Shown: positions 1 to 64,000 of the stretch, piece by piece
Numbering within the stretch: position 1 is the stretch's first letter
Layout of the letters: every line of letters starts with the position of its first letter
NCBI GenBank assembly: GCA_009668945.1
Contig: SBEH01000002.1
Coordinates: 124,001 to 188,000, forward strand
Direction: 5' to 3'
Source of the DNA: Actinomycetota bacterium
GTDB lineage: Bacteria > Actinomycetota > Coriobacteriia > Anaerosomatales > Anaerosomataceae
Length of the DNA stretch: 64,000 nucleotides
Position numbers and translations under genes: made by a program
Notes under the pieces: model-generated
Database searches by the model: none
Seen by the model: only the letters and a program-made list of their open reading frames with translations
Told to the model about the DNA's origin: nothing

Positions 1-989
<989 letters not shown>

Positions 990-1835
990 CTACCGCCGGG
1001 GCCTGATCAGGCACGAGACGAGGACGGGTAGCCCCTCCACGTCGAACCCGGCGGTGGAGGCGGCTGAGGCGAGGTACTCCCACTCGGGGAGGTCCATACC
1101 GAGCACGACTGGTGGCGTCAGCTCGGTCTGGCGTGTGGGCTCCAGTGCGAGTACCAGATTGCCGCACGTGATGTTGAGCACTTCTCCCAGGGCGTCGCAT
1201 GCCTTGCCGGTCCCCACCGACCCGTCAGGGTCAGTCCCGATAGCGTTCGCGGCCATCTCTACGCACGCCTCCAGAGGAGCCGCGACGGTGATGGTGCCGT
1301 CGACGCCGCCCCTGAACGTCATCGACGCCTGGAGCAGATCGCCCTGGCCGAGTGGCGGAAGATCGCCTACGGCAGGGATCCCATCCATCATCACGAACCG
1401 CTCGAGCACTTCGGCGAACGCCGCCATCAGCTCTTCGGTCGCGGTTTCGCCCGCCGATATAGTACTTGTGACATCGTCGACCACGCGGCGGATCATCTCC
1501 GGGGTGAACGGTTTGCGCACATACGCCGAGACATCTGCGTCCTGGAGTTCGGCAATCCGCTCCGAGGAGCCCTCCGTGGTCACGACGATGACCGGGAGTT
1601 CCGCGTGGCGGTGGTCGGATCGCAGCCGGCGAAGCATCTCAACTCCGTCCATGATCGGCATGTTGATGTCTGCCAGAACCAGGTCGATCCAGTTGGCATC
1701 GACGATGTCGAGCGCTTCCTTGCCATTCCCCGCCTCGAACGTGGCCCCAACCGGGATGTCGGCAAGCCGCAGCGTCTTGATGATCATGTTGCGGATGACG
1801 TCTGAGTCATCGACGACGAGCACGTTCAAGGCCAC
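990..1835 (-). CDS. Response regulator receiver fused to CheX-like phosphatase domain
   Basis: The protein has a CheY-like receiver (about residues 1-125; VLVVDDSD, phospho-acceptor Asp 56 in LVLADINMP, Lys in RKPF) followed by a CheX/CheC-type domain. That domain keeps the ExxN phosphatase motif (GEVLNIT, Glu 218 and Asn 221). CheX dephosphorylates CheY-P in known systems; here substrate-like and phosphatase modules share one chain. I chose the GTG at 1835 because GAGAGGGTGGGG precedes it and it leaves a 16-nt gap after cheD. An ATG at 1874 would overlap cheD and add 13 unconserved-looking residues. The gene lies between cheD and cheB, so a chemotaxis adaptation role is likely. Confidence 0.88.
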   Translation of the reverse strand: MALNVLVVDDSDVIRNMIIKTLRLADIPVGATFEAGNGKEALDIVDANWIDLVLADINMPIMDGVEMLRRLRSDHRHAELPVIVVTTEGSSERIAELQDADVSAYVRKPFTPEMIRRVVDDVTSTISAGETATEELMAAFAEVLERFVMMDGIPAVGDLPPLGQGDLLQASMTFRGGVDGTITVAAPLEACVEMAANAIGTDPDGSVGTGKACDALGEVLNITCGNLVLALEPTRQTELTPPVVLGMDLPEWEYLASAASTAGFDVEGLPVLVSCLIRPRR

Positions 1836-1851
1836 GTTTCCCCACCCTCTC

Positions 1852-2343
1852 TCACAGGTCCTTGACTGCGTCACCGGACTTCACGAACGTCCGACCCGTC
1901 TCCATCTCCAACACGAGCGTGCGAGGCGCGCTGCCCCCCACGTCCTCGGCGGCGATCAGGATGTCGTTCTTCCAGAGCACCTTCCGCAGCACCATGTAGT
2001 TGCGTTCTCCAATGCGGAAAAGCCCGTCGTTGTCCATATCGGTGGCGGCTCCCGCGACCTTGGCGACGATCGACCGACGAGTTGCGCCGCGGTCGAACAT
2101 CGCTTGCAGCAACGCCGCCACGCCTGTGTCGGTATACATCGCGGGCTTGCTGGCAGCCTTCTGCGGATCCGCGCTCGAAAGCGGCATCATAGCGTGAAGC
2201 ATCCCGCCCACACAGGCCTTGGGGTCGAACAACGTGAGTCCAATGCACGAGCCCAGCGAGTAGGTGACGATGACCGACGACGGGTCGGCAGTGATGAACA
2301 TGTCGGAGATTCCGACGATGCGTTCGGAGGTCCCGGTCATCAT
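1852..2343 (-). CDS. cheD: CheD chemoreceptor glutamine deamidase
   Basis: CheD converts receptor glutamines to glutamates and in many species also stimulates the CheC/CheX phosphatases. The 163-residue product has the usual length. It has the catalytic triad with the family spacing: Thr 27 (VTYSLGSC), Cys 33 and His 50 (GGMLHAMMP). It overlaps cheR by 4 nt upstream and is followed by the receiver-CheX gene, which matches the known CheC/CheX-CheD partnership. Confidence 0.95.
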   Translation of the reverse strand: MMTGTSERIVGISDMFITADPSSVIVTYSLGSCIGLTLFDPKACVGGMLHAMMPLSSADPQKAASKPAMYTDTGVAALLQAMFDRGATRRSIVAKVAGAATDMDNDGLFRIGERNYMVLRKVLWKNDILIAAEDVGGSAPRTLVLEMETGRTFVKSGDAVKDL

Positions 2344-3158
2344 CGCCTCACGTAGGTAGCGGGCTTGAGGTATTTGAAGCCGGCGTTGATGCCGGTCAGG
2401 CTCTCCGCGTGGCCTACGATCAGAAAACCGCCCGGTCTGAGCATGCGGTGTATCTCATCGAGCAGCGCTATCCGCACCGGATCGTCGAAGTAGATCATCA
2501 CGTTGCGGCACATCACGATGTCCAGCGGCCCGGTCATCGGAAACGGCGGAGCGGCGAGATTCATCCGTCGGAAGAGCACGAGGTCCCGCAGCTCACTTCC
2601 AACCCGATACACCGCCTCCTTGCCGACGGGCGCTGAGGTCATCCATTTGCTGCGCCACTCGGCCGGTACCGTGGTGACGCGCTGCTCGCTGTAGCAGCCG
2701 TCGAGGCACCGATCGAGCACACGAGTCGAGATATCGGTCGCGAGTATCCGTATGTCGACGTCGGGGTAGCCATTCGCGACGTCGAGGAGCGTCATGGCGA
2801 GGGAGTAGGGCTCTTCGCCTGACGAGCAGGCGCACGACCAGAAGCGGAACCGGCGTTGGCCCTCGTCGAGCCACTCGCTCACGCGTTCCGCGATGAAGTC
2901 GAATTGGTGGGCCTCTCTGAAGAAGCTGGTGACGTTGGTGCAGATAGCGTCGACGAACAGGGTGAACTCGCCGCCGGTCTCGTCTGCCTCCAGCAGGTCG
3001 AGGTAGTCGTCGTACGAGCGCAGGCCCAGCGCGCGCAGGCGTTTGCCTACACGCGCCTGGACCAGCGCCTCTTTGTGCGGGCCAAGAGAGATGCCCGTCT
3101 GCTCATAGACCAGAGTCCGGAAGCGATCGAACGTCCCTATGTCGAGCGTTGACCCCAT
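2340..3158 (-). CDS. cheR: CheR chemoreceptor glutamate methyltransferase
   Basis: This is the SAM-dependent methyltransferase that methylates chemoreceptor glutamates and opposes CheB. The 272 residues match the CheR family: an N-terminal helical domain (FRTLVYEQTGISLGPHKEAL), then the Rossmann-type domain with FWSCACSSGEEPYSLAM for SAM binding and DIVMCRNVMIYF near residue 215. It begins 7 nt after the MCP stop and overlaps cheD by 4 nt (ATGA type), so it sits inside the operon. No extra TPR or receiver domain is attached. Confidence 0.96.
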   Translation of the reverse strand: MGSTLDIGTFDRFRTLVYEQTGISLGPHKEALVQARVGKRLRALGLRSYDDYLDLLEADETGGEFTLFVDAICTNVTSFFREAHQFDFIAERVSEWLDEGQRRFRFWSCACSSGEEPYSLAMTLLDVANGYPDVDIRILATDISTRVLDRCLDGCYSEQRVTTVPAEWRSKWMTSAPVGKEAVYRVGSELRDLVLFRRMNLAAPPFPMTGPLDIVMCRNVMIYFDDPVRIALLDEIHRMLRPGGFLIVGHAESLTGINAGFKYLKPATYVRR

Positions 3159-3165
3159 GGAAGAC

Positions 3166-4848
3166 CTAGAAGTCCTTCAGCTCATCGTCGTTCAGCGGCA
3201 CGACCTCTTCAGGGCGAAGGCGCGCGGCTACGCCCACCATCTGACGGCCGTTGCCGTTGCCGCCGTTCGAGTGCTGCCCGAGCATCGCATGCACCGACTG
3301 CGACAGGCGGTGGTCCACCTGGGAGTTCTGGCGGTACTGACCGGCCGCGCCCGTGTAGCCGTACTCGTCCATGCGCGACGCGGCCTTCTGGCCGCCGACG
3401 ACGATCCGTAGCTGCACGACCATCTCCTGCAGTTCGCGGGCCTGTGCGGAAAGCTCCTCGCTTGCAGATGCCGACTCCTCGGAGTTGGACGAACTCGCCT
3501 GTGTGACCCGGTCCATCTCGGAGACGGCTGTGTTGATCTGGTCGATGCCCTGCGCCTGTTCGTCGGAAGCCGCTGCCACCTCTGAGACGAGGCTCGTGAC
3601 CTTCTCGGCTTGCTCGGCGATTTGCTTCAGCAGCTCGCCAACCTCGCCGGTCACCTTCACGCCGTCGTCCGAGTTGGCCTGCGAACCCTCGATGAGCGCG
3701 GCAGTGGTCTTCGCGGCCTCTGCCGAGCGCTGCGCCAGATTGCGTACCTCCTCGGCCACGACCGCGAATCCCTTGCCGGCCTCTCCGGCGCGAGCGGCCT
3801 CGACGGCAGCGTTGAGCGCCAGCAGGTTCGTCTGGAAGGCGATCTCGTCGATGGTCTTAATGATCTTGGCGGTCGAGTCGGCAGACTCCTTGATGCGGCC
3901 GATGGCGCCGGACATCTTGTCCATGGCGTCCACGCCCTTGGTAGCGGATGCACGCGCTTCACGGGCCATCGAGTCGGCCTGCTTGCTGTTCTCGGCGTTC
4001 TGCCTGGTCATGGAGGACATCTCTTCGAGCGAGGACGAGGTCTCCTCAAGACTCGACGCCTGCTCGGAGGCGCCCTGTGCCATCTGCTGGCTCGCCTGCG
4101 CGACCTGATTCGCGGCCGAGGTCACCTGCTCAGATCCTGCAGATAGGCCGGCAATGACGCGCTCGAGCGGCTTGGTGATCGAGCGGGTGACCAGTATCCC
4201 GAGCATGACGGCTACCGCGATGCCGATGCCTGACGCGACGATCAGCACGAGCAATGATGAGCTGTAGGTCGAATCGCCGTCGGCAGACGCTGCGTCCGCC
4301 TCGTCCAGATTCGTCTGGACCACCTCGCCAAGCGCCTCTTCAGCAGGGCCGAAGAGCGGAACTACTGTGTTCAGCGCGTAGTCCAAGAACACCTGGTAGT
4401 CTTCCTCGCTCTTGGTCTCCCGGTACTGCCTGCTGAGCACGAGGGCTTGCTTTGAAGCTGCGAGCCACGCGTCCCACTTGGGCTTGAAGTCATCGTAGGC
4501 GGCCTGCTCCGCTTCGCCCTTCGGCAGCTCCTCGTATGCCGCCATGGCCTCTGCGGCGGCCTTCTCCTTCTCGTCATGATAGGCGTACGCCGCCTCCACC
4601 GACTCGTCCGAGATGGCGACTACCTCAAGTTGACGGACTGCGGCACGCATTGCCGTCTGCGCCTCGCTGATGGTCTCAACCGCGACGAGAGCAGGCATCC
4701 GGATGCCCCCGATCTCGTCGAGGCTTTCCATGATCTGCTGCATGCCGAAGTACCCGACCCCGGTGATGAGCAAGGCGATCGCGGCGACCGTAAGGAACGA
4801 CACGATCAGCTTGACGCCGATACTCCAATTCTTGAACACGCTACTCAC
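3166..4848 (-). CDS. Methyl-accepting chemotaxis protein with four-helix sensor
   Basis: This transmembrane chemoreceptor has TM1 at about residues 10-35, a periplasmic four-helix-bundle-type sensor rich in Ala and Glu (about 36-198), TM2 at about 200-222, a HAMP domain and a long cytoplasmic signalling coiled coil. The hairpin tip, [22 protein letters not shown], is the CheA/CheW contact region. A flexible C-terminal tail ends in an acidic Pro-containing segment ([14 protein letters not shown]), similar to tails that dock CheR, CheB or CheD. The ligand cannot be told from sequence. It overlaps cheW by 8 nt and precedes cheR by 7 nt, so it is probably the receptor dedicated to this array. Confidence 0.95.
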
Positions 4849-5371
4849 CTTCCTTCTTCTCGTCGCCGCCTGCCTGCGTTGCGACGCGCTTGATCGCGCT
4901 GATCTCGTTGGCGGTCAGGACTCGATCGATATCGAGCACCATGACGACGCGGTCGTTGATCTTGCCGATCCCCAGCACGAAGTCCGTATCGACCTCGGCA
5001 CCGAACTCGGGCGTCGCCTCGATCTGGTCCTCGGCGATGTCGATAACCTCCGAGACCTCGTCGACCACGGTGCCCATGACGGTGGAGCCGGTCTTACCGG
5101 TCACCTGAACGACCACGACGCACGTCCGCTCGGTATCCTCAGCCGCGCCCATGCCGAACTTGGCCCGCAGGTCTACCACGGGGATGACCTTGCCGCGCAG
5201 GTTTATGACGCCGCGAACGAATTGCGGCGTGCGCGGAATGCGCGTGATCGGCATGATGCCGATGATCTCCTGCACCTTCAGGATGTCGAGCCCGTACTCC
5301 TCGTTGCCGAGTCTGAAGGTCAAGTGCTTGTTCGTCTTCGCGAGAGTTGCGCCCTTCTCAGTCACTCTCAC
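4841..5371 (-). CDS. cheW: CheW chemotaxis coupling protein
   Basis: CheW links chemoreceptors to the CheA kinase. The 176 residues form one CheW domain: [19 protein letters not shown], then [22 protein letters not shown]. The N terminus is about 15 residues longer than usual, and the C-terminal tail is Lys/Glu-rich. The GTG start at 5371 overlaps the cheA stop (GTGA), showing translational coupling. Confidence 0.95.
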
Positions 5372-7380
5372 TCACCCCCCTCCGCGTGTGCTAGTCTCAC
5401 GAGCCCGGAGACATCCAAGATGAGCCCGACCGTCCCGTCGGGCATGATCGCGCCGCCGGAGATGCCGGGCGTATTGCTTGCCGCATCTCCGAGCGGCTTG
5501 ATTACGGTCTGCTGCTGGCCGAGCAGTTCGGAGGCGACCAGTCCGGCCCGCTCCCCGTTCTCGCCGACCAGGACGACGATGCCCTCGCTCGGGTGCGGGT
5601 CGGCGTCCGAGACTTCGAAGAGCCGAGCCAGGCGGACGAGCGGCACCAGGCTGTCGTCTACCGCAAGCGCCTCACCCTTGTGGAGGACCGTCGAGACATC
5701 GGATGGATCGGGCCGGAGCGAACGCTGAATGACCAATGTTGGAAGGATGTACCGCTCGCTGCCGACCCGGAGTACCATGCCGTCGATGATGGCGAGCGTG
5801 AGCGGCAGCCGAAGCGTGAAGCGAGTACCGCTTCCCAGAGTGCTGTACACCTCGATGGTGCCGCGCAGCCCTTCTACGGTACGGCGTACCACGTCCATGC
5901 CTACGCCTCTGCCGGAGACATCGGTGACGGTGGTGACGGTCGAGAATCCGGGCACGAAGATCAGATCGTGAATCTCGCGCCTGCTGGGCGAGGCGTCTTC
6001 GGCCACGAGCCCCTGCGAGCGCGCCTTCTGAAGAATACGGTCGAGGTCGAGACCCGCGCCGTCATCCTCAACCTCCACGCATACCGAGCCACCGGCGTGA
6101 AACGCTCGCAGCCTCACCTTGCCGGTGCGCGGCTTGCCCGCGGCCACACGCGCGTCGGCACTCTCGAGCCCGTGGTCCACTGCGTTGCGCACAAGGTGCA
6201 CGAGGGGGTCGTACATGAGGTCGACCAGCGCCTTGTCGAGTTCGGTGTCCTCGCCCTCGGTCACGAACTCCACACTCTTGCCGGCTTTCTGGCCGAGATC
6301 CCGGACCAGCCGCGCCATGCGCCCGAACGTTCCTTTGAGGGGAACCATTCTCAGCGAGGTGGCCATCTCCTGCAGCTCGCGGGTTATCTTGTCGAGCCGA
6401 GAGAGCTTCTCGCCAAGCAGGCCCCAGGTGCTCGCGCTGTTGCGCGCGGACTCGCTCACCATGGCCTCGGCGATGACGAGTTCGCCGATAGTGTCGAGCA
6501 GCAGGTCGAGTCGGTCCTCGTCCACCCGGACGATCGAGTCCGCCGCCCGGCGCCCCGAAGACTCACGCGCAATCGACCCAGCGCCCCCCGGCGACCGGAC
6601 GCCTGCTTGCGCGGGCGCCGTGGTGCCGCCGGGGGCCGCGGGCCTTGTGCCGGCCTGGGGGTGGCACAGGGAAGTCGGCGCACTAACGGGTGTTCGGAAC
6701 CCCACCAGGTCGCGCATGCGATCAACAGCGGCGAACACGGCGTCGAAGGCCTGCGTGGAGAATTGCTCGATTCCCTTTCTGGGCCCGTCGAGGAACGACT
6801 CGGTGTCGTGGGCAAGCCGCTCGATCTCGCTGAAGCCGAGGAAACCGGCCATTCCCTTGATCGTGTGGAACACGCGGAAGGTGGCGTCGAGCGCATCACG
6901 GTCATCTGGCGATTGTTCGAGCGTTAGGAGCAGCGTGTCGGCGCCGTCGAGATGCTCCGTCGCACGGGTCACGAAATCGGCGATGAGTTCGGCATCCTCG
7001 GCGAGCGGGCTTCTTTCGCTGTCCTGACCGGGTTCCTCTGGCTTCGCCTCCGCCCCAGCGCGAGATCGCTCGAGAGTTGGCGTGTGGGTGAGCGCAGAGC
7101 GCGCGGTCTCGAAGCAGCCTACGACGGCTAACAGCATCGTCTGCGGGTCGGTAAGCCCACCCATGGCGTCCTGTACTGCCGACTCGGCACTCGTCATCGC
7201 GGCACGCACGACTTCGCCCCCGGGGCCCCTGCGTGTCACCCTCGCTACGCGACGGATCGCGCTCAGAAGATCATTGAGTGTGGATCGGTCGGACACATCG
7301 ACCAACACGAGTGTCTCGGCCAGTGCATCAAGCGCGGCAGAGATGCCTCTACCACGAGATTCGGTCGCCTGACCGCTCAT
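5368..7380 (-). CDS. cheA: CheA chemotaxis histidine kinase
   Basis: The central kinase of the pathway. From the ATG at 7380 (GGGGG 6 nt upstream) it has 670 residues. In order: an unusual N-terminal segment of about 120 residues, an HPt (P1) domain with phospho-acceptor His near 172 (FRVFHTIKGMAGF), a short linker in place of a clear P2 domain, the P3 dimerisation domain (DRLDLLLDTIGELVIAEAMV), and the HATPase domain (LVHLVRNAVDHGLE; DDGAGLD; GRGVGMDVV). A CheW-like P5 domain closes the protein. An upstream in-frame ATG at 7425 exists but lacks a better ribosome-binding site. It is the first gene of the operon; the 165 nt upstream (7381-7545) carry no gene and should hold the promoter. Confidence 0.95.
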   Translation of the reverse strand: MSGQATESRGRGISAALDALAETLVLVDVSDRSTLNDLLSAIRRVARVTRRGPGGEVVRAAMTSAESAVQDAMGGLTDPQTMLLAVVGCFETARSALTHTPTLERSRAGAEAKPEEPGQDSERSPLAEDAELIADFVTRATEHLDGADTLLLTLEQSPDDRDALDATFRVFHTIKGMAGFLGFSEIERLAHDTESFLDGPRKGIEQFSTQAFDAVFAAVDRMRDLVGFRTPVSAPTSLCHPQAGTRPAAPGGTTAPAQAGVRSPGGAGSIARESSGRRAADSIVRVDEDRLDLLLDTIGELVIAEAMVSESARNSASTWGLLGEKLSRLDKITRELQEMATSLRMVPLKGTFGRMARLVRDLGQKAGKSVEFVTEGEDTELDKALVDLMYDPLVHLVRNAVDHGLESADARVAAGKPRTGKVRLRAFHAGGSVCVEVEDDGAGLDLDRILQKARSQGLVAEDASPSRREIHDLIFVPGFSTVTTVTDVSGRGVGMDVVRRTVEGLRGTIEVYSTLGSGTRFTLRLPLTLAIIDGMVLRVGSERYILPTLVIQRSLRPDPSDVSTVLHKGEALAVDDSLVPLVRLARLFEVSDADPHPSEGIVVLVGENGERAGLVASELLGQQQTVIKPLGDAASNTPGISGGAIMPDGTVGLILDVSGLVRLAHAEGGE

Positions 7381-7545
7381 CGAATCCCCCGCTTTCCCAG
7401 GCCGGCCATCACGGCGGTGCCGCAAAGGCCACTCTCATCATCGGGACGGCGTTGACGGCGACCCATTAGGAGGTGGCGTCAAACGACTAGGGCATTGCCT
7501 GAGACGAGATGAGGGGAAGCCTGATAGAGCAGTGTGCCATCCGCG

Positions 7546-8001
7546 CTATCGCCGCGCGCGGCTCGGCTTCACTCCTGCGGAAGCGAGGCTTGACCGACTG
7601 CCCGCGGTCGTCCACTCGGCCAGCGCCTCATCCATCGACTCCGCATGATCGACGATCCATCTTCTGACGGTGGAGAGGAGCGGCTGGAGGGATACTCCGC
7701 CTTCAAGGCTTACGGCCGCAGCGTCCGCGAGGTCGAGCGCGAGCCGCCGGTGCGCGGCTTGATGGCTCTCTCGCTCGGGATAGACGACTGACTGCATCAA
7801 GTGCTCTTCGGCCGCCATCTCCTGACCTATGCGGTCGAGAAGGCCGCCCACGGCGCTGCTGAGTATGCTGGCAGACAGCCCGGCATGGACGGCGACTTCC
7901 ATGTCGCTCACGTACGCTGCCAGATCCTGATGGTGCGGGTCGAACCGCACATGTCCTGTAGGTGAATCCCGGATTGCACGGTTGTCCATCGGCACGATCA
8001 C
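7546..8001 (-). CDS. Haemerythrin-like protein with one altered iron ligand
   Basis: This 151-residue four-helix protein follows the haemerythrin ligand pattern: D21xxH24 (FDPHHQDL), E65 in AAEEHLM, H80 and H84 (ESHQAAH), H119 and D124 (DHAESMDE). The position four residues before the EE pair, normally His in HFxxEE, is Glu 61. The diiron site may therefore be altered. Typical bacteriohaemerythrins bind O2 or sense oxygen for chemotaxis. It follows the lone receiver gene by 5 nt. The start is uncertain: GTG 8001, GTG 7995 or ATG 7989 are all possible, none with a strong Shine-Dalgarno. Confidence 0.72.
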   Translation of the reverse strand: MIVPMDNRAIRDSPTGHVRFDPHHQDLAAYVSDMEVAVHAGLSASILSSAVGGLLDRIGQEMAAEEHLMQSVVYPERESHQAAHRRLALDLADAAAVSLEGGVSLQPLLSTVRRWIVDHAESMDEALAEWTTAGSRSSLASAGVKPSRARR

Positions 8002-8006
8002 GAAGG

Positions 8007-8384
8007 CTATACGGCCGATGTGATGTGCGTGGAGAGCGCGCGCAGCAACCGGTGCCCGGGCTCTTGCTTTGAGATGTAGCCATCAGCGCCGCACCGACTC
8101 ACTATGGCGACGAGATCCGGCTCCGGCTCAGAGGAGAAGATGACGATCCGGATGTCGGCAGCAGCGTTTCGCTTGAGTATGCGGCACATCTCATCGCCCT
8201 TGAGTCCGGGCATGTTGTAGTCCATGAGAACCAGGTCCGGGTTCGCCTGGCGTATGACCATCGCGACGCCCATCCACTGATCGCATGTGTGAACCTCGTA
8301 GCCCGACGAGCGCAAGAACTGGGCCGTCGCCGTCAGGATGAAGGGCTCGTCGTCCACTACTACAATCGTCCCCAGTCGATCCAC
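8007..8384 (-). CDS. Single-domain response regulator (CheY-like)
   Basis: This 125-residue receiver has no output domain: TIVVVDDEPF, phospho-acceptor Asp in LVLMDYNMPG, Ser in VIFSSEP and the switch Lys in ISKQEPG. I chose the GTG at 8384 because GGGGGAGG lies 6 nt upstream; the open frame runs further but that part looks non-coding. No other lone CheY was seen near the chemotaxis operon, so this may be its CheY. The haemerythrin-like gene follows 5 nt downstream. It is divergent from the NarL-type gene at 8568, with 183 nt between them for both promoters. Confidence 0.85.
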   Translation of the reverse strand: MDRLGTIVVVDDEPFILTATAQFLRSSGYEVHTCDQWMGVAMVIRQANPDLVLMDYNMPGLKGDEMCRILKRNAAADIRIVIFSSEPEPDLVAIVSRCGADGYISKQEPGHRLLRALSTHITSAV

Positions 8385-8567
8385 ACTTGTCCTCCCCCTG
8401 ACAGCCTGCGTGCGTCCGAAGCGCACAGGCCTTCCTCGCCTAGAGTCTCGACCCAACCGCGCGCTGCGGACATAGGGACATTCCTGAACGCCAGGGCGCG
8501 AATCCCTTAGGACGCATCGGGGCCCGCACATGTTACGCTCGATTCGTCGCTGACTGGGGGGAGCGCA

Positions 8568-9233
8568 GTGTCGATCCGATTGCTGCTGGTCGACGATCAC
8601 CAGATCGTGCGCGAGGGGCTGCGTAGCTTACTGGCCAAGGAGATGGATATCGAGGTCGTCGGGGAGGCCGACAACGGCCGCGATGCGCTTCGTCTGTGCG
8701 CTGCCTTCAAGCCCGACGTCGTCGTCATGGACGTCACCATGCAGGGACTGAACGGCATCGACGCGACGCGCGAGCTGACCACCGACCATCCGGATGTTCG
8801 CGTGATCGCGCTGTCCATGCACTCCGATCGCCGCTACGTGTCCGACATGTTGGCCTCCGGGGCGAGCGGCTACCTGCTGAAGGACAGCGCCTACGACGAG
8901 CTCGCAACTGGTGTTCGGACGGTGAGCAACGGTCGGTCCTACCTTTCTAAGGCGGTGTCCGACGTCGTTGTAGAGGACTACCTGGCCCGGGTCTCCAGCA
9001 GGTTGGGTCAGGCAGGGAGTCCATCTACCCGGGTACTGTCGTCCCGCGAGCGCGAGGTCCTGCAGTTGGTGGCTGAAGGACTCTCCACGAAGCAGACCGC
9101 TGCGATGCTGCACGTGAGCGTGAAGACTGTTGAGGCGCATCGTCGGCAGATCATGGACAAGCTGCGCACCTACAACGTCGCGGGACTCGTGAAGTACGCC
9201 ATAAGGGAGGGCTTGGTCCCACTCGAGGAGTAG
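8568..9233 (+). CDS. NarL/FixJ-family response regulator
   Basis: A two-component transcription factor of 221 residues. It has a receiver (IRLLLVDDHQIVREGL, Asp in DVVVMDVTMQGLNG, Lys in YLLKDSAYDEL) and a LuxR-type HTH at about 150-215 (LSSREREVLQLVAEGLSTKQ, then VSVKTVEAHRRQIMDKL). The GTG start has GGGGGGAGCG upstream. No histidine kinase is adjacent, so the partner is unknown. It is divergent from the lone receiver gene. Confidence 0.93.
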   Translation: MSIRLLLVDDHQIVREGLRSLLAKEMDIEVVGEADNGRDALRLCAAFKPDVVVMDVTMQGLNGIDATRELTTDHPDVRVIALSMHSDRRYVSDMLASGASGYLLKDSAYDELATGVRTVSNGRSYLSKAVSDVVVEDYLARVSSRLGQAGSPSTRVLSSREREVLQLVAEGLSTKQTAAMLHVSVKTVEAHRRQIMDKLRTYNVAGLVKYAIREGLVPLEE

Positions 9234-9376
9234 CACTCACGGCGGAACGCGTTGCGCCCGCCGCCCCCTCCCGTGCGGGTCTCTCAGCTTGTACCGCTCG
9301 CCAACGCACTGCCGCAGTTCGAGCGCTGTCCCGTGTGGAATAGTCCAACCGATGGCAATGGGTTCGGTAGGGCCTG

Positions 9377-9397
9377 CCCGGTGCGGAGAGCACCGGG
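9377..9397 (+). other. Intergenic stem-loop
   Basis: CCCGGTGC pairs perfectly with GCACCGGG around a 5-nt GGAGA loop, followed by GGGTTGAGGG rather than a T run. It sits in the otherwise gene-free 9234-9422 stretch, 26 nt before the next start codon. It could end transcription of the NarL gene or lie in the next leader; neither is shown. Confidence 0.45.
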
Positions 9398-9422
9398 GGG
9401 TTGAGGGTAGTGGTGACCGTCG

Positions 9423-9638
9423 ATGAGTGGAGGGCAAAGGCGAAAGACAAGGGGATGCGTTCCCATAGCTACGGGCGCATTCTTCGTCCTCGTCGGCATA
9501 CCGATGCTGCCCTGCCCCGGACCGGGGATGGCCGTCATCGGAACCGGCGTGGGCTTGATCGCCGCTGGCTTCGGAGTGAGGCTGAAGAGCCGCGCGGCGG
9601 AGACCCCATCCGAGCAGGGGCCGGTCGATCGCTCATGA
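9423..9638 (+). CDS. Small PGPGW-like transmembrane protein
   Basis: A 71-residue protein with a basic N terminus (GGQRRKTRG) and two short hydrophobic stretches around a PCPGPGMAVIGTG turn (about residues 15-50). This resembles the PGPGW putative transmembrane family, although Trp is Met here. Function is unknown. Its TGA stop overlaps the ATG of the START-like gene (ATGA), implying coupled translation. Confidence 0.65.
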   Translation: MSGGQRRKTRGCVPIATGAFFVLVGIPMLPCPGPGMAVIGTGVGLIAAGFGVRLKSRAAETPSEQGPVDRS

Positions 9639-10072
9639 GGGTGAGTCAGAGCATCTACATCGCGCGCCCCTCCGAAGACGTGTTCGCGTTCGTTGCCGAT
9701 CACAAGAACGATCACCTGTGGCGAGCCGAGCTCATCTCGACCAATGTCGAGGGCGACGTCGGCGAGGGCGTGGGTACCCACGTTCGCCAACGCGTGTCGT
9801 ATCAGGGCCGCACAGCAGAAACGCACCTCGAGGTCACCGAGTTCGAGCCCGGTAGGCGCATCTGCTTCCGCGCGCACGGCGGCGTGCGTGCTCACGGCTG
9901 CTACGACGTGAAGCCGGACGGCCCTGGCACCTACCTCACGGTCTCGGCCACAGTCGAGCTCAAGGGCGGGGCAGCGATGCTCGAGCGTTTCGTGCGGCAG
10001 GCGGTGGAGCAGGCGGCCGCGCAGGACCTCCAGCGGCTCAAGGGGGTACTCGAGGGTGCCCCAGCCACGTAG
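9635..10072 (+). CDS. SRPBCC/START-like domain protein
   Basis: The 145-residue product matches the polyketide-cyclase/START-like (SRPBCC) fold pattern. It starts with VSQSIYIARPSEDVFAFVADHKNDHLWR, continues with EVTEFEPGRRICFRAHGG and ends with a long amphipathic helix (MLERFVRQAVEQAAAQDLQRLKGVLE). Such proteins bind hydrophobic ligands. The ATG at 9635 overlaps the upstream stop codon; a longer open frame beginning near 9401 runs through the PGPGW gene in another phase and is not used. Confidence 0.8.
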   Translation: MRVSQSIYIARPSEDVFAFVADHKNDHLWRAELISTNVEGDVGEGVGTHVRQRVSYQGRTAETHLEVTEFEPGRRICFRAHGGVRAHGCYDVKPDGPGTYLTVSATVELKGGAAMLERFVRQAVEQAAAQDLQRLKGVLEGAPAT

Positions 10073-10113
10073 GCCGCGGCAGCCGCCGACGCTCCCGGGC
10101 GGGCGCGTGCTGC

Positions 10114-10119
10114 TACAAT
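10114..10119 (+). promoter_or_regulatory. Putative -10 box (TACAAT) of tRNA-Val
   Basis: TACAAT lies 18 nt before the first base of the tRNA and closely matches TATAAT. No convincing -35 is seen 16-18 nt upstream. The same hexamer occurs before the genes at 23313 and 36625. Confidence 0.5.
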
Positions 10120-10137
10120 TGCCCTCGCACCTCACCC

Positions 10138-10212
10138 GGGCGATTAACTCAGCGGGAGAGTGCCTCCCTTACAAGGAGGAAGTCGGGGGTTCAAATCCCT
10201 CATCGCCCACCA
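10138..10212 (+). tRNA. tRNA-Val (anticodon UAC)
   Basis: The cloverleaf is complete. The acceptor stem is GGGCGAT/ATCGCCC, the D stem ACTC/GAGT, and the anticodon stem CCTCC/GGAGG with loop CTTACAA. The T arm is GGGGG-TTCAAAT-CCCTC, with discriminator A and an encoded CCA end (10210-10212). Anticodon UAC reads GUA/GUG valine codons. Confidence 0.97.
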
Positions 10213-10224
10213 TGCGCGGACTCA

Positions 10225-10248
10225 GAGGCCCCGCCCACGCGGGGCTTC
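10225..10248 (+). terminator. Terminator hairpin after tRNA-Val
   Basis: GAGGCCCCG pairs with CGGGGCTTC (one G-U pair) across a 6-nt loop, 12 nt beyond the CCA end. TT follows instead of a long T tract. Position and stability suggest a factor-independent terminator. Confidence 0.6.
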
Positions 10249-10282
10249 TTCGCATCCGGCTTCGCGGCACCGTCGGGTGCGC

Positions 10283-10468
10283 CTAGGCGGAGACTCCTTG
10301 ATTGAGCTGGGCGATGACGTCCTCGAGGACGCCCTTCTCTACCTTGAGCTCCGAGCGGAAGTCGGCACGGTCCGTGTCGCAGATTTCCATGCGGAGCTCG
10401 GACAGCAACCACTCGAGACTGCGAGACAGCAGTGCGGCACCCTCTTCGGACAGCTGCACGGTCACCAC
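10283..10468 (-). CDS. Small hypothetical protein (61 aa)
   Basis: Starts GTG GTG at 10468, with GAGAGGGGG about 9 nt upstream. The product is helical and acidic (VTVQLSEEGAALLSRSLEWLLSELRMEI, then KVEKGVLEDVIAQLNQG). There is no membrane segment or recognised motif. Good codon bias and a plausible ribosome site support a real gene. It lies downstream of the multihaem cytochrome gene on the same strand, about 100 nt away. Confidence 0.6.
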   Translation of the reverse strand: MVTVQLSEEGAALLSRSLEWLLSELRMEICDTDRADFRSELKVEKGVLEDVIAQLNQGVSA

Positions 10469-10568
10469 GGCTATCGCCCCCTCTCACGCAAGAAGGTTCC
10501 CACATCGGGAGCGAGGTGAACGCCAGCGTCGCGAGTCGCCCGCGGTATGCGACCGGGATCGGCCGGAC

Positions 10569-11735
10569 CTACTTGCCTGCGTTCTCCTGCACATAGCGCG
10601 CCGCGGCCTCAGGCCCGCCGACGTGACATGCCGAGCAATACCGCGGGTTGTGGCACTCGAAGCACGGCTGTGCGCCGTCGATCTTCACAACCTCGAAATG
10701 CGTCTGGATCCACGTCTTGTCGGGTGTGCTCTGCGGATGGTGGCAGGCGTTGCAGAAGATCTTGCCTTCAGCCTCATTGGCACTCCGCGCGTGACACCTT
10801 GCACATGCCTGCGGGTTCTGCGTGCCGGCTGCGCCGTGGTCGGTGGCGAAGCCCTCCGGGTGTGGCATCTCGATGCCGTGACAGTCGGTGCAGAACTGCT
10901 TCGCATGACAGGTGAAGCAGGTGTTCACCGAGCGCTCGTAGCCCATGTCGAGCGTCTCGCGATGCTTGACTTCGTCGAATCCGGCGGCCCACTGGGCGGC
11001 TGAGGCCACGCGCGACGTCTCCTCGGACGCCGCTGCTGCGTGTCCGCCGCTCTCGCCGAACTCCTGGTACCAGCCGGGCTCGTAGTGGCTCGCCGGCACG
11101 AGATCGAAGTCCGCCGGATGGCACTTGGCGCACTCGCCGGGAGCCAGCGCGCCCGCCTCGAGGCTGTGGCAGCGGAAGCAGGCGTCCATGACCATCCAGT
11201 CCTCGTGCTTGCGATCGCCCTCGAGAACGTACTCGACGTCCTCCTCGGGATGCGCGACGCGGTTGTGGCACGAAGTGCACGAGACGCCTTCGTTCGCGTG
11301 GACGCCATGGTTCATGATGATGCCGGGCGAGGTCGTCACGGTGCGGTTCTCGAGGTTGTGGCACTGCGTGCACTGCTCGTCGGGCATCTCGAAGGCGAGC
11401 GAATGGTTCTCGTTCATCGGCAACTCGAACGTCTTGAAGATCGTGGGAAACGCGTCGGGCAGGACTTCGAGCTTCTTGAGCACGAAGGTCAGCGGGCTGG
11501 CGTTGACCGGCTCGTGACACGCCACGCACGACAGCATGACGTGCGAGCTCTTCTCGAAGGTCATGGTGTTATCGTCGTGCACGATGTGACAGGGTCCGGT
11601 GCAGAACCAGTTGACCGACGTGCCGATGGTGCTGACGGCTACGAAGGCCGCGAGCACGGTGAGTACGACGCCGCACCACAGAATCAGCTGTGGGCGCTTC
11701 GCCGGTTCGGTGAGTAGGCGCTTGAGCCTGGACAC
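10569..11735 (-). CDS. Membrane-anchored multihaem c-type cytochrome (NapC/NirT-like N terminus)
   Basis: The 388-residue protein has an N-terminal membrane anchor (about residues 17-40) and then a haem-rich extracytoplasmic part. It contains 11 CxxCH motifs plus one CxxxCH (CTGPCH, just after the anchor), so up to 12 c-type haems. The anchor with the nearby haem resembles quinol-oxidising NapC/NirT/NrfH proteins, which pass electrons from menaquinol outward. No catalytic reductase partner lies next to it. A minus-strand TACACT at 11781-11776 could be its -10 box, and the start codon is GTG. The role could be respiratory or extracellular electron transfer; the acceptor cannot be told. Confidence 0.93.
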   Translation of the reverse strand: MSRLKRLLTEPAKRPQLILWCGVVLTVLAAFVAVSTIGTSVNWFCTGPCHIVHDDNTMTFEKSSHVMLSCVACHEPVNASPLTFVLKKLEVLPDAFPTIFKTFELPMNENHSLAFEMPDEQCTQCHNLENRTVTTSPGIIMNHGVHANEGVSCTSCHNRVAHPEEDVEYVLEGDRKHEDWMVMDACFRCHSLEAGALAPGECAKCHPADFDLVPASHYEPGWYQEFGESGGHAAAASEETSRVASAAQWAAGFDEVKHRETLDMGYERSVNTCFTCHAKQFCTDCHGIEMPHPEGFATDHGAAGTQNPQACARCHARSANEAEGKIFCNACHHPQSTPDKTWIQTHFEVVKIDGAQPCFECHNPRYCSACHVGGPEAAARYVQENAGK

Positions 11736-11859
11736 GTGTCACACACCGCCTTGCTGCTGAGGCCGGACCACGCTCAGTGTACCCCCAAGTGCCCGGGGGG
11801 CAGGGATGCCGCCGCACGCGTAGTATTCTGACCCAAGGTCGGACAAGGAGTACCCGCAC

Positions 11860-12567
11860 ATGCTTCCCCTGGCACTCGGGTTCGTCGGGTTCACGGTGCT
11901 TGCCCTCATCGCATCCATCCGGGATGAGGTCGGCCTCGGACTGCTGCTATCGTCGCGGGTGGATCGCGTTGCCGAGGTGCGTCTCGACGAGCCGGCGTTC
12001 GGCATCCCGGCTCTCTACATCGTTGCATCCGCCACTGCCGGCGTTGGCGTGGTCACCGGACTTCCCGATGTTCCCCCGCTTGCCCGATGGGCCCTCGGCG
12101 TCGTCATCGCGTCCTTCCTGCTCCTGACGATATGGGACATGCGCCGAAGGCGCGGCACTCTGGCTGTCTACATCAGGTTGCGCCGGACCGACATCAGCTT
12201 CATGCCCCGCGGTGAAGTGATCGAGGTCCCGAAGCTGGTGTTCCTTGTCATGAACCAGCCCACGCCGATCGTCTGGCTGCTCACCTCGATCCTGCTCGGT
12301 GGCGCCTCCGTGGTCCTGGCGATGGACCGGTCGTGGGCGGCTGTCCTGCCGCTGGCTGCGCTGGCGATCGCCGTGTTCTGGCTGTGGTTCCGCAACCGGC
12401 GCAACCCCTGGGAGCCCTTGGCTCGACGGTTGAGGTGGCTGAGTCTCCTGAGCGGACAGCGACTCGAGGACGCCCTGCACCGTGCGCTGGATCTGGATCC
12501 GGAAGTGGCACTCCTTCGCGAAGCAGCGGACGCGGTCGTCGCCCGCTTCATCGGCAAGGACGACTAG
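11860..12567 (+). CDS. Hypothetical multi-pass membrane protein
   Basis: A 235-residue protein with about five hydrophobic segments: the N terminus (LPLALGFVGFTVLALIASI), about 45-68, 75-90, 125-145 and 150-170. A cytoplasmic C-terminal domain of about 60 residues follows (PLARRLRWLSLLSG...). AAGGAG lies 9 nt before the ATG, and TATTCT (11824-11829) is a possible -10 box. I do not recognise a family. It is divergent from the multihaem cytochrome. Confidence 0.7.
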   Translation: MLPLALGFVGFTVLALIASIRDEVGLGLLLSSRVDRVAEVRLDEPAFGIPALYIVASATAGVGVVTGLPDVPPLARWALGVVIASFLLLTIWDMRRRRGTLAVYIRLRRTDISFMPRGEVIEVPKLVFLVMNQPTPIVWLLTSILLGGASVVLAMDRSWAAVLPLAALAIAVFWLWFRNRRNPWEPLARRLRWLSLLSGQRLEDALHRALDLDPEVALLREAADAVVARFIGKDD

Positions 12568-12704
12568 CGTACACCGCCGACCGCGCGGTGTTGTCGGCTA
12601 AGGCTGGCTCAGGCTTCCTTGGGCTTCCTCATGAGTGCAGGGACGGTATGCGGGCCGACGAATACTCCGCCATTCGTGTCAGTTCCCGATGAACGGAGCG
12701 TCCG

Positions 12705-13091
12705 GTGATCCACCGTCCGGTCAACGACGAGGACCTAGGGATTCGCCTGCACGAGGTGAACCGCCAACGAGCGGTCGACCGCGCGGTCGAGCGATTGCAC
12801 CACGGGCTGCGCGCTGACTGGCACTACCTCACCCCGGAAGATCACAAGAACCTGCAGTGGGTCCTCGGCGAGATGTGGTCGATCGACTCTCGCGAGGAGT
12901 GGGACCGGCTTCACTTCAGCAAGCTCACTCTGGACGACACACGGCTGCTGGTGGGAGTGGGCGATCGGCTGCGCCGACACGGTACCAGCAAGATGAACGC
13001 GCTTCTGGAAGCTACGGCAGTCGTTCGGCGAGCCGAAAGCCGGTCCGAAGGCGCTCCGGCGGTCGTCGATCAGGGCCTTCTCACCAACTAG
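12705..13091 (+). CDS. Hypothetical soluble protein (128 aa)
   Basis: A GTG start with GGAG upstream. The product is charged and helical, with His/Trp-rich patches (HHGLRADWHYLTPEDHKNLQWVLGEMW). No signal peptide, membrane segment or known motif is seen. Its stop overlaps the convergent cation-transporter gene by 4 nt. Codon use matches its neighbours. Confidence 0.65.
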   Translation: MIHRPVNDEDLGIRLHEVNRQRAVDRAVERLHHGLRADWHYLTPEDHKNLQWVLGEMWSIDSREEWDRLHFSKLTLDDTRLLVGVGDRLRRHGTSKMNALLEATAVVRRAESRSEGAPAVVDQGLLTN

Positions 13092-14050
13092 GAGTTCGTC
13101 GCCTCGGATTCGGTCTCTCCCCCCGGCGCGGGTGGAAGCGACTCGGCCTCGATGTACACCCGCCCGATTTCGGGGTATGCGCTTGCCAGGTCGGCCTCTA
13201 TCCGCCTGATGGACTCGTGCATCTGCTCCGCCGTTGTGCCAGGGGTGAAGTGGACGCCGAGGTTCAGGAGCAGTTCGTGTGGGCCCATGTACATCGTCAG
13301 GATGTCGCCCGCGCTCGTGACGGCGGGATCGCCTTCCACTCGCCTGCGGATGTCCGCGAGTGCTTCGGCATCCACGCCTTCGCCGAGGAGCAGGCCCTTG
13401 GTCTCGAACGCGAGCAGGAACGCGACGCTCATGAGTAGCAGGCCGATAGCGATTGATGCCGCGCCATCCAGATAGGGGTTCTGCAGCACGTGTCCGAAGA
13501 AGACGCCGAGGAACGCAAGGACCAGGCCGAGCATGGCAGCCGTGTCCTCGAGCACGACCGTGTAGAGGCTCGGGTCCTTCGACTCCCGGATGAACTGCCA
13601 AGGTCCCTTGTCGCCCTTGGCCTTCCAGAACTGCCTGATCGCCACGGTGAAGGACATGCCCTCGACCAGGAGCGAGATGGCCAGAACGATGTACGCAGCC
13701 GTCGGGTTCGAGCCGACAGCCTCGGGGGCAACGTGTCTGACGTGCGCGATGCCCTCGTACAGGGACATCCCGCCGCCGATGCCGAAGATGGAGACAGCAA
13801 CAACAAGGCTCCAGAAGTAGAGCGACTTGCCGTGCCCGAACGGATGACCGGCGTCAGCCGGTTCCTTCGCACGCTTCATCCCGAGTAGGAGAAGTCCGCC
13901 GTTGCCGGTGTCTACGAGCGAGTGTATGCCTTCCGAGATCATGGCGGACGAGCCGGTGAGTGCGGCCGCGATGAACTTGATAACGGCGATCGCGAGGTTG
14001 GCCGCAACCGCTGCGACCACCGCGACTTTCGACTCTCCCTGACCTGCCAT
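13088..14050 (-). CDS. Cation diffusion facilitator (CDF) family transporter
   Basis: The 320-residue protein has six predicted membrane spans in the first 215 residues and a C-terminal cytoplasmic ferredoxin-like CDF domain (GDPAVTSAGDILTMYMGPHELLLNLGVHF). The metal site shows as HSLVD (HxxxD) in TM2 and LEDTAAM (ExxD-like) in TM5. Such proteins export Zn2+, Fe2+, Mn2+ or Co2+ in exchange for protons; the metal is not clear here. The protein ends with an acidic low-complexity tail. Confidence 0.9.
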   Translation of the reverse strand: MAGQGESKVAVVAAVAANLAIAVIKFIAAALTGSSAMISEGIHSLVDTGNGGLLLLGMKRAKEPADAGHPFGHGKSLYFWSLVVAVSIFGIGGGMSLYEGIAHVRHVAPEAVGSNPTAAYIVLAISLLVEGMSFTVAIRQFWKAKGDKGPWQFIRESKDPSLYTVVLEDTAAMLGLVLAFLGVFFGHVLQNPYLDGAASIAIGLLLMSVAFLLAFETKGLLLGEGVDAEALADIRRRVEGDPAVTSAGDILTMYMGPHELLLNLGVHFTPGTTAEQMHESIRRIEADLASAYPEIGRVYIEAESLPPAPGGETESEATNS

Positions 14051-14167
14051 GCCGCTCCTCCCGGGTGTGTTCTGGTCGCCGCCTCGCGCGGCCGAGTCAT
14101 GATACCGCGCCCGGGAGGAAGGCGTATCGTACGGTGCGTGGGGAGTCGGCGGTGCAAAGGGGGCGCG

Positions 14168-14638
14168 ATGAGGGGCCGAGAAGTCACGGCGACAGCGGTC
14201 ATGCTCGCGGTCGTCCTCACTTCGTGCGCGTCTTCATCGGATCCGGTCCCCGCCTCCGGGGCTGGCTCGGAGGTGCAGGTCCGGCCTTCGGAGTCGGTCT
14301 CACTCGACGGGATCGACATCCGCGTCTACGTTGCCGACAGTCCCGCCGAGTGGTCGCAAGGGCTTGAGGGCTACGATTCGCTTGCCGACGGCGAAGGCAT
14401 GCTTTTCGCCTTCGGCTCACTCGAGACGCGCGCGTTCACGATGAAGGGCGTCACGTTCCCCATCGACGTGCTGTTCTTCGACGATGACCTGGCCGTGAGC
14501 CTCATCGCGCCGATGGACCCAGGGGACACGCGGATCGTCCAGAGTCCGGATCCGAGCGCGTACGTGCTCGAACTTCCTCAGGGCTGGGCACAGGACAATG
14601 GGATCGTACTCGGAAGCAGGCTCACGGTCGCCGAATAG
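14168..14638 (+). CDS. DUF192-family lipoprotein
   Basis: A 156-residue protein with a signal peptide and lipobox (VVLTSC, Cys near 19) followed by a DUF192 domain: EWSQGLEGYDSLADGEGMLFAF, AFTMKGVTFPIDVLFFDDD and ELPQGW. DUF192 is a small beta-barrel family of unknown function found on cell surfaces. The ATG at 14168 has AAAGGGGG upstream; an open frame further upstream is probably not translated. Confidence 0.88.
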   Translation: MRGREVTATAVMLAVVLTSCASSSDPVPASGAGSEVQVRPSESVSLDGIDIRVYVADSPAEWSQGLEGYDSLADGEGMLFAFGSLETRAFTMKGVTFPIDVLFFDDDLAVSLIAPMDPGDTRIVQSPDPSAYVLELPQGWAQDNGIVLGSRLTVAE

Positions 14639-14647
14639 ACCGCCCGG

Positions 14648-14860
14648 CTACAGCTGGACGTAGGTTCCGGTTCTGAAGATCCGCTTCACGGACCGTAGGC
14701 GTGCGGAAGGGGAGTAGCAGACGGTGGGCTGCTCAAGCGTGACGAGCCCGTGACGGCGCACGCGAAGCATCAGACGATTGGGGCGCCACAAGGGTGAGAA
14801 GAAGACCTGGCCGGTGGCGGTTCCGCTAAGCCGGCGGGCCGGACGGGGATATCGCAACAT
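14648..14860 (-). CDS. Possible small basic protein (70 aa)
   Basis: In an otherwise empty 283-nt gap a minus-strand frame from ATG 14860 (GGGG 6 nt upstream) encodes a strongly basic protein (LRYPRPARRLSGTATGQ, then LMLRVRRHGLVTLEQP). Roughly three quarters of its codons end in G or C, close to coding sequence here. No family is recognised and the gene may be spurious. Confidence 0.35.
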   Translation of the reverse strand: MLRYPRPARRLSGTATGQVFFSPLWRPNRLMLRVRRHGLVTLEQPTVCYSPSARLRSVKRIFRTGTYVQL

Positions 14861-14921
14861 CGTGTGCCCCATCGGAGGCGAGTATACATCATAGGGTAGT
14901 TCGCGGCTACTCCTTGTCCGG

Positions 14922-15881
14922 GTGAACCGCTCGGGGCATGATAGGTTCGTCCGTCCCGCGCGCATCCCCGAGGAGCTCCGGCTGCCAGTGCCCGTACCCC
15001 CATCGCTCACGATCCACGAAGCCGATCTCCCCGACACGCGCCTTCGGTACGCCGAGTGCGGAAACGGCCCGCCGGTCATCATCGTTCCGGCGACGGTGTC
15101 GCTCATCGAGGACTGGACACCGATGATTCAGTTCATCGGGCAGCGATACACAGCTCACTTCTTCGAGATGCCTGGCCACGGGGGCAGCACGGCGCTTGCC
15201 GAGGGATTCTCGAGCACGCGGCTCACGAAGGTGATCGGCGACCTCGCAGATCACATCGGCGCCGAGCGCTTCGTTCTGCTCGGCTTCTCGTTCGGCGGAA
15301 TCCTGACGTTGCGTGCGCTGCAGGGCCTCGGGCCGCGCGTGACGAAGGTAGGCCTGCTGTCTCCTTGCGTGAGCAACCTCGCGCTGACGAGACCTCCGAT
15401 GGACCGCAAGATGGTGACCGCCGTGATCACCGCCCTGGAGCACCGCGTCCCGCGCAACGCGCTGGCGTGGCTGCTCGGCAACGAGACCGCGGTGCGCCTC
15501 GTCATCTGGTTCATGCGCGACATTGGCGGCTTCGAGTCGCCGACTGACTTGAAGGCCAGGCTCATGGGCTACTCGGCATCGACGGTGCAAGTGCTCGTGG
15601 CACAGGTGCGCGAGATCCTGACGGTCACCGAGGAGGATCTCACCGGCCCATTCTCGCAACCGTGCTTCTTCGGAATGTCCGAGTTCGACCCGCTGCTCGA
15701 CTACACGCGGACAGAGGGCTTCGTGAAGGCGAACTTCGCCGACCTGGTCGTGGAGACGTTCGACTGGCCGTATCATGCTCCCCCAACGCCACTCACGTTC
15801 GAGGACTACGTGCGCGACTACACGAGCCTGCTCGAAGCCGACGCGGTGCGCGTGTCGCGCGATTCGGCCGGGGGTATCTAA
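14922..15881 (+). CDS. Alpha/beta hydrolase
   Basis: The product of 319 residues has an alpha/beta-hydrolase fold. It shows PPVIIVPATVSL near the oxyanion region, FFEMPGHGGS, and the nucleophile elbow GFSFGG (GxSxG, Ser near residue 127). A late His probably lies in WPYHAPPTPL. The substrate is unknown. The start is uncertain: the GTG at 14922 has no good ribosome site, and an internal GTG near 14991 follows GAGGAG. Confidence 0.85.
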   Translation: MNRSGHDRFVRPARIPEELRLPVPVPPSLTIHEADLPDTRLRYAECGNGPPVIIVPATVSLIEDWTPMIQFIGQRYTAHFFEMPGHGGSTALAEGFSSTRLTKVIGDLADHIGAERFVLLGFSFGGILTLRALQGLGPRVTKVGLLSPCVSNLALTRPPMDRKMVTAVITALEHRVPRNALAWLLGNETAVRLVIWFMRDIGGFESPTDLKARLMGYSASTVQVLVAQVREILTVTEEDLTGPFSQPCFFGMSEFDPLLDYTRTEGFVKANFADLVVETFDWPYHAPPTPLTFEDYVRDYTSLLEADAVRVSRDSAGGI

Positions 15882-15926
15882 CGGGTGTCGGGTCGAACGG
15901 GAGTCGCGATAGGACAGGAGTGCTCG

Positions 15927-16223
15927 ATGCGCAGGCGTGTCGTTGCCGTGGCCCTGCTCGCTGCGGTGCTTCTTGTGGCCGCCGCATGCAAGGCCGAGGA
16001 GCCACCGCCTCCGGTGCCGCCGACGCCAGGCGAGGCGACAGGCCTGGACGGTGCGGCGATACTCCAGGAGAAGTGCACGGTGTGCCATACCCTGGAGCGT
16101 ATCGATGCTGCGGAGTACGACGATGTAGGCTGGGCACAGGTCATCGACAGAATGATCGAGAAGGGCGCCGACGTGAGTACCGACGAGGCTGCCGCACTAG
16201 CCGAGCACTTGTCGCTGCGATAA
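15927..16223 (+). CDS. Mono-haem c-type cytochrome, probably lipid-anchored
   Basis: A 98-residue protein with a basic hydrophobic signal (RRRVVAVALLAAVLLVAAAC), a weak lipobox ending at Cys 21, a Pro-rich linker and one haem site (EKCTVCHTLERID). It has no obvious distal Met. AGGAG lies 8 nt before the ATG at 15927, so the in-frame GTG at 15885 is not needed. It may shuttle electrons at the cell surface; no dedicated partner is adjacent. Confidence 0.82.
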   Translation: MRRRVVAVALLAAVLLVAAACKAEEPPPPVPPTPGEATGLDGAAILQEKCTVCHTLERIDAAEYDDVGWAQVIDRMIEKGADVSTDEAAALAEHLSLR

Positions 16224-16235
16224 GCCGAAGGGCGG

Positions 16236-17195
16236 GTGCGTGTGGGGGAGCGTGTGCGCGTAGGCACGTGCTCGTGGGCGGACCGTACCATGATCGAAGC
16301 ATGGTACCCGTCCGATATCACCACGCCTGCCGCCCGGCTGCGCTACTACGCCGAGCGGTTCGACACCGTTGAAGCCGACGCGCCCTTCTACGCGATCCCA
16401 GACCGGCGGGTCGTGGAGAACTGGGCGAAGCGCACGCCTTCCGGGTTCACATTCCACGTGAAGGCATTCGGCATGATGACGCAGCACGCGGTGGACGAGC
16501 GCGCGTTGCACCCCGAGCTTCGCGAGTACCCGCACGCCGTCGAGCGCGGGCGCGTGAAGCGGCCCTCGCAGGAGATGGTCGACGTCGCGTTCGACCTGTT
16601 CCTCGAGTCGATGGAGCCGCTCGAGGAGTCGGGCAAGCTTGGCGGGATCCTGATGCAGTTCCCGCCCTTCTTCACCGCCCTTGACGAGGCGCTCAAGGAC
16701 GAGAACCTCGCGTACATCGACTACGCGCGCGCCAAGCTCGGCAAGCGCCGGATGCTCGTGGAGTTCCGACACCCGTCGTGGGTGGAGGAGGGTCAGGCTC
16801 GCGAGACGCTCGCGTTCCTCGCGGACCGCGATATCACCTACGTCGCGGTCGATGCGCCGCAGTTCCCGACGCGCACCACGATGCCGCCGCTTGTGGCCGC
16901 TACCTCGAAGGTCGGCTACGTGCGTCTGCATGGGCGCAACCGCGACACGTACTTCGCGCGGAACGTCTCGGCGGCGGATCGCTTCGACTATCTCTACACG
17001 CACGACGAGCTTCAGGAGTGGGCGCCGAAGGTGCGCGAGCTCGCCGAAGGCACCGACGTCACCTACGTGATGTTCAACAACTGCAAGTACGACTACGCGC
17101 CGCGCAACGCTCGCGAGCTTGCTGAGATCCTCGGGCCCGAGCTGGTGGAGCCGGTCGTCACGGGCGACGAGGAGCAGCTGGGGTTAGGGTTGTAG
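16236..17195 (+). CDS. DUF72 (YecE-like) family protein
   Basis: The 319-residue product has the DUF72 signature: VRVGTCSWADRTMIEAWYP at the N terminus, RLRYYAERFDTVEADAPFYAIP, FHVKAFG, LVEFRHPSW, YVRLHGRN and VMFNNC. The fold is a TIM barrel; biochemical function is unproven. The GTG at 16236 lies 12 nt after the cytochrome stop, so co-transcription is likely. Confidence 0.9.
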   Translation: MRVGERVRVGTCSWADRTMIEAWYPSDITTPAARLRYYAERFDTVEADAPFYAIPDRRVVENWAKRTPSGFTFHVKAFGMMTQHAVDERALHPELREYPHAVERGRVKRPSQEMVDVAFDLFLESMEPLEESGKLGGILMQFPPFFTALDEALKDENLAYIDYARAKLGKRRMLVEFRHPSWVEEGQARETLAFLADRDITYVAVDAPQFPTRTTMPPLVAATSKVGYVRLHGRNRDTYFARNVSAADRFDYLYTHDELQEWAPKVRELAEGTDVTYVMFNNCKYDYAPRNARELAEILGPELVEPVVTGDEEQLGLGL

Positions 17196-17239
17196 GCTTC
17201 GACCCGGAGCGCCGCAGTAGGTGCGGTTGCAGCCCGGTG

Positions 17240-17950
17240 TCAGTTGTTCGCCGGTCCGTAGGCGTTCCGCACATCCTGCACCAGTTCACCATCGCGCACC
17301 TCGAGGATCCTGTCCGTCTGCTGCGCTACAGCGCGGTCGTGTGTGACGATCAGAAAAGCCGTTCCGAGATTGCGGTTGATGTCGCGGAACAATTCGTAGA
17401 CGGCCGCTGTGTTGACAGTGTCGAGGTTCCCGGTGGGCTCGTCGGCGAGGATCAGCTTCGGCCGGTTGATGAGTGCGCGGCCGATGGCCACTCGCTGCTT
17501 CTGCCCGCCGGAAAGCTGGTTCGCATTCTTCGTTTCGAGGCCGCCGAGGCCGAGGAGCCCAAGGATGTCCATGGCCCGCGCCCGCTCCGGGCCCTTCAAT
17601 GTACGACCCGCGATCTGAGCTGGCATCGTCACGTTCTCCCACACGCTGAACTCAGGTAGCAGGTGGTGGAACTGGAACACGAACCCGAGAGCACCGTTAC
17701 GCAGGCGCGCGCGGCCCTTGCGTCCGAGTGCGCTCGCGTCGTCGCCCGCCAGCAGGACGCGTCCCGCGCTCGGCGTGTCGAGCAGCCCGATGATGTTCAG
17801 TAGTGTGGACTTGCCTGACCCGGACTGCCCGATGATGCTTGCGAACTCGCCCTCGGCGAGCGCGAAACTGACCCCCTTGAGCGCGTGCGTGGCGCTGCCG
17901 CCCGCACCGTAGGTCTTGTCCAGGGCATCTGCGATGAGCAGATCAGCCAT
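17240..17950 (-). CDS. ABC transporter ATP-binding protein, LolD/MacB type
   Basis: A 236-residue ATPase with Walker [10 protein letters not shown] (about 41-48), Q-loop [12 protein letters not shown], signature LSGGQKQR, Walker B LILADEP and the switch His in IVTHD. The [17 protein letters not shown] segment is typical of LolD/MacB-like exporters. Its start overlaps the FtsX-type permease by 8 nt. Such ABCs move lipoproteins, peptides or macrolides, or act mechanically; the substrate is unknown. Confidence 0.93.
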
Positions 17951-19067
17951 TCTGAATCACCTCGATGGGGTCAAGCCTCGACGTTGAGCGAGCTGGGATT
18001 ACCGAGGAGAGCAGTGCCACCGAGATGCCCACGGCCGCGGAGACGGCGATGAACGTCGGTTCGGGCCGGATCGAGAAGGGTACAGGCGCGAAGCTGAAGC
18101 TCCAGATGAGCGCGTAGCCGAGCGCGATGCCGGCGAGCGTGCCGGCAAGGCCAAGGAGGGCCGCCTGCCAAAGGAATATGCGTCCAGCGGCTCTATCGCT
18201 CATCCCCAACGCCTTGAGAATCCCGACCTGCCGGGTCTTCTGCACGGCGCTGATGGCGAGCGTCGAAGCGATACCGAGGGCCACGGCCACGAGCACGAAG
18301 ACCTGGATCATCACTGAGGAGCCCGACTGCGCGGCCAGGCCCGAAAGCAAGTCGGCATTCTCCTCCTGCCAGTCGATCGTCACCACTCCGAGTGCATCGG
18401 CCAGGCGAGGCGCGATCTCAGAAGAGGCGAACGGGTCGGACAGCTGGAGCTGAACGGAGGAGCATTCGTTCTCGGTAAACCCAAGCGCTTCGTCGGCGGA
18501 CGCGGCGTCGACGAAGGCGAAGCGCTCATTGGCGGTGCCCTGGCCGAGGTCGAAGACGCCGGTCACCGCGTAGTCCACGGTCCTTCCGTTCGGTAGCAAC
18601 AACTCGATCCTGTCGCCGGCGTGTACGCCGTAGCGCTCGGCGAAGCGAACACCGATGAGCGCCTCGCCGAAGTCGAGGCGATACGTGCCGGCGCTGAGCT
18701 TGTCGCCGAGTTTGTAGATGGTGTCGAGGTCAGCTGCATCACCGCCGGTCACGCTCAAGGGCACGCTCTCAGCGCCGCTTGTGTAGATCGCCGACAAGGT
18801 GCGGACGGGAATCGCTGTCGAGATGAGGGGCTCGGACTTCGCGGCGTCGGCTGCGAACGATGCCGGGATGCCGCCGCCGTCGGGAGCCTCGAGTGTGATG
18901 TGCGGAGATGAGCCGACGGCGGCTGCTAGCAGATCGGCCTGCAGGCTCGTGATCAGCGAACCGACGAAGACCTGCGTTGCGATCCCCACGGCGATGCCGG
19001 CCACTATGAGTGCCGACTGCCCCGGCGATCTTCTCAAGAAGCGTGCGGCGATCTTGAGGCTCAGCAC
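17943..19067 (-). CDS. ABC transporter permease, FtsX/LolC type
   Basis: The permease of 374 residues has an N-terminal TM (ALIVAGIAVGIATQVFVGSL), a large extracytoplasmic domain (about 45-245) and three C-terminal TMs in an FtsX domain (QVFVLVAVALGIASTLAISAVQKTRQVGILKALG). It partners the ATPase that overlaps its 3' end. Its start lies 1 nt after the stop of the cobalamin-binding gene, so all three genes form one operon. Confidence 0.92.
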   Translation of the reverse strand: MLSLKIAARFLRRSPGQSALIVAGIAVGIATQVFVGSLITSLQADLLAAAVGSSPHITLEAPDGGGIPASFAADAAKSEPLISTAIPVRTLSAIYTSGAESVPLSVTGGDAADLDTIYKLGDKLSAGTYRLDFGEALIGVRFAERYGVHAGDRIELLLPNGRTVDYAVTGVFDLGQGTANERFAFVDAASADEALGFTENECSSVQLQLSDPFASSEIAPRLADALGVVTIDWQEENADLLSGLAAQSGSSVMIQVFVLVAVALGIASTLAISAVQKTRQVGILKALGMSDRAAGRIFLWQAALLGLAGTLAGIALGYALIWSFSFAPVPFSIRPEPTFIAVSAAVGISVALLSSVIPARSTSRLDPIEVIQNG

Positions 19068-19068
19068 G

Positions 19069-19707
19069 CTAGCCTGCTTGTCCCGCGAGCGACGCGATAG
19101 TCGAGGGATCGAGAATCATGTCACTCGCCCAGTCCTGCGACTCGAAAGCGAAGGCCGCGCCGCCGACCCATATCCGCACGTCGGGCAGGGCGGCGGCGAT
19201 CTGGTCGATGTACGGCTTCAAGCCGATGCGATGGAAGTGGGTGGACGCCGAGAGCACGACCGCGTCCGCATGGAGTTCTCGCGCCGCAGCGACGAGCTCA
19301 GCGGCAGGCACGCTCGCGCCGAGTAGGTGCGCTGTCCATCCGGCGAGTTGGAACCTGTCGGCGACCATCCGGATGCCGAGGTCGTGGTACTCGTCCGGCG
19401 GAGTCGCCAAGACGACCGTGCGACCGACCGACGCGGCGGCCTGTTCGGCCACGACTGTATGGCAAGCCTCAACGATCGTGCGAACGACCGCTGTCGTGAA
19501 GTGCTCCCGCCAGACCTCGGTTGCGCCCGCCTGCCACGAGGCGCCGACATCGATGAGCAGCTCGGCAAGTACGACGTAGAGGTCGGGAATGGAGATGCTG
19601 CCCTTGCGAACTGCCGAGAGCGCAGCTGCGACGGCGCCGCTGCGGTCGTGCGTCTCGGTCGCAGCCAGAATCGCCGCGCGCAACTCGCCGTGTATGTCGT
19701 TCACCAC
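19069..19707 (-). CDS. CarH-like cobalamin-binding domain protein without HTH
   Basis: From GTG 19707 (GGGAG 5 nt upstream) the 212 residues comprise a four-helix cap domain (about 1-90) and a Rossmann-type B12-binding domain (about 95-212). Two motifs of the light sensor CarH are present: W58-x9-E68H69 in the cap, and E106xH108xxG111 (EYHDLG), where His would be the lower axial cobalamin ligand. Unlike CarH/LitR there is no N-terminal MerR-type DNA-binding domain. It could bind cobalamin as a corrinoid protein or a light/redox sensor. Downstream, 1 nt away, is the ABC permease, suggesting a link with that exporter. No methyltransferase is adjacent. Confidence 0.85.
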   Translation of the reverse strand: MVNDIHGELRAAILAATETHDRSGAVAAALSAVRKGSISIPDLYVVLAELLIDVGASWQAGATEVWREHFTTAVVRTIVEACHTVVAEQAAASVGRTVVLATPPDEYHDLGIRMVADRFQLAGWTAHLLGASVPAAELVAAARELHADAVVLSASTHFHRIGLKPYIDQIAAALPDVRIWVGGAAFAFESQDWASDMILDPSTIASLAGQAG

Positions 19708-19824
19708 AGCTTCTCCCGGTTCGCTTGCCTGCATCCGTGGCGCCGGCGCACGGCCGGAACCACAATGGGCGCCTACTTTGTTGTGTTCCCAGAGCGCACC
19801 GATACCCACGATCCTTCTTCGCGG

Positions 19825-19853
19825 TAGACAACACCTGCCGCCCCCGATAGAAT
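19825..19853 (+). promoter_or_regulatory. Promoter of tRNA-Asp
   Basis: TAGACA (19825-19830) and TAGAAT (19848-19853) are 17 nt apart, each one base from sigma-70 consensus, and lie 36 nt before the tRNA. It is the best-formed promoter in this part of the window apart from that of the SDR gene. Confidence 0.7.
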
Positions 19854-19889
19854 CCGTTTGCCGTCCGCCCTCGGTGGACGCCCCGATGC

Positions 19890-19966
19890 GGGGGTGTAGC
19901 TCAGTCGGTTAGAGCGCCGGCCTGTCAAGCCGGAGGTCGCGGGTTCGAGCCCCGTCACTCCCGCCA
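19890..19966 (+). tRNA. tRNA-Asp (anticodon GUC)
   Basis: The acceptor stem GGGGGTG/CACTCCC has one G-U pair. The D loop contains GTCGGTT. The anticodon arm is GCCGG-CCTGTCAA-GCCGG-like with GTC, and the T arm contains GGTTCGAGC. The discriminator is G, and CCA is encoded at 19964-19966. Confidence 0.96.
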
Positions 19967-20030
19967 TACGAAACCGCTGGTAGGCGTGGTCATCTGAAGA
20001 CCGCGCCTGCTGTGCGTCTAAGGCCGGCGC

Positions 20031-22422
20031 TCACTCGTACGAGATGGCGTCGCGCACGCTCACCTGGCTCGCCCGGAACGCCGGCGCGATGGAAGCGAGC
20101 GCCGAGATCGCGAGCATCATCGCGAGCCAGGTGCCGACGCCCGTCCAGGAGAACGTGAAGCTCAGCGGTACGCCTATCGACTCCTCGAGAGCACGGACCA
20201 AGCCCAGGCTGATCGGGTACGCGAGAGTGGCGCCGAGAAGCCACGCGATTGCACCCACGGTCACGCCTTCGGTCACGAAGATCTGGTAGATGGCCTTGTG
20301 TTGCGCTCCGGTCGCGCGCATGACGCCGATCTCGCGAGTGCTCTCGAGCACGTTGATCGTCATGGTGCCGGTCAGGCCGATCATCCCGACCGCGGCGAGC
20401 ATGGTCGCCATCAGCACGAGGAAGGCCACCAGGATGCCGAGCCACTCGCGCAGCTGGCTCGCGAGTTCGGCGCGAGTGTCGGCCGCGGTGACCGGGTACC
20501 CGGCTTCGGTGAGCCGGTCCTCGACCGCGGACATCAGCGCGCTCGGAATCCGCGTCCTGCGACTCGCCGCGCACGAGCAGGCGCGTGACGCCGTCGGTGC
20601 CGAGTGCCTCAGCGAGTTGATCGGCATTGCAGTACACCGACGGCCCGCCGAGCTGTCCCTTGATCACTCCGACAATCCGCCATGTCTCCTCCGTGCCCAT
20701 GACGTTGAGTGTCGCTCGGTCTCCGAGGCCCAGTGACGGTTCCGCGTTCCGCGCGTCGGTGTTGATCACGATCGCGTCCGTGTCGCCCTGCTCAAGCCAG
20801 CGGCCCTCGACGACGGTCGGTCCGACGAAATCAGTCCCGGGATCGAGGCCGATGATGCTGAACGACTGGTTCTCGGTGCCGTCGGCACGCACCACCGCCG
20901 CGTTGTACGCGGGCCATGCTTCTGTCGCCTCCACACCTGCGACGCTCGCGACCTCGTCTTGGACCGCCTCCGCGTCCTGCGGGAGAACGAAGGTGATCTG
21001 CACGTCGTATCTCCACCAGGATTCGAGATTCGTGATGGTCCGCTCGATCGTGGCCTGCACGCTCCAGACGGCCATCACCACCGCTGAGGCGAGCGCGAGT
21101 GTGGAGAGCGTGAGCGCCAGACGCCCCTTGCGCAGGAACGTGTTCCGGAGGGCAAGCGCGACCGGACGGGGAAGCCCCCGGATCATGCCCAGGACTCGAT
21201 CCACGATGCCGTGCCCGAAGCGGCTGCTCGGCACGCCAGCGGCGTTCAGGGCCCGGACGACGCTCATGTTCACGCCCCTGCGGACCGGTCCGGCCGCGGC
21301 CGCAAGCGGCACGACCATGCCGACCGCCAACTCGACGATGATCACCCATGCCGGCGGATCGTAGCTGGTGATGCGGAAGTTCAAGATGTCGCCGGCGAAG
21401 TCGGCGAACCACCGCGTGGCGGCGGCGGTGAGCGGCAAGCCGACGGCGCTCGCAAGCACGCCGTACACCGTGACGATCACGGTGTATAGCCGCTCCAGCT
21501 GACCCGCGCTGCCACCTACGGCCTTCATGATCCCCACTTGCCGCACCTGCTGCGACATCAAGGCGGATACCGTGTTCACCACGAGAAACGCTGAAAGGCC
21601 GAGTGCAAGCCCGCCGAGCGCGAGGAGCAGGAGCGAGAGCGCGCCGAAGATGTCGCCGAGGAAATGGCTGCCGGGTTCGGGCACGTCGGTGTAGTACACC
21701 TGGACGCCGCGCGGGTCGAAGACCTCCTCGCGCAGGTCGATGGCCCCGCGCGAGGACTCAGCCCACGTGATGTCGGGATCCTCGAACGCGAAAGAGAGCT
21801 GGTTGTACTTGAGCGGTTCGCCGAGGTCTTGCATCGCGCCGAGCGAAACGTAGCCGGTCTCGTACCCGACGAATTGGGCCGGCATCGCGTTGATGTCGTG
21901 GGCGAAGCCCGACACACGCAGCTCGACCGTCTCGCCTCCTGCGGTCTCCACCGCCAAGACGTCGCCGATCGCGTAGTCGTCGACCTGTTTGGCCGAGGCC
22001 TCCAGTACGATCTCGCCGGAGGCGGGCGGCCAGTGCCCGTCGCCGACTGGGGCCACTTTGTTCACGCGGATGTCGTTGTAGTCCCGGAACGCCTCTACCG
22101 AGATCGTCCGGTCCTCGTCGCTGTCGGGCCGCCGGTACCGGAACAAGACGCTGCGGCGTGCCTGTACCTCGGCAACGCCGGGCTGCTCTCCGGCGGCTGC
22201 TGCGAGCTCGTCGTCGAAGTCCGCACTCCGGTACGTGACGTCGGCCGGCACTGATGCCGAGCGGTCTGCGGCGAACTCGCGGAGCAGGATCTCGCGTCCT
22301 CCGAGCATCGTGCCGACGGCGAAGATGCCGATCGCGATCGACAGCACCACGAGAAGCGTGCGGAACCAGTGCGACGACATGTCGCGGAAGATCTTGCGGT
22401 AGCGAGGGGCGACCGGGCTCAC
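20031..22422 (-). pseudogene. FtsX/MacB-type ABC permease interrupted by a frameshift
   Basis: A permease with two FtsX domains. The first frame (GTG 22422, 1 nt after the ATPase stop) encodes TM1 (LLVVLSIAIGIFAVGTML), an extracytoplasmic domain, a three-TM FtsX block, TM5 and a second outer domain as far as LLVRGESQDADS. From about 20545 homology continues one base out of phase (ALMSAVEDRLTEAGYPV, then the last three TMs, ending RASQVSVRDAISYE at 20031). Removing one C in the TTCC of the minus strand near 20545 would restore a 796-residue protein. It may be a sequencing error or a recent inactivation. The first frame stays open to 19990 by chance and gives a false C terminus. Confidence 0.85.
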
Positions 22423-22423
22423 G

Positions 22424-23149
22424 TCAGGCGCCCGTGTGCCGTCCGCGGTGGATTCGTTCTTCGGCGATCTCGCCGTCCGCGACGTGCAGCGCACGCCTGA
22501 CGCGTGAGGCGAGGTCGTTGTCGTGGGTCACCATGATGATCGTCTTATGCTGCTCCACGAGCCGCTCGAAGAGGTGGAACACGGCCTCGGCGGTCTTGGA
22601 GTCGAGGTTGCCGGTTGGCTCGTCGGCGGCCAGTATCGGCGGGTCGTTCGCAAGCGCACGGGCGATCGCGGCCCGCTGCTGCTGACCGCCGGACAGCGCG
22701 GCGGGGAGCTTGTGTGCCTGGTCGGCGAGCTCGACTTGCTCGAGCAGCTCCATTGCGCGCGGCACGCGTTCCCGGACCGGATAGGTGGAGCAGAAGTCCA
22801 TCGGCAGCAGCACGTTCTCGAGGATGGTGAGCGTGGGGAGCAACTGGAAGAACTGGAACACGACGCCGATGTTGCGGCCGCGCCACTTGGCAAGCGCGTT
22901 CTCGCCGAGCGCGTGGACCGGCGTGTCGGCTACCACGATCTCGCCTTCGGTGGGGTGGTCGATTCCAGTGATCATGTTGATGAGCGTGGTCTTCCCGCTG
23001 CCGGACTTCCCGATGATGCCGATGAACTCGCCCGAGTAGACGTCGAGATCGATGCCTCTGAGGGCTGTGAACGGCACCTCGCCGGTGTCGTATACCTTCA
23101 CGAGGCCGCGAAGCTGCACAACAGGCGTGTTCGCGTGTTCGGCCGACAT
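22424..23149 (-). CDS. ABC transporter ATP-binding protein, LolD/MacB type
   Basis: A 241-residue ATPase with Walker [11 protein letters not shown]-loop [12 protein letters not shown], signature LSGGQQQR, Walker [13 protein letters not shown] and switch MVTHD. I chose the ATG at 23149 because GGAGGT precedes it; an in-frame start at 23251 adds a low-complexity head. The permease begins 1 nt after its stop. The pair is paralogous in type to the transporter at 17240-19067. Confidence 0.93.
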
Positions 23150-23253
23150 GCTGCTACCTCCATACCGATCGCCATCGCCATATGTGCTTATGCCCACTTG
23201 AGGCTTCGCGCCGCGGCGCGTCGGTAGGCACCCAGCCGGCGTCCGCCTCACGC

Positions 23254-23259
23254 TACAAT
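23254..23259 (+). promoter_or_regulatory. Putative -10 box (TACAAT)
   Basis: TACAAT lies 53 nt before the start of the phosphotransferase-like gene, within the 163-nt divergent region shared with the ABC ATPase. No clear -35 is seen. Confidence 0.4.
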
Positions 23260-23312
23260 AGTCTGGGCTGCCTCGCGCAGCCCGGTTCCGGTCCGGCTCT
23301 CGAGGGAGGGCG

Positions 23313-25814
23313 ATGTCGGCGCAACTGCTCCGGATGGCCGAGTGCTACCAGGCTTCCGCAGGCCCGAAAGCCGCGACCCTCGCCCGGATGTCGAAGGCCG
23401 GGCTGCCGGTCCCGGAATTCGTGGTGGTGCCGGCGGACGCGTACCGCGCACACGCGCGCCGGGCCGGCATCAGGGTCGGTCCGACATCCCGCCTCTCGGC
23501 CGAACGCGCCGACATCCTCCGTGGCCGGATCGCGACCACTCCGCTGGCCCCGCAGCTCGTGCCGCTGGTCACGGCTGCAGTCGCGGAGCTGGGGCTTCCG
23601 CTGGCGGTGCGCTCGTCGGGCACCGCTGAGGACCTTCCGGGACTCTCGTTCGCTGGACAGTACGAGACCTACGTCTGCCGCAGCGAGGGCAACGTGGTCA
23701 CGCGGATTCCGGACTGCTGGGCCTCGGTGTGGGGCCGAAGGGCGTTCTCGTATCGCGAGCGGAACGGCGTGCCGCACCACGCGGCGGCGATGGCGGTGAT
23801 CGTCCAGCGCTACATCGAGGCCGAGCAGGGCGGCGTGGCGTTCACCGCCGATCCGGTCACCGGCGGCAAACGGGTGATCGTCGAGTCGAGTGCCGACGGC
23901 GCCGAGGCGCTGGTCTCAGGGACCGTCGCCCCGATGCGCCGCGAGTTCGACCCGGAGGCGGTCTCCGGGGAGGAGGGCCTCGAGGCCGACGTCGCGCGGC
24001 TTGCGCTATCGGCGGAGCAAGTGCTCGGCGCGCCGGCCGATATCGAATGGGCGTGGGATGGCCGGCGGCTGTGGTTGCTGCAGGCGCGTCCGATAACGAC
24101 CGGAGTCTTCGCGGCCAAGCCACGGTATCGGGCGACCGGGTGGAGCAACGTGAACACCGGCGAGGTCTTGCCCGACGTGGTCACACCGATGACGTGGTCG
24201 CTCGTCGGCCGCCTTGCCGTGGGCCTCATCGACGCACTTTTCGGCAAGCTCGGTATCCGCATCGATAACGACCGTCTCGTGTCGCTGATCGGCGGCAGGG
24301 CGTACTTCAACGCCTCTCTGCTCAGCTCCGCGTTCCTGCAGATGCCGTTCAAGGGCGACTCGGAGATCACCTCGATCTTCGGGGGCGGAGACGCGCCGGA
24401 GGGCTTCACCGACCTGCCGCTGGCGCCTGAGGACACCGCGCATCTGAGCAAGGTGCGACTGGTGTTCGGGCTCCCGCTCGTCGGGATCTGGATGCTGCAG
24501 CACACCGCGGGTGCGTCCGATCGCTGGTGTGCGCGGATGGGCGCGGGCACCGGTCGGGCACTCGCGGAGCTTGCGGCCGCCGCCACGGAAGAGGAGATCG
24601 CGGCGGTCACGTCGCGCATCGCTGTGATGCTGGAGGGTCTGGTAGACGCGCTGGCCTACATGGGCGTGGGAATGGCGCGGTACAGCGCATTCGTGGACGC
24701 CGCCGGGAAGCACTTCGGCGAGGATGGCCCGGCGCTGGTGAACACGCTCCTGGCGGGACAGGGGGGTGTGGCGAGCGCCGAGTCGGGCCTGGCACTCGCG
24801 CGCATGGCGCGAACGGCGCGAGCTAACACGTCTTTGGCCGAGGCGCTCCGCTCTTCGGCGCGTTGGGACGAGGTCCGGGAGCGTCTCCAGGCGCTTGGAC
24901 CGCAGAGCGACGCGCTTCTTGAGGCGTGGGACGCATTCATGGCGGAGCACGGCCACCACGCCCGGGGGGAGCTCGAGTTCTCTGCTCCGAGGTGGGCGGA
25001 GCTGCCGGACGAAGTGCTGGCTATGCTGACCGCGGTGCTGGGGACCACGGATGCCAAGGACCTCCTCACCGCGTACGCGAAGCGAGGGGAGCAGGCCCGA
25101 GCGGCCGAGCAGATGGTACTGGAGCGGCTCGGGCCGTCGAAAGGTGGCCGCTTTCTCAAGCTCGCCGAGCATGCTCGGCGGGGCGGCCGGACTCGCGAGA
25201 ACCTGAAGAACGAGGGGGTTCGCGCGCTCGTGGCGATGCGCAAGGCGCTCCTCAAGCTCGGTGACGCGATGACGCACCGCGGCGTGCTCACGGTCTCCGA
25301 CGACATCTTCTTCCTGACGTGGGAGGAACTCCCTGCCGTGCGCGACGGGAGTCTCGAGGCGGCACCGCTCGTGGCCAAGCGCCGCGCCGAATACGAGTCG
25401 AATTGCCGGGTAACACCGCCATCAGTCGTTATCGGCGATTGGGACGGCCGCGGGGCACAGGATCTGCCGTCGGACGCGATGCAGCTCACCGGTCTCGCCG
25501 TGGCATCCGGTCTCGCACGCGGGCCGGCCCGGGTGATACGGACGCTCCGTTCGGACGAACGCGTCCTGCCCGGCGAGGTGCTGGTGGCACCATTCACCGA
25601 CCCCGGCTGGACGCCCTATTTCGTGCCCGCGGCGGCGATCGTCGTGGACCTCGGCGGCATGCTCTCACACGGGAGCATAATCGCCCGCGAATACGGGATC
25701 CCCGCGGTGGTGAACGTCACCGTTGGCACTTCGGCGATCAAGACCGGCGACATCGTGGAAGTCGACGGGAACCGAGGCGTGGTGACGGTCGTCGAACGGC
25801 GACCGGACGCGTGA
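23313..25814 (+). CDS. Rifampicin-phosphotransferase-like / PEP-synthase-like phosphohistidine enzyme
   Basis: The 833-residue protein has the RPH domain order. First is an ATP-grasp PEP/pyruvate-type domain (about 1-270; [30 protein letters not shown]). Then comes a long helical middle region (about 280-730). A C-terminal swivelling phosphohistidine domain follows, with His 786 in [19 protein letters not shown]. It lacks the C-terminal TIM barrel of true PEP synthase or pyruvate phosphate dikinase. RPH enzymes phosphorylate rifampicin from ATP; many relatives act on unknown substrates, so drug resistance is only a possibility. GGGAGGGCG precedes the ATG. The next gene starts inside its stop codon. 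Confidence 0.85.
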
Positions 25815-26311
25815 GGCTCAAGGACTGGCAGCGGAAGCTGGCCTTCGCTCTCCTGGCGGCGGCGGTCGTGTTGTACGCGGTGCGCTGGTCCGCCTTCCCC
25901 GGGGAGCCGCTTCATGACGAGATGGCCCGCTTCCTCCTCGGCGACATGGCGTTCCTCTTCCTCCACGTGCTGCTCGTGATGCTCGTGCTGGACGGTCTCA
26001 TCCGCCGTCGCGAGCGCGACGAGATGCGGCAGAAGCTCGACATGGTGATCGGCGCGTTCTTCAGCGAGACCGGAGCCGACTTGCTCGGACGCATCGCCCG
26101 GAGCGATGCGAGACTCGGCGAGGTGTGGGCCGAACTCGTGCCTTCGGCGAAGTGGACTGCCGCCGACTACGAGCGCTCGCAGCAGGTGTTCTGGGAGCAC
26201 GCGCCTGAGATCGACCTCTCGGCATGCGATCTGGCCGGTCTGGGCGCAGCGCTGTCCGCATGCGTATCACTCGAAGGTCTGCCCCCGGCGCACGCCGAGG
26301 TTTCGGCGTAG
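25811..26311 (+). CDS. Hypothetical protein with two N-terminal membrane segments
   Basis: The GTG overlaps the upstream stop (GTGA). The 166-residue product has TMs at about 8-24 (LAFALLAAAVVLYAVRW) and 40-60 (MAFLFLHVLLVMLVLDGLI), then a charged helical cytoplasmic domain (RRRERDEMRQKLDMVIGAFFSETG). No family is recognised. Coupling to the RPH-like gene suggests linked expression. Confidence 0.75.
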   Translation: MRLKDWQRKLAFALLAAAVVLYAVRWSAFPGEPLHDEMARFLLGDMAFLFLHVLLVMLVLDGLIRRRERDEMRQKLDMVIGAFFSETGADLLGRIARSDARLGEVWAELVPSAKWTAADYERSQQVFWEHAPEIDLSACDLAGLGAALSACVSLEGLPPAHAEVSA

Positions 26312-26316
26312 CGGCC

Positions 26317-26772
26317 GTGGCGACGCTCTTCATCGATGCCGATGCGTGTCCGGTGACGCGCGAAGCGGTCGCGATAGGCCGGCGCCACGGCATGCGCGTG
26401 GTGATCGTCGCGAACAGCACGCAGAACCTCGAGCGCTACGCGTCGCGCACGGGCGTCGAGACGGTGCAGGTGAGCAGCGGACGTGATGCCGCGGACTTCG
26501 CGGTGGTCGAGCGGCTATCGCCGCGAGACACGGTGGTGACGCAGGACATCGGACTTGCCGCGATGGCGATCGGGCGCGGCGCCGGAGCAATCGGCCCACG
26601 AGGGCGGGTCTTCCATCTCGCGACGATCGACGCCGAACTGGCGGTGCGCCACGCCGAGGCGAAGCTGCGCCGTCAGGGTGGGCGGCACGGCGGACCGCCG
26701 AAGTTCACCGACGAGGACCGCGAGCACTTCGAGGAGCAGCTGGAGCGGCTGCTCACTCAGATGAGCCAATAG
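26317..26772 (+). CDS. YaiI/YqxD (UPF0178, DUF188) family protein
   Basis: The 151-residue protein has the hallmarks of the family: LFIDADACPV at the N terminus, VVIVANSTQN, RDAADFAVVERL, DTVVTQDIGLAAMAI and a C-terminal GGPPKFTDEDREHFEEQLERLL. Its PIN-like acidic residues hint at nuclease activity, unproven. The GTG at 26317 is used; it ends in a 16-nt convergent overlap with the next gene. Confidence 0.9.
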   Translation: MATLFIDADACPVTREAVAIGRRHGMRVVIVANSTQNLERYASRTGVETVQVSSGRDAADFAVVERLSPRDTVVTQDIGLAAMAIGRGAGAIGPRGRVFHLATIDAELAVRHAEAKLRRQGGRHGGPPKFTDEDREHFEEQLERLLTQMSQ

Positions 26773-27101
26773 CCGCTCAGGAGCGCCGCGCCGACGGCGA
26801 GCACCGCTATCGCCTCTCGGACTGGCACGCGGTAGACGACCACCGAGACGAGACGAACCGCAACGTCGGCCAGCCACGCTGCTCCGACGACCGCGAACAC
26901 GATGGGTTCGCGGGTGATGAGACATGCCGCACCCAGGGCCACGAACATCCCGCCGAACACCGAGCGGATCTCCGAGGCGCCGAGAGGGGAGTCGGCGCGC
27001 ACTCCCACGAGTGTCAGAGCCGAGGGCCGAATGAGCGCGCTCAGACCGAAGACCGCCATCACGCACGCGCCGAGGAGCGCGGGGATGGCCTGCCAGCTCA
27101 C
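26757..27101 (-). CDS. Small membrane protein, DUF4345-like
   Basis: From GTG 27101 (GGAGG 5 nt upstream) the 114-residue product has four hydrophobic helices and SEIRSVFGGMFVALGAACL, a sequence resembling DUF4345 proteins. Function is unknown. It is divergent from the SDR gene, and the palindromic operator lies 86-107 nt upstream of its start. Confidence 0.72.
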   Translation of the reverse strand: MSWQAIPALLGACVMAVFGLSALIRPSALTLVGVRADSPLGASEIRSVFGGMFVALGAACLITREPIVFAVVGAAWLADVAVRLVSVVVYRVPVREAIAVLAVGAALLSGYWLI

Positions 27102-27164
27102 GGGAGCCTCCTTCGGTCCGGGTGTGTAGTCGTACGTGAGCGCATCGCGGCGACCGTGCCCAAG

Positions 27165-27208
27165 TTGACATACCCCGATATGGTAGTAATGTAACAATTG
27201 TTACATTA
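27165..27208 (+). promoter_or_regulatory. Promoter with perfect 22-bp palindromic operator
   Basis: A consensus -35 TTGACA (27165-27170) is followed 16 nt later by TAATGT (27187-27192) as the -10. A perfect inverted repeat with half-site TAATGTAACAA and no spacer occupies 27187-27208, so it covers the -10 and the probable start of transcription. This is the geometry of a repressor site, such as those of TetR- or MarR-type dimers. It is AT-rich in a GC-rich genome. The SDR gene starts 86 nt downstream. No regulator gene is adjacent. Confidence 0.85.
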
Positions 27209-27293
27209 TCGGCAACCGGGCGCTCACCACGACATGTGTGGGGCAGCAAGTCCTTGCGGACTCCCCGGTCGTTCGGCAGGAAAGGAGCATCAT

Positions 27294-28058
27294 ATGCGAC
27301 TTCAGGGCAAGGTAGCAGTCATAACGGGCGCGGGCTCGGGCATGGGACGAGCGATGGCGAACCTCTTCGCCGCCGAGGGCGCGAAGATCGTCGCTGCCGA
27401 GTGGAACGAGACGACACTCGCCGAGGTCGTCGCCGAGGTGAAGGCCGCCGGCGGCGAGATCGCGGGCGTCCAGGGCAACGTTGCCGATCAGGGCGACTGC
27501 GAGCGGATCATCGATGATGCCGTCGCTCAGTTCGGCAAGGTCGATGTGCTGTGCAACAACGCCGGCGTGATGGACCTCAACGCAGGTGCAGCCGAGATGG
27601 ACAACGCGATCTGGGAGCGTTGCCTCGGCATCAATCTCACCGGGCCGATGTACCTGACCCGCAAGGCCATTCCGGTGATGAAGGCGGCAGGCGGTGGTTC
27701 GATCATCAACACCGCGTCTGTCGCGGGCGTCGGTGGCGGTGCGGCGGGCTGCGCGTACACCGTCTCCAAGCACGGCATCATCGGCCTCACGAAGAACACC
27801 GCGTTCCGCTACTGCCAGGAGGGCATCCGCTGCAACGCGATCGTCGCGGGTGCGGTGGAGACCAACATCATGCAGAGCGTGGACCCGACCAAGATGGATC
27901 CGACCGGCATCGCCCGGTCGCAGACGTGGTACGCGGCGATCCCCGGTCAGTTGAAGGCGACCGACATCGCCAACCTCGCGCTGTTCTTCGCATCCGATGA
28001 GTCGAAGATGGTCAACGGCGCATGTGTTCCCGCAGACGCAGGCTGGACCTCGGCCTAG
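27294..28058 (+). CDS. Short-chain dehydrogenase/reductase (SDR)
   Basis: A classical SDR of 254 residues: cofactor motif TGAGSGMG (TGxxxGxG), CNNAGV, a Ser after NTASVAGVGG, and YTVSK for the Tyr-x3-Lys pair. A Glu at the end of beta-2 (AAEWNE) favours NAD(H) over NADP(H), by inference. It oxidises or reduces an alcohol/ketone; the substrate is unknown. AGGAG lies 6 nt before the ATG. It is transcribed alone from the palindrome-controlled promoter and ends at a strong terminator. Confidence 0.93.
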   Translation: MRLQGKVAVITGAGSGMGRAMANLFAAEGAKIVAAEWNETTLAEVVAEVKAAGGEIAGVQGNVADQGDCERIIDDAVAQFGKVDVLCNNAGVMDLNAGAAEMDNAIWERCLGINLTGPMYLTRKAIPVMKAAGGGSIINTASVAGVGGGAAGCAYTVSKHGIIGLTKNTAFRYCQEGIRCNAIVAGAVETNIMQSVDPTKMDPTGIARSQTWYAAIPGQLKATDIANLALFFASDESKMVNGACVPADAGWTSA

Positions 28059-28071
28059 GCCCGTGCTGCTC

Positions 28072-28113
28072 GCGCGAAGAAGGGGCCGCCCTCGGGCGGC
28101 CCCTTCTTCGCGC
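28072..28113. terminator. Perfect 19-bp bidirectional terminator hairpin
   Basis: Two 19-nt arms (28072-28090 and 28095-28113) pair perfectly across a CTCG loop. GAAGAAGG faces CCTTCTTC, so each strand carries a pyrimidine-rich 3' side. It sits between convergent genes and can serve both. Confidence 0.8.
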
Positions 28114-28131
28114 ATCTCATTGAAGCTGCCG

Positions 28132-28347
28132 TCATTCGGCGAAGATGCGTTCCAGCTGGTCGATGAGGTCGAACTTCTCCTCGCCTGAGAGCGCCTTCAG
28201 GTACGCGTTCACTTCCTCGCAGGGTGCATCAGGGGCGAGCTCGAGTGCCTGCTTGATCGCACGGTCGAGGCGATGGCGGTTACCCGCATCGTTCTCGAGG
28301 TCGAGTACGCTGAACATCCACCCCAGGTGGCGCATATAGCACGTCAT
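28132..28347 (-). CDS. Small hypothetical protein (71 aa)
   Basis: A predicted all-helical acidic protein (NRHRLDRAIKQALELAPDAPCEEVNAYLKALSGEEKFDLIDQLERIFAE) with two Cys and no TM. AGGGAG lies 8 nt before the ATG. No family is known. The terminator at 28072-28113 is just downstream. Confidence 0.65.
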   Translation of the reverse strand: MTCYMRHLGWMFSVLDLENDAGNRHRLDRAIKQALELAPDAPCEEVNAYLKALSGEEKFDLIDQLERIFAE

Positions 28348-28508
28348 GGCACGAACTCCCTACACCGGCCCCGCTGCCTCCGGTACAGTTCGTACCCCAT
28401 TGGGCGTCGTCGGACCACGTTCGTTCGCGTCGGCCGCCCTTGCGGGTGCCTCGCACTCGGTCTACGCTCAGCGGGGCAGTCCGCGAACCGCGCCGAGGGG
28501 GATGCGCA

Positions 28509-29234
28509 ATGGACACGAACACCGTCTACGCCGATCCTGCACAGCCGCCGGTACCGTCGCCCGGCTACGCTCCCCCGGCGCAGGCTCCCGCACCCAAGAA
28601 GAAGGGGAAGGGCTGCCTGATCGCGGCACTCGTAGTCGCAGTGCTGCTGCTGTGCTCGTGCGCCGGCGTCGCGGTGCTGGTGGGCGTGCTGCTAAAGCCG
28701 GAGGAGCCGGCGGTGGTGTACTCGGACGCCGACTTCGACACGGCCCTCGCGAAGATGCAGGTCACCTGGCCCGAGTTGCCCGAGGGAGCAGATCCGGCGG
28801 ACTACGAGCGCGTCTACAGCGGGCAGAAGCCGATGGACGTGGTGCTGACCAGCGCCGAAGTCTCCGCGATGATGTCGTATCGCCACAACGCCACCTACTG
28901 GCCGATCAAGAGCATGGCCGTGGAGCTGACCGGCGGCAATTCGGCCACGGCGACCGCGGTCGTCCAGTACGCGGGGCGTGATTGGCCCGTTACCGCGTCT
29001 GGCAGCGGAACGGCCGCCGCCGGCGGACTCGATCTCACGATCGACTCGGCGAACGTCGCGGGATTCGACGTCCCCGCGCAGTACCTGCCGTACGGCGCCG
29101 AATTCCTGGAGAGGATGATCAACCCGCGGCTGGCACGCGCGGGCATCACCATCGAAACGCTCGAGGGGGCCGGAGACGGCATCCGTCTGGCGGGCACGAT
29201 GTGGGAGACCGCCGAGTACGTCCCCGTGCAGTAG
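28509..29234 (+). CDS. Hypothetical single-pass membrane protein with Pro-rich N terminus
   Basis: The 241-residue protein has a Pro/Ala-rich cytoplasmic head (about 1-28), a KKKGKG stop signal, one TM rich in Cys and Leu (about 36-62) and an outer domain of about 175 residues. That domain has repeated beta-type stretches (SATATAVVQYAGRDWPVTASG). GAGGGGG precedes the ATG at 28509. Architecture resembles actinobacterial surface proteins of unknown function. Confidence 0.75.
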   Translation: MDTNTVYADPAQPPVPSPGYAPPAQAPAPKKKGKGCLIAALVVAVLLLCSCAGVAVLVGVLLKPEEPAVVYSDADFDTALAKMQVTWPELPEGADPADYERVYSGQKPMDVVLTSAEVSAMMSYRHNATYWPIKSMAVELTGGNSATATAVVQYAGRDWPVTASGSGTAAAGGLDLTIDSANVAGFDVPAQYLPYGAEFLERMINPRLARAGITIETLEGAGDGIRLAGTMWETAEYVPVQ

Positions 29235-29237
29235 ACG

Positions 29238-29448
29238 CTACTCCGAGTGGGACGCGAGGTAGCGCGCGAACCGCTTGTCGGCGTCGCATATGTGCTCGCG
29301 TAGCCGTCGCACGACGAGCCGCTTCGTCTACTTCCCCGGCGCCTACGGCGTCCTGCAGCGCGTTCGCCAGGGTGAACAGGCTCCTGTGCTGGTCGTCGAT
29401 GATCTCACTGCCGGTCTCCAGGTCCACGGTCCACTCGAAGTCACCCAT
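29238..29448 (-). pseudogene. Internally deleted, frameshifted bacteriohaemerythrin remnant
   Basis: The minus strand from ATG 29448 encodes the start of a bacteriohaemerythrin (FEWTVDLETGSEIIDDQHRSLFTLANALQDAVGAGEVDEA, with the DxxH ligand). One base out of phase, LREHICDADKRFARYL encodes its end (HIxxxD ligands), stopping at 29238. The middle, with HFxxEE and HxxxH, is absent and the span (211 nt) is not a multiple of three. A working gene would be about 135 codons. It therefore looks like a decayed gene. The wider 29235-29608 stretch holds nothing else clear except a possible -10 (TACACT, 29544-29549) for the CHAD gene. Confidence 0.8.
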
Positions 29449-29608
29449 GCTGGTTCTCGATCTTGGCTCGGATCCGGTCGCCATCTTTGGCCCCTGGCAG
29501 CAGAATCGTAGCGCGGCGAACGCTCTGCGCGAGCACCTGCGGTTACACTGGACATGCGTTGGTTGGATGCGCGACAACACCGTCGAGAGAGCGGAGTAGC
29601 CCCGCGCC

Positions 29609-30712
29609 ATGGACAGTCGTTTCGCCGTGCAGGGCGTGCACTCTGTCACGCCGCTCGCCGATGCCGCGCCGGCGCTGCTCCTGGCAAAGGCCGAACCGCT
29701 CTTCGAGCTGGAAGAGGCGGCGAAGAGCGGCACCGACGCCGATGCCGTACATGACATGCGAGTGGCTTCGCGACGTCTGCGCGAAGCGATGCGGCTGCTC
29801 GGCCCGCTGTATCCGGCGCGCGAGTTCCGAAAGTGGTACCGCACCGTGCGCCGCATCACCCGCGCGCTCGGCCCCGTGCGCGATTCGGACGTCTTCATCG
29901 GCCACTTCGCGAAGCTCGGACGGCAGGTAGGCGCCGACGGGGCGCGCGCCGTAGCGCTTCTGGTCGGGTACCGGACGGGTCTGCGCGAACACGAGCTGGC
30001 GGTCTTGAACGCCGAGCTTGCCAGGCTCGATCTCGAGCGCCGCCGCCGCTCGTTCGAGACGTTCGCCTGGCGCCTAGCGGGCTCGGCTCCGGCGGCCGAG
30101 CCGCTCGCGGACTTCGCGTATTCGGCGATCGCGCAGCGGGCGGCAGTGGTCTTTGGCGGGCAGCCTGCGGCGCTCGTCGTGGAGAACGTGGCGCAGCAAC
30201 ACGAGCTCCGGATCGGCTACAAACGCCTGCGATACGCGGTCGAGGTGTTCGCGCCATGCTACGGAGACGCTTTCGACGACGTTCACGATACGCTCACGGC
30301 ATTTCAGGACACGCTCGGCGACATGCACGACATGCACGTGTTCCTCGAGGTGCTCCGAGCGCCCAGAACCGTCGCTGCTGCCGAGCGCGCCGGAGTGACG
30401 GGCGAGGGTCTCGCCGAAGTCGCCGCGCGGCTCGAGACGCGTGCGCGTGAGGGATTCGCGCGCTTCTGCGCGCTCGCCGAGAAGCATTCGCCGGAGGATC
30501 TGTTGCCCGAGCTTCTGCTGCCGCTGACGCGCAAACCTGAGGCGCCTGCACCCGACCCGGAGCCGGCGGCGGATGAGGATGCGCCGGTTGGGGCCCCCGT
30601 GATCGTCGGCGCGGAGCCATGGGCCGAGGGTTGGGACGCGGGCGAGGTCACCGTCGAGGCGGCCGTTGTCGATGTGGCCGCGGTGGTGAACCCCGAGGAC
30701 ATGCCGCGCTAG
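29609..30712 (+). CDS. CHAD-domain protein
   Basis: The 367-residue protein is mostly a CHAD domain, a pair of helical repeats with conserved His, Arg and Lys that binds polyphosphate. DAVHDMRVASRRLREAMRLL (about 45-65) and HELRIGYKRLRYAVEVFAP (about 197-215) are the basic helices of the two halves. The last 60 residues are acidic, Pro/Ala-rich and probably disordered. It opens a cluster with CYTH, Ppx/GppA, PPK1 and PPK2 genes, which supports a polyphosphate-granule role. Confidence 0.92.
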   Translation: MDSRFAVQGVHSVTPLADAAPALLLAKAEPLFELEEAAKSGTDADAVHDMRVASRRLREAMRLLGPLYPAREFRKWYRTVRRITRALGPVRDSDVFIGHFAKLGRQVGADGARAVALLVGYRTGLREHELAVLNAELARLDLERRRRSFETFAWRLAGSAPAAEPLADFAYSAIAQRAAVVFGGQPAALVVENVAQQHELRIGYKRLRYAVEVFAPCYGDAFDDVHDTLTAFQDTLGDMHDMHVFLEVLRAPRTVAAAERAGVTGEGLAEVAARLETRAREGFARFCALAEKHSPEDLLPELLLPLTRKPEAPAPDPEPAADEDAPVGAPVIVGAEPWAEGWDAGEVTVEAAVVDVAAVVNPEDMPR

Positions 30713-30725
30713 CCCGGTACCCCGG

Positions 30726-31094
30726 CTAGACGCTCTTGTGCCGCCCGAGGACGCGATCTAGCAGGGTGAGCGCCTTCAGTCGCTCTACGCGTGCCCGCTG
30801 GATCTCGAGTTCTGCTGCGAGCTTCTCCGAGCGCTGACGCTCGACCTCGAGCGCCTTCTGCTGCTCCTGCGCTACCCCCCGCGCCCACGCGACCTGCGCC
30901 ATGAGGTTGGTGCGGTCGGCCTCGAGTTGGGAGATTCGGGCGAGTGCGGTCGTCTCCTCGGTGGCGGCCTGGGATGCGCTCGGCTTGGACTTGGCGCTGT
31001 CCTTGACCTGGCCCTTCGGCGGCTTCTTGAGCGACACCAACTTGGTCGGTGCGACGCGCGGCGCCCTCTTCGACTTCTTGCCCTTCTTGGCCAC
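30726..31094 (-). CDS. Lys-rich coiled-coil hypothetical protein
   Basis: From GTG 31094 (GGTGAGGG upstream) the 122-residue product has a very basic head (AKKGKKSKRAPRVAPTK...KKPPKGQVKDSAKSK). A coiled coil of about 70 residues follows (ALARISQLEADRTNLMAQVAW...EVERQRSEKLAAELEIQRARVERLK). The basic head suits binding to nucleic acid or polyphosphate; that is inference from charge and location. It is reversed relative to the polyphosphate genes on both sides. Confidence 0.7.
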   Translation of the reverse strand: MAKKGKKSKRAPRVAPTKLVSLKKPPKGQVKDSAKSKPSASQAATEETTALARISQLEADRTNLMAQVAWARGVAQEQQKALEVERQRSEKLAAELEIQRARVERLKALTLLDRVLGRHKSV

Positions 31095-31203
31095 GCCCTC
31101 ACCCCTTCGCGCACCGGCCCCGTGCAGAGTGTAGCGCATGCGCGGAGACTGTCCGCGGTGCGTGTAGACTGAGGGCAACCGACGATGCAGCAGGCGGAAT
31201 GTC

Positions 31204-31692
31204 ATGGAGATCGAGCGCAAGTTCCTGGTCGACGAGCTGCCCCTTGAGGTACGAGCGGGGGAGTGGGTCACCATGCGGCAAGGCTATCTGGCCTCGGCGG
31301 AAGGCGATGCTGTGCGCATCCGCGATACCGGCGGAGTGTTCACACTCACGGCGAAATCGGGGTACGGAATGATGCGCGGCGAGTACGAGATCGGTCTGAC
31401 GCCCGGGCAGTTCGAGACGCTGTGGCCCGGTACCAACGGGCGCCGCGTGGAGAAGAGCCGCTGCAGCATCGATGCGGACGGCTTCCGCATCGATGTGGAC
31501 GTCTTCGCCAGCACGCTTGCAGGACTCATCATCGCCGAAGCCGAGTTCACGACGCTCGAGCAAGCGCTCGCCTTCGTTCCGCCCGCATGGTTCGGAACCG
31601 AGGTGACCGAAGATCACCTGTACTCCAACGCGTCGCTGGCGGCGTTCGGGTGGCCGCGGCGCGGCCCGGTCGGGTCCGACGACGTGCGATGA
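31204..31692 (+). CDS. CYTH-domain (triphosphate tunnel) protein
   Basis: A 162-residue CYTH domain with the signature ExExK at its N terminus (MEIERKFLV). Charged strands that line the tunnel follow (AVRIRDTGG, FTLTAKSG, GEYEIGL, RRVEKSRCSI, IIAEAEF). Family members hydrolyse inorganic triphosphate or act on short polyphosphates. It overlaps the Ppx gene by 4 nt (ATGA). A TAGACT at 31165-31170 may be its -10 box. Confidence 0.93.
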   Translation: MEIERKFLVDELPLEVRAGEWVTMRQGYLASAEGDAVRIRDTGGVFTLTAKSGYGMMRGEYEIGLTPGQFETLWPGTNGRRVEKSRCSIDADGFRIDVDVFASTLAGLIIAEAEFTTLEQALAFVPPAWFGTEVTEDHLYSNASLAAFGWPRRGPVGSDDVR

Positions 31693-33203
31693 GAATCGCC
31701 GCGATCGACATCGGGTCCAACTCCTTGAGGTGCACGGTCGTCGACGTGCCAGTGGGCGGTCGGCGGACCACGCTCGACGAGGAGCGCGCCTACGTGCGTC
31801 TCGGCAGGGGTCTGGCCGAGACAGGGCGGCTCGACGAGCAGGCGATGGACGAGACGATAGGCGCGCTCGGACGCATGCTGCGGATCGCGCACGAGCACCA
31901 GGTGACGCTGATTCGCGCTGTCGCAACGGCGGCGGTCAGGACCGCGACCAACGGGCCGGCGTTCGTGCAGCGTGCGAAGGACGAGCTGCAGCTCGAGATC
32001 GAAGTGATCTCCGGCGAGGAGGAAGGTCGGCTTGCGGCGCTTTCGGCCGTGGACAGCCTGGCCCTCGAGGGCGACGTGGCCGTGATCGACATCGGCGGCG
32101 GCTCGATGGAAATCGTGCGCGCGAACGGGATCGAGAGCTGCTCCGTGACGTCGCTGCCGCTGGGCGTGGTGGTCTTGTCAGATCGATTCCGGACCGCCGA
32201 TCCGATGCCGAAGGACCAGCGCAAGGCGCTCGTGAGCCACGTGCGGCACGCCATCGCACGAGCGATGCCGGAGTTCTCGACGCCTTCGGCTACCGTCGGC
32301 AGTGGCGGCACGGTGACGACGCTGGCGGCGATCGTGGCCGCCCGTCGCGCGCCAGGGTTAGCAAGCATCCACGGATTCTCCGTCACTCGCGAGGAGCTGA
32401 AGGATCTGTGCGACGCGCTGCTCAGGAGCACGGCCGCCGAACGTCTGGCGATGAAGGGAATGGCCGAGTCCCGCGTGGACCTCATAGCTGCCGGTGCGGT
32501 CGTGCTGTACGAGGCCATGCGCGCCCTAGGATCCGAGGCCGTGACGGCGAACGCACGCGGCATGCGCGAGGGGATTATCATCCAGGCTGTGCAGCGTGAG
32601 ATGGGCGAGGTACCGCTCGGCGACCGTATGCGCCAAGTGCGGGACTTCGGCCGGCAGTGCCGTGCCGACGTCCCGCATGCAGAGCAGGTACGCAGGTTGG
32701 CCCTTCGTCTGTTCGACGCGCTCGCCGAGGATCTCGGGCTTCAAGCCGAAGACCGGACGCTGCTCGAGGCGGCGGCGCTGCTGCACGACGTCGGCTATCA
32801 CATCTCGTTCGAGAAGCACCACAAGCACAGCTTCCACCTGATCAGCCACGCGGGCTTGGCGGGCTTCAGCGCTCACGAGCAGCGGGTGATAGCGGGTATC
32901 GCCCGGTATCACTCCCATGCCATGCCGAAGCCGGGCCACGAGGCGATGCAGGACCTCTCGGACGCAGAGCGCGAACAGGTCTCGCGCGCCGCCGCGCTCC
33001 TGCGGATCGCGGACGGGCTCGACCGCTCGCGCGGGCAGCGCGTGGACACCGTCGAGATCGAGCTCGATGCCAGGCGACTGCAGCTGACGATTGCCGGGCG
33101 TGCTCCGATGGACGTCGAGGTGTACGGCGCGACACACAAGGCCGATCTGTTCGAGCGCGTGTGGGGCTTGCCGGTCGAGGTGCGGGAAGTGGAGTCGGTC
33201 TAG
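31689..33203 (+). CDS. Exopolyphosphatase/pppGpp phosphatase (Ppx/GppA) with HD domain
   Basis: The 504-residue protein has an ASKHA-fold Ppx/GppA domain in the first 305 residues or so (AAIDIGSNSLRCTVVDV, VATAAVRTATNG, VISGEEEGRLAALSAV, DIGGGSMEIV). A C-terminal HD-type domain follows (about 320-500; ALLHDVGYHISFEKHHKHSFHLI). Ppx removes phosphate from polyphosphate; GppA acts on pppGpp, and the balance here is unknown. The ATG at 31689 overlaps the CYTH stop. An out-of-place open frame upstream is not part of it. Confidence 0.92.
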   Translation: MRIAAIDIGSNSLRCTVVDVPVGGRRTTLDEERAYVRLGRGLAETGRLDEQAMDETIGALGRMLRIAHEHQVTLIRAVATAAVRTATNGPAFVQRAKDELQLEIEVISGEEEGRLAALSAVDSLALEGDVAVIDIGGGSMEIVRANGIESCSVTSLPLGVVVLSDRFRTADPMPKDQRKALVSHVRHAIARAMPEFSTPSATVGSGGTVTTLAAIVAARRAPGLASIHGFSVTREELKDLCDALLRSTAAERLAMKGMAESRVDLIAAGAVVLYEAMRALGSEAVTANARGMREGIIIQAVQREMGEVPLGDRMRQVRDFGRQCRADVPHAEQVRRLALRLFDALAEDLGLQAEDRTLLEAAALLHDVGYHISFEKHHKHSFHLISHAGLAGFSAHEQRVIAGIARYHSHAMPKPGHEAMQDLSDAEREQVSRAAALLRIADGLDRSRGQRVDTVEIELDARRLQLTIAGRAPMDVEVYGATHKADLFERVWGLPVEVREVESV

Positions 33204-33352
33204 CGCGGGCTGTGGTGCCCGCAGATGTCGTCATCGGCCGAGCGCTTCTTGTCCCGGCGCCTGCAGTAGCCGCCCTTCTTGTCGGGGTCGAAGTTGCGGC
33301 AGCTGCCGCAACGGTGGTCGTTCTTGTCGCTCTTGTCCTTGTGCTTGCCCAC
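33200..33352 (-). CDS. Very small zinc-ribbon-like protein (50 aa)
   Basis: From GTG 33352 the minus strand encodes a 50-residue basic protein starting GKHKDKSDKNDH. Its possible metal ligands are CGSC, then GYC, then CGHH. This suggests one structural zinc site. A run of GGGG lies 8 nt upstream. It overlaps the end of the Ppx gene by 4 nt in convergent orientation and lies before PPK1. It resembles other tiny Cys-rich proteins but is not assigned to a family. Confidence 0.6.
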   Translation of the reverse strand: MGKHKDKSDKNDHRCGSCRNFDPDKKGGYCRRRDKKRSADDDICGHHSPR

Positions 33353-33498
33353 GTCAGACCCCGGCGTCCTTCGGCATGGCGCTAACGCTATACGAGCGGT
33401 ATCCCGATACCAACCCTGGGACTCCTTGGGAACACTCCTGTTGGTTCCCGCTACACTTCATTCAGGCACGCCATCTGGCGACTGGCGATCGGGAGGAC

Positions 33499-35634
33499 AT
33501 GGCCGTCCGCAAGAAGACGCTGAGGCTCGACGCGCCCGAGCTGTACATCAATCGCGAGACCGCGCTGCTCGCGTTCCAGGAGCGCGTGCTCGAGGAGGCC
33601 ACGGACTCGCGCAACCCACTGCTCGAGCGGGCGAAGTACCTCGGCATCTTCAGCTCCAACCTCTCCGAGTTCTACATGGTGCGTGTTGCCGGTCTCAAGC
33701 AGCAGATCGCCGCGGGCGTGGCGGGGCTCTCGGACGACGGGCTGACGGCCGCGGAGCAGCTCGCTCTGGTGCGCGAGCGTATCCCGCGGATGCTGGCGCG
33801 CGCGCGCGAGGTGTTCTCGGATCTGAGGGCCGAGCTTGCCGGCGCAGGCATCAGGCTCCTCGACTACGCCGATCTCTCCGAGGCGCAGAAGACTGTGGCC
33901 GACGCGTACTTCGCCAACGATGTGTTCCCGGTGCTCACGCCGCTGGCATTCGATCCCGGGCGCCCGTTCCCGCACATCTCGAACCTCTCGATGAACATCG
34001 CGATCGTCGTGCGCGGGCCCGATGGCGAGGACCGCTTCGCGCGCGTGAAGGTGCCGAAGGCACTTCCTCGGCTCGTGCAGGTCTCGCCGGACGACGGGGG
34101 GCGGGAGCACGCGTTCGTGTGGTTGGAGCAGCTGGTCATCGCACACGCCGGAACGCTGTTCCCAGGCTATGACGTGGTCGAGGCGCACACGTTCCGAATC
34201 ACGCGCGACGCCGAGATGGTCATCCAGGAGCTCGAGGCCGACGACCTGCTGGAGACGATCGAGCAGGGGATCCGAAGGCGGCGGTTCGGTTCGGTGGTGC
34301 GCATGACGGTCGAGCCGACGATGCCCGACAACATCCGGGACATCCTCGTCGAGAACCTCGACATGGACCCGGCGGATGTCATCACGATCGAACCGCCACT
34401 CGGCATGAGCGAGTTGTTCCAGCTGGCCAATCTGGACAGGCCGGACCTGAAGTACACGGCGTTCGTTCCGGCGCTCACGGTCCAGCTCGGCGGCGAGGGC
34501 GAGGAGAACGACATCTTCTCGGCTATTCGCGAACGGGACATCCTGCTGCACCATCCGTACGAGTCGTTCCAGCCGGTGACGGCGCTCATCCGGCAGGCGG
34601 CGCACGATCCTGACGTGCTGGCCATCAAGATGACGCTCTATCGAGTGGGCGCCGACTCTCCGATCGTCGAGGCACTCATGGATGCGGCGGTCGCAGGCAA
34701 AGAGGTCGCCGTGCTCATGGAGCTCAAGGCGCGCTTCGATGAGGAGAGCAACATCGAGTGGGCTCGTGCGCTCGAGGCGGCCGGCGTGCACGTGGTGTAC
34801 GGCCTGGTGGGTCTCAAGACGCATAGCAAGGTGGCGCTCGTCGTTCGGCGGGAGGGCGGCAAGATCCGCCGGTACGTGCACATCGGCACCGGCAACTACA
34901 ACACAGTAACCGCGATGCTCTACACCGACCTCGGGCTGCTCACGTGCGACGAGAAGACCGGCGAAGACGCGTCCGCGCTGTTCAACTTGGTCACCGGCTA
35001 CGCGCGGAAGAACACGTACAAGCGCTTCCTCGTGGCGCCCGTGGATCTGCGTGAAGGGCTGGCGAGCCTCGTCCGCCGGGAGATCGAGCACGCGCAAGCT
35101 GGGCGCGGCGGCGCGATCACCTTCAAGATGAACGCGCTCGTGGACCAGAAGACGATTGCCCTGCTGTACGAAGCGTCGCAGGCAGGCGTGCAGATCGACC
35201 TGCTCGTGCGCGGCGTGTGCTGCCTCAGGCCCGGCGTGGCCGGCGTGAGCGAGACCATCCGCGTGACCAGCATCGTCGGTCGTTTCCTCGAGCACAGCCG
35301 CATCTACTACTTCGCCAACGATGGTGAGCCCGAGGTGTACATCGGCAGCGCGGACTTGATGCCGCGCAATCTCGACCGTCGCGTTGAGGTGCTCGCGCCG
35401 GTGCGTGACCCGAGGCTCATCAAGCGCCTGCACGACGAGATACTCGGCACCTACCTGCGCGACAACGTGAAGACCCGCGTCATGAACGCGGATGGCTCGT
35501 ACGAGCGCGCCAGGCCGGCCGAGGACGGGTCGATTCGGTGCGCTCAGTCGGAGCTGCTGACTATCCGCAAGAGCATCCTGCCGAAACGCAAGCGCAAGGG
35601 AACGCCGCAGAAGCGCAAGAGCGGCAAGAGGTAG
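33499..35634 (+). CDS. ppk1: Polyphosphate kinase 1
   Basis: This membrane-associated enzyme makes polyphosphate from ATP. The 711 residues match PPK1: N-terminal helical domain (YINRETALLAFQERVLEEA, IFSSNLSEFYMVRVAGL), head domain, and two PLD-like C-terminal domains. Catalytic His residues appear in RYVHIGTGNYN and FLEHSRIYYFAN, with LMELKARFDEESNI between. I use ATG 33499 (GGGAGG just upstream); the frame is open further but that region holds the zinc-ribbon gene. The tail is Lys/Arg-rich. PPK2 follows 10 nt later. Confidence 0.96.
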   Translation: MAVRKKTLRLDAPELYINRETALLAFQERVLEEATDSRNPLLERAKYLGIFSSNLSEFYMVRVAGLKQQIAAGVAGLSDDGLTAAEQLALVRERIPRMLARAREVFSDLRAELAGAGIRLLDYADLSEAQKTVADAYFANDVFPVLTPLAFDPGRPFPHISNLSMNIAIVVRGPDGEDRFARVKVPKALPRLVQVSPDDGGREHAFVWLEQLVIAHAGTLFPGYDVVEAHTFRITRDAEMVIQELEADDLLETIEQGIRRRRFGSVVRMTVEPTMPDNIRDILVENLDMDPADVITIEPPLGMSELFQLANLDRPDLKYTAFVPALTVQLGGEGEENDIFSAIRERDILLHHPYESFQPVTALIRQAAHDPDVLAIKMTLYRVGADSPIVEALMDAAVAGKEVAVLMELKARFDEESNIEWARALEAAGVHVVYGLVGLKTHSKVALVVRREGGKIRRYVHIGTGNYNTVTAMLYTDLGLLTCDEKTGEDASALFNLVTGYARKNTYKRFLVAPVDLREGLASLVRREIEHAQAGRGGAITFKMNALVDQKTIALLYEASQAGVQIDLLVRGVCCLRPGVAGVSETIRVTSIVGRFLEHSRIYYFANDGEPEVYIGSADLMPRNLDRRVEVLAPVRDPRLIKRLHDEILGTYLRDNVKTRVMNADGSYERARPAEDGSIRCAQSELLTIRKSILPKRKRKGTPQKRKSGKR

Positions 35635-35644
35635 GGAGACCCAG

Positions 35645-36499
35645 ATGGGCAAGGGCGATACCAAGAAGGCCTCCAAGGATTCGTGCCACGCCGAGCTGGA
35701 GGCGCCCGGCACCAAGCCCAAGAAGATCGACCGCGAGACCTACTATGCGGAACTCGAGAAGCTGCAAGTCGAGCTCGTGAAGCTGCAGGAGTGGGTCAAG
35801 CATGAGGGCCTGCGCGTGGTCGTGATCTTCGAGGGACGGGATGCCGCGGGCAAGGGCGGCGCGATCAAGCGCATCACCGAGGCGCTCAATCCCCGTGTCT
35901 GTCGCGTGGTGGCGCTTCCCGCGCCGACCGAACGCGAGGACACGCAATGGTACTTCCAGCGCTACGTGCAGCAGCTGCCGGCCGCCGGCGAGATCGTGCT
36001 CTTCGACCGCTCGTGGTACAACCGCGCGGTCGTCGAGCGTGTCATGGACTGGTCGACCGAGGCCGAGGTGCAGGAGTTCTTCCGCGACTGCCCCGAGTTC
36101 GAGCGGATGCTCAAGCGCAGCGGGATCATCCTCATCAAGTACTGGTTCTCGATCTCCGACGACGAGCAGGATCGTCGGTTCCAGGAGCGCATCGACGACC
36201 CGCTCAGGCGCTGGAAGTTCTCCGACACGGACCTTCAGGGACGCGACCGCTGGGAAGGGTTCTCCCGGGCCAAAGACGAGATGTTCAAGTACACCGACAC
36301 CAAAGAGTCGCCCTGGTGGGTCGTCGAGGGCGACGTGAAGAAGCGTGCGCGTCTCAACTGCATCCACCACCTGTTGCAGCAGATTCCGTACGAAGATGTC
36401 TTGCCGAAGCCGTTCAAGTTGCCTGCGCGCAAGAAGTCGACCGGCGGCTACGTACGTCCGCCGATCGACTCGCAGACGTACGTGCCCGAGGTGTACTAG
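35645..36499 (+). CDS. ppk2: Polyphosphate kinase 2 (class I-like)
   Basis: The 284-residue protein has one PPK2 domain: Walker A GRDAAGKGG, lid WYFQRYVQQLPAAG, Walker B LFDRSWYNRA and WFSISDDEQ. PPK2 uses polyphosphate to phosphorylate nucleoside diphosphates (or AMP in class II). The N-terminal 30 residues are Lys-rich. The start lies 10 nt after PPK1, so synthesis and reuse of polyphosphate share one transcript. Confidence 0.94.
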   Translation: MGKGDTKKASKDSCHAELEAPGTKPKKIDRETYYAELEKLQVELVKLQEWVKHEGLRVVVIFEGRDAAGKGGAIKRITEALNPRVCRVVALPAPTEREDTQWYFQRYVQQLPAAGEIVLFDRSWYNRAVVERVMDWSTEAEVQEFFRDCPEFERMLKRSGIILIKYWFSISDDEQDRRFQERIDDPLRRWKFSDTDLQGRDRWEGFSRAKDEMFKYTDTKESPWWVVEGDVKKRARLNCIHHLLQQIPYEDVLPKPFKLPARKKSTGGYVRPPIDSQTYVPEVY

Positions 36500-36611
36500 G
36501 CGCGAGATGCCTGTCGAGCAGACGGGCATCGACATCGGCGTGCATACGGGAGCGCGTGCGATGTCGGGGAGATGATGCAGGTTCGTGCTCGTTCACGCAA
36601 TACGCTTGCGC

Positions 36612-36617
36612 TACAAT
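36612..36617 (+). promoter_or_regulatory. -10 box suggesting leaderless transcription
   Basis: TACAAT ends 7 nt before the ATG at 36625. Transcription would begin at or next to the start codon, in agreement with the lack of a Shine-Dalgarno there. A -35 is not clear. Confidence 0.45.
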
Positions 36618-36624
36618 CCCAACC

Positions 36625-37209
36625 ATGTCTTCACAGGAGATGCACGAGATCCGCTGGCACGGCCGGGGCGGTCAGGGCTCCGTGACGTCCTCCAAGATCC
36701 TGGCTGAAGCCGCGTTCAGAAGCGGCTGGTGCGGGGCAACCGCCGCTCCGTCGTTCGGCGCGGAACGACGCGGCGCACCCGTGACCGCTTCCACGCGCAT
36801 CGCGCGCGAGCGCATCCGCGTGCTGTCACAAGTCACAGCGCCGGATGTGGTCGTCGTACTCGACGACTCGCTGCTGTCGGTCGCGAACGCCGAGGTGGGC
36901 ATGAAGCCGGGTGGCACGATGATCGTGAACACCACGCGGCCCGCCTCGGCGCTTGGGCTGTTCGGTGACTTCCGCCTCGTCGCTTCCGACGTGACGGGCG
37001 CGGCTGAGGCGGCCGGCGTGATCGTCGGAGGGCAGCCCATCGTCTCGGCGGCTATCGTGGGCGCCTTTGCGAAGGCCACCGGGCTCGTTAGCCTCGAGAG
37101 CGTGAAGGCTGCGATCGGCGAGGCGTTCTCAGGCAGCGCTGCGGCGAAGAATGTCGAGGCCGCGCGCATCGCGTACGAGTGCACGAGCTGCGATGGGGCG
37201 GCCACATGA
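36625..37209 (+). CDS. 2-oxoacid:ferredoxin oxidoreductase, gamma subunit (set 1)
   Basis: The 194-residue subunit begins HEIRWHGRGGQGSVTSSKILAEAA, the typical gamma-domain sequence that helps bind CoA. PDVVVVLDDSLL and GGTMIVNTTRP follow. It is the first of four overlapping genes (gamma, delta, alpha, beta) for an enzyme that oxidatively decarboxylates a 2-oxoacid to acyl-CoA, CO2 and reduced ferredoxin. Pyruvate and branched-chain oxoacids are both possible substrates. Confidence 0.92.
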   Translation: MSSQEMHEIRWHGRGGQGSVTSSKILAEAAFRSGWCGATAAPSFGAERRGAPVTASTRIARERIRVLSQVTAPDVVVVLDDSLLSVANAEVGMKPGGTMIVNTTRPASALGLFGDFRLVASDVTGAAEAAGVIVGGQPIVSAAIVGAFAKATGLVSLESVKAAIGEAFSGSAAAKNVEAARIAYECTSCDGAAT

Positions 37210-37517
37210 GCTACAAGACGATCGACATGTCGCGTCCGAGCGCCGGCGAGGCCGGGCGGACAGGCGACTGGCGCAGCAACCGACCCGTGATGCAGTCCGA
37301 ACTCTGCTCGGCGGTGAAGGCCGGCCGGCTCACCTGCCAGATCTGCTGGAGCCTGTGCCCCGACGCCTGCATCTCCCAGGGTATGCCGCCGCGCGTCGAA
37401 CTGGAGTACTGCAAGGGCTGCGGCATCTGCGCCGAGGAGTGCCCGACCGGAGCGATCGCGATGCGGCCTGAGCGCGAGCACGGCACGTGCGATCTGCCGG
37501 AGGCTGATGCCGGGTGA
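37206..37517 (+). CDS. 2-oxoacid:ferredoxin oxidoreductase, delta (ferredoxin) subunit (set 1)
   Basis: A 103-residue subunit with two [4Fe-4S] sites: TCQICWSLCP paired with the last Cys of the second motif, and YCKGCGICAEECPTGAI. It passes electrons from the thiamine-diphosphate site to soluble ferredoxin. The ATG overlaps the gamma stop and its own stop overlaps the alpha start, so translation is coupled. Confidence 0.93.
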   Translation: MSYKTIDMSRPSAGEAGRTGDWRSNRPVMQSELCSAVKAGRLTCQICWSLCPDACISQGMPPRVELEYCKGCGICAEECPTGAIAMRPEREHGTCDLPEADAG

Positions 37518-38731
37518 CCACGCGCCTGATGACCGGCAACGATGCGGCCGCCACCGCCGTGAAGCTCGCCCGGGCGCAGGTGATCGCGGCATACCCAATC
37601 ACTCCACAGTCGCCGGTGGTGGAGCAGCTCTCGAGGTGGGTGGAGGAAGGCGAGCTCCCTGCCGAGTTCGTGGCTGTCGAGAGCGAGCACTCGGCGCTCT
37701 CGGTGTGCATCGGCGCGTCCACAGTGGGTGCGCGCGCGTTCACGGCGACGAGCGCTAACGGTCTTGCGTACATGACCGAGCAGATCTGGTGGGCGGCAGG
37801 CGCAAGGCTACCCATCGTGATGTGCGTGGTCAATCGCGCGATGGCCGCGCCGTGGAACGTTCTCAACGACCAGCAAGACTCGATGAGCGTCCGCGACGCC
37901 GGCTGGGTGCAACTCTACTGTCGCGACGACCAGGAGATCCTCGACACCACCGCGCAGGCCTTCCGTGTCGCCGAGCGCATCAACGTACCGGTGATGGTCT
38001 GCTACGACGGCTTCCTGCTCTCGCACACGATGATGCCGGTAGACGTGCCCTCGCCTGCCGAGGTCGACGCTTTCCTCCCGCCGCGCACGGCGCCGCTGCA
38101 GATCGTAGAAGTTAGCGATCCGCGCAATGTGGGGCCCGTCACGCCCGCCGACCCACGAGAGGATGCTGACGGCGCGCTTCAGCCCGGTTACATGGAGCTC
38201 CGCGCGATGCACAATGCGTCGTTGCTCCAGGCGCTCGAGGTCGTGCCCGCCGTCGATGCCGAGTGGAGTGAGGCTGTCGGCCGCTCCTGGGGCGGGCTCG
38301 TAGGCGAGTACCTGCTCGACGATGCCGAGATCGTACTCGTGGCGGCAGGTTCGCTCGTCACGCAACTCACGCTCGTGGCTGAGACGCTCCGCGCCGAAGG
38401 CGTGCGTGCAGGCGCGCTCGGCATCCGCTGCTACCGGCCGTTCCCGGCCGATGCGCTTCGCGACAGGCTCGCATCACGCGCGCTCGCGCTCGTGTACGAC
38501 AAGGCGCTCTCCTACGGCAACGAGGGTCCCATCTGCGGCGACTTGAAGGCTGCACTCTACTCCATGGATGGCGAGCCTGCTGTCTACGGCGCGATCTGCG
38601 GGCTCGGTGGACGAGACGTGACGCTGGAGCATCTCGCGCAGGCCGCGCGCGACGCGCTCTCGGACCTGGAGGCTGGCGTTGCGCACCGTGCGCCTGTGTG
38701 GATCGACCTAGCCGAGGGGAGCATGCGATGA
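37514..38731 (+). CDS. 2-oxoacid:ferredoxin oxidoreductase, alpha subunit (set 1)
   Basis: The alpha chain (405 residues) shows the pyrimidine-binding side of the thiamine-diphosphate fold: IAAYPITPQSPVVE, AVESEHSALSVCIGAS, TATSANGLAYMTE, RDAGWVQLY. A transketolase-C-like domain follows from about residue 255. QDSMSVRDAG replaces HSDIMGARDAG of the second set, which may reflect a different substrate. Confidence 0.93.
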   Translation: MTTRLMTGNDAAATAVKLARAQVIAAYPITPQSPVVEQLSRWVEEGELPAEFVAVESEHSALSVCIGASTVGARAFTATSANGLAYMTEQIWWAAGARLPIVMCVVNRAMAAPWNVLNDQQDSMSVRDAGWVQLYCRDDQEILDTTAQAFRVAERINVPVMVCYDGFLLSHTMMPVDVPSPAEVDAFLPPRTAPLQIVEVSDPRNVGPVTPADPREDADGALQPGYMELRAMHNASLLQALEVVPAVDAEWSEAVGRSWGGLVGEYLLDDAEIVLVAAGSLVTQLTLVAETLRAEGVRAGALGIRCYRPFPADALRDRLASRALALVYDKALSYGNEGPICGDLKAALYSMDGEPAVYGAICGLGGRDVTLEHLAQAARDALSDLEAGVAHRAPVWIDLAEGSMR

Positions 38732-39633
38732 CGCGCGTGAGCGAGCTCTCCACGACCGAGTACCTGCTCTCCGGCAACCGCGCGTGCGCGGGGTGCGGCC
38801 TCGGCATCGGCTTGCGGGCAATCACCAAGGCGCTCGATGGCAAGATGGTGCTCGTGAACCCGGCGAGCTGCCTTACCGTCCTCGGCGGGATGTACCCGAT
38901 CTCATCGCTCGACGTCCCCTGGATCAACGTGGCCTTTCCGAGCACTGCGTCCTCGGCGGCGGGGGTGCGAGCCGGGCTGCGCGCGATGAGGCGAGAGGGC
39001 GAGATGACAGTGCTCGCGATGGCCGGCGACGGCGGAACCGCCGACATCGGCATGCAGGCCCTTTCGGGCGCCGCCGAAAGAGACGACGACTTCATCTACG
39101 TCTGCTACGACAACGAGGCGTACATGAACACCGGCACGCAGCGCTCCGGCTCCACGCCCGCGGGCGCGAGGACCACCACCACGTGGACCGGCAAACGCGA
39201 GAACCCGAAGGACGTGCCTGCGATCATGGAGGCGCACGGAATCGGCTACATCGCCTCCACGAACGCGGCCTTCCCAACTGACGTCTACGACAAGGTACTC
39301 AAGGCCCGCGACCGTCGCGGTCTGCGCTACATCCACATGAACACCCCGTGTCCGAGCGGCTGGAGCTTCGACCCGAAGGACACCGTCAAGCTCGGTAGGC
39401 TCGCGGTCGATACCGGCGTCGTCGTTCTCTACGAGATCGAGGACGGCGTCTTCCGCCTGACGGGCAGGAGCGCGTCGCTCGCGAAGTCGGGCAAGCCGCT
39501 CGTCCCGGTTGCAGAGTACCTGGCCGCTCAGGGCCGCTTCCGTGGTGTGAGCGACGAGACGGCCGCCGAGATCCAGTCATGGGTCGACGCGCGCTGGGCG
39601 GGATACGGCGCGCGCCACACCCCGGTGGGCTAG
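38728..39633 (+). CDS. 2-oxoacid:ferredoxin oxidoreductase, beta subunit (set 1)
   Basis: The 301-residue beta chain binds thiamine diphosphate-Mg (MAGDGGTADIGMQALSGA...YVCYDNEAYMNTG) and a [4Fe-4S] cluster (RACAGCGLG plus CLTVLGGM and a later CPSGW). It completes set 1. The ATG overlaps the alpha stop. Confidence 0.94.
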   Translation: MTRVSELSTTEYLLSGNRACAGCGLGIGLRAITKALDGKMVLVNPASCLTVLGGMYPISSLDVPWINVAFPSTASSAAGVRAGLRAMRREGEMTVLAMAGDGGTADIGMQALSGAAERDDDFIYVCYDNEAYMNTGTQRSGSTPAGARTTTTWTGKRENPKDVPAIMEAHGIGYIASTNAAFPTDVYDKVLKARDRRGLRYIHMNTPCPSGWSFDPKDTVKLGRLAVDTGVVVLYEIEDGVFRLTGRSASLAKSGKPLVPVAEYLAAQGRFRGVSDETAAEIQSWVDARWAGYGARHTPVG

Positions 39634-39666
39634 GGTCCGGGGTTCCCGCGCCCGCTGCCGACACCC

Positions 39667-39672
39667 TATACT
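39667..39672 (+). promoter_or_regulatory. -10 box of SRP RNA
   Basis: TATACT lies 19 nt upstream of the paired 5' end of the SRP RNA. A possible weak -35 (TTCCCG, 39643-39648) is 18 nt away. Confidence 0.5.
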
Positions 39673-39691
39673 GGAGTTCCGACTCCGGCGT

Positions 39692-39792
39692 TCAGGCCCG
39701 GGTCTCGGGCGGCGGCACGTCGCGAACCTGGTCAGGTCCGGAAGGAAGCAGCCATAAGCGGCCTCTGCCGGGTGTCCGGGACCCGGGTCTGA
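39692..39792 (+). ncRNA. ffs: Signal recognition particle RNA (small bacterial type)
   Basis: The conserved Ffh-binding core GGTCAGGTCCGGAAGGAAGC lies at 39731-39750, with the apical tetraloop GGAA and the symmetric loop AGCAG. The ends pair: CAGGCCCGGGTC (39693-39704) with GACCCGGGTCTG (39780-39791). At about 100 nt it is the short hairpin type without an Alu domain. It lies directly before dnaX, a neighbourhood common in bacteria. Confidence 0.93.
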
Positions 39793-39793
39793 G

Positions 39794-39822
39794 CGCCGGG
39801 GCCACGCGGGGCGGCCCCGGCG
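39794..39822 (+). terminator. Hairpin after SRP RNA
   Basis: CGCCGGGGCC pairs perfectly with GGCCCCGGCG around a 9-nt loop, 1 nt after the SRP RNA end. No T tract follows, so termination is likely but not certain. Confidence 0.55.
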
Positions 39823-39867
39823 GCCGTATAGCAGGAATCTTCGGCCACTCATAGGAGTCAGGCGTTC

Positions 39868-41604
39868 ATGGCCCACCTGTCCTGGTACCGAAAGTACCGC
39901 CCCCAGAGCTTCAACGACGTGGTCGGCCAAAGGCACATCGAGCGCACGCTGCGTAACGCGGTGGCCGAGAACTCGGTGGCACACGCATACCTCTTCACCG
40001 GGCCGCGAGGCACCGGCAAGACCACCACCGCCCGTATCCTCGCCAAGGCGCTCAACTGCGAGAAGGGCCCCACACCGGATCCAGACGAGACGTGCGAGCA
40101 GTGCATCGCCATAGCCGAGGGCACGCACCCGGATGTCCGTGAACTCGACGCGGCCTCGCAGACCGGCGTCGACGATGTTCGCGAGCAGATCATAGGTCGA
40201 GTGAACTACGCGCCGGCGCGCGGCGGCTGGAAGCTGTACATCATCGACGAGGTGCACATGCTCTCGGCCTCGGCGTTCAACGCGCTGCTCAAGACCATCG
40301 AAGAGCCGCCGACGCACACGGTCTTCGTGCTCTGCACCACGCACCCGCACAAGGTGCCCGAGACGATCCACTCGCGCTGCCAGCGCTTCGACTTCCACAG
40401 GCTCTCGGTGGACGACATCGTCGGGCGCCTGCGCGTGATCGCCGACGCCGAGGGCGTCACCGTCGCCGACGGCGCGCTCACGCTCATCGCGCGCCATGCG
40501 CTCGGCGGCATGCGCAACGCGATCACCACACTCGAGCAGCTCGCGTCCTTCGGTGCCGGAACGATCTCGCTGGAGGACGTGGAAGGGCTGCTGGGCGAAG
40601 TCGACGCCGAACTGCTGTTCCGCGCTGCCGACTGCATTATCGAGCGCGACGTGGTCGGCTTGTTCCGTCTGGTCGCGGACCTTGCCGAAGCGGGCATCGA
40701 CATGAGCGAGTTCGTGAAGGGCATGGTGCGCCACTTCCGCGACCTGTTCGTGATTGCCGCAGTCGGCGCCGACGAAGCTGTGGACACCACCGCGGGCGAC
40801 CTCGGCCGGCTCGAGAGTCAGGCGTCGCGGTTCGGTGCGGACCGCGTGGCGCGCGTCCTGGACATGCTCGGCGGACTGCAGACCGAGCTGCGCTACGCCT
40901 CTGACCAGCGGTTGGCGGTCGAGGTGGCGTTCACGCGCATGGCGCGTCCCGAAGGCGACCTCACGATGGAGTCACTCGCCGAGCGCATCGACGCACTCGA
41001 AGCAGGGGCGCCGTTGCGCGACGAACTGGTGCGTACACCTGCCCGCGAACTCTCCAGGTCTGCGCGCCCGAAGGTCTCGGCGAAGGATGCGGCTCCGGCA
41101 TCGCCATCCGCCTCGCCGCCTGTTAGGAAGAGCCGGAATGCTCCCCACGGCCCGCTGGACGTAGTGATGATGAAGCGCGCGTGGCCGGCGATTCTCGCCG
41201 AGTTCAAGAAGCTGAAGCCGTCGCGCTCGCAGAGCTTCTCGGGCACCGAAGCCGAGGTGGACGGTGACGTGCTGGTCGTCGAGTTTCCCGCAGACCAGCG
41301 ATTCGCGATGGATCTCGTAAGCGACGCGTACACGGTCGGCCTGCTCCGGCGAAGCATCTCGGCTGTGCTCGGCGTCGACCCGCCCGTGGAGTACCGGCTC
41401 GGACGCTCCGGCGGTTCGCCCGATCCCGAGGCGCTGCAGAAGAGCGCGGACACGAAGGCAACGGGCGGCTCGGAGCCGGTGACCGGCCCCGAGGACCCGA
41501 AGGTAGAACCTGAGACCGCAGTCTCGGATCATGCCGAACTCGAGGCGTCGGTGATTGCGGGTCTCGGCGCGGAAGTCATCGAGGACGTCACACCCGAAGC
41601 GTAG
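39868..41604 (+). CDS. dnaX: DNA polymerase III subunit gamma/tau
   Basis: The clamp-loader ATPase of 578 residues. It has a Walker A at 45-52 (GPRGTGKT), zinc-site Cys 64, 76 and 79 with Asp at the usual Cys 73 position, Walker B LYIIDEVHML and SRC (sensor/arginine finger) in IHSRCQRF. Domain III and a tau-like tail with a DNA-polymerase-binding region follow (about 430-500). The tail is acidic. The dnaX-ebfC-recR order is the usual bacterial one. Confidence 0.96.
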   Translation: MAHLSWYRKYRPQSFNDVVGQRHIERTLRNAVAENSVAHAYLFTGPRGTGKTTTARILAKALNCEKGPTPDPDETCEQCIAIAEGTHPDVRELDAASQTGVDDVREQIIGRVNYAPARGGWKLYIIDEVHMLSASAFNALLKTIEEPPTHTVFVLCTTHPHKVPETIHSRCQRFDFHRLSVDDIVGRLRVIADAEGVTVADGALTLIARHALGGMRNAITTLEQLASFGAGTISLEDVEGLLGEVDAELLFRAADCIIERDVVGLFRLVADLAEAGIDMSEFVKGMVRHFRDLFVIAAVGADEAVDTTAGDLGRLESQASRFGADRVARVLDMLGGLQTELRYASDQRLAVEVAFTRMARPEGDLTMESLAERIDALEAGAPLRDELVRTPARELSRSARPKVSAKDAAPASPSASPPVRKSRNAPHGPLDVVMMKRAWPAILAEFKKLKPSRSQSFSGTEAEVDGDVLVVEFPADQRFAMDLVSDAYTVGLLRRSISAVLGVDPPVEYRLGRSGGSPDPEALQKSADTKATGGSEPVTGPEDPKVEPETAVSDHAELEASVIAGLGAEVIEDVTPEA

Positions 41605-41635
41605 GCTTTCGGGCGAGAAGGATGGAGTCGTCAGG

Positions 41636-41956
41636 ATGAAGCAGCCCAACATGCAGGCGATGCTCAAGCAGGCTCAGCGCATGCAGGCTGAGATGGCGCG
41701 CGCGCAGGAAGAACTGAAAGACGAGCGCGTCGAGGCGTCAGTCGGCGGCGGCGCGGTGAAAGTCGTCATGACCGGGGAGATGACCGTGGAGTCGGTGGCT
41801 ATCGACCCGGCCGCGGTGGATCCGGACGAGGTTGCGCTGCTAGAGGACATGATCGCTGCGGCCATGAACGAGGGGATCCGCCAGGCACAGGAGCTTGCTG
41901 CCCGCAAGATGCAGGCTGTCACAGGGGGCATGGGTCTGCCCGGGGGGCTGTTCTAG
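41636..41956 (+). CDS. ebfC: YbaB/EbfC nucleoid-associated protein
   Basis: A 106-residue DNA-binding protein: long N-terminal helix ([22 protein letters not shown]), central strands ([25 protein letters not shown]) and a C-terminal helix with a Gly-rich end ([11 protein letters not shown]). The ATG at 41636 has GGAG 8 nt upstream. It lies between dnaX and recR in the standard order. Confidence 0.94.
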
Positions 41957-41958
41957 CG

Positions 41959-42558
41959 ATGGCGTTCTACGCGCCTCCGATCGCCCGGCTTCTTGAGGAG
42001 CTCGAGCATCTGCCCGGTATCGGCCCGAAGTCGGCACAGAGGCTCGCCTATCACATCCTGCGCGGCGACGCCGAGGCAGCCGACCGGCTGGCAGAGGCCA
42101 TCGTTGAAGTGAAGCGCTCCATCCGCTTCTGCGAGCGGTGCTTCAATTTCGCCGAGTCTGAGCAGTGCGCGATCTGCGCCGATCCGGCACGCGACGCCGC
42201 GGTGATCTGCGTCGTCGAGGAGCCCCGGGACGTTGTCGCAGTCGAGCGCACAGGGGAGTTCCGCGGCACCTACCACGTGCTCCAGGGCGCCATCTCACCA
42301 ATCGATGGCATCGGGCCGGAGCAGCTCCGCGTGCGGGAGCTGATCGACCGGCTCGGTAAGGAATCGGTGACCGAGGTCATCTTGGCCACCGACCCCGACA
42401 TCGAAGGGGAGACCACGGCACTGTATATCGCGCGGCTCGTGAAGCCGCTCGGCATCCGGGTCACGCGAATCGCATCCGGGCTGCCAGTGGGGGGCGATCT
42501 CGAGTACGCGGACGAGGTCACGCTCGGCCGTGCGCTCGAGGCCCGACACGACATCTAG
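41959..42558 (+). CDS. recR: Recombination mediator RecR
   Basis: The 199-residue protein works with RecF and RecO in gap repair. It shows the N-terminal helix-hairpin-helix ([20 protein letters not shown]), a C4 zinc finger ([16 protein letters not shown]) and a Toprim domain ([30 protein letters not shown]). It starts 2 nt after ebfC. Confidence 0.96.
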
Positions 42559-42747
42559 CGTATGGAAGATCCTTGCTACCGTTCACCGATTCCGAGTGGC
42601 CGCTCGCCGTGGTAATGCAGCCGCTGACCGGCGGTACGCCCGTATCCTAGTAAGGCTTACCTGCGCGGCCCGGACTATCGCCCCGGGGTCGCGGAGAACG
42701 CCACTCCGGCGAATGCGCCGGGTCGACAAGAAGAAGGGGGGAGGTCC

Positions 42748-43323
42748 ATGCAGCAGCTGACGGAGATCCGCTGGCACGCACGGGCCGGTCAGGGCGCCGT
42801 GACAGCGGCCAAGGTCGTCGCCGAGACCGCACTAGCCGCCGATCAGTACATGCAAGCAATGCCCGAGTATGGTCCCGAGCGCATGGGCGCGCCGATCAAG
42901 GCGTTCACCCGCATCAGCAAGGTGCCGATCGAGATCCACTGCAACATCGAGAACCCTGACATCGTCGTGGTACTCGATGATTCGCTGCTCGAGATCGTCA
43001 ATGTGGCGGACGGCCTCGTTGACGACGGCGTGATCGTCGTCAACACCTGTACGCCTCCGGCTGAGGTGCGTGCCCGTCTGAGCATGCCGGCGAATGCCCG
43101 CGTTGCATGCGTCGACGCCTCGGGCATCGCGCTCGATACCATCAAGCGGGACATTCCCAACACGCCGATGGTGGGCGCGCTCATCAAGCTCACCGGCGTG
43201 GTGGACATGGAGGCGTTCAAGAGCCTGCTCGCCAAGAACCTCTCCAAGAAGTTCGGTCAGGAGATGATCGACGCGAACTGGGCGTCGGTCGATCGTGCGT
43301 TCGAGGAGGTGACCGTAGCGTGA
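42748..43323 (+). CDS. porC: 2-oxoacid (pyruvate):ferredoxin oxidoreductase, gamma subunit (set 2)
   Basis: A 191-residue gamma chain starting LTEIRWHARAGQGAVTAAKVVAETA, with QAMPEYGPERMGAPIKAFTRI as in PorC proteins. GGGGGGAGG lies 5 nt upstream of the ATG. It opens the second four-gene set. The 189 nt before it (42559-42747) hold no gene and should carry the promoter. Confidence 0.92.
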   Translation: MQQLTEIRWHARAGQGAVTAAKVVAETALAADQYMQAMPEYGPERMGAPIKAFTRISKVPIEIHCNIENPDIVVVLDDSLLEIVNVADGLVDDGVIVVNTCTPPAEVRARLSMPANARVACVDASGIALDTIKRDIPNTPMVGALIKLTGVVDMEAFKSLLAKNLSKKFGQEMIDANWASVDRAFEEVTVA

Positions 43324-43640
43324 AGTGGGACATCTCCGAGATGGGCTCTTGGACCTACAAGCAGTTCCCCCAGGGAGCGGTGATTCCCGAGGCCGGAAAC
43401 AGCAACGACTACATCACCGGCGGGTGGCGAAGCGAGCGGCCGTGGCGCAATGACGAGAAGTGCACGCAGTGTCTGCTGTGTTGGATCGTGTGCCCGGACT
43501 CGTCCGTCCGTGTCGCTGACGAGAAGGTCACCACGTTTGATCTCGACCACTGCAAGGGCTGCGGGATCTGCGCGCAGGTCTGCCCGACCGATGCGATCGA
43601 CATGGTTCCCGAGGGTTGCGACCTGCCGGAGGTGAAGTAG
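43320..43640 (+). CDS. porD: 2-oxoacid (pyruvate):ferredoxin oxidoreductase, delta subunit (set 2)
   Basis: The 106-residue ferredoxin-like subunit has CTQCLLCWIVCP and HCKGCGICAQVCPTDAIDM for two [4Fe-4S] clusters. The N-terminal SWTYKQFPQGAVIPEAGNS is typical of PorD. Its GTG overlaps the gamma stop; the alpha start follows its stop directly. Confidence 0.93.
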   Translation: MKWDISEMGSWTYKQFPQGAVIPEAGNSNDYITGGWRSERPWRNDEKCTQCLLCWIVCPDSSVRVADEKVTTFDLDHCKGCGICAQVCPTDAIDMVPEGCDLPEVK

Positions 43641-44837
43641 ATGCCCGAGCACAAGACACTAGCCGCCACCGGGAACACGGTAGTCGCGGAAGCCATGCGC
43701 CAGTGCAAGCCTGACGTCATGGCCGCCTACCCGATCACCCCGCAGACCACCATCGTCGAGGAATACGCTGCGATGGTCGCCAAGGGCCGCGTGCACACCG
43801 AGTACGTCACGGTGGAAAGCGAGCACTCGGCGATGAGCGCCTGCATCGGTGCGTCTGCCGCTGGCGCCCGCGTGATGACCGCCACCTCCTCGCAGGGTCT
43901 CGCGCTCATGTGGGAGGAGCTGCACATCGCCGCCGGAATGCGCCTCCCGATCGTGATGGCCAACGCGAACCGCGCCCTCTCGGCGCCGATCAACATCCAC
44001 TGCGACCACAGCGACATCATGGGCGCGCGTGATGCCGGTTGGGTCACGTACTTCGCCGAGACAGCGCAGGAGGCCTACGACAACACGATCATGGCGTGCC
44101 GAGTGGCCGAACACCCCGACGTCATGCTGCCGGTGATGACCACACTCGACGGCTTCATCACCACGCACTCGATCGATCGCGTGTCCGTGATGGACGATGA
44201 GTCGGTATCCGGCTTCGTCGGCCAGTATGTGCCGAAGACCGCGCTGCTCGACCTCGAGAACCCCGTGATGCACGGAGCGTTCTCGGGCCTCGGCGGACCG
44301 TACTTCGAGTTCAAGAAGCAACAGCGCATCGCGATGGAGAACGCCCGCAAGGTCGTGAAGGACGTCGCCGAGGAGTACGCCAAGCTCTCGGGCCGCCCGT
44401 TCGACGTCGTCGAGACCTGGGGCATGGAGGATGCTGAAACCGCGATCGTGGTCATGGGCTCCACTGCCGGCAATACCCGCCACGTCGCACGCGACTTGCG
44501 CGCGAAGGGCGAGCGTATGGGTCTCGTCAAGATCCGCGTTTGGCGTCCATTCCCGCACGTGGAACTGGCCGCCGCGCTCAAGGGCTTGAAGGCCGTAGCG
44601 GTACTCGATCGCGCCGAGTCCTTCGGTGCCGAGGGCGGGCCGCTCTTCCTCGAGACTCGCAGCGCACTCTACGACGCTGCGGAGCGGATCCCGGTCGTGG
44701 ACTACATCTACGGCCTCGGTGGAAGCGATGTGAAGCTCGAACTCATCGAGCGCGCATACAAGGACCTGTCCGACATCGCCGCCGGTGGTGCGGCGCCCGC
44801 CGGGCCCGTCTACCTCGGCGCACGAGAGGAGGCGTAA
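43641..44837 (+). CDS. porA: 2-oxoacid (pyruvate):ferredoxin oxidoreductase, alpha subunit (set 2)
   Basis: The alpha chain (398 residues) carries MAAYPITPQTTIVEEYA, VESEHSAMSACIGASAAGARVMTATSSQGLALMWEE, HSDIMGARDAGWVTYFAE and a late transketolase-C-like domain (ETAIVVMGSTAGNTRHVARDLR). These match pyruvate:ferredoxin oxidoreductase better than set 1. It supplies acetyl-CoA and reduced ferredoxin, or runs in reverse for CO2 fixation. Confidence 0.93.
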   Translation: MPEHKTLAATGNTVVAEAMRQCKPDVMAAYPITPQTTIVEEYAAMVAKGRVHTEYVTVESEHSAMSACIGASAAGARVMTATSSQGLALMWEELHIAAGMRLPIVMANANRALSAPINIHCDHSDIMGARDAGWVTYFAETAQEAYDNTIMACRVAEHPDVMLPVMTTLDGFITTHSIDRVSVMDDESVSGFVGQYVPKTALLDLENPVMHGAFSGLGGPYFEFKKQQRIAMENARKVVKDVAEEYAKLSGRPFDVVETWGMEDAETAIVVMGSTAGNTRHVARDLRAKGERMGLVKIRVWRPFPHVELAAALKGLKAVAVLDRAESFGAEGGPLFLETRSALYDAAERIPVVDYIYGLGGSDVKLELIERAYKDLSDIAAGGAAPAGPVYLGAREEA

Positions 44838-44840
44838 GCG

Positions 44841-45773
44841 ATGGCCAATCTGAAGGAACTCACGCGTCGCGAGGACCGGCTGGCTGGCGGCCATCGCCTG
44901 TGCGCCGGCTGCGGCGCCTCGATCGCCGTGCGCCAGGTGCTGCTCGGCGCTGGAGAGGATCCGGTCGTGGTCGGGTGCGCTACCGGATGCCTCGAGGTAT
45001 CGACCACCATCTACCCCTACTCGTCGTGGAAGACCCCGTTCATCCACAACGCTTTCGAGAACTCCTCGGCCACGATCTCGGGCGTCGAGGCCGCGTTCAA
45101 CGGTCTGAAGCGCGCCGGCAAGATCGACCCCGACAAGAAGGTGCGTTTCGTCGCGTTCGGTGGCGACGGCGGTACGTACGACATCGGTCTCCAGGCACTT
45201 TCGGGTGCGATGGAGCGCGGGCATGACATGGTCTACGTCTGCTACGACAACGGTGCGTACATGAACACCGGCATCCAGCGCTCCTCGGCCACGCCGAAGG
45301 GCGCGTGGGCGACCACCGCAGAGGTGGGGGCCGCCCAGCAGGGCAAGCGGCAGCGTCGCAAGGACCTCACGCAGATCATCGCCGCGCACGGGGTTCCGTA
45401 CGCCGCGCAGGCGAGCGTCTCGCACTGGAAGGACCTCACGGACAAGGCCGAGAAGGCGTTCAACACGCCCGGAGCCGCGTTCCTGAATGTCTTCGCGCCG
45501 TGTCCCCGTGGATGGCGCATCCCTTCGAGCGCGACCGTCGAGATCGCCAAGGCCGCGGTGCAGACCGGCTTCTGGCCGCTATACGAGGTCGAAGACGGCG
45601 TGTTCCGCCAGACGGTGAAGGTCCACAACCGCAAGCCGGTCGAGGAGTTCCTGAAGCCGCAGGGCAGGTTCAAGCACCTCTTCGCCCCGGGTAACGAGGC
45701 CCTCCTCGCCGAGGTCCAGGCGGACGTGGACCGCGCCTGGGACGCACTCCTGGGCCGGTGCTCCACGGAGTAG
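44841..45773 (+). CDS. porB: 2-oxoacid (pyruvate):ferredoxin oxidoreductase, beta subunit (set 2)
   Basis: A 310-residue beta chain with the [4Fe-4S] ligands in RLCAGCGAS and later CATGCLEV and CPRGW, and the thiamine site FGGDGGTYDIGLQALSGAMERG...CYDNGAYMNTG. It starts 3 nt after alpha. A hairpin terminator follows at 45802-45834. Confidence 0.94.
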   Translation: MANLKELTRREDRLAGGHRLCAGCGASIAVRQVLLGAGEDPVVVGCATGCLEVSTTIYPYSSWKTPFIHNAFENSSATISGVEAAFNGLKRAGKIDPDKKVRFVAFGGDGGTYDIGLQALSGAMERGHDMVYVCYDNGAYMNTGIQRSSATPKGAWATTAEVGAAQQGKRQRRKDLTQIIAAHGVPYAAQASVSHWKDLTDKAEKAFNTPGAAFLNVFAPCPRGWRIPSSATVEIAKAAVQTGFWPLYEVEDGVFRQTVKVHNRKPVEEFLKPQGRFKHLFAPGNEALLAEVQADVDRAWDALLGRCSTE

Positions 45774-45801
45774 AACGCGCAGACAGAGTGAGCGTATCGA
45801 G

Positions 45802-45834
45802 CGAGGGTCCCGACGTAGGTCGCCGGGACCCTCG
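45802..45834 (+). terminator. Terminator hairpin after second oxidoreductase operon
   Basis: CGAGGGTCCCG pairs perfectly with CGGGACCCTCG across an 11-nt loop, 28 nt after the porB stop. No T tract follows. The next promoter (-10 at 45839) begins just beyond it. Confidence 0.6.
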
Positions 45835-45835
45835 A

Positions 45836-45844
45836 TGCTAGAAT
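45836..45844 (+). promoter_or_regulatory. Extended -10 promoter (TGC-TAGAAT)
   Basis: TG at 45836-45837, one base, then TAGAAT (45839-45844) is an extended -10. It would start transcription near 45851, upstream of the small secreted-type frame and the HD-GYP gene. Confidence 0.55.
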
Positions 45845-45885
45845 GGTCGTTGTCCTCACCTTCGGTGGTCGGGAGTCTTCCGCGA

Positions 45886-46032
45886 ATGCAGCCGCTCGCT
45901 CGGACAGCACGGGTTTCAGCCCTCGCTCTTGCGCTGCTCCTGGCGCTCGATGGAGTCCGGCCGACGGTCGAGAACGTCGAGAACGGCAGCTACCCGGTAG
46001 CGCGGGCCAACGGATTCGCTCCGCCGAGATGA
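45886..46032 (+). CDS. Short frame with signal segment and PstS-like tail (possible remnant)
   Basis: A 48-residue frame begins with a signal-like stretch (RTARVSALALALLLAL). It ends with DGVRPTVENVENGSYPVAR, which resembles the C-terminal region of PstS-type phosphate-binding proteins. The intervening binding domain is missing. GGGAGTC lies about 11 nt upstream of the ATG, and its TGA overlaps the ATG of the HD-GYP gene, so it could act as a leader for coupled translation. It may be a fused relic or a real small peptide. Confidence 0.45.
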   Translation: MQPLARTARVSALALALLLALDGVRPTVENVENGSYPVARANGFAPPR

Positions 46033-48611
46033 CACCCGCCCCAGACAGAGCCGCCTCGTTCTTCGGCAGGCACCTCCACAGCCAGATCGTGACGCCTCTT
46101 ATCGTGGTCCTCCTGCTTGTGGGCGTCGTCGCGACGGTGGTTGCGGTCGGACTCATCGGCGAGGTCATCAACGACTGGGTAGATCAAGTCGCCCGGTCGA
46201 CGGCAGCCGCGGTCATCGCACGAATCGAAGAGCAGGGCTCCGATGCGATCCGTGGGGCCAAGCTCGCGGCAGAGAGCGCCGGTCTCGAGTCGGCCGTGTT
46301 GGCTCGTGACCCGGGTGCGATGTCGGGTCAGCTCGTGCTGCTCAACCAGTCGCTCCGGGCTGACAACCTGATGCTGCTGGACGAGAACGGACGCGCACTG
46401 GCGTCGACCGGGCTGCTGCAGGTAATGCCGGGCGATGAGCCCTTGGCGGCGAGTGATCGCGAGTATCTGGCTCTGTCCATGAGCCACCCGATCCTCGCGA
46501 GCATCGGCGCCAGGTATACCGTGTCCGCGCTCGAACCTGTCAAGGGCCCGGAAGGAAAGACGTACACGCTGGTGCACTCGACGCAACTCGACGAAGAGTA
46601 CGTTGCCGAGTTGGCCGCTTCGTCCGGGGCCGCCCTTTCGCTGTTCGACGATTCAGGCAGGCTGGTGGCGTCGGCGGTTCCGGCGGGCCTGAGCCAGGCG
46701 CTTCAGACCGTCATCGAGGCCCGACCCGACGCCATCGACAGTGCCGTGCAAGACGCGGCGGAGGGCAGGCCGACGACTAGGCCGCTGCAGGCGGATGGCG
46801 AGGACTACCGCGCGATAGCCACTGAGGTCCACTTCGGCGATGATCCGACGAACAGCACCCTATACCTGGTGACCACGGTGGGCACCGCCGTCACCGAGCA
46901 GGCACGCCGTACCACGACGAACCTGATCGTCATGTGGTCGATGGCGGCCGTGGCCGTGCTGATCGGACTCGGCTGGTGGGTCGCCCGCAGCATCTCCGTG
47001 CCGCTGGGCACGCTGTCGGCGGGCGCGGCTCGCGTCGCCGAGGGGGACTTCGAGGCCAAGGTCCATATAGAGGGGCTGAACGAGGTCGCGGAGCTGGCCG
47101 ACAGCTTCAACCGCATGACCGATTCGCTGCGGGAGCGAAGCGAGTCACTAACGAAGAAGGTGCTCGAACTCGCGACGCTCTACGAGATGAGCCGCGCGCT
47201 CGGCGCGACTCTCGAGTTGGATACGCTGCTCGAGTCGGTACTGGAGTCCGCGCTGCGGATCTTCGACGTGGAGATGGGCTACGTCACTATGGTGGACCGG
47301 GAGACCGGCGCACTCGAAGTCCGGGCCTGGAGGGGGACCGATCTGTCCGACGCGGACGACTCGACGATCCGCAATTCGATGTCCGAGTGGGTGATACGGG
47401 AAGGCCGGCCGCTCATTTTCAATCCGCCACAGAACGGTGATGAGGCCGAGGCCAAGGGGCACGGCGATAGTGTCACCGGCGCACTTGCCGCTCTCTGCGT
47501 GCCTCTGCCCTCATCGGAAGGCACGATCGGTGCGATCACGGTCGGGAGCGCCAATGCCGGTCAGCGGTTCACGAGCGACGATGTCCGGTTGCTGGCCACC
47601 ATCGCCAACCACGTCACGATCGCCGTCGGGAACATATCGCTCTTCTCCAACGTGCAGGATGCGTATCTGGCGACCGTTCGCGCGCTAGCTGCAGCGGTGG
47701 ATGCGAAGGACCCCTACACACGCGGTCACTCGGACGGTGTCGCCGCTTATGCGCTCATGATCGGCGAAGCGATGCAGCTCTCCTCGGAGCAGATGATCGC
47801 ACTCGAGATGGCAGCCTACCTTCACGACATCGGCAAGATCGGCATCAGCGAGGACATCCTGCTCAAGCCCGGCAAGCTGACCGACACCGAGATGGGCCAG
47901 ATGCGGCATCACCCGCTCATCGGCGCGAACATCCTGAAGCCGGTCGCCTTCCCGTGGCCGATCGCTCCGATCGTGCGACACCATCACGAGCAGTTCGACG
48001 GCAACGGCTATCCGGCAGGACTCAAGACCGAGGAGATCCCGATGTTGGCCCGCGTGCTCACGGTCGCAGATTCGTTCGAGGCGATGGTGGCAGACCGGCC
48101 GTACCGGCGCGGACGTTCGCAGCAGGAGGCCATGCTCGAGCTGCGGCGATGCTCCGGCACTCAGTTCGACCCCAAGGTCGTCGATGCGTTCGTCGATATC
48201 CTTGAGTCAAGCGACATGGGGATCAGCGAGCTCTCGAACGACGACCTCGATCTCGGGACCGATGAGGTCCAGGCGGTCTACATCGCAGTTGCCGACGGGA
48301 TGCTCTCGTGCTTCCGGCGCCTCGGTGGTCCCCGGCTGGCAAACAACCTCGAGCGCACGGTGAACGACCGCCTGCACGAAGAGGGCGTACCGTTGCTGCT
48401 CTCCGCGGGCCGGCTCACGCAGACCAACGATTCGCTCGCTGACGAGGACCTCGTGCCGATGCTCAGCCGTGCACTTGCGCTTATGACAGAAGGCATCGAG
48501 CATGCATCTGGGACCGGGCTGGCCGAGCACTTCCTCGGCGAGGCGCTCGAGGGTCTGCCGGAGCGCATGCGAACGCAAGCCTTGCGGCTCGGCCTCGCCG
48601 CTTCGGCGTAG
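46029..48611 (+). CDS. Membrane HD-GYP phosphodiesterase with sensor, HAMP and GAF domains
   Basis: The 860-residue protein has TM1 (about 20-44), a large outer sensor of the double-Cache type (about 45-295), TM2 (about 300-322), HAMP (about 323-375), a GAF domain (about 395-545) and HD-GYP (about 550-715). The last has HDIGK, HHPLIGANIL and HHHEQFDGNGYP, all catalytic residues present. It should hydrolyse c-di-GMP. A C-terminal region of about 130 residues has no known match. The ATG at 46029 overlaps the stop of a small upstream frame; a longer start at 45843 is less likely. Confidence 0.92.
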   Translation: MTPAPDRAASFFGRHLHSQIVTPLIVVLLLVGVVATVVAVGLIGEVINDWVDQVARSTAAAVIARIEEQGSDAIRGAKLAAESAGLESAVLARDPGAMSGQLVLLNQSLRADNLMLLDENGRALASTGLLQVMPGDEPLAASDREYLALSMSHPILASIGARYTVSALEPVKGPEGKTYTLVHSTQLDEEYVAELAASSGAALSLFDDSGRLVASAVPAGLSQALQTVIEARPDAIDSAVQDAAEGRPTTRPLQADGEDYRAIATEVHFGDDPTNSTLYLVTTVGTAVTEQARRTTTNLIVMWSMAAVAVLIGLGWWVARSISVPLGTLSAGAARVAEGDFEAKVHIEGLNEVAELADSFNRMTDSLRERSESLTKKVLELATLYEMSRALGATLELDTLLESVLESALRIFDVEMGYVTMVDRETGALEVRAWRGTDLSDADDSTIRNSMSEWVIREGRPLIFNPPQNGDEAEAKGHGDSVTGALAALCVPLPSSEGTIGAITVGSANAGQRFTSDDVRLLATIANHVTIAVGNISLFSNVQDAYLATVRALAAAVDAKDPYTRGHSDGVAAYALMIGEAMQLSSEQMIALEMAAYLHDIGKIGISEDILLKPGKLTDTEMGQMRHHPLIGANILKPVAFPWPIAPIVRHHHEQFDGNGYPAGLKTEEIPMLARVLTVADSFEAMVADRPYRRGRSQQEAMLELRRCSGTQFDPKVVDAFVDILESSDMGISELSNDDLDLGTDEVQAVYIAVADGMLSCFRRLGGPRLANNLERTVNDRLHEEGVPLLLSAGRLTQTNDSLADEDLVPMLSRALALMTEGIEHASGTGLAEHFLGEALEGLPERMRTQALRLGLAASA

Positions 48612-48702
48612 CCACCGGCCGTCGCGGCAAGGCCTCCTTTTGTTGGTACACTATCTGCCACTGTCCCGGCACGCCCCGAGGGGGCGCGACGAGAGGTCGA
48701 GC

Positions 48703-49962
48703 ATGGCAGTGATCGTCCAGAAGTACGGGGGGACCTCCGTGGGCACGCCCGAGCGCATCCGGGCGGTGGCGCAGCGGATCGTTGCAGCCAAGGAGGAAGG
48801 GCACAGCCTTGTCGCGGTCGTCTCGGCCATGGGTGACGTTACCGACGAACTCGTCGAGCTTGCCGTGCAGATCAACCCCGAACCTCCTGAGCGGGAGATG
48901 GACATGCTCCTCGCGACCGGCGAGCAGGTGTCCATCGCGCTGCTGGCCATGGCGATCCACGCACTGGGCCATGAAGCCATCTCCTTCACCGGACCGCAGG
49001 TGGGAATCGTCACTGACCACGGGCACACGAAGGCGAGGATCCTTGAAGTCCGTGCCGACCGGGTGCGCGACGCCATCGCCGAGGGCCGCATCGTCATCGT
49101 CGCCGGTTTTCAGGGAATGACGGCCGACGGGCACATCACGACGCTCGGGCGGGGGGGCTCGGACACCACTGCCGTCGCTGTCGCGGCGGGAATCGGCGCA
49201 GATGTCTGCGAGATCTACACGGATGTTGACGGTGTGTACACGGCGGACCCCAGAGTAGTGCCCGACGCGCGCAAGATAGACGTGATCGGCTACGAGGCGA
49301 TGCTGGAACTCGCGGCGGCCGGCGCGGCCGTGCTGAACTTGCGTTCGGTGGAATTCGCACGCAATCACGGTGTGGTCATACACTGCCGCTCAAGCTTCAC
49401 GGAAGCGCCGGGCACGATCGTCAAGGAGGCTGACGAATCGATGGAGCAAGCGATCATCTCGGGCGTGGCGCACGACACTTCGGAGGCGAAGATCACCATT
49501 CGCGACGTTCCCGACCGGCCGGGTGTGGCCGCGACGGTGTTCACGCGGATGGCTGAGGCCAACGTGAACGTCGACATGATCATCCAGAACGTGTCCGAGG
49601 CCGGAATGACCGACATTTCCTTCACCACACCCAAGGCGGATCTAGTCCGCGCGCGAAAGGCTGCCGAGGTGGTGGTCTGCGAGCTCGGCGCCAGAGAGTG
49701 GCTGGTCGACGAGTCCATCGCGAAGGTCTCTCTCATCGGCGCCGGGATGAAGACGCATCCGGGCGTAGCGGCACAGATGTTCCGGGCGCTGTCTCAAGCG
49801 GGAGTGAACATCGACCTCATCTCGACATCGACGATACGCATCACGTGCGTTGTGGCCGCTCAGGAGGCCGAGGCTGCAGTCAGGGCGCTGCACAGCAGTT
49901 TCGGTCTGGACGATGCCGAGGTCACGACCGAAGTGGTTCCGGCGTGCGGGGACGGTGAGTAG
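48703..49962 (+). CDS. lysC: Aspartokinase
   Basis: This enzyme phosphorylates aspartate in the first step toward lysine, threonine, methionine and diaminopimelate. The 419 residues have the kinase domain (VQKYGGTSVGTPERI, ATGEQVSIALLAMAI, TTLGRGGSDTTAVAVAAG) and two C-terminal ACT domains (KITIRDVPDRPGVAATVF; SLIGAGMKTHPGVAAQMF). GAGAGG precedes the ATG at 48703. No known lysine riboswitch fits the 91-nt leader. A TACACT at 48647-48652 could be the -10. asd follows 2 nt later. Confidence 0.96.
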   Translation: MAVIVQKYGGTSVGTPERIRAVAQRIVAAKEEGHSLVAVVSAMGDVTDELVELAVQINPEPPEREMDMLLATGEQVSIALLAMAIHALGHEAISFTGPQVGIVTDHGHTKARILEVRADRVRDAIAEGRIVIVAGFQGMTADGHITTLGRGGSDTTAVAVAAGIGADVCEIYTDVDGVYTADPRVVPDARKIDVIGYEAMLELAAAGAAVLNLRSVEFARNHGVVIHCRSSFTEAPGTIVKEADESMEQAIISGVAHDTSEAKITIRDVPDRPGVAATVFTRMAEANVNVDMIIQNVSEAGMTDISFTTPKADLVRARKAAEVVVCELGAREWLVDESIAKVSLIGAGMKTHPGVAAQMFRALSQAGVNIDLISTSTIRITCVVAAQEAEAAVRALHSSFGLDDAEVTTEVVPACGDGE

Positions 49963-49964
49963 CT

Positions 49965-50990
49965 ATGGGCTGGGACAAGACGATGTCCGAAGCGCCGGTG
50001 GTGGCCGTGGGCGGCGCCACGGGTGCGGTGGGCCGTGAGATGCTGGCAGTCCTCGAGCAGCGTGCGTTTCCCGCGTCGCGGGTGATAGCGCTGGCGTCGT
50101 CACGCTCGGCGGGCAAGACCGTGCCCTTCGGGGGCGGCGAACTCGTTGTCGAGGAGATGACCCCCGGCAGCTTCGAAGACGTGGACATCGCGCTGTTCAG
50201 CGCTGGCGCGGGCATCTCCAAGCAGTTCCGGGACGCGGTCACCGGTGCCGGATGCGTCATGATCGACAACTCATCGGCGTTCCGGATGGACGATGACGTC
50301 CCCCTGGTGGTCCCCGAGGTGAACCCTCACGACCTGGAGTGGCACAGCGGCGTCATCGCGAATCCGAACTGCTCGACCATCCAGATGGTCGTCGTGCTCG
50401 ACGTCCTGAACTCCCTCGCACCGATCTCGCGGGTCGTGGTTTCCACCTACCAGGCCGCCTCAGGCGCGGGCCAAGCGGCGATGGACGAGCTGTACTCGCA
50501 GACGGGCGACTTCCTCGCCGGCCGCGAGCTCGTCCCGAGCGCGTTCGCACATCGCATCGCGTTCAACTGCATCCCGCAGATAGACGTCTTCCTCGATGAC
50601 GGCTCCACCAAGGAAGAGTGGAAGATGGTCGTCGAGACCCAGAAGATCATGGGGCTGCCCGATTTGCCCGTCTCCGCCACGTGCGTTCGCGTGCCGGTGC
50701 TCCGTTGCCACTCGGAGGCCGTGAACGTGCAGTTCTCCGAGCCTGTGAGCGTGGAGGCGGCTCGTGCGGCACTTGCTGCCGCACCGGGGGTCACGCTCAT
50801 GGACGATCCAGCATCCAAGACTTACCCGATGCCGGGCCTGCTCGAAGGAACCGACGACTGCTATGTCGGCCGGCTCCGGGTGGACATCAGCGTTCCGTAC
50901 GGCCTCCAGTTCTGGATCGTCGCGGACCAGCTCCGCAAGGGCGCGGCACTCAACGCCGTGCAGATAGCCGAGGCACTGCTCGGGCGGTAA
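49965..50990 (+). CDS. asd: Aspartate-semialdehyde dehydrogenase
   Basis: The 341-residue enzyme reduces aspartyl phosphate to the semialdehyde. NADP site GGATGAVGREML, catalytic Cys in NPNCSTIQMV, then QAASGAGQAAMDEL and the substrate-binding region DDCYVGRLRVDIS are seen. It is the next enzyme after aspartokinase. The ATG at 49965 is used; another at 49983 is possible. Confidence 0.96.
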   Translation: MGWDKTMSEAPVVAVGGATGAVGREMLAVLEQRAFPASRVIALASSRSAGKTVPFGGGELVVEEMTPGSFEDVDIALFSAGAGISKQFRDAVTGAGCVMIDNSSAFRMDDDVPLVVPEVNPHDLEWHSGVIANPNCSTIQMVVVLDVLNSLAPISRVVVSTYQAASGAGQAAMDELYSQTGDFLAGRELVPSAFAHRIAFNCIPQIDVFLDDGSTKEEWKMVVETQKIMGLPDLPVSATCVRVPVLRCHSEAVNVQFSEPVSVEAARAALAAAPGVTLMDDPASKTYPMPGLLEGTDDCYVGRLRVDISVPYGLQFWIVADQLRKGAALNAVQIAEALLGR

Positions 50991-51060
50991 GATTGGGCAG
51001 CGCGCACCCGGTCCCGCGCGCCGCGGATAGGGTCTCCTGGAGCCGAGGGGAGCTCTGAAG

Positions 51061-51741
51061 ATGGGCGAGCAGACGATTCTGATCGTCGAGGACGACGCAA
51101 CGATCGCGCGTTTCGTGGAGCTCGAGCTGGAGCATGCCGGTTTCGACGTGCTCCGGGCCGGCGAGGGGCCGACCGCGATCGAATTGCTGGAATCGAACCA
51201 TGTGGACCTCGTTCTGCTCGACCTCATGCTTCCGGGCATCGACGGCATCGATGTCGCGAGGCACATCCGCAAGAAGGGCTCAGAGGTACCGATCCTCATG
51301 CTGACTGCCCGTGCGGAGACGCACGACGTCGTATCCGGCTTCGACGCAGGTGCGGACGACTACCTTCGCAAGCCGTTCGAGATCCCGGAACTGCTGTCTC
51401 GCATCCGCGCGCTACTCAAACGGTCGTCCTCCGGTTCCGCACAATCGCCGCTGGAAGCCTCCGGCGTTCGGATCGATCCCGAGCGCCGTTTGGCGACGCT
51501 GGCCGGACAGCCGCTCGACCTGACCGCCAAGGAGTTCGACCTGCTGGCCTACCTGGTGGCCAACGCGGGGCGAGTCATCTCACGTGACGAGATCCTGGGC
51601 GCCGTATGGGGCGCGCAGCACTCCACCGACTCCAACGTCATCGAGGTCTTCGTCTGCCACATCCGGAACAAGATCGGCGATCGCGAGAATCGCATCGTCC
51701 AGACGATCCGGGGAGTCGGGTACTTCTTCGCGAGGGGCTAG
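51061..51741 (+). CDS. OmpR/PhoB-family response regulator
   Basis: The 226-residue regulator has a receiver (ILIVEDDATIARF, Asp in LVLLDLMLPGIDG, Lys in YLRKPFEIPELLSRI) and a C-terminal winged helix (about 130-226; LTAKEFDLLAYLVANAGRVIS, VIEVFVCHIRNKIG, RGVGYFF). GGGGAG precedes the ATG. The paired kinase follows 8 nt later. Confidence 0.95.
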   Translation: MGEQTILIVEDDATIARFVELELEHAGFDVLRAGEGPTAIELLESNHVDLVLLDLMLPGIDGIDVARHIRKKGSEVPILMLTARAETHDVVSGFDAGADDYLRKPFEIPELLSRIRALLKRSSSGSAQSPLEASGVRIDPERRLATLAGQPLDLTAKEFDLLAYLVANAGRVISRDEILGAVWGAQHSTDSNVIEVFVCHIRNKIGDRENRIVQTIRGVGYFFARG

Positions 51742-51749
51742 GATTTCCG

Positions 51750-53252
51750 GTGCGTCTCACGTCGATACGTGCACGCGTCGCCCTGGTGTCGGCGGTCTAC
51801 GCTGTCCTGCTGGTGGGCGGTGTCACTGTCGGCACGTATATGCTCGTCTCGACCGGCATGTCGCGAACTGCGGCGATTGCCTCCGCACGACTTGCGAGAT
51901 CGGGTCAGCTAGCAATCGACGGCGTGGTCGAGGACATGCTCGCCGAGGCCGATCGCCGTGGTCTGAGCGATGTCGAGACCGAAGCGTACGTGGCCCGCAC
52001 GCTGATCGGAGCGGCACCGAACCCGGTTTCCGCCGGACTCGCGAACGAGGCCATGTACAGCCTCTTCGTGTGGCAGGACGAGTCTGTCGGGCCGACGCTC
52101 GCATGGTCGGTAGGCGGGAGTGGTCCCGAGGAGTCAGCCGCCGAGAGGCTAGAGGCGGCGGAGCAGGGCAGGATGGTCCAGCGGACGAGCAAGCTGCGGC
52201 CGCTGATCACGAGCATGCTGTTCCGTGCCGATCTCGGGCGCTACGTCACAGATATCCCGGTGGAGATCCCCGGCGTGGCCAGGGCGGTGCTCGAGGTCGA
52301 CTATTCGGCCACGGAGGAGGAGGCGACGCTCGATTCCACACGCTTGCCGATGACCGCGGTCGCGCTCGTGTCGCTGGTAATGGCGCTGCTGATCGCGAGC
52401 ATGACGACCCGCTGGACCCTATCGCTCGTCGGCGACCTGCGGCGAACCGCGGACTCAGTCGATATCGGACGTCTGGACGTGCGACTGCCGGAGGAAGGGA
52501 AAACCGAGGTCGCAGAGCTCGCGCGGTCCCTCAACCGCCTGATCGGCAATCTGCAGCGCCGCAATGAGGCACAAGCCCGGTTCATCGCCGACGCTTCTCA
52601 CGAGTTGGCTACCCCGGTGGCGGGTATCCGCGGGTACGTCAACATCCTGCGGGCATGGGGCGCCGAGGACCCGGCGCTGCGCGAGGAAGCCGTGAGCGCG
52701 ATCGACCGCGAATCGCGACGGATGGCCCGGCTCTGCAGCGACCTGCTCTCCGTGATACGCAATGAGGAGCTCGTCGAGTACCGGCAAATCCGCTACGACA
52801 TTAATGCCACGTGTCGAGAGGTGGTCGCCAACGCTGCCACGCGCTACTTCGACAAGCACCTGGACTACTGCGGTCCGGAGGAGGGCCCGCTGTGGCTGCA
52901 CGGTGATCCGGACCGCATCGAAGAGGCGCTCGGCATCCTGGTCGACAACGCCTGCAAGTACACTCCGAGTGGAGGCAAGGTCTCCGTCACGAGCAGACGG
53001 TACCGCGACCGGATCGTGGTCGATGTCACGGACACGGGCGAGGGCATCCCCGAGGACGATCTGCCAAGCATCTTCGAGCGGTTCTACCGCAGCGATACCT
53101 CGCGGTCGAAGGAGACGGGCGGCTTCGGCCTGGGTCTGGCCATCGCGCAGCACATCGTCGACGCGAGTGGCGGCGAGATCTCGGTGCAGAGCAAGATCGG
53201 CGAAGGAACGACGTTCTCAGTCAGCCTGCCGAGACAGAGGAGCCGGTCGTGA
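51750..53252 (+). CDS. Sensor histidine kinase (HAMP-type)
   Basis: The 500-residue kinase has TM1 (about 9-30), an outer sensor of about 160 residues, TM2 (about 197-218), a HAMP region, a DHp helix with phospho-acceptor His in ADASHELATPVAGI, and an ATPase domain (VDNACKYTPSG, DTGEGIP, FGLGLAIAQHI). It partners the preceding regulator. The GTG at 51750 is 8 nt after that gene. Its 3' end overlaps the QueT-like gene by 4 nt. The stimulus is unknown. Confidence 0.94.
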   Translation: MRLTSIRARVALVSAVYAVLLVGGVTVGTYMLVSTGMSRTAAIASARLARSGQLAIDGVVEDMLAEADRRGLSDVETEAYVARTLIGAAPNPVSAGLANEAMYSLFVWQDESVGPTLAWSVGGSGPEESAAERLEAAEQGRMVQRTSKLRPLITSMLFRADLGRYVTDIPVEIPGVARAVLEVDYSATEEEATLDSTRLPMTAVALVSLVMALLIASMTTRWTLSLVGDLRRTADSVDIGRLDVRLPEEGKTEVAELARSLNRLIGNLQRRNEAQARFIADASHELATPVAGIRGYVNILRAWGAEDPALREEAVSAIDRESRRMARLCSDLLSVIRNEELVEYRQIRYDINATCREVVANAATRYFDKHLDYCGPEEGPLWLHGDPDRIEEALGILVDNACKYTPSGGKVSVTSRRYRDRIVVDVTDTGEGIPEDDLPSIFERFYRSDTSRSKETGGFGLGLAIAQHIVDASGGEISVQSKIGEGTTFSVSLPRQRSRS

Positions 53253-53824
53253 GTGGGCATGCACGGACGATCGCCCATGCAGGCGTGATTGCCGCGACGT
53301 ATGCCGCGCTCACCCTGGTAGTGATACAGAGCCCGCTTGGCTACGGTCCGGTGCAGTTCCGGCTCTCCGAGGCCCTAACGGTGGTCGCATGCCTCACGCC
53401 GGCAGCGATTCCCGGACTCTGGATCGGAGCGGTCGTGGCCAACGCTTTCATGCTCACGCAGTTCGGCGCGCTCGGCCTCCTCGATGTGGTCTTCGGCGCC
53501 GGAGCGACGCTCATCGGTGCCTGGTGGACCTGGCGTCATCACGACCGCCCGGTCGTGGCTCTGGCCGGTCCGGTGCTGGCAAACGCGCTTGTCGTGCCGG
53601 CCTATCTGCCGCTGATGCTGACCGGCGCCACCGGCCTGGACTTCTACCGACTGGCTGTCTTCGGCTTGGATATGTCCGGGTCGTGGTGGAGCATGTACCT
53701 GTTCGGGTTCGTTGCCGTGGGGTTGGGTCAGGCAGTCGTGGTATACGGGCTCGGATTGCCCCTGCTGGGCTTGCTGAAGAGGCTGGGCGTGGGCGGGGCG
53801 TTGACGGAACCGGATCAAGGGTAG
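53249..53824 (+). CDS. QueT-like membrane transporter
   Basis: The 191-residue protein has about six TMs and a QueT-type sequence (YGPVQFRLSEALTVVACLTPAAIPGLWIGAVVANAF). QueT proteins are ECF S-components proposed to import queuosine precursors. No energising ECF module lies nearby, so it would share one encoded elsewhere. The GTG overlaps the kinase stop and the hydrogenase-like gene follows 1 nt later. Confidence 0.85.
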   Translation: MSGHARTIAHAGVIAATYAALTLVVIQSPLGYGPVQFRLSEALTVVACLTPAAIPGLWIGAVVANAFMLTQFGALGLLDVVFGAGATLIGAWWTWRHHDRPVVALAGPVLANALVVPAYLPLMLTGATGLDFYRLAVFGLDMSGSWWSMYLFGFVAVGLGQAVVVYGLGLPLLGLLKRLGVGGALTEPDQG

Positions 53825-53825
53825 G

Positions 53826-55640
53826 GTGGGCGTATTGGAGCAGATCTCCCTGGACGTCGCTCCTCTCATCACGCATCCGAAAGAGACGTGCAACGAGTGC
53901 TGGGGGTGCGTGCGCGCGTGTCCGGTGAGAGCGATCCGGGTCGTCGCAGGTCATTCCGAGGTCGTGCAGGACAAGTGCGTCGCATGCGGCCTGTGCGTGA
54001 CCGAGTGTGGCAGGGACGGCCACGTGGTTCGAGACGACACCCCCGCCGTACGCGAGATCCTGCGCTCGCGGCGTCCCGTGGTGGCGCTGCTCGCCAGCGA
54101 GTTCATTGCGGCGCTCTACCCGATGACCGTCTCGCAGATCGAGCGCGGACTGGAGATGCTCGGCTTCGCGGCGATAGAGACGACGCTCCTCGGAGAGGAG
54201 CTGGTCGCCGAGGCGTACGAGAAGCTTCATCTCCGGGACGACATCCTGCTCAGCATGCGCTCGACGTGCCCGGTGGCGGTGAACTTCGTGCGCAAGTACT
54301 TCCCGTCGCTCGTTCCGGCGCTTGCGCCCATCGTGCCGCCGTACATCGCGCAAGCGAAGCTGATTCGAGAGGTTTACGCGGAAGACGTCGCGATCGTATA
54401 CGTGAGTCCTTGCTTCGCGCGCAAGGACGAGTTCCGAGATCCGCAATTCGGCGGTGCGGTAAACGTCGCGATCGACTTCACCGAACTCAAGCGCATGTTC
54501 GATGAAGGCGCCGACACGAACCAGGTGCATCGGTCGGCGGTTCGGAACTCCCGTCCGAGCGCACTGAAGGAGATATCGCTCACGGACGGCTTTCCGAGGC
54601 AGACGCTTGTGAAGCGCAATCTCACCGACGTTTCGGTAGAAGTGGCTCGCGGCCTGGATGAAGTGGACCGGTTGCTGCGGGCGCTGATGGCGGGCGAGGC
54701 GGGTCCGTCGATCATCGACATGCTCAACTGCGAGGGTTGCCTCGACGGCCCGGCGGTCAGTTCCGGTCTGTCGGTGTTCGCGAAGCGCAGCATCGAGGCG
54801 TCGGCGCGAGAGCACCCCGGGACGACGCACGTCAGCACGCGCGCCATGCTGGGTGTGCTGCCGTCGATCGACAGCATCCGGTCGTTCAACGCCGCTCCGG
54901 TATACACCCCTACTCCCACTGACGCTCAGATCGACGAGATACTGGAGTCCGGACGCCTTACGCGCCAGACGGCCCCGGACTGCGGAGCGTGCGGTTGGAC
55001 GACCTGCGTAGAGCACGCTGCAGCTGTCTTCAACGCGGAGTCCTCGTGGGACCTGTGCCTTCCGCTCCAGCGGGCGCTGTTCGAGGAGCAGGCGTCGGTG
55101 CTGGACGCCCACCGCGATGCTCTGGCCGAATCCCGCACGCTCGACCCGGGCACGGGCCTGTGGAACAAGCGCACGTTCGCCGACCGGCTGGACCTGGAAC
55201 TCTCGCGCCACCTCCGCTACGGCTCATCGCTGGCCGTCGTCCTCCTCGACATCGACGGTTTCGGGGCGGTCAACGACGTGGCCGGCCGGGAAGGCGGCGA
55301 TCTAGCGCTCCAGCTCGTCGCCGAGCGGATCTCGACCTCGCTGCGCGCGACGGACTTCCCGGCGAGATGGACGGGCGACCAGTTCGCGGTGATCCTGCCA
55401 GGCATCGGAAAGACAGCGGCTTTCGCAGCGGCCGAGAAGCTTAGGGAGGTCGTGGGCGGTGCGGCCTACGAGATCGTGGCTGGCGGGTATACAGGGAGTG
55501 TCAGCCTGACCGCCTCGGTCGGCGTCTCGGCGGCGTCGCAGGCCATCGCCGATGCGCACAGCCTTCTCGAAGCGGCGGATGCGGCGCTGCATGAGGCGAT
55601 GAGCACCGGGAGGAACAGAGTGCATCTGGCCCCCGGGTAG
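53826..55640 (+). CDS. Ferredoxin-[FeFe]-hydrogenase-like-GGDEF fusion sensor
   Basis: A 604-residue soluble protein with five parts. There is an N-terminal 2x[4Fe-4S] ferredoxin (Cys 22, 25, 28, 32; 51, 54, 57, 61). An [FeFe]-hydrogenase H-cluster domain (about 75-365) follows with ligands Cys 148 (STCP), Cys 196 (SPCFARKDEF), Cys 302 and Cys 305 (NCEGC). Next is a PF04060-type [4Fe-4S] site (Cys 386, 389, 394, 411). A short coil leads to a GGDEF domain (about 441-600). Thr replaces the proton-relay Cys before Cys 148, as expected for a sensor rather than an efficient catalyst. The signature is TGDQF at 516-520; an RATD I-site (507-510) precedes it. It may couple H2 or ferredoxin redox state to c-di-GMP. 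Catalysis is unproven. Confidence 0.88.
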   Translation: MGVLEQISLDVAPLITHPKETCNECWGCVRACPVRAIRVVAGHSEVVQDKCVACGLCVTECGRDGHVVRDDTPAVREILRSRRPVVALLASEFIAALYPMTVSQIERGLEMLGFAAIETTLLGEELVAEAYEKLHLRDDILLSMRSTCPVAVNFVRKYFPSLVPALAPIVPPYIAQAKLIREVYAEDVAIVYVSPCFARKDEFRDPQFGGAVNVAIDFTELKRMFDEGADTNQVHRSAVRNSRPSALKEISLTDGFPRQTLVKRNLTDVSVEVARGLDEVDRLLRALMAGEAGPSIIDMLNCEGCLDGPAVSSGLSVFAKRSIEASAREHPGTTHVSTRAMLGVLPSIDSIRSFNAAPVYTPTPTDAQIDEILESGRLTRQTAPDCGACGWTTCVEHAAAVFNAESSWDLCLPLQRALFEEQASVLDAHRDALAESRTLDPGTGLWNKRTFADRLDLELSRHLRYGSSLAVVLLDIDGFGAVNDVAGREGGDLALQLVAERISTSLRATDFPARWTGDQFAVILPGIGKTAAFAAAEKLREVVGGAAYEIVAGGYTGSVSLTASVGVSAASQAIADAHSLLEAADAALHEAMSTGRNRVHLAPG

Positions 55641-55655
55641 GAGGGTCGGCGAAGG

Positions 55656-56663
55656 ATGCACGAAGCGCTTCTCTCGGAGCGGGACGGGGACCGGATCCAC
55701 TGCCTCGTCTGCCCGAACGACTGCCGCATCGCCGAGGGCGCGCGCGGCATCTGCGGAGTGCGGGAGAACCGCGGTGGCGTGCTGGATGCCATGACCTACG
55801 GGCTGGTCTCGTCAGTCGCGGTCGACCCGATCGAGAAGAAGCCGGTGTTTCACTTCCGCCCCGGGACGAGCGCGCTTTCACTCGGCAGTGTCGGGTGCTC
55901 CATGCGCTGCGGCCACTGCCAGAACTGGCAGATCAGTCGTGCACGGCCGGATGAGGACGCCGCGTTGGACCGGCTCGCGCCCGGCGAGGTAGTGGCTTTG
56001 GCCGTCGAGTACCGGTGCCAGGGCGTCGCGTTCACCTACAACGAACCGGTGATATGGATCGAGTACGTTCTGGACGCCGCCCGGGCCAGCAAGGGCGCGG
56101 GGCTGTATACCGTGATGGTGACCAACGGCTACATCACCGCCGCAGGGCTCGACCTGATCGGGCCGCACATCGACATCTGGCGAGTGGACGTCAAGGGATA
56201 CAACGATGCCACGTACCGAGAACTCTGCAAGGTGCGGTCGCTGGCCCCGATCCTGGACGCGGCCGAACGTGCGAAAGTGGTTTGGGGGATGCACGTCGAG
56301 GTCGTGACCAACGTGATCCCGACGGTCAACGACGATGCCGGGACGCTCCGGGGCATCGCGCGCTGGATACGGACGTCGCTTGGCGAGGATACGCCCTGGC
56401 ACGTGACTAGGTTCTTCCCGTACCTCGAACTAGCTCACCTGCCCCCGACGCCGCTCGAAACCATCGAGAAGGCGCGACGGATCGGGACGGAAGAGGGGCT
56501 GCACTTCGTCTTCCCCGGTAACGTTCCCGGTACGGCCGAGGAGGATACCGTCTGTCCGATGTGCGGGGCCGCCGCGATCAGACGGGACGGCTACCGCGTG
56601 ATCGAGAACCGGGTGCGCGATGGTGCGTGCGCCAGGTGCAACACCCCGTTAGGGATCCGATGA
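55656..56663 (+). CDS. amrS: AmrS-like radical SAM enzyme
   Basis: The 335-residue protein fits the AmmeMemoRadiSam-associated radical SAM family. It has N-terminal Cys pairs (CLVCPNDCRIAEGARGICGVR), a radical SAM cluster motif CSMRCGHCQNWQIS (CxxxCxxC), FTYNEPVIWIEY and a C-terminal metal-binding tail (CPMCGAAAIRR...GACARCNTPLG). The substrate is unknown in the family. The usual partners MEMO1 and AMMECR1 are not in the window. The gene follows the hydrogenase-like gene by 15 nt, with AGGAGG upstream. Confidence 0.92.
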   Translation: MHEALLSERDGDRIHCLVCPNDCRIAEGARGICGVRENRGGVLDAMTYGLVSSVAVDPIEKKPVFHFRPGTSALSLGSVGCSMRCGHCQNWQISRARPDEDAALDRLAPGEVVALAVEYRCQGVAFTYNEPVIWIEYVLDAARASKGAGLYTVMVTNGYITAAGLDLIGPHIDIWRVDVKGYNDATYRELCKVRSLAPILDAAERAKVVWGMHVEVVTNVIPTVNDDAGTLRGIARWIRTSLGEDTPWHVTRFFPYLELAHLPPTPLETIEKARRIGTEEGLHFVFPGNVPGTAEEDTVCPMCGAAAIRRDGYRVIENRVRDGACARCNTPLGIR

Positions 56664-56727
56664 CGGGAACAGTCAAGCCCTTGGCCGGGCTGCGTCCGCA
56701 TTCTCACTCGGCGTAGCCGCGAAACGC

Positions 56728-56733
56728 TAGAAT
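56728..56733 (+). promoter_or_regulatory. Putative -10 box (TAGAAT)
   Basis: TAGAAT lies 54 nt before the glycosyltransferase start, in a 124-nt gap. A 9-codon frame (ATG 56741 to TAG) follows and may be by chance. No -35 is clear. Confidence 0.4.
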
Positions 56734-56787
56734 ATCCCTCATGTCCCCTCCGGCGGGCGGACAGGCATAGGACGCGAAGGGAACGAC

Positions 56788-58029
56788 GTGCAACCTACCG
56801 TGATCATCCCGACCTTCTGGACGCGGCGCCGAAGCCGCGGGTTGAACCGGTCTCCGATACGCTTCGACCACCCCACCCCACTCGGCGAGGAGGGCACTCT
56901 TCCGGCGTGCCTCCGCTCGCTGGAGACGGTCGAAGGGCTCGGCCGGGTGGTGCTGCTCGTAGCGGTTACGGACGAGTCGATCGCGCACTCGGCTGAGGAC
57001 CAGGTCGTCGACATCGCGAACGATTTCACAGGGATCGACACGATGGTGTGCGGTCCGGCGGAGATGGGCTCCCTGCACCGGCGCATGGAGCAGCTGGAGT
57101 TCGCGGACGTGATCAGCGGAGTCACGCTTGGGGGATACGGCGGCGTACGGAACGCAGGTCTGATGATCGCCTCGGTTCTCGGCAGCGAGACGGTGGTCTT
57201 CCTCGACGACGATCAGGTGGTGTCCGACCCGACGTTCCTCGCCCGCGGTCTCGACGGCATAGGCATGAAGGACGAGCAGGGACGAGTCGTCCTCGCGAAG
57301 AGCGGCTACTACTCGGATGAGGCAGCCGCGTACGCATCGCCGGGCCGTGCGCCCTTCTCGGATACGTTCTGGCGGCAGAAGGAGCTGTACAACCGCACCA
57401 TGGCCTCGGCCATGAAGCCTCCAAGGATCAAGTCGACCACGATCGCATTCGGCGGTTGCCTGGCGCTCCACCGCGACATGTACTGCAACGTCTCATTCGA
57501 CCCCTGGGCGGTGCGCGGTGAAGACATCGACTACGTCATAAACGCGCGCATGCATGGCGGAGACGTCTTCCTCGACTCAGAGTGGTCGGTACTCCACAGG
57601 CCACCGGAGGTCTCGAGCCAGGCCGCGCTCTTCAACGACAACGTATTCCGTTTCGTATACACCCACCGGAAGCTCGAGTTCTCGAAGTCACAGGTGGATC
57701 TGCGCCAGGTGACCGCCGAGTCGCTGATGCCCTATCCGGGGCACCTGGTCGATTCCTCGATCAACTGGCGTGCGCCGCTCACGGCGGTCCTGCGATCACT
57801 GTCCGGGAAGGAGCGGAGGGCGTACCTCACCATCGCTCGGAAGGTGCTGCCCGAAGCGCGGCACTACGCCCGGGAGAACTGCGACCGCTACTTCGCGTTC
57901 CAGCGCAGGTGGCCGATGCTGATGGACCGCATCTGGAACGACATCGCGCTCAAGTCGCTGTTCACCGGCGAGCGGCGTGTCGACCGCGGTGCGCTCACGG
58001 GCCGCTTTCCCGTCATCCAGGCCGACTAG
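56788..58029 (+). CDS. GT-A-fold glycosyltransferase-like protein
   Basis: The 413-residue protein starts with a GT2-like strand (TVIIPTFW). It has VVFLDDDQVV, a metal-binding DxD-type motif, and RGEDIDYVINARMHGGDVFLDSEW, a typical catalytic-acid region. Donor and acceptor are unknown; the nearest relatives in arrangement are actinobacterial glucosyl- or mannosyltransferases. The GTG is preceded by AAGGGAA. It stands before a TauE/SafE permease with a gap of 11 nt. Confidence 0.8.
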   Translation: MQPTVIIPTFWTRRRSRGLNRSPIRFDHPTPLGEEGTLPACLRSLETVEGLGRVVLLVAVTDESIAHSAEDQVVDIANDFTGIDTMVCGPAEMGSLHRRMEQLEFADVISGVTLGGYGGVRNAGLMIASVLGSETVVFLDDDQVVSDPTFLARGLDGIGMKDEQGRVVLAKSGYYSDEAAAYASPGRAPFSDTFWRQKELYNRTMASAMKPPRIKSTTIAFGGCLALHRDMYCNVSFDPWAVRGEDIDYVINARMHGGDVFLDSEWSVLHRPPEVSSQAALFNDNVFRFVYTHRKLEFSKSQVDLRQVTAESLMPYPGHLVDSSINWRAPLTAVLRSLSGKERRAYLTIARKVLPEARHYARENCDRYFAFQRRWPMLMDRIWNDIALKSLFTGERRVDRGALTGRFPVIQAD

Positions 58030-58040
58030 GGCGGACAGCT

Positions 58041-58814
58041 GTGTACTTGCTGATGGCGGTGGGCATAGGGCTCACGGCCGGCCTGCTCTCCGGGATGTTC
58101 GGCATCGGCGGGGGGCTCGTGACGACTCCCGCTATCCGATTGCTGCTCGGGCGGCCGGACCTGATCGCGGTGGGTACGCCCCTACCGGTCATCATCCCGA
58201 CGGCGGTTGCCGGAGCGATCGCGTACGCCAGGCGCGGATCCGCCGATGTGCGCGCAGGGTTCACGATGGGGCTGGTGGGTGGGGCGTTCGCGGTCATCGG
58301 CGCTCAGCTCACGACGCTCGTGGGTGGGACTGTCGTGCTCGTCGTCACAGGGGTCGTCATCTGTTGGTCGGCCGGCGAGATGCTGTTCCTCGCCCTGTGC
58401 CCACGGCGTTCCGAGGTGGGGGTCGGAGGTCTCGCCGAGAGGGACCGACGGCCTATCCGGCTGGCGGCGCTCGGCGTCGTGGCGGGGCTGTATTCGGGGT
58501 TCCTCGGCCTCGGCGGCGGCTTCATCGTCGTTCCGGCGCTCGTCCGGTACTTCGGCTTCCCGGCCAAGCGCGCGGTTGGCACGAGCCTCGTAGTCGTCGG
58601 ACTGCTCGCGGTACCGGGGACGATCGCGCACTACGCGCTGGGGAATGTCGATGTCGGCCTAGCGGGGCTTCTGGCGATCGGTGTCGTACCCGGTGCGTTG
58701 CTCGGCGCGCGGATCACCGCGGCGGCGAAGGAGAAGACGGTGCGCGTGGGCTTCGCCCTGATGCTGCTGGCGGTCGGCGCGTTCCTGGCGCTCTCGGAAC
58801 TGGGAGTGTTCTAG
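58041..58814 (+). CDS. TauE/SafE (DUF81) family membrane transporter
   Basis: A 257-residue protein with about eight TMs in two repeats, each beginning LLSGMFGIGGGLV or YSGFLGLGGGFIV, the family signature. Members export sulfite, sulfoacetate or other organosulfur anions; the substrate is unassigned. GTG start, 11 nt after the glycosyltransferase. Confidence 0.9.
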   Translation: MYLLMAVGIGLTAGLLSGMFGIGGGLVTTPAIRLLLGRPDLIAVGTPLPVIIPTAVAGAIAYARRGSADVRAGFTMGLVGGAFAVIGAQLTTLVGGTVVLVVTGVVICWSAGEMLFLALCPRRSEVGVGGLAERDRRPIRLAALGVVAGLYSGFLGLGGGFIVVPALVRYFGFPAKRAVGTSLVVVGLLAVPGTIAHYALGNVDVGLAGLLAIGVVPGALLGARITAAAKEKTVRVGFALMLLAVGAFLALSELGVF

Positions 58815-58816
58815 CA

Positions 58817-59656
58817 ATGCCCGGCCGCTTCCGCGATGCGACGGCATCCGATCTGGAGCGGCTACAACACTCGCTCGTGGTCGCACGCGTATTCGCCGAC
58901 GGCGAGGAGATAGAAGCGGCTCGCGCGGCCGTTCCGTGGCGCTTCCAGGTCAACGACCGGGGGGACCTTGTCATGCTCGGCGTGTGGCGTGATCACTTGC
59001 CGTACCTCGCCATCGAGCTGATGTGGTGCCCGCCGCAAAGGCTCGGTCCGGCCATCGCACATGTCCGGACGCTGGCCGGGAAGCTCGGGTTCTCCGACGT
59101 CGTGAGCCCACCGGTCGCGGTGGAGGAGTCGGGAGCGTATCGCGCGGCGGGCATGAGGCGCTGTGTGGTCGTGGCCGCGTACCGTCTGAACCGCACCTCC
59201 GCTGCTGTGCCGTTCTACCTTCCCGCCGGAATCGATATCCGCGATGCAGCAGAGGCGGATCTGGGTCGCTTGTTGGATGTCGACGCACGCTGTTTCGAGC
59301 CCTTCTGGCGATACGACCTGCGCCATCTCGAGCGGTTCCTGTGCATGGCGCGGCTGCGAGTCGCAGAGCGAAGCGGGCAGGTGGTCGGCTATACTTTGTG
59401 CACCGCGGGCGGCGACGAGGGTCTGCTCGGCAGGCTATGCGTCGCGCCCGAGCACCGGCGTGCCGGCATCGGTGCTGCGTTGCTCGGCGACGCCGTGCAG
59501 TGCGAGTGGGACCGGGGCGCGAAGCGAGTGATGCTCTCGACGCAGATCGACAACGCGCCGGCGCAGGCGCTCTACCGGCGGGCGCGCTTCCGGGATACGG
59601 GCAGGCGCTACGAATTCCTGGTTTTCGGTACGGGCGAAGGGAAGCAGAAGACGTGA
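58817..59656 (+). CDS. GNAT-family N-acetyltransferase (two-domain)
   Basis: The 279-residue protein has an N-terminal half of unclear fold (perhaps a degenerate GNAT) and a C-terminal GNAT domain (about 140-270). The latter includes the acetyl-CoA loop RLCVAPEHRRAGIGAALL and QIDNAPAQALYRRARFRDTGRRYEF. The acceptor is unknown. It starts 2 nt after the transporter stop; its stop overlaps the LytS-like gene. Confidence 0.85.
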   Translation: MPGRFRDATASDLERLQHSLVVARVFADGEEIEAARAAVPWRFQVNDRGDLVMLGVWRDHLPYLAIELMWCPPQRLGPAIAHVRTLAGKLGFSDVVSPPVAVEESGAYRAAGMRRCVVVAAYRLNRTSAAVPFYLPAGIDIRDAAEADLGRLLDVDARCFEPFWRYDLRHLERFLCMARLRVAERSGQVVGYTLCTAGGDEGLLGRLCVAPEHRRAGIGAALLGDAVQCEWDRGAKRVMLSTQIDNAPAQALYRRARFRDTGRRYEFLVFGTGEGKQKT

Positions 59657-60954
59657 AGCCGGACTTGGGCATCCGTCCAGGTGTGATCGACGTGATGTTG
59701 CTCATCGCCACGTCGATCATCGCGTTCGTGGTCGCGGGCGGGATGGTAGTCCCCCTGCCCCGGACGCTGTTCGCCGTCGCGGTGGGCGGCCTCGTGCTCG
59801 TGGCGGTCGGTGCAGTGGTGACCCGCCTTGTCCAGCGGCCGGACCACCTGAGGGCGATGCAGTCGCATCAGATCCTCGAGATCGCCGAAGGGTCGCTTGC
59901 GTACCTGCGGCGCGGTCTCGACCAGGAGACCGCGCAGGCCGTGTGCGGTCTGGCGTTGCAGCAAAGCGATGCAGCCGCGGTCGCCATAACGAACACATCC
60001 CGCGTACTCGGTTTCGCGGGGATCAGCGAGGACCACCACGCGGTGGGCGGGCCGATAATGACGCGCGCCACACGCGAGGCCATCGAGATGAACGAGCACC
60101 GCGTTCTGGGCTCCAGGGAGGAGATCGGCTGTCCGAGGCCCGACTGTATGCTCCGGGCGGCGATCGTGGTGCCGCTCGAGACAGGAGGTGAGGCGGTAGG
60201 GACGCTGAAGTTCTACTACACGACTCCCCGCCTGTTGAACGAGACGCAGGTCACTATGGTCGAGGGTCTCGCGCAGCTGCTGTCCACCCAGCTCGAACTC
60301 TCGGAACTCGAACGGCAGACCGAGCTTGCGTGCCGCATGGAACTCAAAGCGTTGCAGGCGCAAATCAATCCCCACTTCCTCTTCAATACGATCAACACCA
60401 TTGCCATGCTCATCCGGACCGATCCGTCGACCGCGCGCGAACTGCTCCGCGAGTTTGCTTCCTTCTACCGCCGGATGCTCGAGGACAATGAGGGGCCGGT
60501 CCCGCTGGGTCAGGAGTTGGAGTACGCGCTCACCTACTTGAGATTCGAGCAGGCCCGATTCGGCGATCGGCTGATCGTGGAGCAGGAGTTCGACGGTGCG
60601 GTGCTGGACGTGCCCGTGCCGGCCTTCATCCTCCAGCCGGTCGTGGAGAACTGCGTCCAGCACGGGATCCGGCCGGACCGTCCGCTCACGATCCGCCTGA
60701 GCGGGCACGGGGAGGGCCGGACGATCCGCGTGCGCATCTCGGACGACGGTGTGGGAATATCCCCTGAGAACCTCCCGCATGTCCTGGAGGCGGGATTCGG
60801 CAAGGGCCTGGGCATAGCGCTGCGCAACGTGGACGATAGACTGAGGGGGCACTTCGCCCTCGGGAGCGGGCTGGCTGTCGAGAGCGTGTACGGAGAGGGG
60901 ACGACAGTGACTGCGTCGATTGTGCTTCCCCCTGTCGCCGAGTCGGGCGTCTGA
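59653..60954 (+). CDS. LytS-type sensor histidine kinase with GAF domain
   Basis: The 433-residue kinase has two N-terminal TMs (about 12-55), a GAF domain (about 75-220) containing CPRPDC, and a His-kinase domain of the LytS type (LQAQINPHFLFNTINTIAMLI, phospho-acceptor His in NPHFLFN). The ATPase lobe follows (PVVENCVQHGI, DDGVGIS). It pairs with the LytTR regulator that starts 3 nt later. The GTG overlaps the GNAT stop. Confidence 0.93.
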   Translation: MKPDLGIRPGVIDVMLLIATSIIAFVVAGGMVVPLPRTLFAVAVGGLVLVAVGAVVTRLVQRPDHLRAMQSHQILEIAEGSLAYLRRGLDQETAQAVCGLALQQSDAAAVAITNTSRVLGFAGISEDHHAVGGPIMTRATREAIEMNEHRVLGSREEIGCPRPDCMLRAAIVVPLETGGEAVGTLKFYYTTPRLLNETQVTMVEGLAQLLSTQLELSELERQTELACRMELKALQAQINPHFLFNTINTIAMLIRTDPSTARELLREFASFYRRMLEDNEGPVPLGQELEYALTYLRFEQARFGDRLIVEQEFDGAVLDVPVPAFILQPVVENCVQHGIRPDRPLTIRLSGHGEGRTIRVRISDDGVGISPENLPHVLEAGFGKGLGIALRNVDDRLRGHFALGSGLAVESVYGEGTTVTASIVLPPVAESGV

Positions 60955-60957
60955 CCG

Positions 60958-61665
60958 ATGCTCAAGGCTCTTCTCGTCGACGATGAGGTACCGGCCCGGT
61001 CCGAGCTGCGCTTCTTGCTCGGCGAGGCTGGCGGCGTCGAGGTCGTTGGCGAGGCCGGGAGCGCAAGCGAGGCGGTCCAGCTCATCAAGGCCATCCCCTA
61101 CGACGTCGTGTTCCTCGACGTGAACATGCCCGGTCTTTCAGGTATCGACCTTGCCGAGGCGCTGACGGGTCTGTCGCATCCGCCGGCGATCGTGTTCGTC
61201 ACCGCTCACAGCGAGCACGCCGTGCAGGCGTTCGAGGTGGCAGCCGTCGACTACCTGGTCAAGCCTGTCGAGATCAAGCGGCTCAGGATGGCGATCGAGC
61301 GGCTCGCCCCGGCGAGTGAAGGCCAGCCGCGTGTCGACCGGATTCCTGTGGAGAAGGGCGGCCGGAAGCTGCTCCTCCAGACTTCGGACATCTGCCACAT
61401 CATGGCCAAGGACGACTACAGCTACATCTACACCGACGGGGAACGGTATCTGTCGACCCTCTCGCTGGCCGATCTCGAATCGAGGCTCGAATCGCAGAAC
61501 TTCTTCCGGGTGCACCGGCGCTACCTCGTGAACCTGTCCCAGGTCAAGGAGGTGGCGCCGATGTATGGCGGGACCATGGAGCTCACGCTCAACGACGCCG
61601 AGCAGTCGAAGGTCCCCGTCTCACGCAGACGTGCTCCCGCGCTCAAGCGCTCACTGGGGCTGTAG
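60958..61665 (+). CDS. LytTR-type response regulator
   Basis: The 235-residue regulator has a receiver (KALLVDDEVPARSEL, Asp in VVFLDVNMPGLSG, Lys in YLVKPVEIKRL) and a LytTR DNA-binding domain (about 130-235; DICHIMAKDDYSYIYTDGERYL, FFRVHRRYLVNL). It is the partner of the preceding kinase. The targets are unknown. Confidence 0.95.
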   Translation: MLKALLVDDEVPARSELRFLLGEAGGVEVVGEAGSASEAVQLIKAIPYDVVFLDVNMPGLSGIDLAEALTGLSHPPAIVFVTAHSEHAVQAFEVAAVDYLVKPVEIKRLRMAIERLAPASEGQPRVDRIPVEKGGRKLLLQTSDICHIMAKDDYSYIYTDGERYLSTLSLADLESRLESQNFFRVHRRYLVNLSQVKEVAPMYGGTMELTLNDAEQSKVPVSRRRAPALKRSLGL

Positions 61666-61669
61666 AGCG

Positions 61670-62128
61670 ATGCTCGTAGGCATCGTCTCCGACACGCACG
61701 GCGTGCTTCCGGACTCGGCAGCCCAGGTCCTCGCGGGAGTGGACCGCATCATTCACGCGGGCGACGTAGGCGCGCGCCGCGTACTCGATGCGCTGGAGGC
61801 GATCGCACCGGTGACCGCGGTCCGCGGCAATATGGACACCGGGGACCTGGAGTGGCAACTGCAGGACACTGCAGTTGTCCGGGTCGCGGACGTGCGCATT
61901 CTCGTGACCCACAAGGCACGCGACGTGATCGCGCGCGGTGTTCCCGAGTCTACGGCTGTGGTTGTGAGCGGACACACGCACCGGCCCGGAGTCGAGCGCA
62001 TCGGGGGGACCCTGTTCGTGAATCCCGGCAGCGCAGGCGGTCACAATCGCGACGGCCCGGGCGCCACCGCGGCGATCCTAGACCTATCGGGAGAGTCGCC
62101 GTTCGCCCGTATCGTGGAGCTGCCGTAG
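61670..62128 (+). CDS. YfcE/MJ0936-type metallophosphoesterase
   Basis: The 152-residue protein has the calcineurin-like signature: GIVSDTHG (DxH), IIHAGDVG (GDxx), VRGNMD (GNxD/H-like, Met in place of the second Cys/His), TH in LVTHK and GHTH in VSGHTHRP. Small members hydrolyse phosphodiesters in vitro. The ATG at 61670 lies 4 nt after the regulator. Confidence 0.92.
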   Translation: MLVGIVSDTHGVLPDSAAQVLAGVDRIIHAGDVGARRVLDALEAIAPVTAVRGNMDTGDLEWQLQDTAVVRVADVRILVTHKARDVIARGVPESTAVVVSGHTHRPGVERIGGTLFVNPGSAGGHNRDGPGATAAILDLSGESPFARIVELP

Positions 62129-62150
62129 GCGCCTCGCGCGGGCGCGCGGT

Positions 62151-63803
62151 CTAGTCCGCGGCCGAGGCGACGTCCGCCGCCAGGAGTGCGAGCACGTCGG
62201 GGTCGGTCGACGGCAGGTCGAGACGCAGCACCCTGCGGCCGTGACGCGCCAGCGTCACGAGGTCACCTTCGGCCTGTGCCCGGTGTAGTGCGGCGAGCGT
62301 GTAGCGCTTCCCGGGGATCTCGAGGTCGGCGCGGTCTCGGGCGGTCACCAGAATGAACACGCCGCTATTCGGCCCGCCCTTGTGCAGTTGCCCCGTCGAG
62401 TGGAGGTAGCGCGGGCCGGTCTCGAGACACACGGCCCTGCCGGATTCGCGTGACAGCCGCGCGCATGCACCGCGGAGCGGGCGGATGCGTGCATCGTCAT
62501 CCGGCGCGTAGACGAGGAACGCGAGGTAGTCGCCGTCTTCTGCTGTGCTCACGGCCGCCGAGATCGCCGAGACCCGATCCGTCGGCGATTCGGGAGGAGC
62601 CGCGAGTGCACCGGCGTACGTCACCCACGTGCCGCCGATGTCCAGCGTCGCGGGCGGGACATCTCGGGAGCCGCCTTCGAGGATCGCGTTCGTGGCCGAC
62701 TTGGCCTCGGTGACTGCCAGCTCGTCGAAGGGATTCACGCCCATGAGCACGCCGGTGAGCGCCACGGCGTGCTCCCAGCGCACGAACTCGGCAGCGAGGT
62801 CGAATACGTCGGTGACGGTGAGTTCGAACACCGGGTGGCCTGCGGCGACTTCACGAGACCACTCCGCGAGATCGGCATCGTCGGCGAAGCGGATCACCAC
62901 GACGGCCCGGTCATTGCCGTAGTCATCCGGCTTCGGCAGCTGATGCTCGATGACCGGCACGACCCCCTTCCCGTCCTTGCCGAGCGATTCGGCCACGAGC
63001 TGCTCTACCCAGAGGCCGAATGGCCTAAAACGGTCCGACGTCACGAGGGTGAGCTTGTCGCGTCCGGCCTCCCGGGAGTCCGCCATCCACCCCGCGAGGA
63101 GGGCCGCCGGGTTCTCCTCGGCTGGCGCGGAGCATGCGCGCTCCATGGCCTGGGCGCGGTTGACAAGACTCGGCACGTGGATTCCGATGAGCGCCGCCGG
63201 CGCGAGGCCGAACATGCTCAGGGCCGAGTAGCGGCCGCCGACGGTCGCCGGTGCCGTGAGAGTCATCCGCATGAAGTCCCGCTGGCGCAGCTTCTCGAGC
63301 GGCGAACCCGGGTCCGTGATGACGATGCAGCGCCGCCCGACCTCGTGGCGGTCCATGCCGGCTCTGGTGAACCATGCGTGGATGATCGCGTAGAGCGAGA
63401 GCGGCTCGACGGTGGTTCCCGACTTGCTCGCGATGAGCAGGTACGTGTGCTCGGGATCGAGAGACTCGAGCAGCTCTGTGATCTGCACTGGCGAGGTCGT
63501 GTCGAGGACGTGGAGCTTCGGGAAGCCCGGGGCGGTCCCGATGATGCGCTCCATCACGAGGGGCGCGAGCGAGGAACCACCCATGCCCAGCAGCAGCAAG
63601 TCCGTGGCTCCTTCAGACGTGAGAGCATCGGTCAGCCCGTTGAGGAGCGGAAGGCGGCCCGGAGCCTTCTCGGCAAGGTCGGTCCAGCCGAGACGCTGCA
63701 TGATGGGAATGCGCTGGTCTATGTCATCGCTGAACAGCGATGCGTCTCTATCCTTGAGCCGACGGACGGCATCCAGTTCCACAAGACGCTCAAGCGCACC
63801 CAT
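62151..63803 (-). CDS. pgi: Glucose-6-phosphate isomerase
   Basis: The 550-residue enzyme interconverts glucose-6-phosphate and fructose-6-phosphate. It has two SIS subdomains: LLLGMGGSSLAPLVMERI, LLIASKSGTTVEPLSLY, and the C-terminal NPFDELAVTEAKSATNAIL. The sequence resembles the isomerase half of transaldolase-isomerase fusions, but no transaldolase is fused here. It is on the minus strand, facing the phosphoesterase. Confidence 0.92.
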   Translation of the reverse strand: MGALERLVELDAVRRLKDRDASLFSDDIDQRIPIMQRLGWTDLAEKAPGRLPLLNGLTDALTSEGATDLLLLGMGGSSLAPLVMERIIGTAPGFPKLHVLDTTSPVQITELLESLDPEHTYLLIASKSGTTVEPLSLYAIIHAWFTRAGMDRHEVGRRCIVITDPGSPLEKLRQRDFMRMTLTAPATVGGRYSALSMFGLAPAALIGIHVPSLVNRAQAMERACSAPAEENPAALLAGWMADSREAGRDKLTLVTSDRFRPFGLWVEQLVAESLGKDGKGVVPVIEHQLPKPDDYGNDRAVVVIRFADDADLAEWSREVAAGHPVFELTVTDVFDLAAEFVRWEHAVALTGVLMGVNPFDELAVTEAKSATNAILEGGSRDVPPATLDIGGTWVTYAGALAAPPESPTDRVSAISAAVSTAEDGDYLAFLVYAPDDDARIRPLRGACARLSRESGRAVCLETGPRYLHSTGQLHKGGPNSGVFILVTARDRADLEIPGKRYTLAALHRAQAEGDLVTLARHGRRVLRLDLPSTDPDVLALLAADVASAAD

Positions 63804-63815
63804 GGCAAGTCTCCC

Positions 63816-64000
63816 TCAGTCCGACACGGCATCGGCCGCCGGAGCGGGCACTTCGATTCCCGATGCGGGTCCTATTCTAGCCACCAGCACGCCGCCTAGC
63901 ACCACCATCGCTCCGCCGATGAGCGTGGCGAGGGTCAGCGGCTCGCCGAGGAAGAGTGCGGCGAAGACGACAGCGCTCACCGGCTCGGCATACATCAGTA
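63816..64000 (-). CDS. EamA/DMT-family transporter (C-terminal fragment; 5' part outside window)
   Basis: The minus strand ending at TGA 63816-63818 reads LMYAEPVSAVVFAALFLGEPLTLATLIGGAMVVLGGVLVARIG and then an acidic tail. AEPVSAVVFAALFLGEPLT is the end-of-EamA signature seen in drug/metabolite exporters. The gene continues beyond 64000. Its stop lies 12 nt before pgi, so they may be co-transcribed. Confidence 0.85.
   Translation of the reverse strand, partial: LMYAEPVSAVVFAALFLGEPLTLATLIGGAMVVLGGVLVARIGPASGIEVPAPAADAVSD

Follow-up and report, generated by a model that had tools for sequence, protein, structure and literature searches.

The window analysed here, a stretch of 64,000 nucleotides from a bacterium of the order Anaerosomatales (former OPB41) in the Coriobacteriia, contains a gene in which hydrogenase-like Fe-S domains are joined to a GGDEF domain, and it raises the question of what such a protein senses and whether it turns the signal into c-di-GMP. 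The original prediction favoured signalling over turnover, with H2 or the redox state of ferredoxin as the input and c-di-GMP synthesis as the output. The signalling role is supported by the analysis that follows. The reading we prefer, at a probability of roughly 0.55, is that of an H-cluster-free redox or Fe-S sensor with four [4Fe-4S] clusters. In most families of the order it would control a cyclase, and in the window's own family it is a probable c-di-GMP receptor.

The open reading frame is uninterrupted, and its GTG start directly follows the stop codon of a QueT gene. A chance open reading frame or a frameshift artefact was ruled out by orthologues with 47-74% identity and 57 complete sequences. 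The predicted arrangement of ferredoxin, [FeFe]-hydrogenase H-domain, Cx2Cx4Cx16C cluster and GGDEF domain in one chain was confirmed by Pfam matches and by fold superposition. In an AlphaFold2 model built from 36 family members (mean pLDDT 86), residues 10-360 align structurally with CpI hydrogenase (Z 33; about 335 residues, rmsd 3.2 Å) and residues 432-604 with PleD (Z 27.7; 168 residues, rmsd 1.6 Å). The Pfam dicluster ferredoxin spans residues 19-63 approximately. The match to FeS (PF04060), at residues 385-413, scores 21.6 bits, just below the curated 23, and its motif spacing is exactly Cx2Cx4Cx16C. No PAS domain was found in the Pfam scan of the protein, and the GGDEF domain comes directly after the FeS part.

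53826..55640, + strand: complete gene of the H-domain–GGDEF fusion, 604 aa; orthologues in 62 of 68 genomes of the order
53889..54008, + strand: two [4Fe-4S] ferredoxin motifs, C22, C25, C28, C32 and C51, C54, C57, C61 (Pfam; 8/8 Cys invariant, n = 57 sequences)
54078..54752, + strand: H-domain, Fe_hyd_lg_C (PF02906), residues 85-309 (Pfam, 113 bits, E 2e-32; CpI fold match)
54981..55058, + strand: Cx2Cx4Cx16C cluster of PF04060 type, as in TmHydS and TamHydS (Pfam, alignment; motif per PMC8163306)
55059..55139, + strand: signalling helix, residues 412-438, from the FeS domain to the GGDEF domain (secondary structure of the AlphaFold2 model)
55140..55619, + strand: GGDEF domain, residues 439-598 (Pfam, 117 bits; PleD fold match)

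Distribution, neighbours and relatives

53249..53824, + strand: QueT-family transporter, immediately upstream, a conserved neighbour (Pfam QueT; synteny)
55656..56663, + strand: AmmeMemoRadiSam-system radical SAM (rSAM) enzyme, immediately downstream, a conserved neighbour (TIGR04337, 316 bits, cut-off 220; synteny)

A search for the architecture across genomes, proposed with the original prediction, recovered the fusion in 62 of the 68 genomes of the order and a separate family in other Coriobacteriia. Those 62 genomes have exactly one PF02906 match each, the other six have none, and no genome has two; in the window's host (1.92 Mb, 99.3% complete) the fusion is the sole PF02906 protein. A class-wide search placed orthologues of 47-74% identity in almost every genome of the order and none of that identity outside it. 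The gene order QueT–fusion–rSAM is kept in nearly all of 49 loci of the order. Being near-universal, single-copy and syntenic, the fusion is a vertically kept core gene and no recent oddity. The rSAM gene of the window has no obvious AMMECR1 or Memo partner adjoining it, and several relatives have, directly after the rSAM gene, a DsbA-like gene that lacks the CxxC.

The order's fusion sequences form a clade with 100/100 support, and the nearest outside relatives in the tree are group C3 sequences, at a branch support of only 87/82 and 27-28% identity. Group C3 is phosphatase-linked and putatively sensory according to HydDB, and its clostridial members (L151-L154) have the same order of ferredoxin, H-domain and Cx2Cx4Cx16C cluster; they differ in carrying a C-terminal PAS-like region with a phosphatase-like gene next door, a C-x3-C third motif, Lys in the second motif and HydF in their genomes, where the fusion has a GGDEF domain, C-x2-C, Arg and no HydE or HydF maturases. 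More generally, the fusion shares its Fe-S and H-domain modules with group C [FeFe] hydrogenases, without their PAS domain plus kinase, chemotaxis or phosphatase output. When the FeS and GGDEF half was used as a profile against 46 clostridial genomes, the strongest partial matches, on inspection, lacked the cluster motif.

The coupling of an [FeFe] hydrogenase to a GGDEF domain, described as less familiar in the original prediction, has no class in HydDB, where [FeFe] group C is histidine-kinase, chemotactic or phosphatase-linked and a cyclase-linked class exists only for [NiFe] 2c (PMC5037454). Full-text literature searches, whose coverage leaves out most subscription papers, likewise returned no description of an [FeFe] hydrogenase with a GGDEF domain or diguanylate cyclase.

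The conserved locus suggests a serious rival to a signalling role, namely that the Fe-S half supplies electrons or clusters to the adjoining rSAM enzyme, a Nar1-like service to AmrS in which the GGDEF domain only regulates or dimerises. The strict gene order and the 16 invariant cluster Cys are consistent with it, and Nar1/IOP1 (CIAO3) is a precedent for an H-domain that holds Fe-S without a diiron site in a maturase-free host (PMC12621388). Nar1/IOP1 is a eukaryotic Fe-S assembly factor with no signalling domain, and diiron absence is deduced for the fusion. On the other side, the adjacency may reflect nothing but an old operon, and the intact cyclase motifs of other families of the order imply a signalling output. 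We consider the donor role unlikely, and prefer the sensor reading.

The GGDEF domain

55263..55265, + strand: A-site change, Gly at PleD K332 (mapping on PleD)
55344..55355, + strand: intact I-site RxxD, R507-A-T-D510 (both residues kept in 25/25 of the window's family and in all other families)
55371..55385, + strand: degenerate A-site TGDQF (translation, mapping on PleD, which has GGEEF)
55599..55601, + strand: A-site change, Met at PleD K442 (mapping on PleD)

The window's family (n = 25, the window protein and 24 relatives) has lost K332, E371 and K442 (PleD numbering) in 25/25 members and G368 in 22/25, three keeping the Gly, while D327, D344, R359, D362, R366, the third-position Asp and F372 are kept in 25/25. 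Elsewhere in the order, 33 of 35 sequences have an intact RYGGDEF-type motif. Since the window's family branches, as a clade with 100/100 support, from within these intact-GGDEF families, the loss of the A-site is derived. An independent A-site degeneration, to AGGEF, was seen in another family of the order, at two loci of one genus (L052 in G141 and L055 in G073), again with the I-site RxxD kept.

With the A-site degenerate both here and in 25/25 members of the family, the predicted c-di-GMP synthesis is unlikely, judging from sequence. The RxxD motif outlasted the drift of the A-site, and the family gained conserved positions of its own (a GYT motif); together these argue against simple decay. 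With the A-site lost and the I-site kept, reading c-di-GMP is the most likely present function of the domain. We regard the window protein as a probable c-di-GMP receptor, on the pattern of PopA and SgmT, which likewise combine a degenerate A-site with an intact RxxD (PMC3509222); in SgmT the K442/R446 phosphate contacts are lost too. The partners of the domain in PopA and SgmT are a receiver and a kinase, as opposed to the Fe-S H-domain of the fusion, and the fusion differs also at the secondary I-site Arg (PleD R390), which is Lys throughout the window's family and makes the affinity of the I-site uncertain. A ligand would probably be made by the host, since other GGDEF proteins of the window's genome have an intact GG[DE]EF. 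The nearby HD-GYP gene, which had been proposed to supply the opposing activity, is present about 5 kb upstream (45843-48611), but an opposing role loses its basis if the fusion, as appears, makes no c-di-GMP.

The Lys at PleD R390 also speaks for a rival proposal, that in this family the GGDEF domain takes up GTP or no ligand at all and merely dimerises an Fe-S sensor, its I-site being structural. The guanine contacts N335 and D344 are mostly kept, so that GTP binding without catalysis is possible. The proposal does not sit easily with an RxxD conserved in 25/25 members beside drifting A-site positions, and we think it improbable compared with a c-di-GMP receptor.

The H-domain and its maturases

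54258..54272, + strand: L1 motif R-S-T-C148-P, with Thr in place of the proton-relay Cys (alignment; Thr in 55/57, Ser in 2/57)
54408..54431, + strand: L2 motif P-C196-F-A-R199-K-D-E, with Arg for the Lys of all other groups examined (alignment; R 57/57)
54729..54740, + strand: L3 motif C302-E-G-C305, C-x2-C in place of C-x3-C (alignment; 57/57 C-x2-C)

The original prediction was right that Thr replaces the proton-relay Cys and that the third motif reads CEGC; it overlooked that CEGC falls one residue short of the H-cluster motif and that the GGDEF motif reads TGDQF. The shortened L3 is found in 57/57 complete sequences (CEGC in 40, CDGC in 11, CESC in 4, CDAC in 1 and CDSC in 1), against C-x3-C in the aligned group A, B, C3 and D-like sequences and in the second fusion family of other Coriobacteriia. 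Three residues beyond the L2 Cys, 57/57 sequences have Arg, where each of the remaining groups examined has Lys. In CpI this Lys (K358) contacts a cyanide ligand of the diiron site. The four cubane-ligand Cys positions of L1, L2 and L3 are invariant in the order, as are all 16 cluster Cys across the 57 sequences, from which four [4Fe-4S] clusters are predicted.

Profile searches found neither HydE nor HydF in 30 genomes of the order, the window's own among them, and were positive in control genomes. HydF was present for all seven C-x3-C relatives, in 3/3 Coriobacteriia outside the order and in 4/4 Clostridia carrying the nearest outside homologues, and HydE in the same 3/3 Coriobacteriia. For HydG (TIGR03955) there was no match above the cut-off, yet the model also missed HydG in HydE/F-positive controls, and its absence was therefore left out of the argument. 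Three genomes (G194, G240 and G292) encode HydE, HydF and a group A hydrogenase, but TIGR03955 recognised no HydG in them and its weak matches fell at the HydE gene; in G194 no HydG was found within about 6 kb of HydF. In two further Coriobacteriia genomes (G195 and G241), canonical-looking H-domain proteins with TSCCP...CPGGC (L070 and L073) occur where HydE and HydF were not found, and are either unmatured H-domain proteins or a sign of a maturation gap. Absence of maturases alone is thus not specific. It is also conceivable that the C-x2-C loop still accommodates an atypical cofactor supplied by maturases of an unknown kind.

The C-x2-C motif, the change of Lys to Arg and the lack of HydE and HydF in the order leave H2 sensing at an H-cluster unsupported on sequence grounds, and of the two inputs originally proposed H2 loses its support, while the ferredoxin or redox alternative survives. 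A genuine sensory [FeFe] hydrogenase, with H2 detected at its H-cluster and c-di-GMP made by its fused GGDEF domain, would account for the H-domain fold, for the Cys at four ligand positions and for an FeS domain the same as in TmHydS and TamHydS. It would have to do so with C-x2-C and Arg in 57/57 sequences, with neither maturase in 30 genomes, with no further [FeFe] hydrogenase in any genome of the order and with the A-site lost in the window's family, and we judge it very unlikely. TamHydS (group D) and TmHydS (group C) share with the fusion both the C-terminal Cx2Cx4Cx16C cluster and the lost proton-relay Cys; they differ in binding an active H-cluster in vitro (PMC8163306) and in having no GGDEF domain. 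Described members of the Anaerosomatales are reported as users of [NiFe] hydrogenase (PMC9686372), and the window's genome encodes [NiFe] large-subunit genes. One locus of that genome outside the window (L188, G000:C11:162162-163655) is a full-length [NiFe] large subunit with one in-frame TGA, and its C-terminal motif DP-TGA-IGCAVH fits a selenocysteine [NiFeSe] hydrogenase.

What also speaks for an H2 sensor is the second H-domain–FeS–GGDEF family, found in one Coriobacteriia genus outside the order (L072, L157, L158, L160 and L162). It has the same domain order as the Anaerosomatales fusion and differs in keeping C-x3-C (CQEGC), the L2 Lys and an intact TGGDEF, with no I-site RxxD; both genomes tested (G194 and G240) encode HydE, HydF and a group A hydrogenase. 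The best tree separates the two fusions, and a single origin was not rejected (p-AU 0.187). By sequence, this family (L160 type) is a better candidate than the window protein for an H2-to-c-di-GMP sensor.

Also very unlikely is that the GGDEF domain of the fusion is still an active cyclase under [4Fe-4S] redox control alone: D327, D344 and the Asp at the third position are still there, and a first-position change can be tolerated, as in VCA0965 with its active AGDEF, but the position-4 Glu is lost, the change from AGDEF to AGDAF inactivated VCA0965 (PMC3974145), and K332 and K442 are lost as well in all 25/25.

Proposed mechanism and significance

The H-cluster-free sensor would descend from group-C-like sensory [FeFe] hydrogenases and would no longer carry the H-cluster. 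Its 16 Cys would bind four [4Fe-4S] clusters, two in the ferredoxin, one at the former [4Fe-4S]H site and one in the Cx2Cx4Cx16C domain, with the diiron subsite absent from the H-domain. The redox state or occupancy of the clusters may alter the signalling helix and through it the GGDEF dimer at the C-terminus. Where the cyclase is intact, as in most families of the order, the clusters would thereby switch its product-inhibited diguanylate cyclase activity. The ancestor of the window's family lost the cyclase A-site, in a single event, and retained the c-di-GMP-binding I-site, so that here the GGDEF domain, like that of PopA or SgmT, would read c-di-GMP and integrate it with redox state. The architecture, the lost motifs, the Cys invariance, the missing HydE and HydF, the synteny and the derived position of the family are observed; we infer the cluster content, the redox sensing, the c-di-GMP binding and any effect on the functions of QueT and AmrS. 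The wider picture, of an order-wide set of H-cluster-free Fe-S sensors wired to c-di-GMP, writers in most families and readers in one, gated by redox or Fe-S state and linked to QueT and the AmmeMemoRadiSam system, is offered tentatively, at somewhat less than even odds.

An Fe-S input to c-di-GMP signalling was not described in the literature searched. Proteins with an H-domain are routinely annotated as [FeFe] hydrogenases, and this fusion family is a clear counter-case; its signature of C-x2-C in L3 and Arg in L2 would help to weed out false hydrogenase calls. The family also presents a natural conversion of a GGDEF domain from writer to reader that is testable among closely related proteins. 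In an order that includes H2-using subsurface bacteria, the hydrogenase fold has been kept and its hydrogen chemistry apparently discarded.
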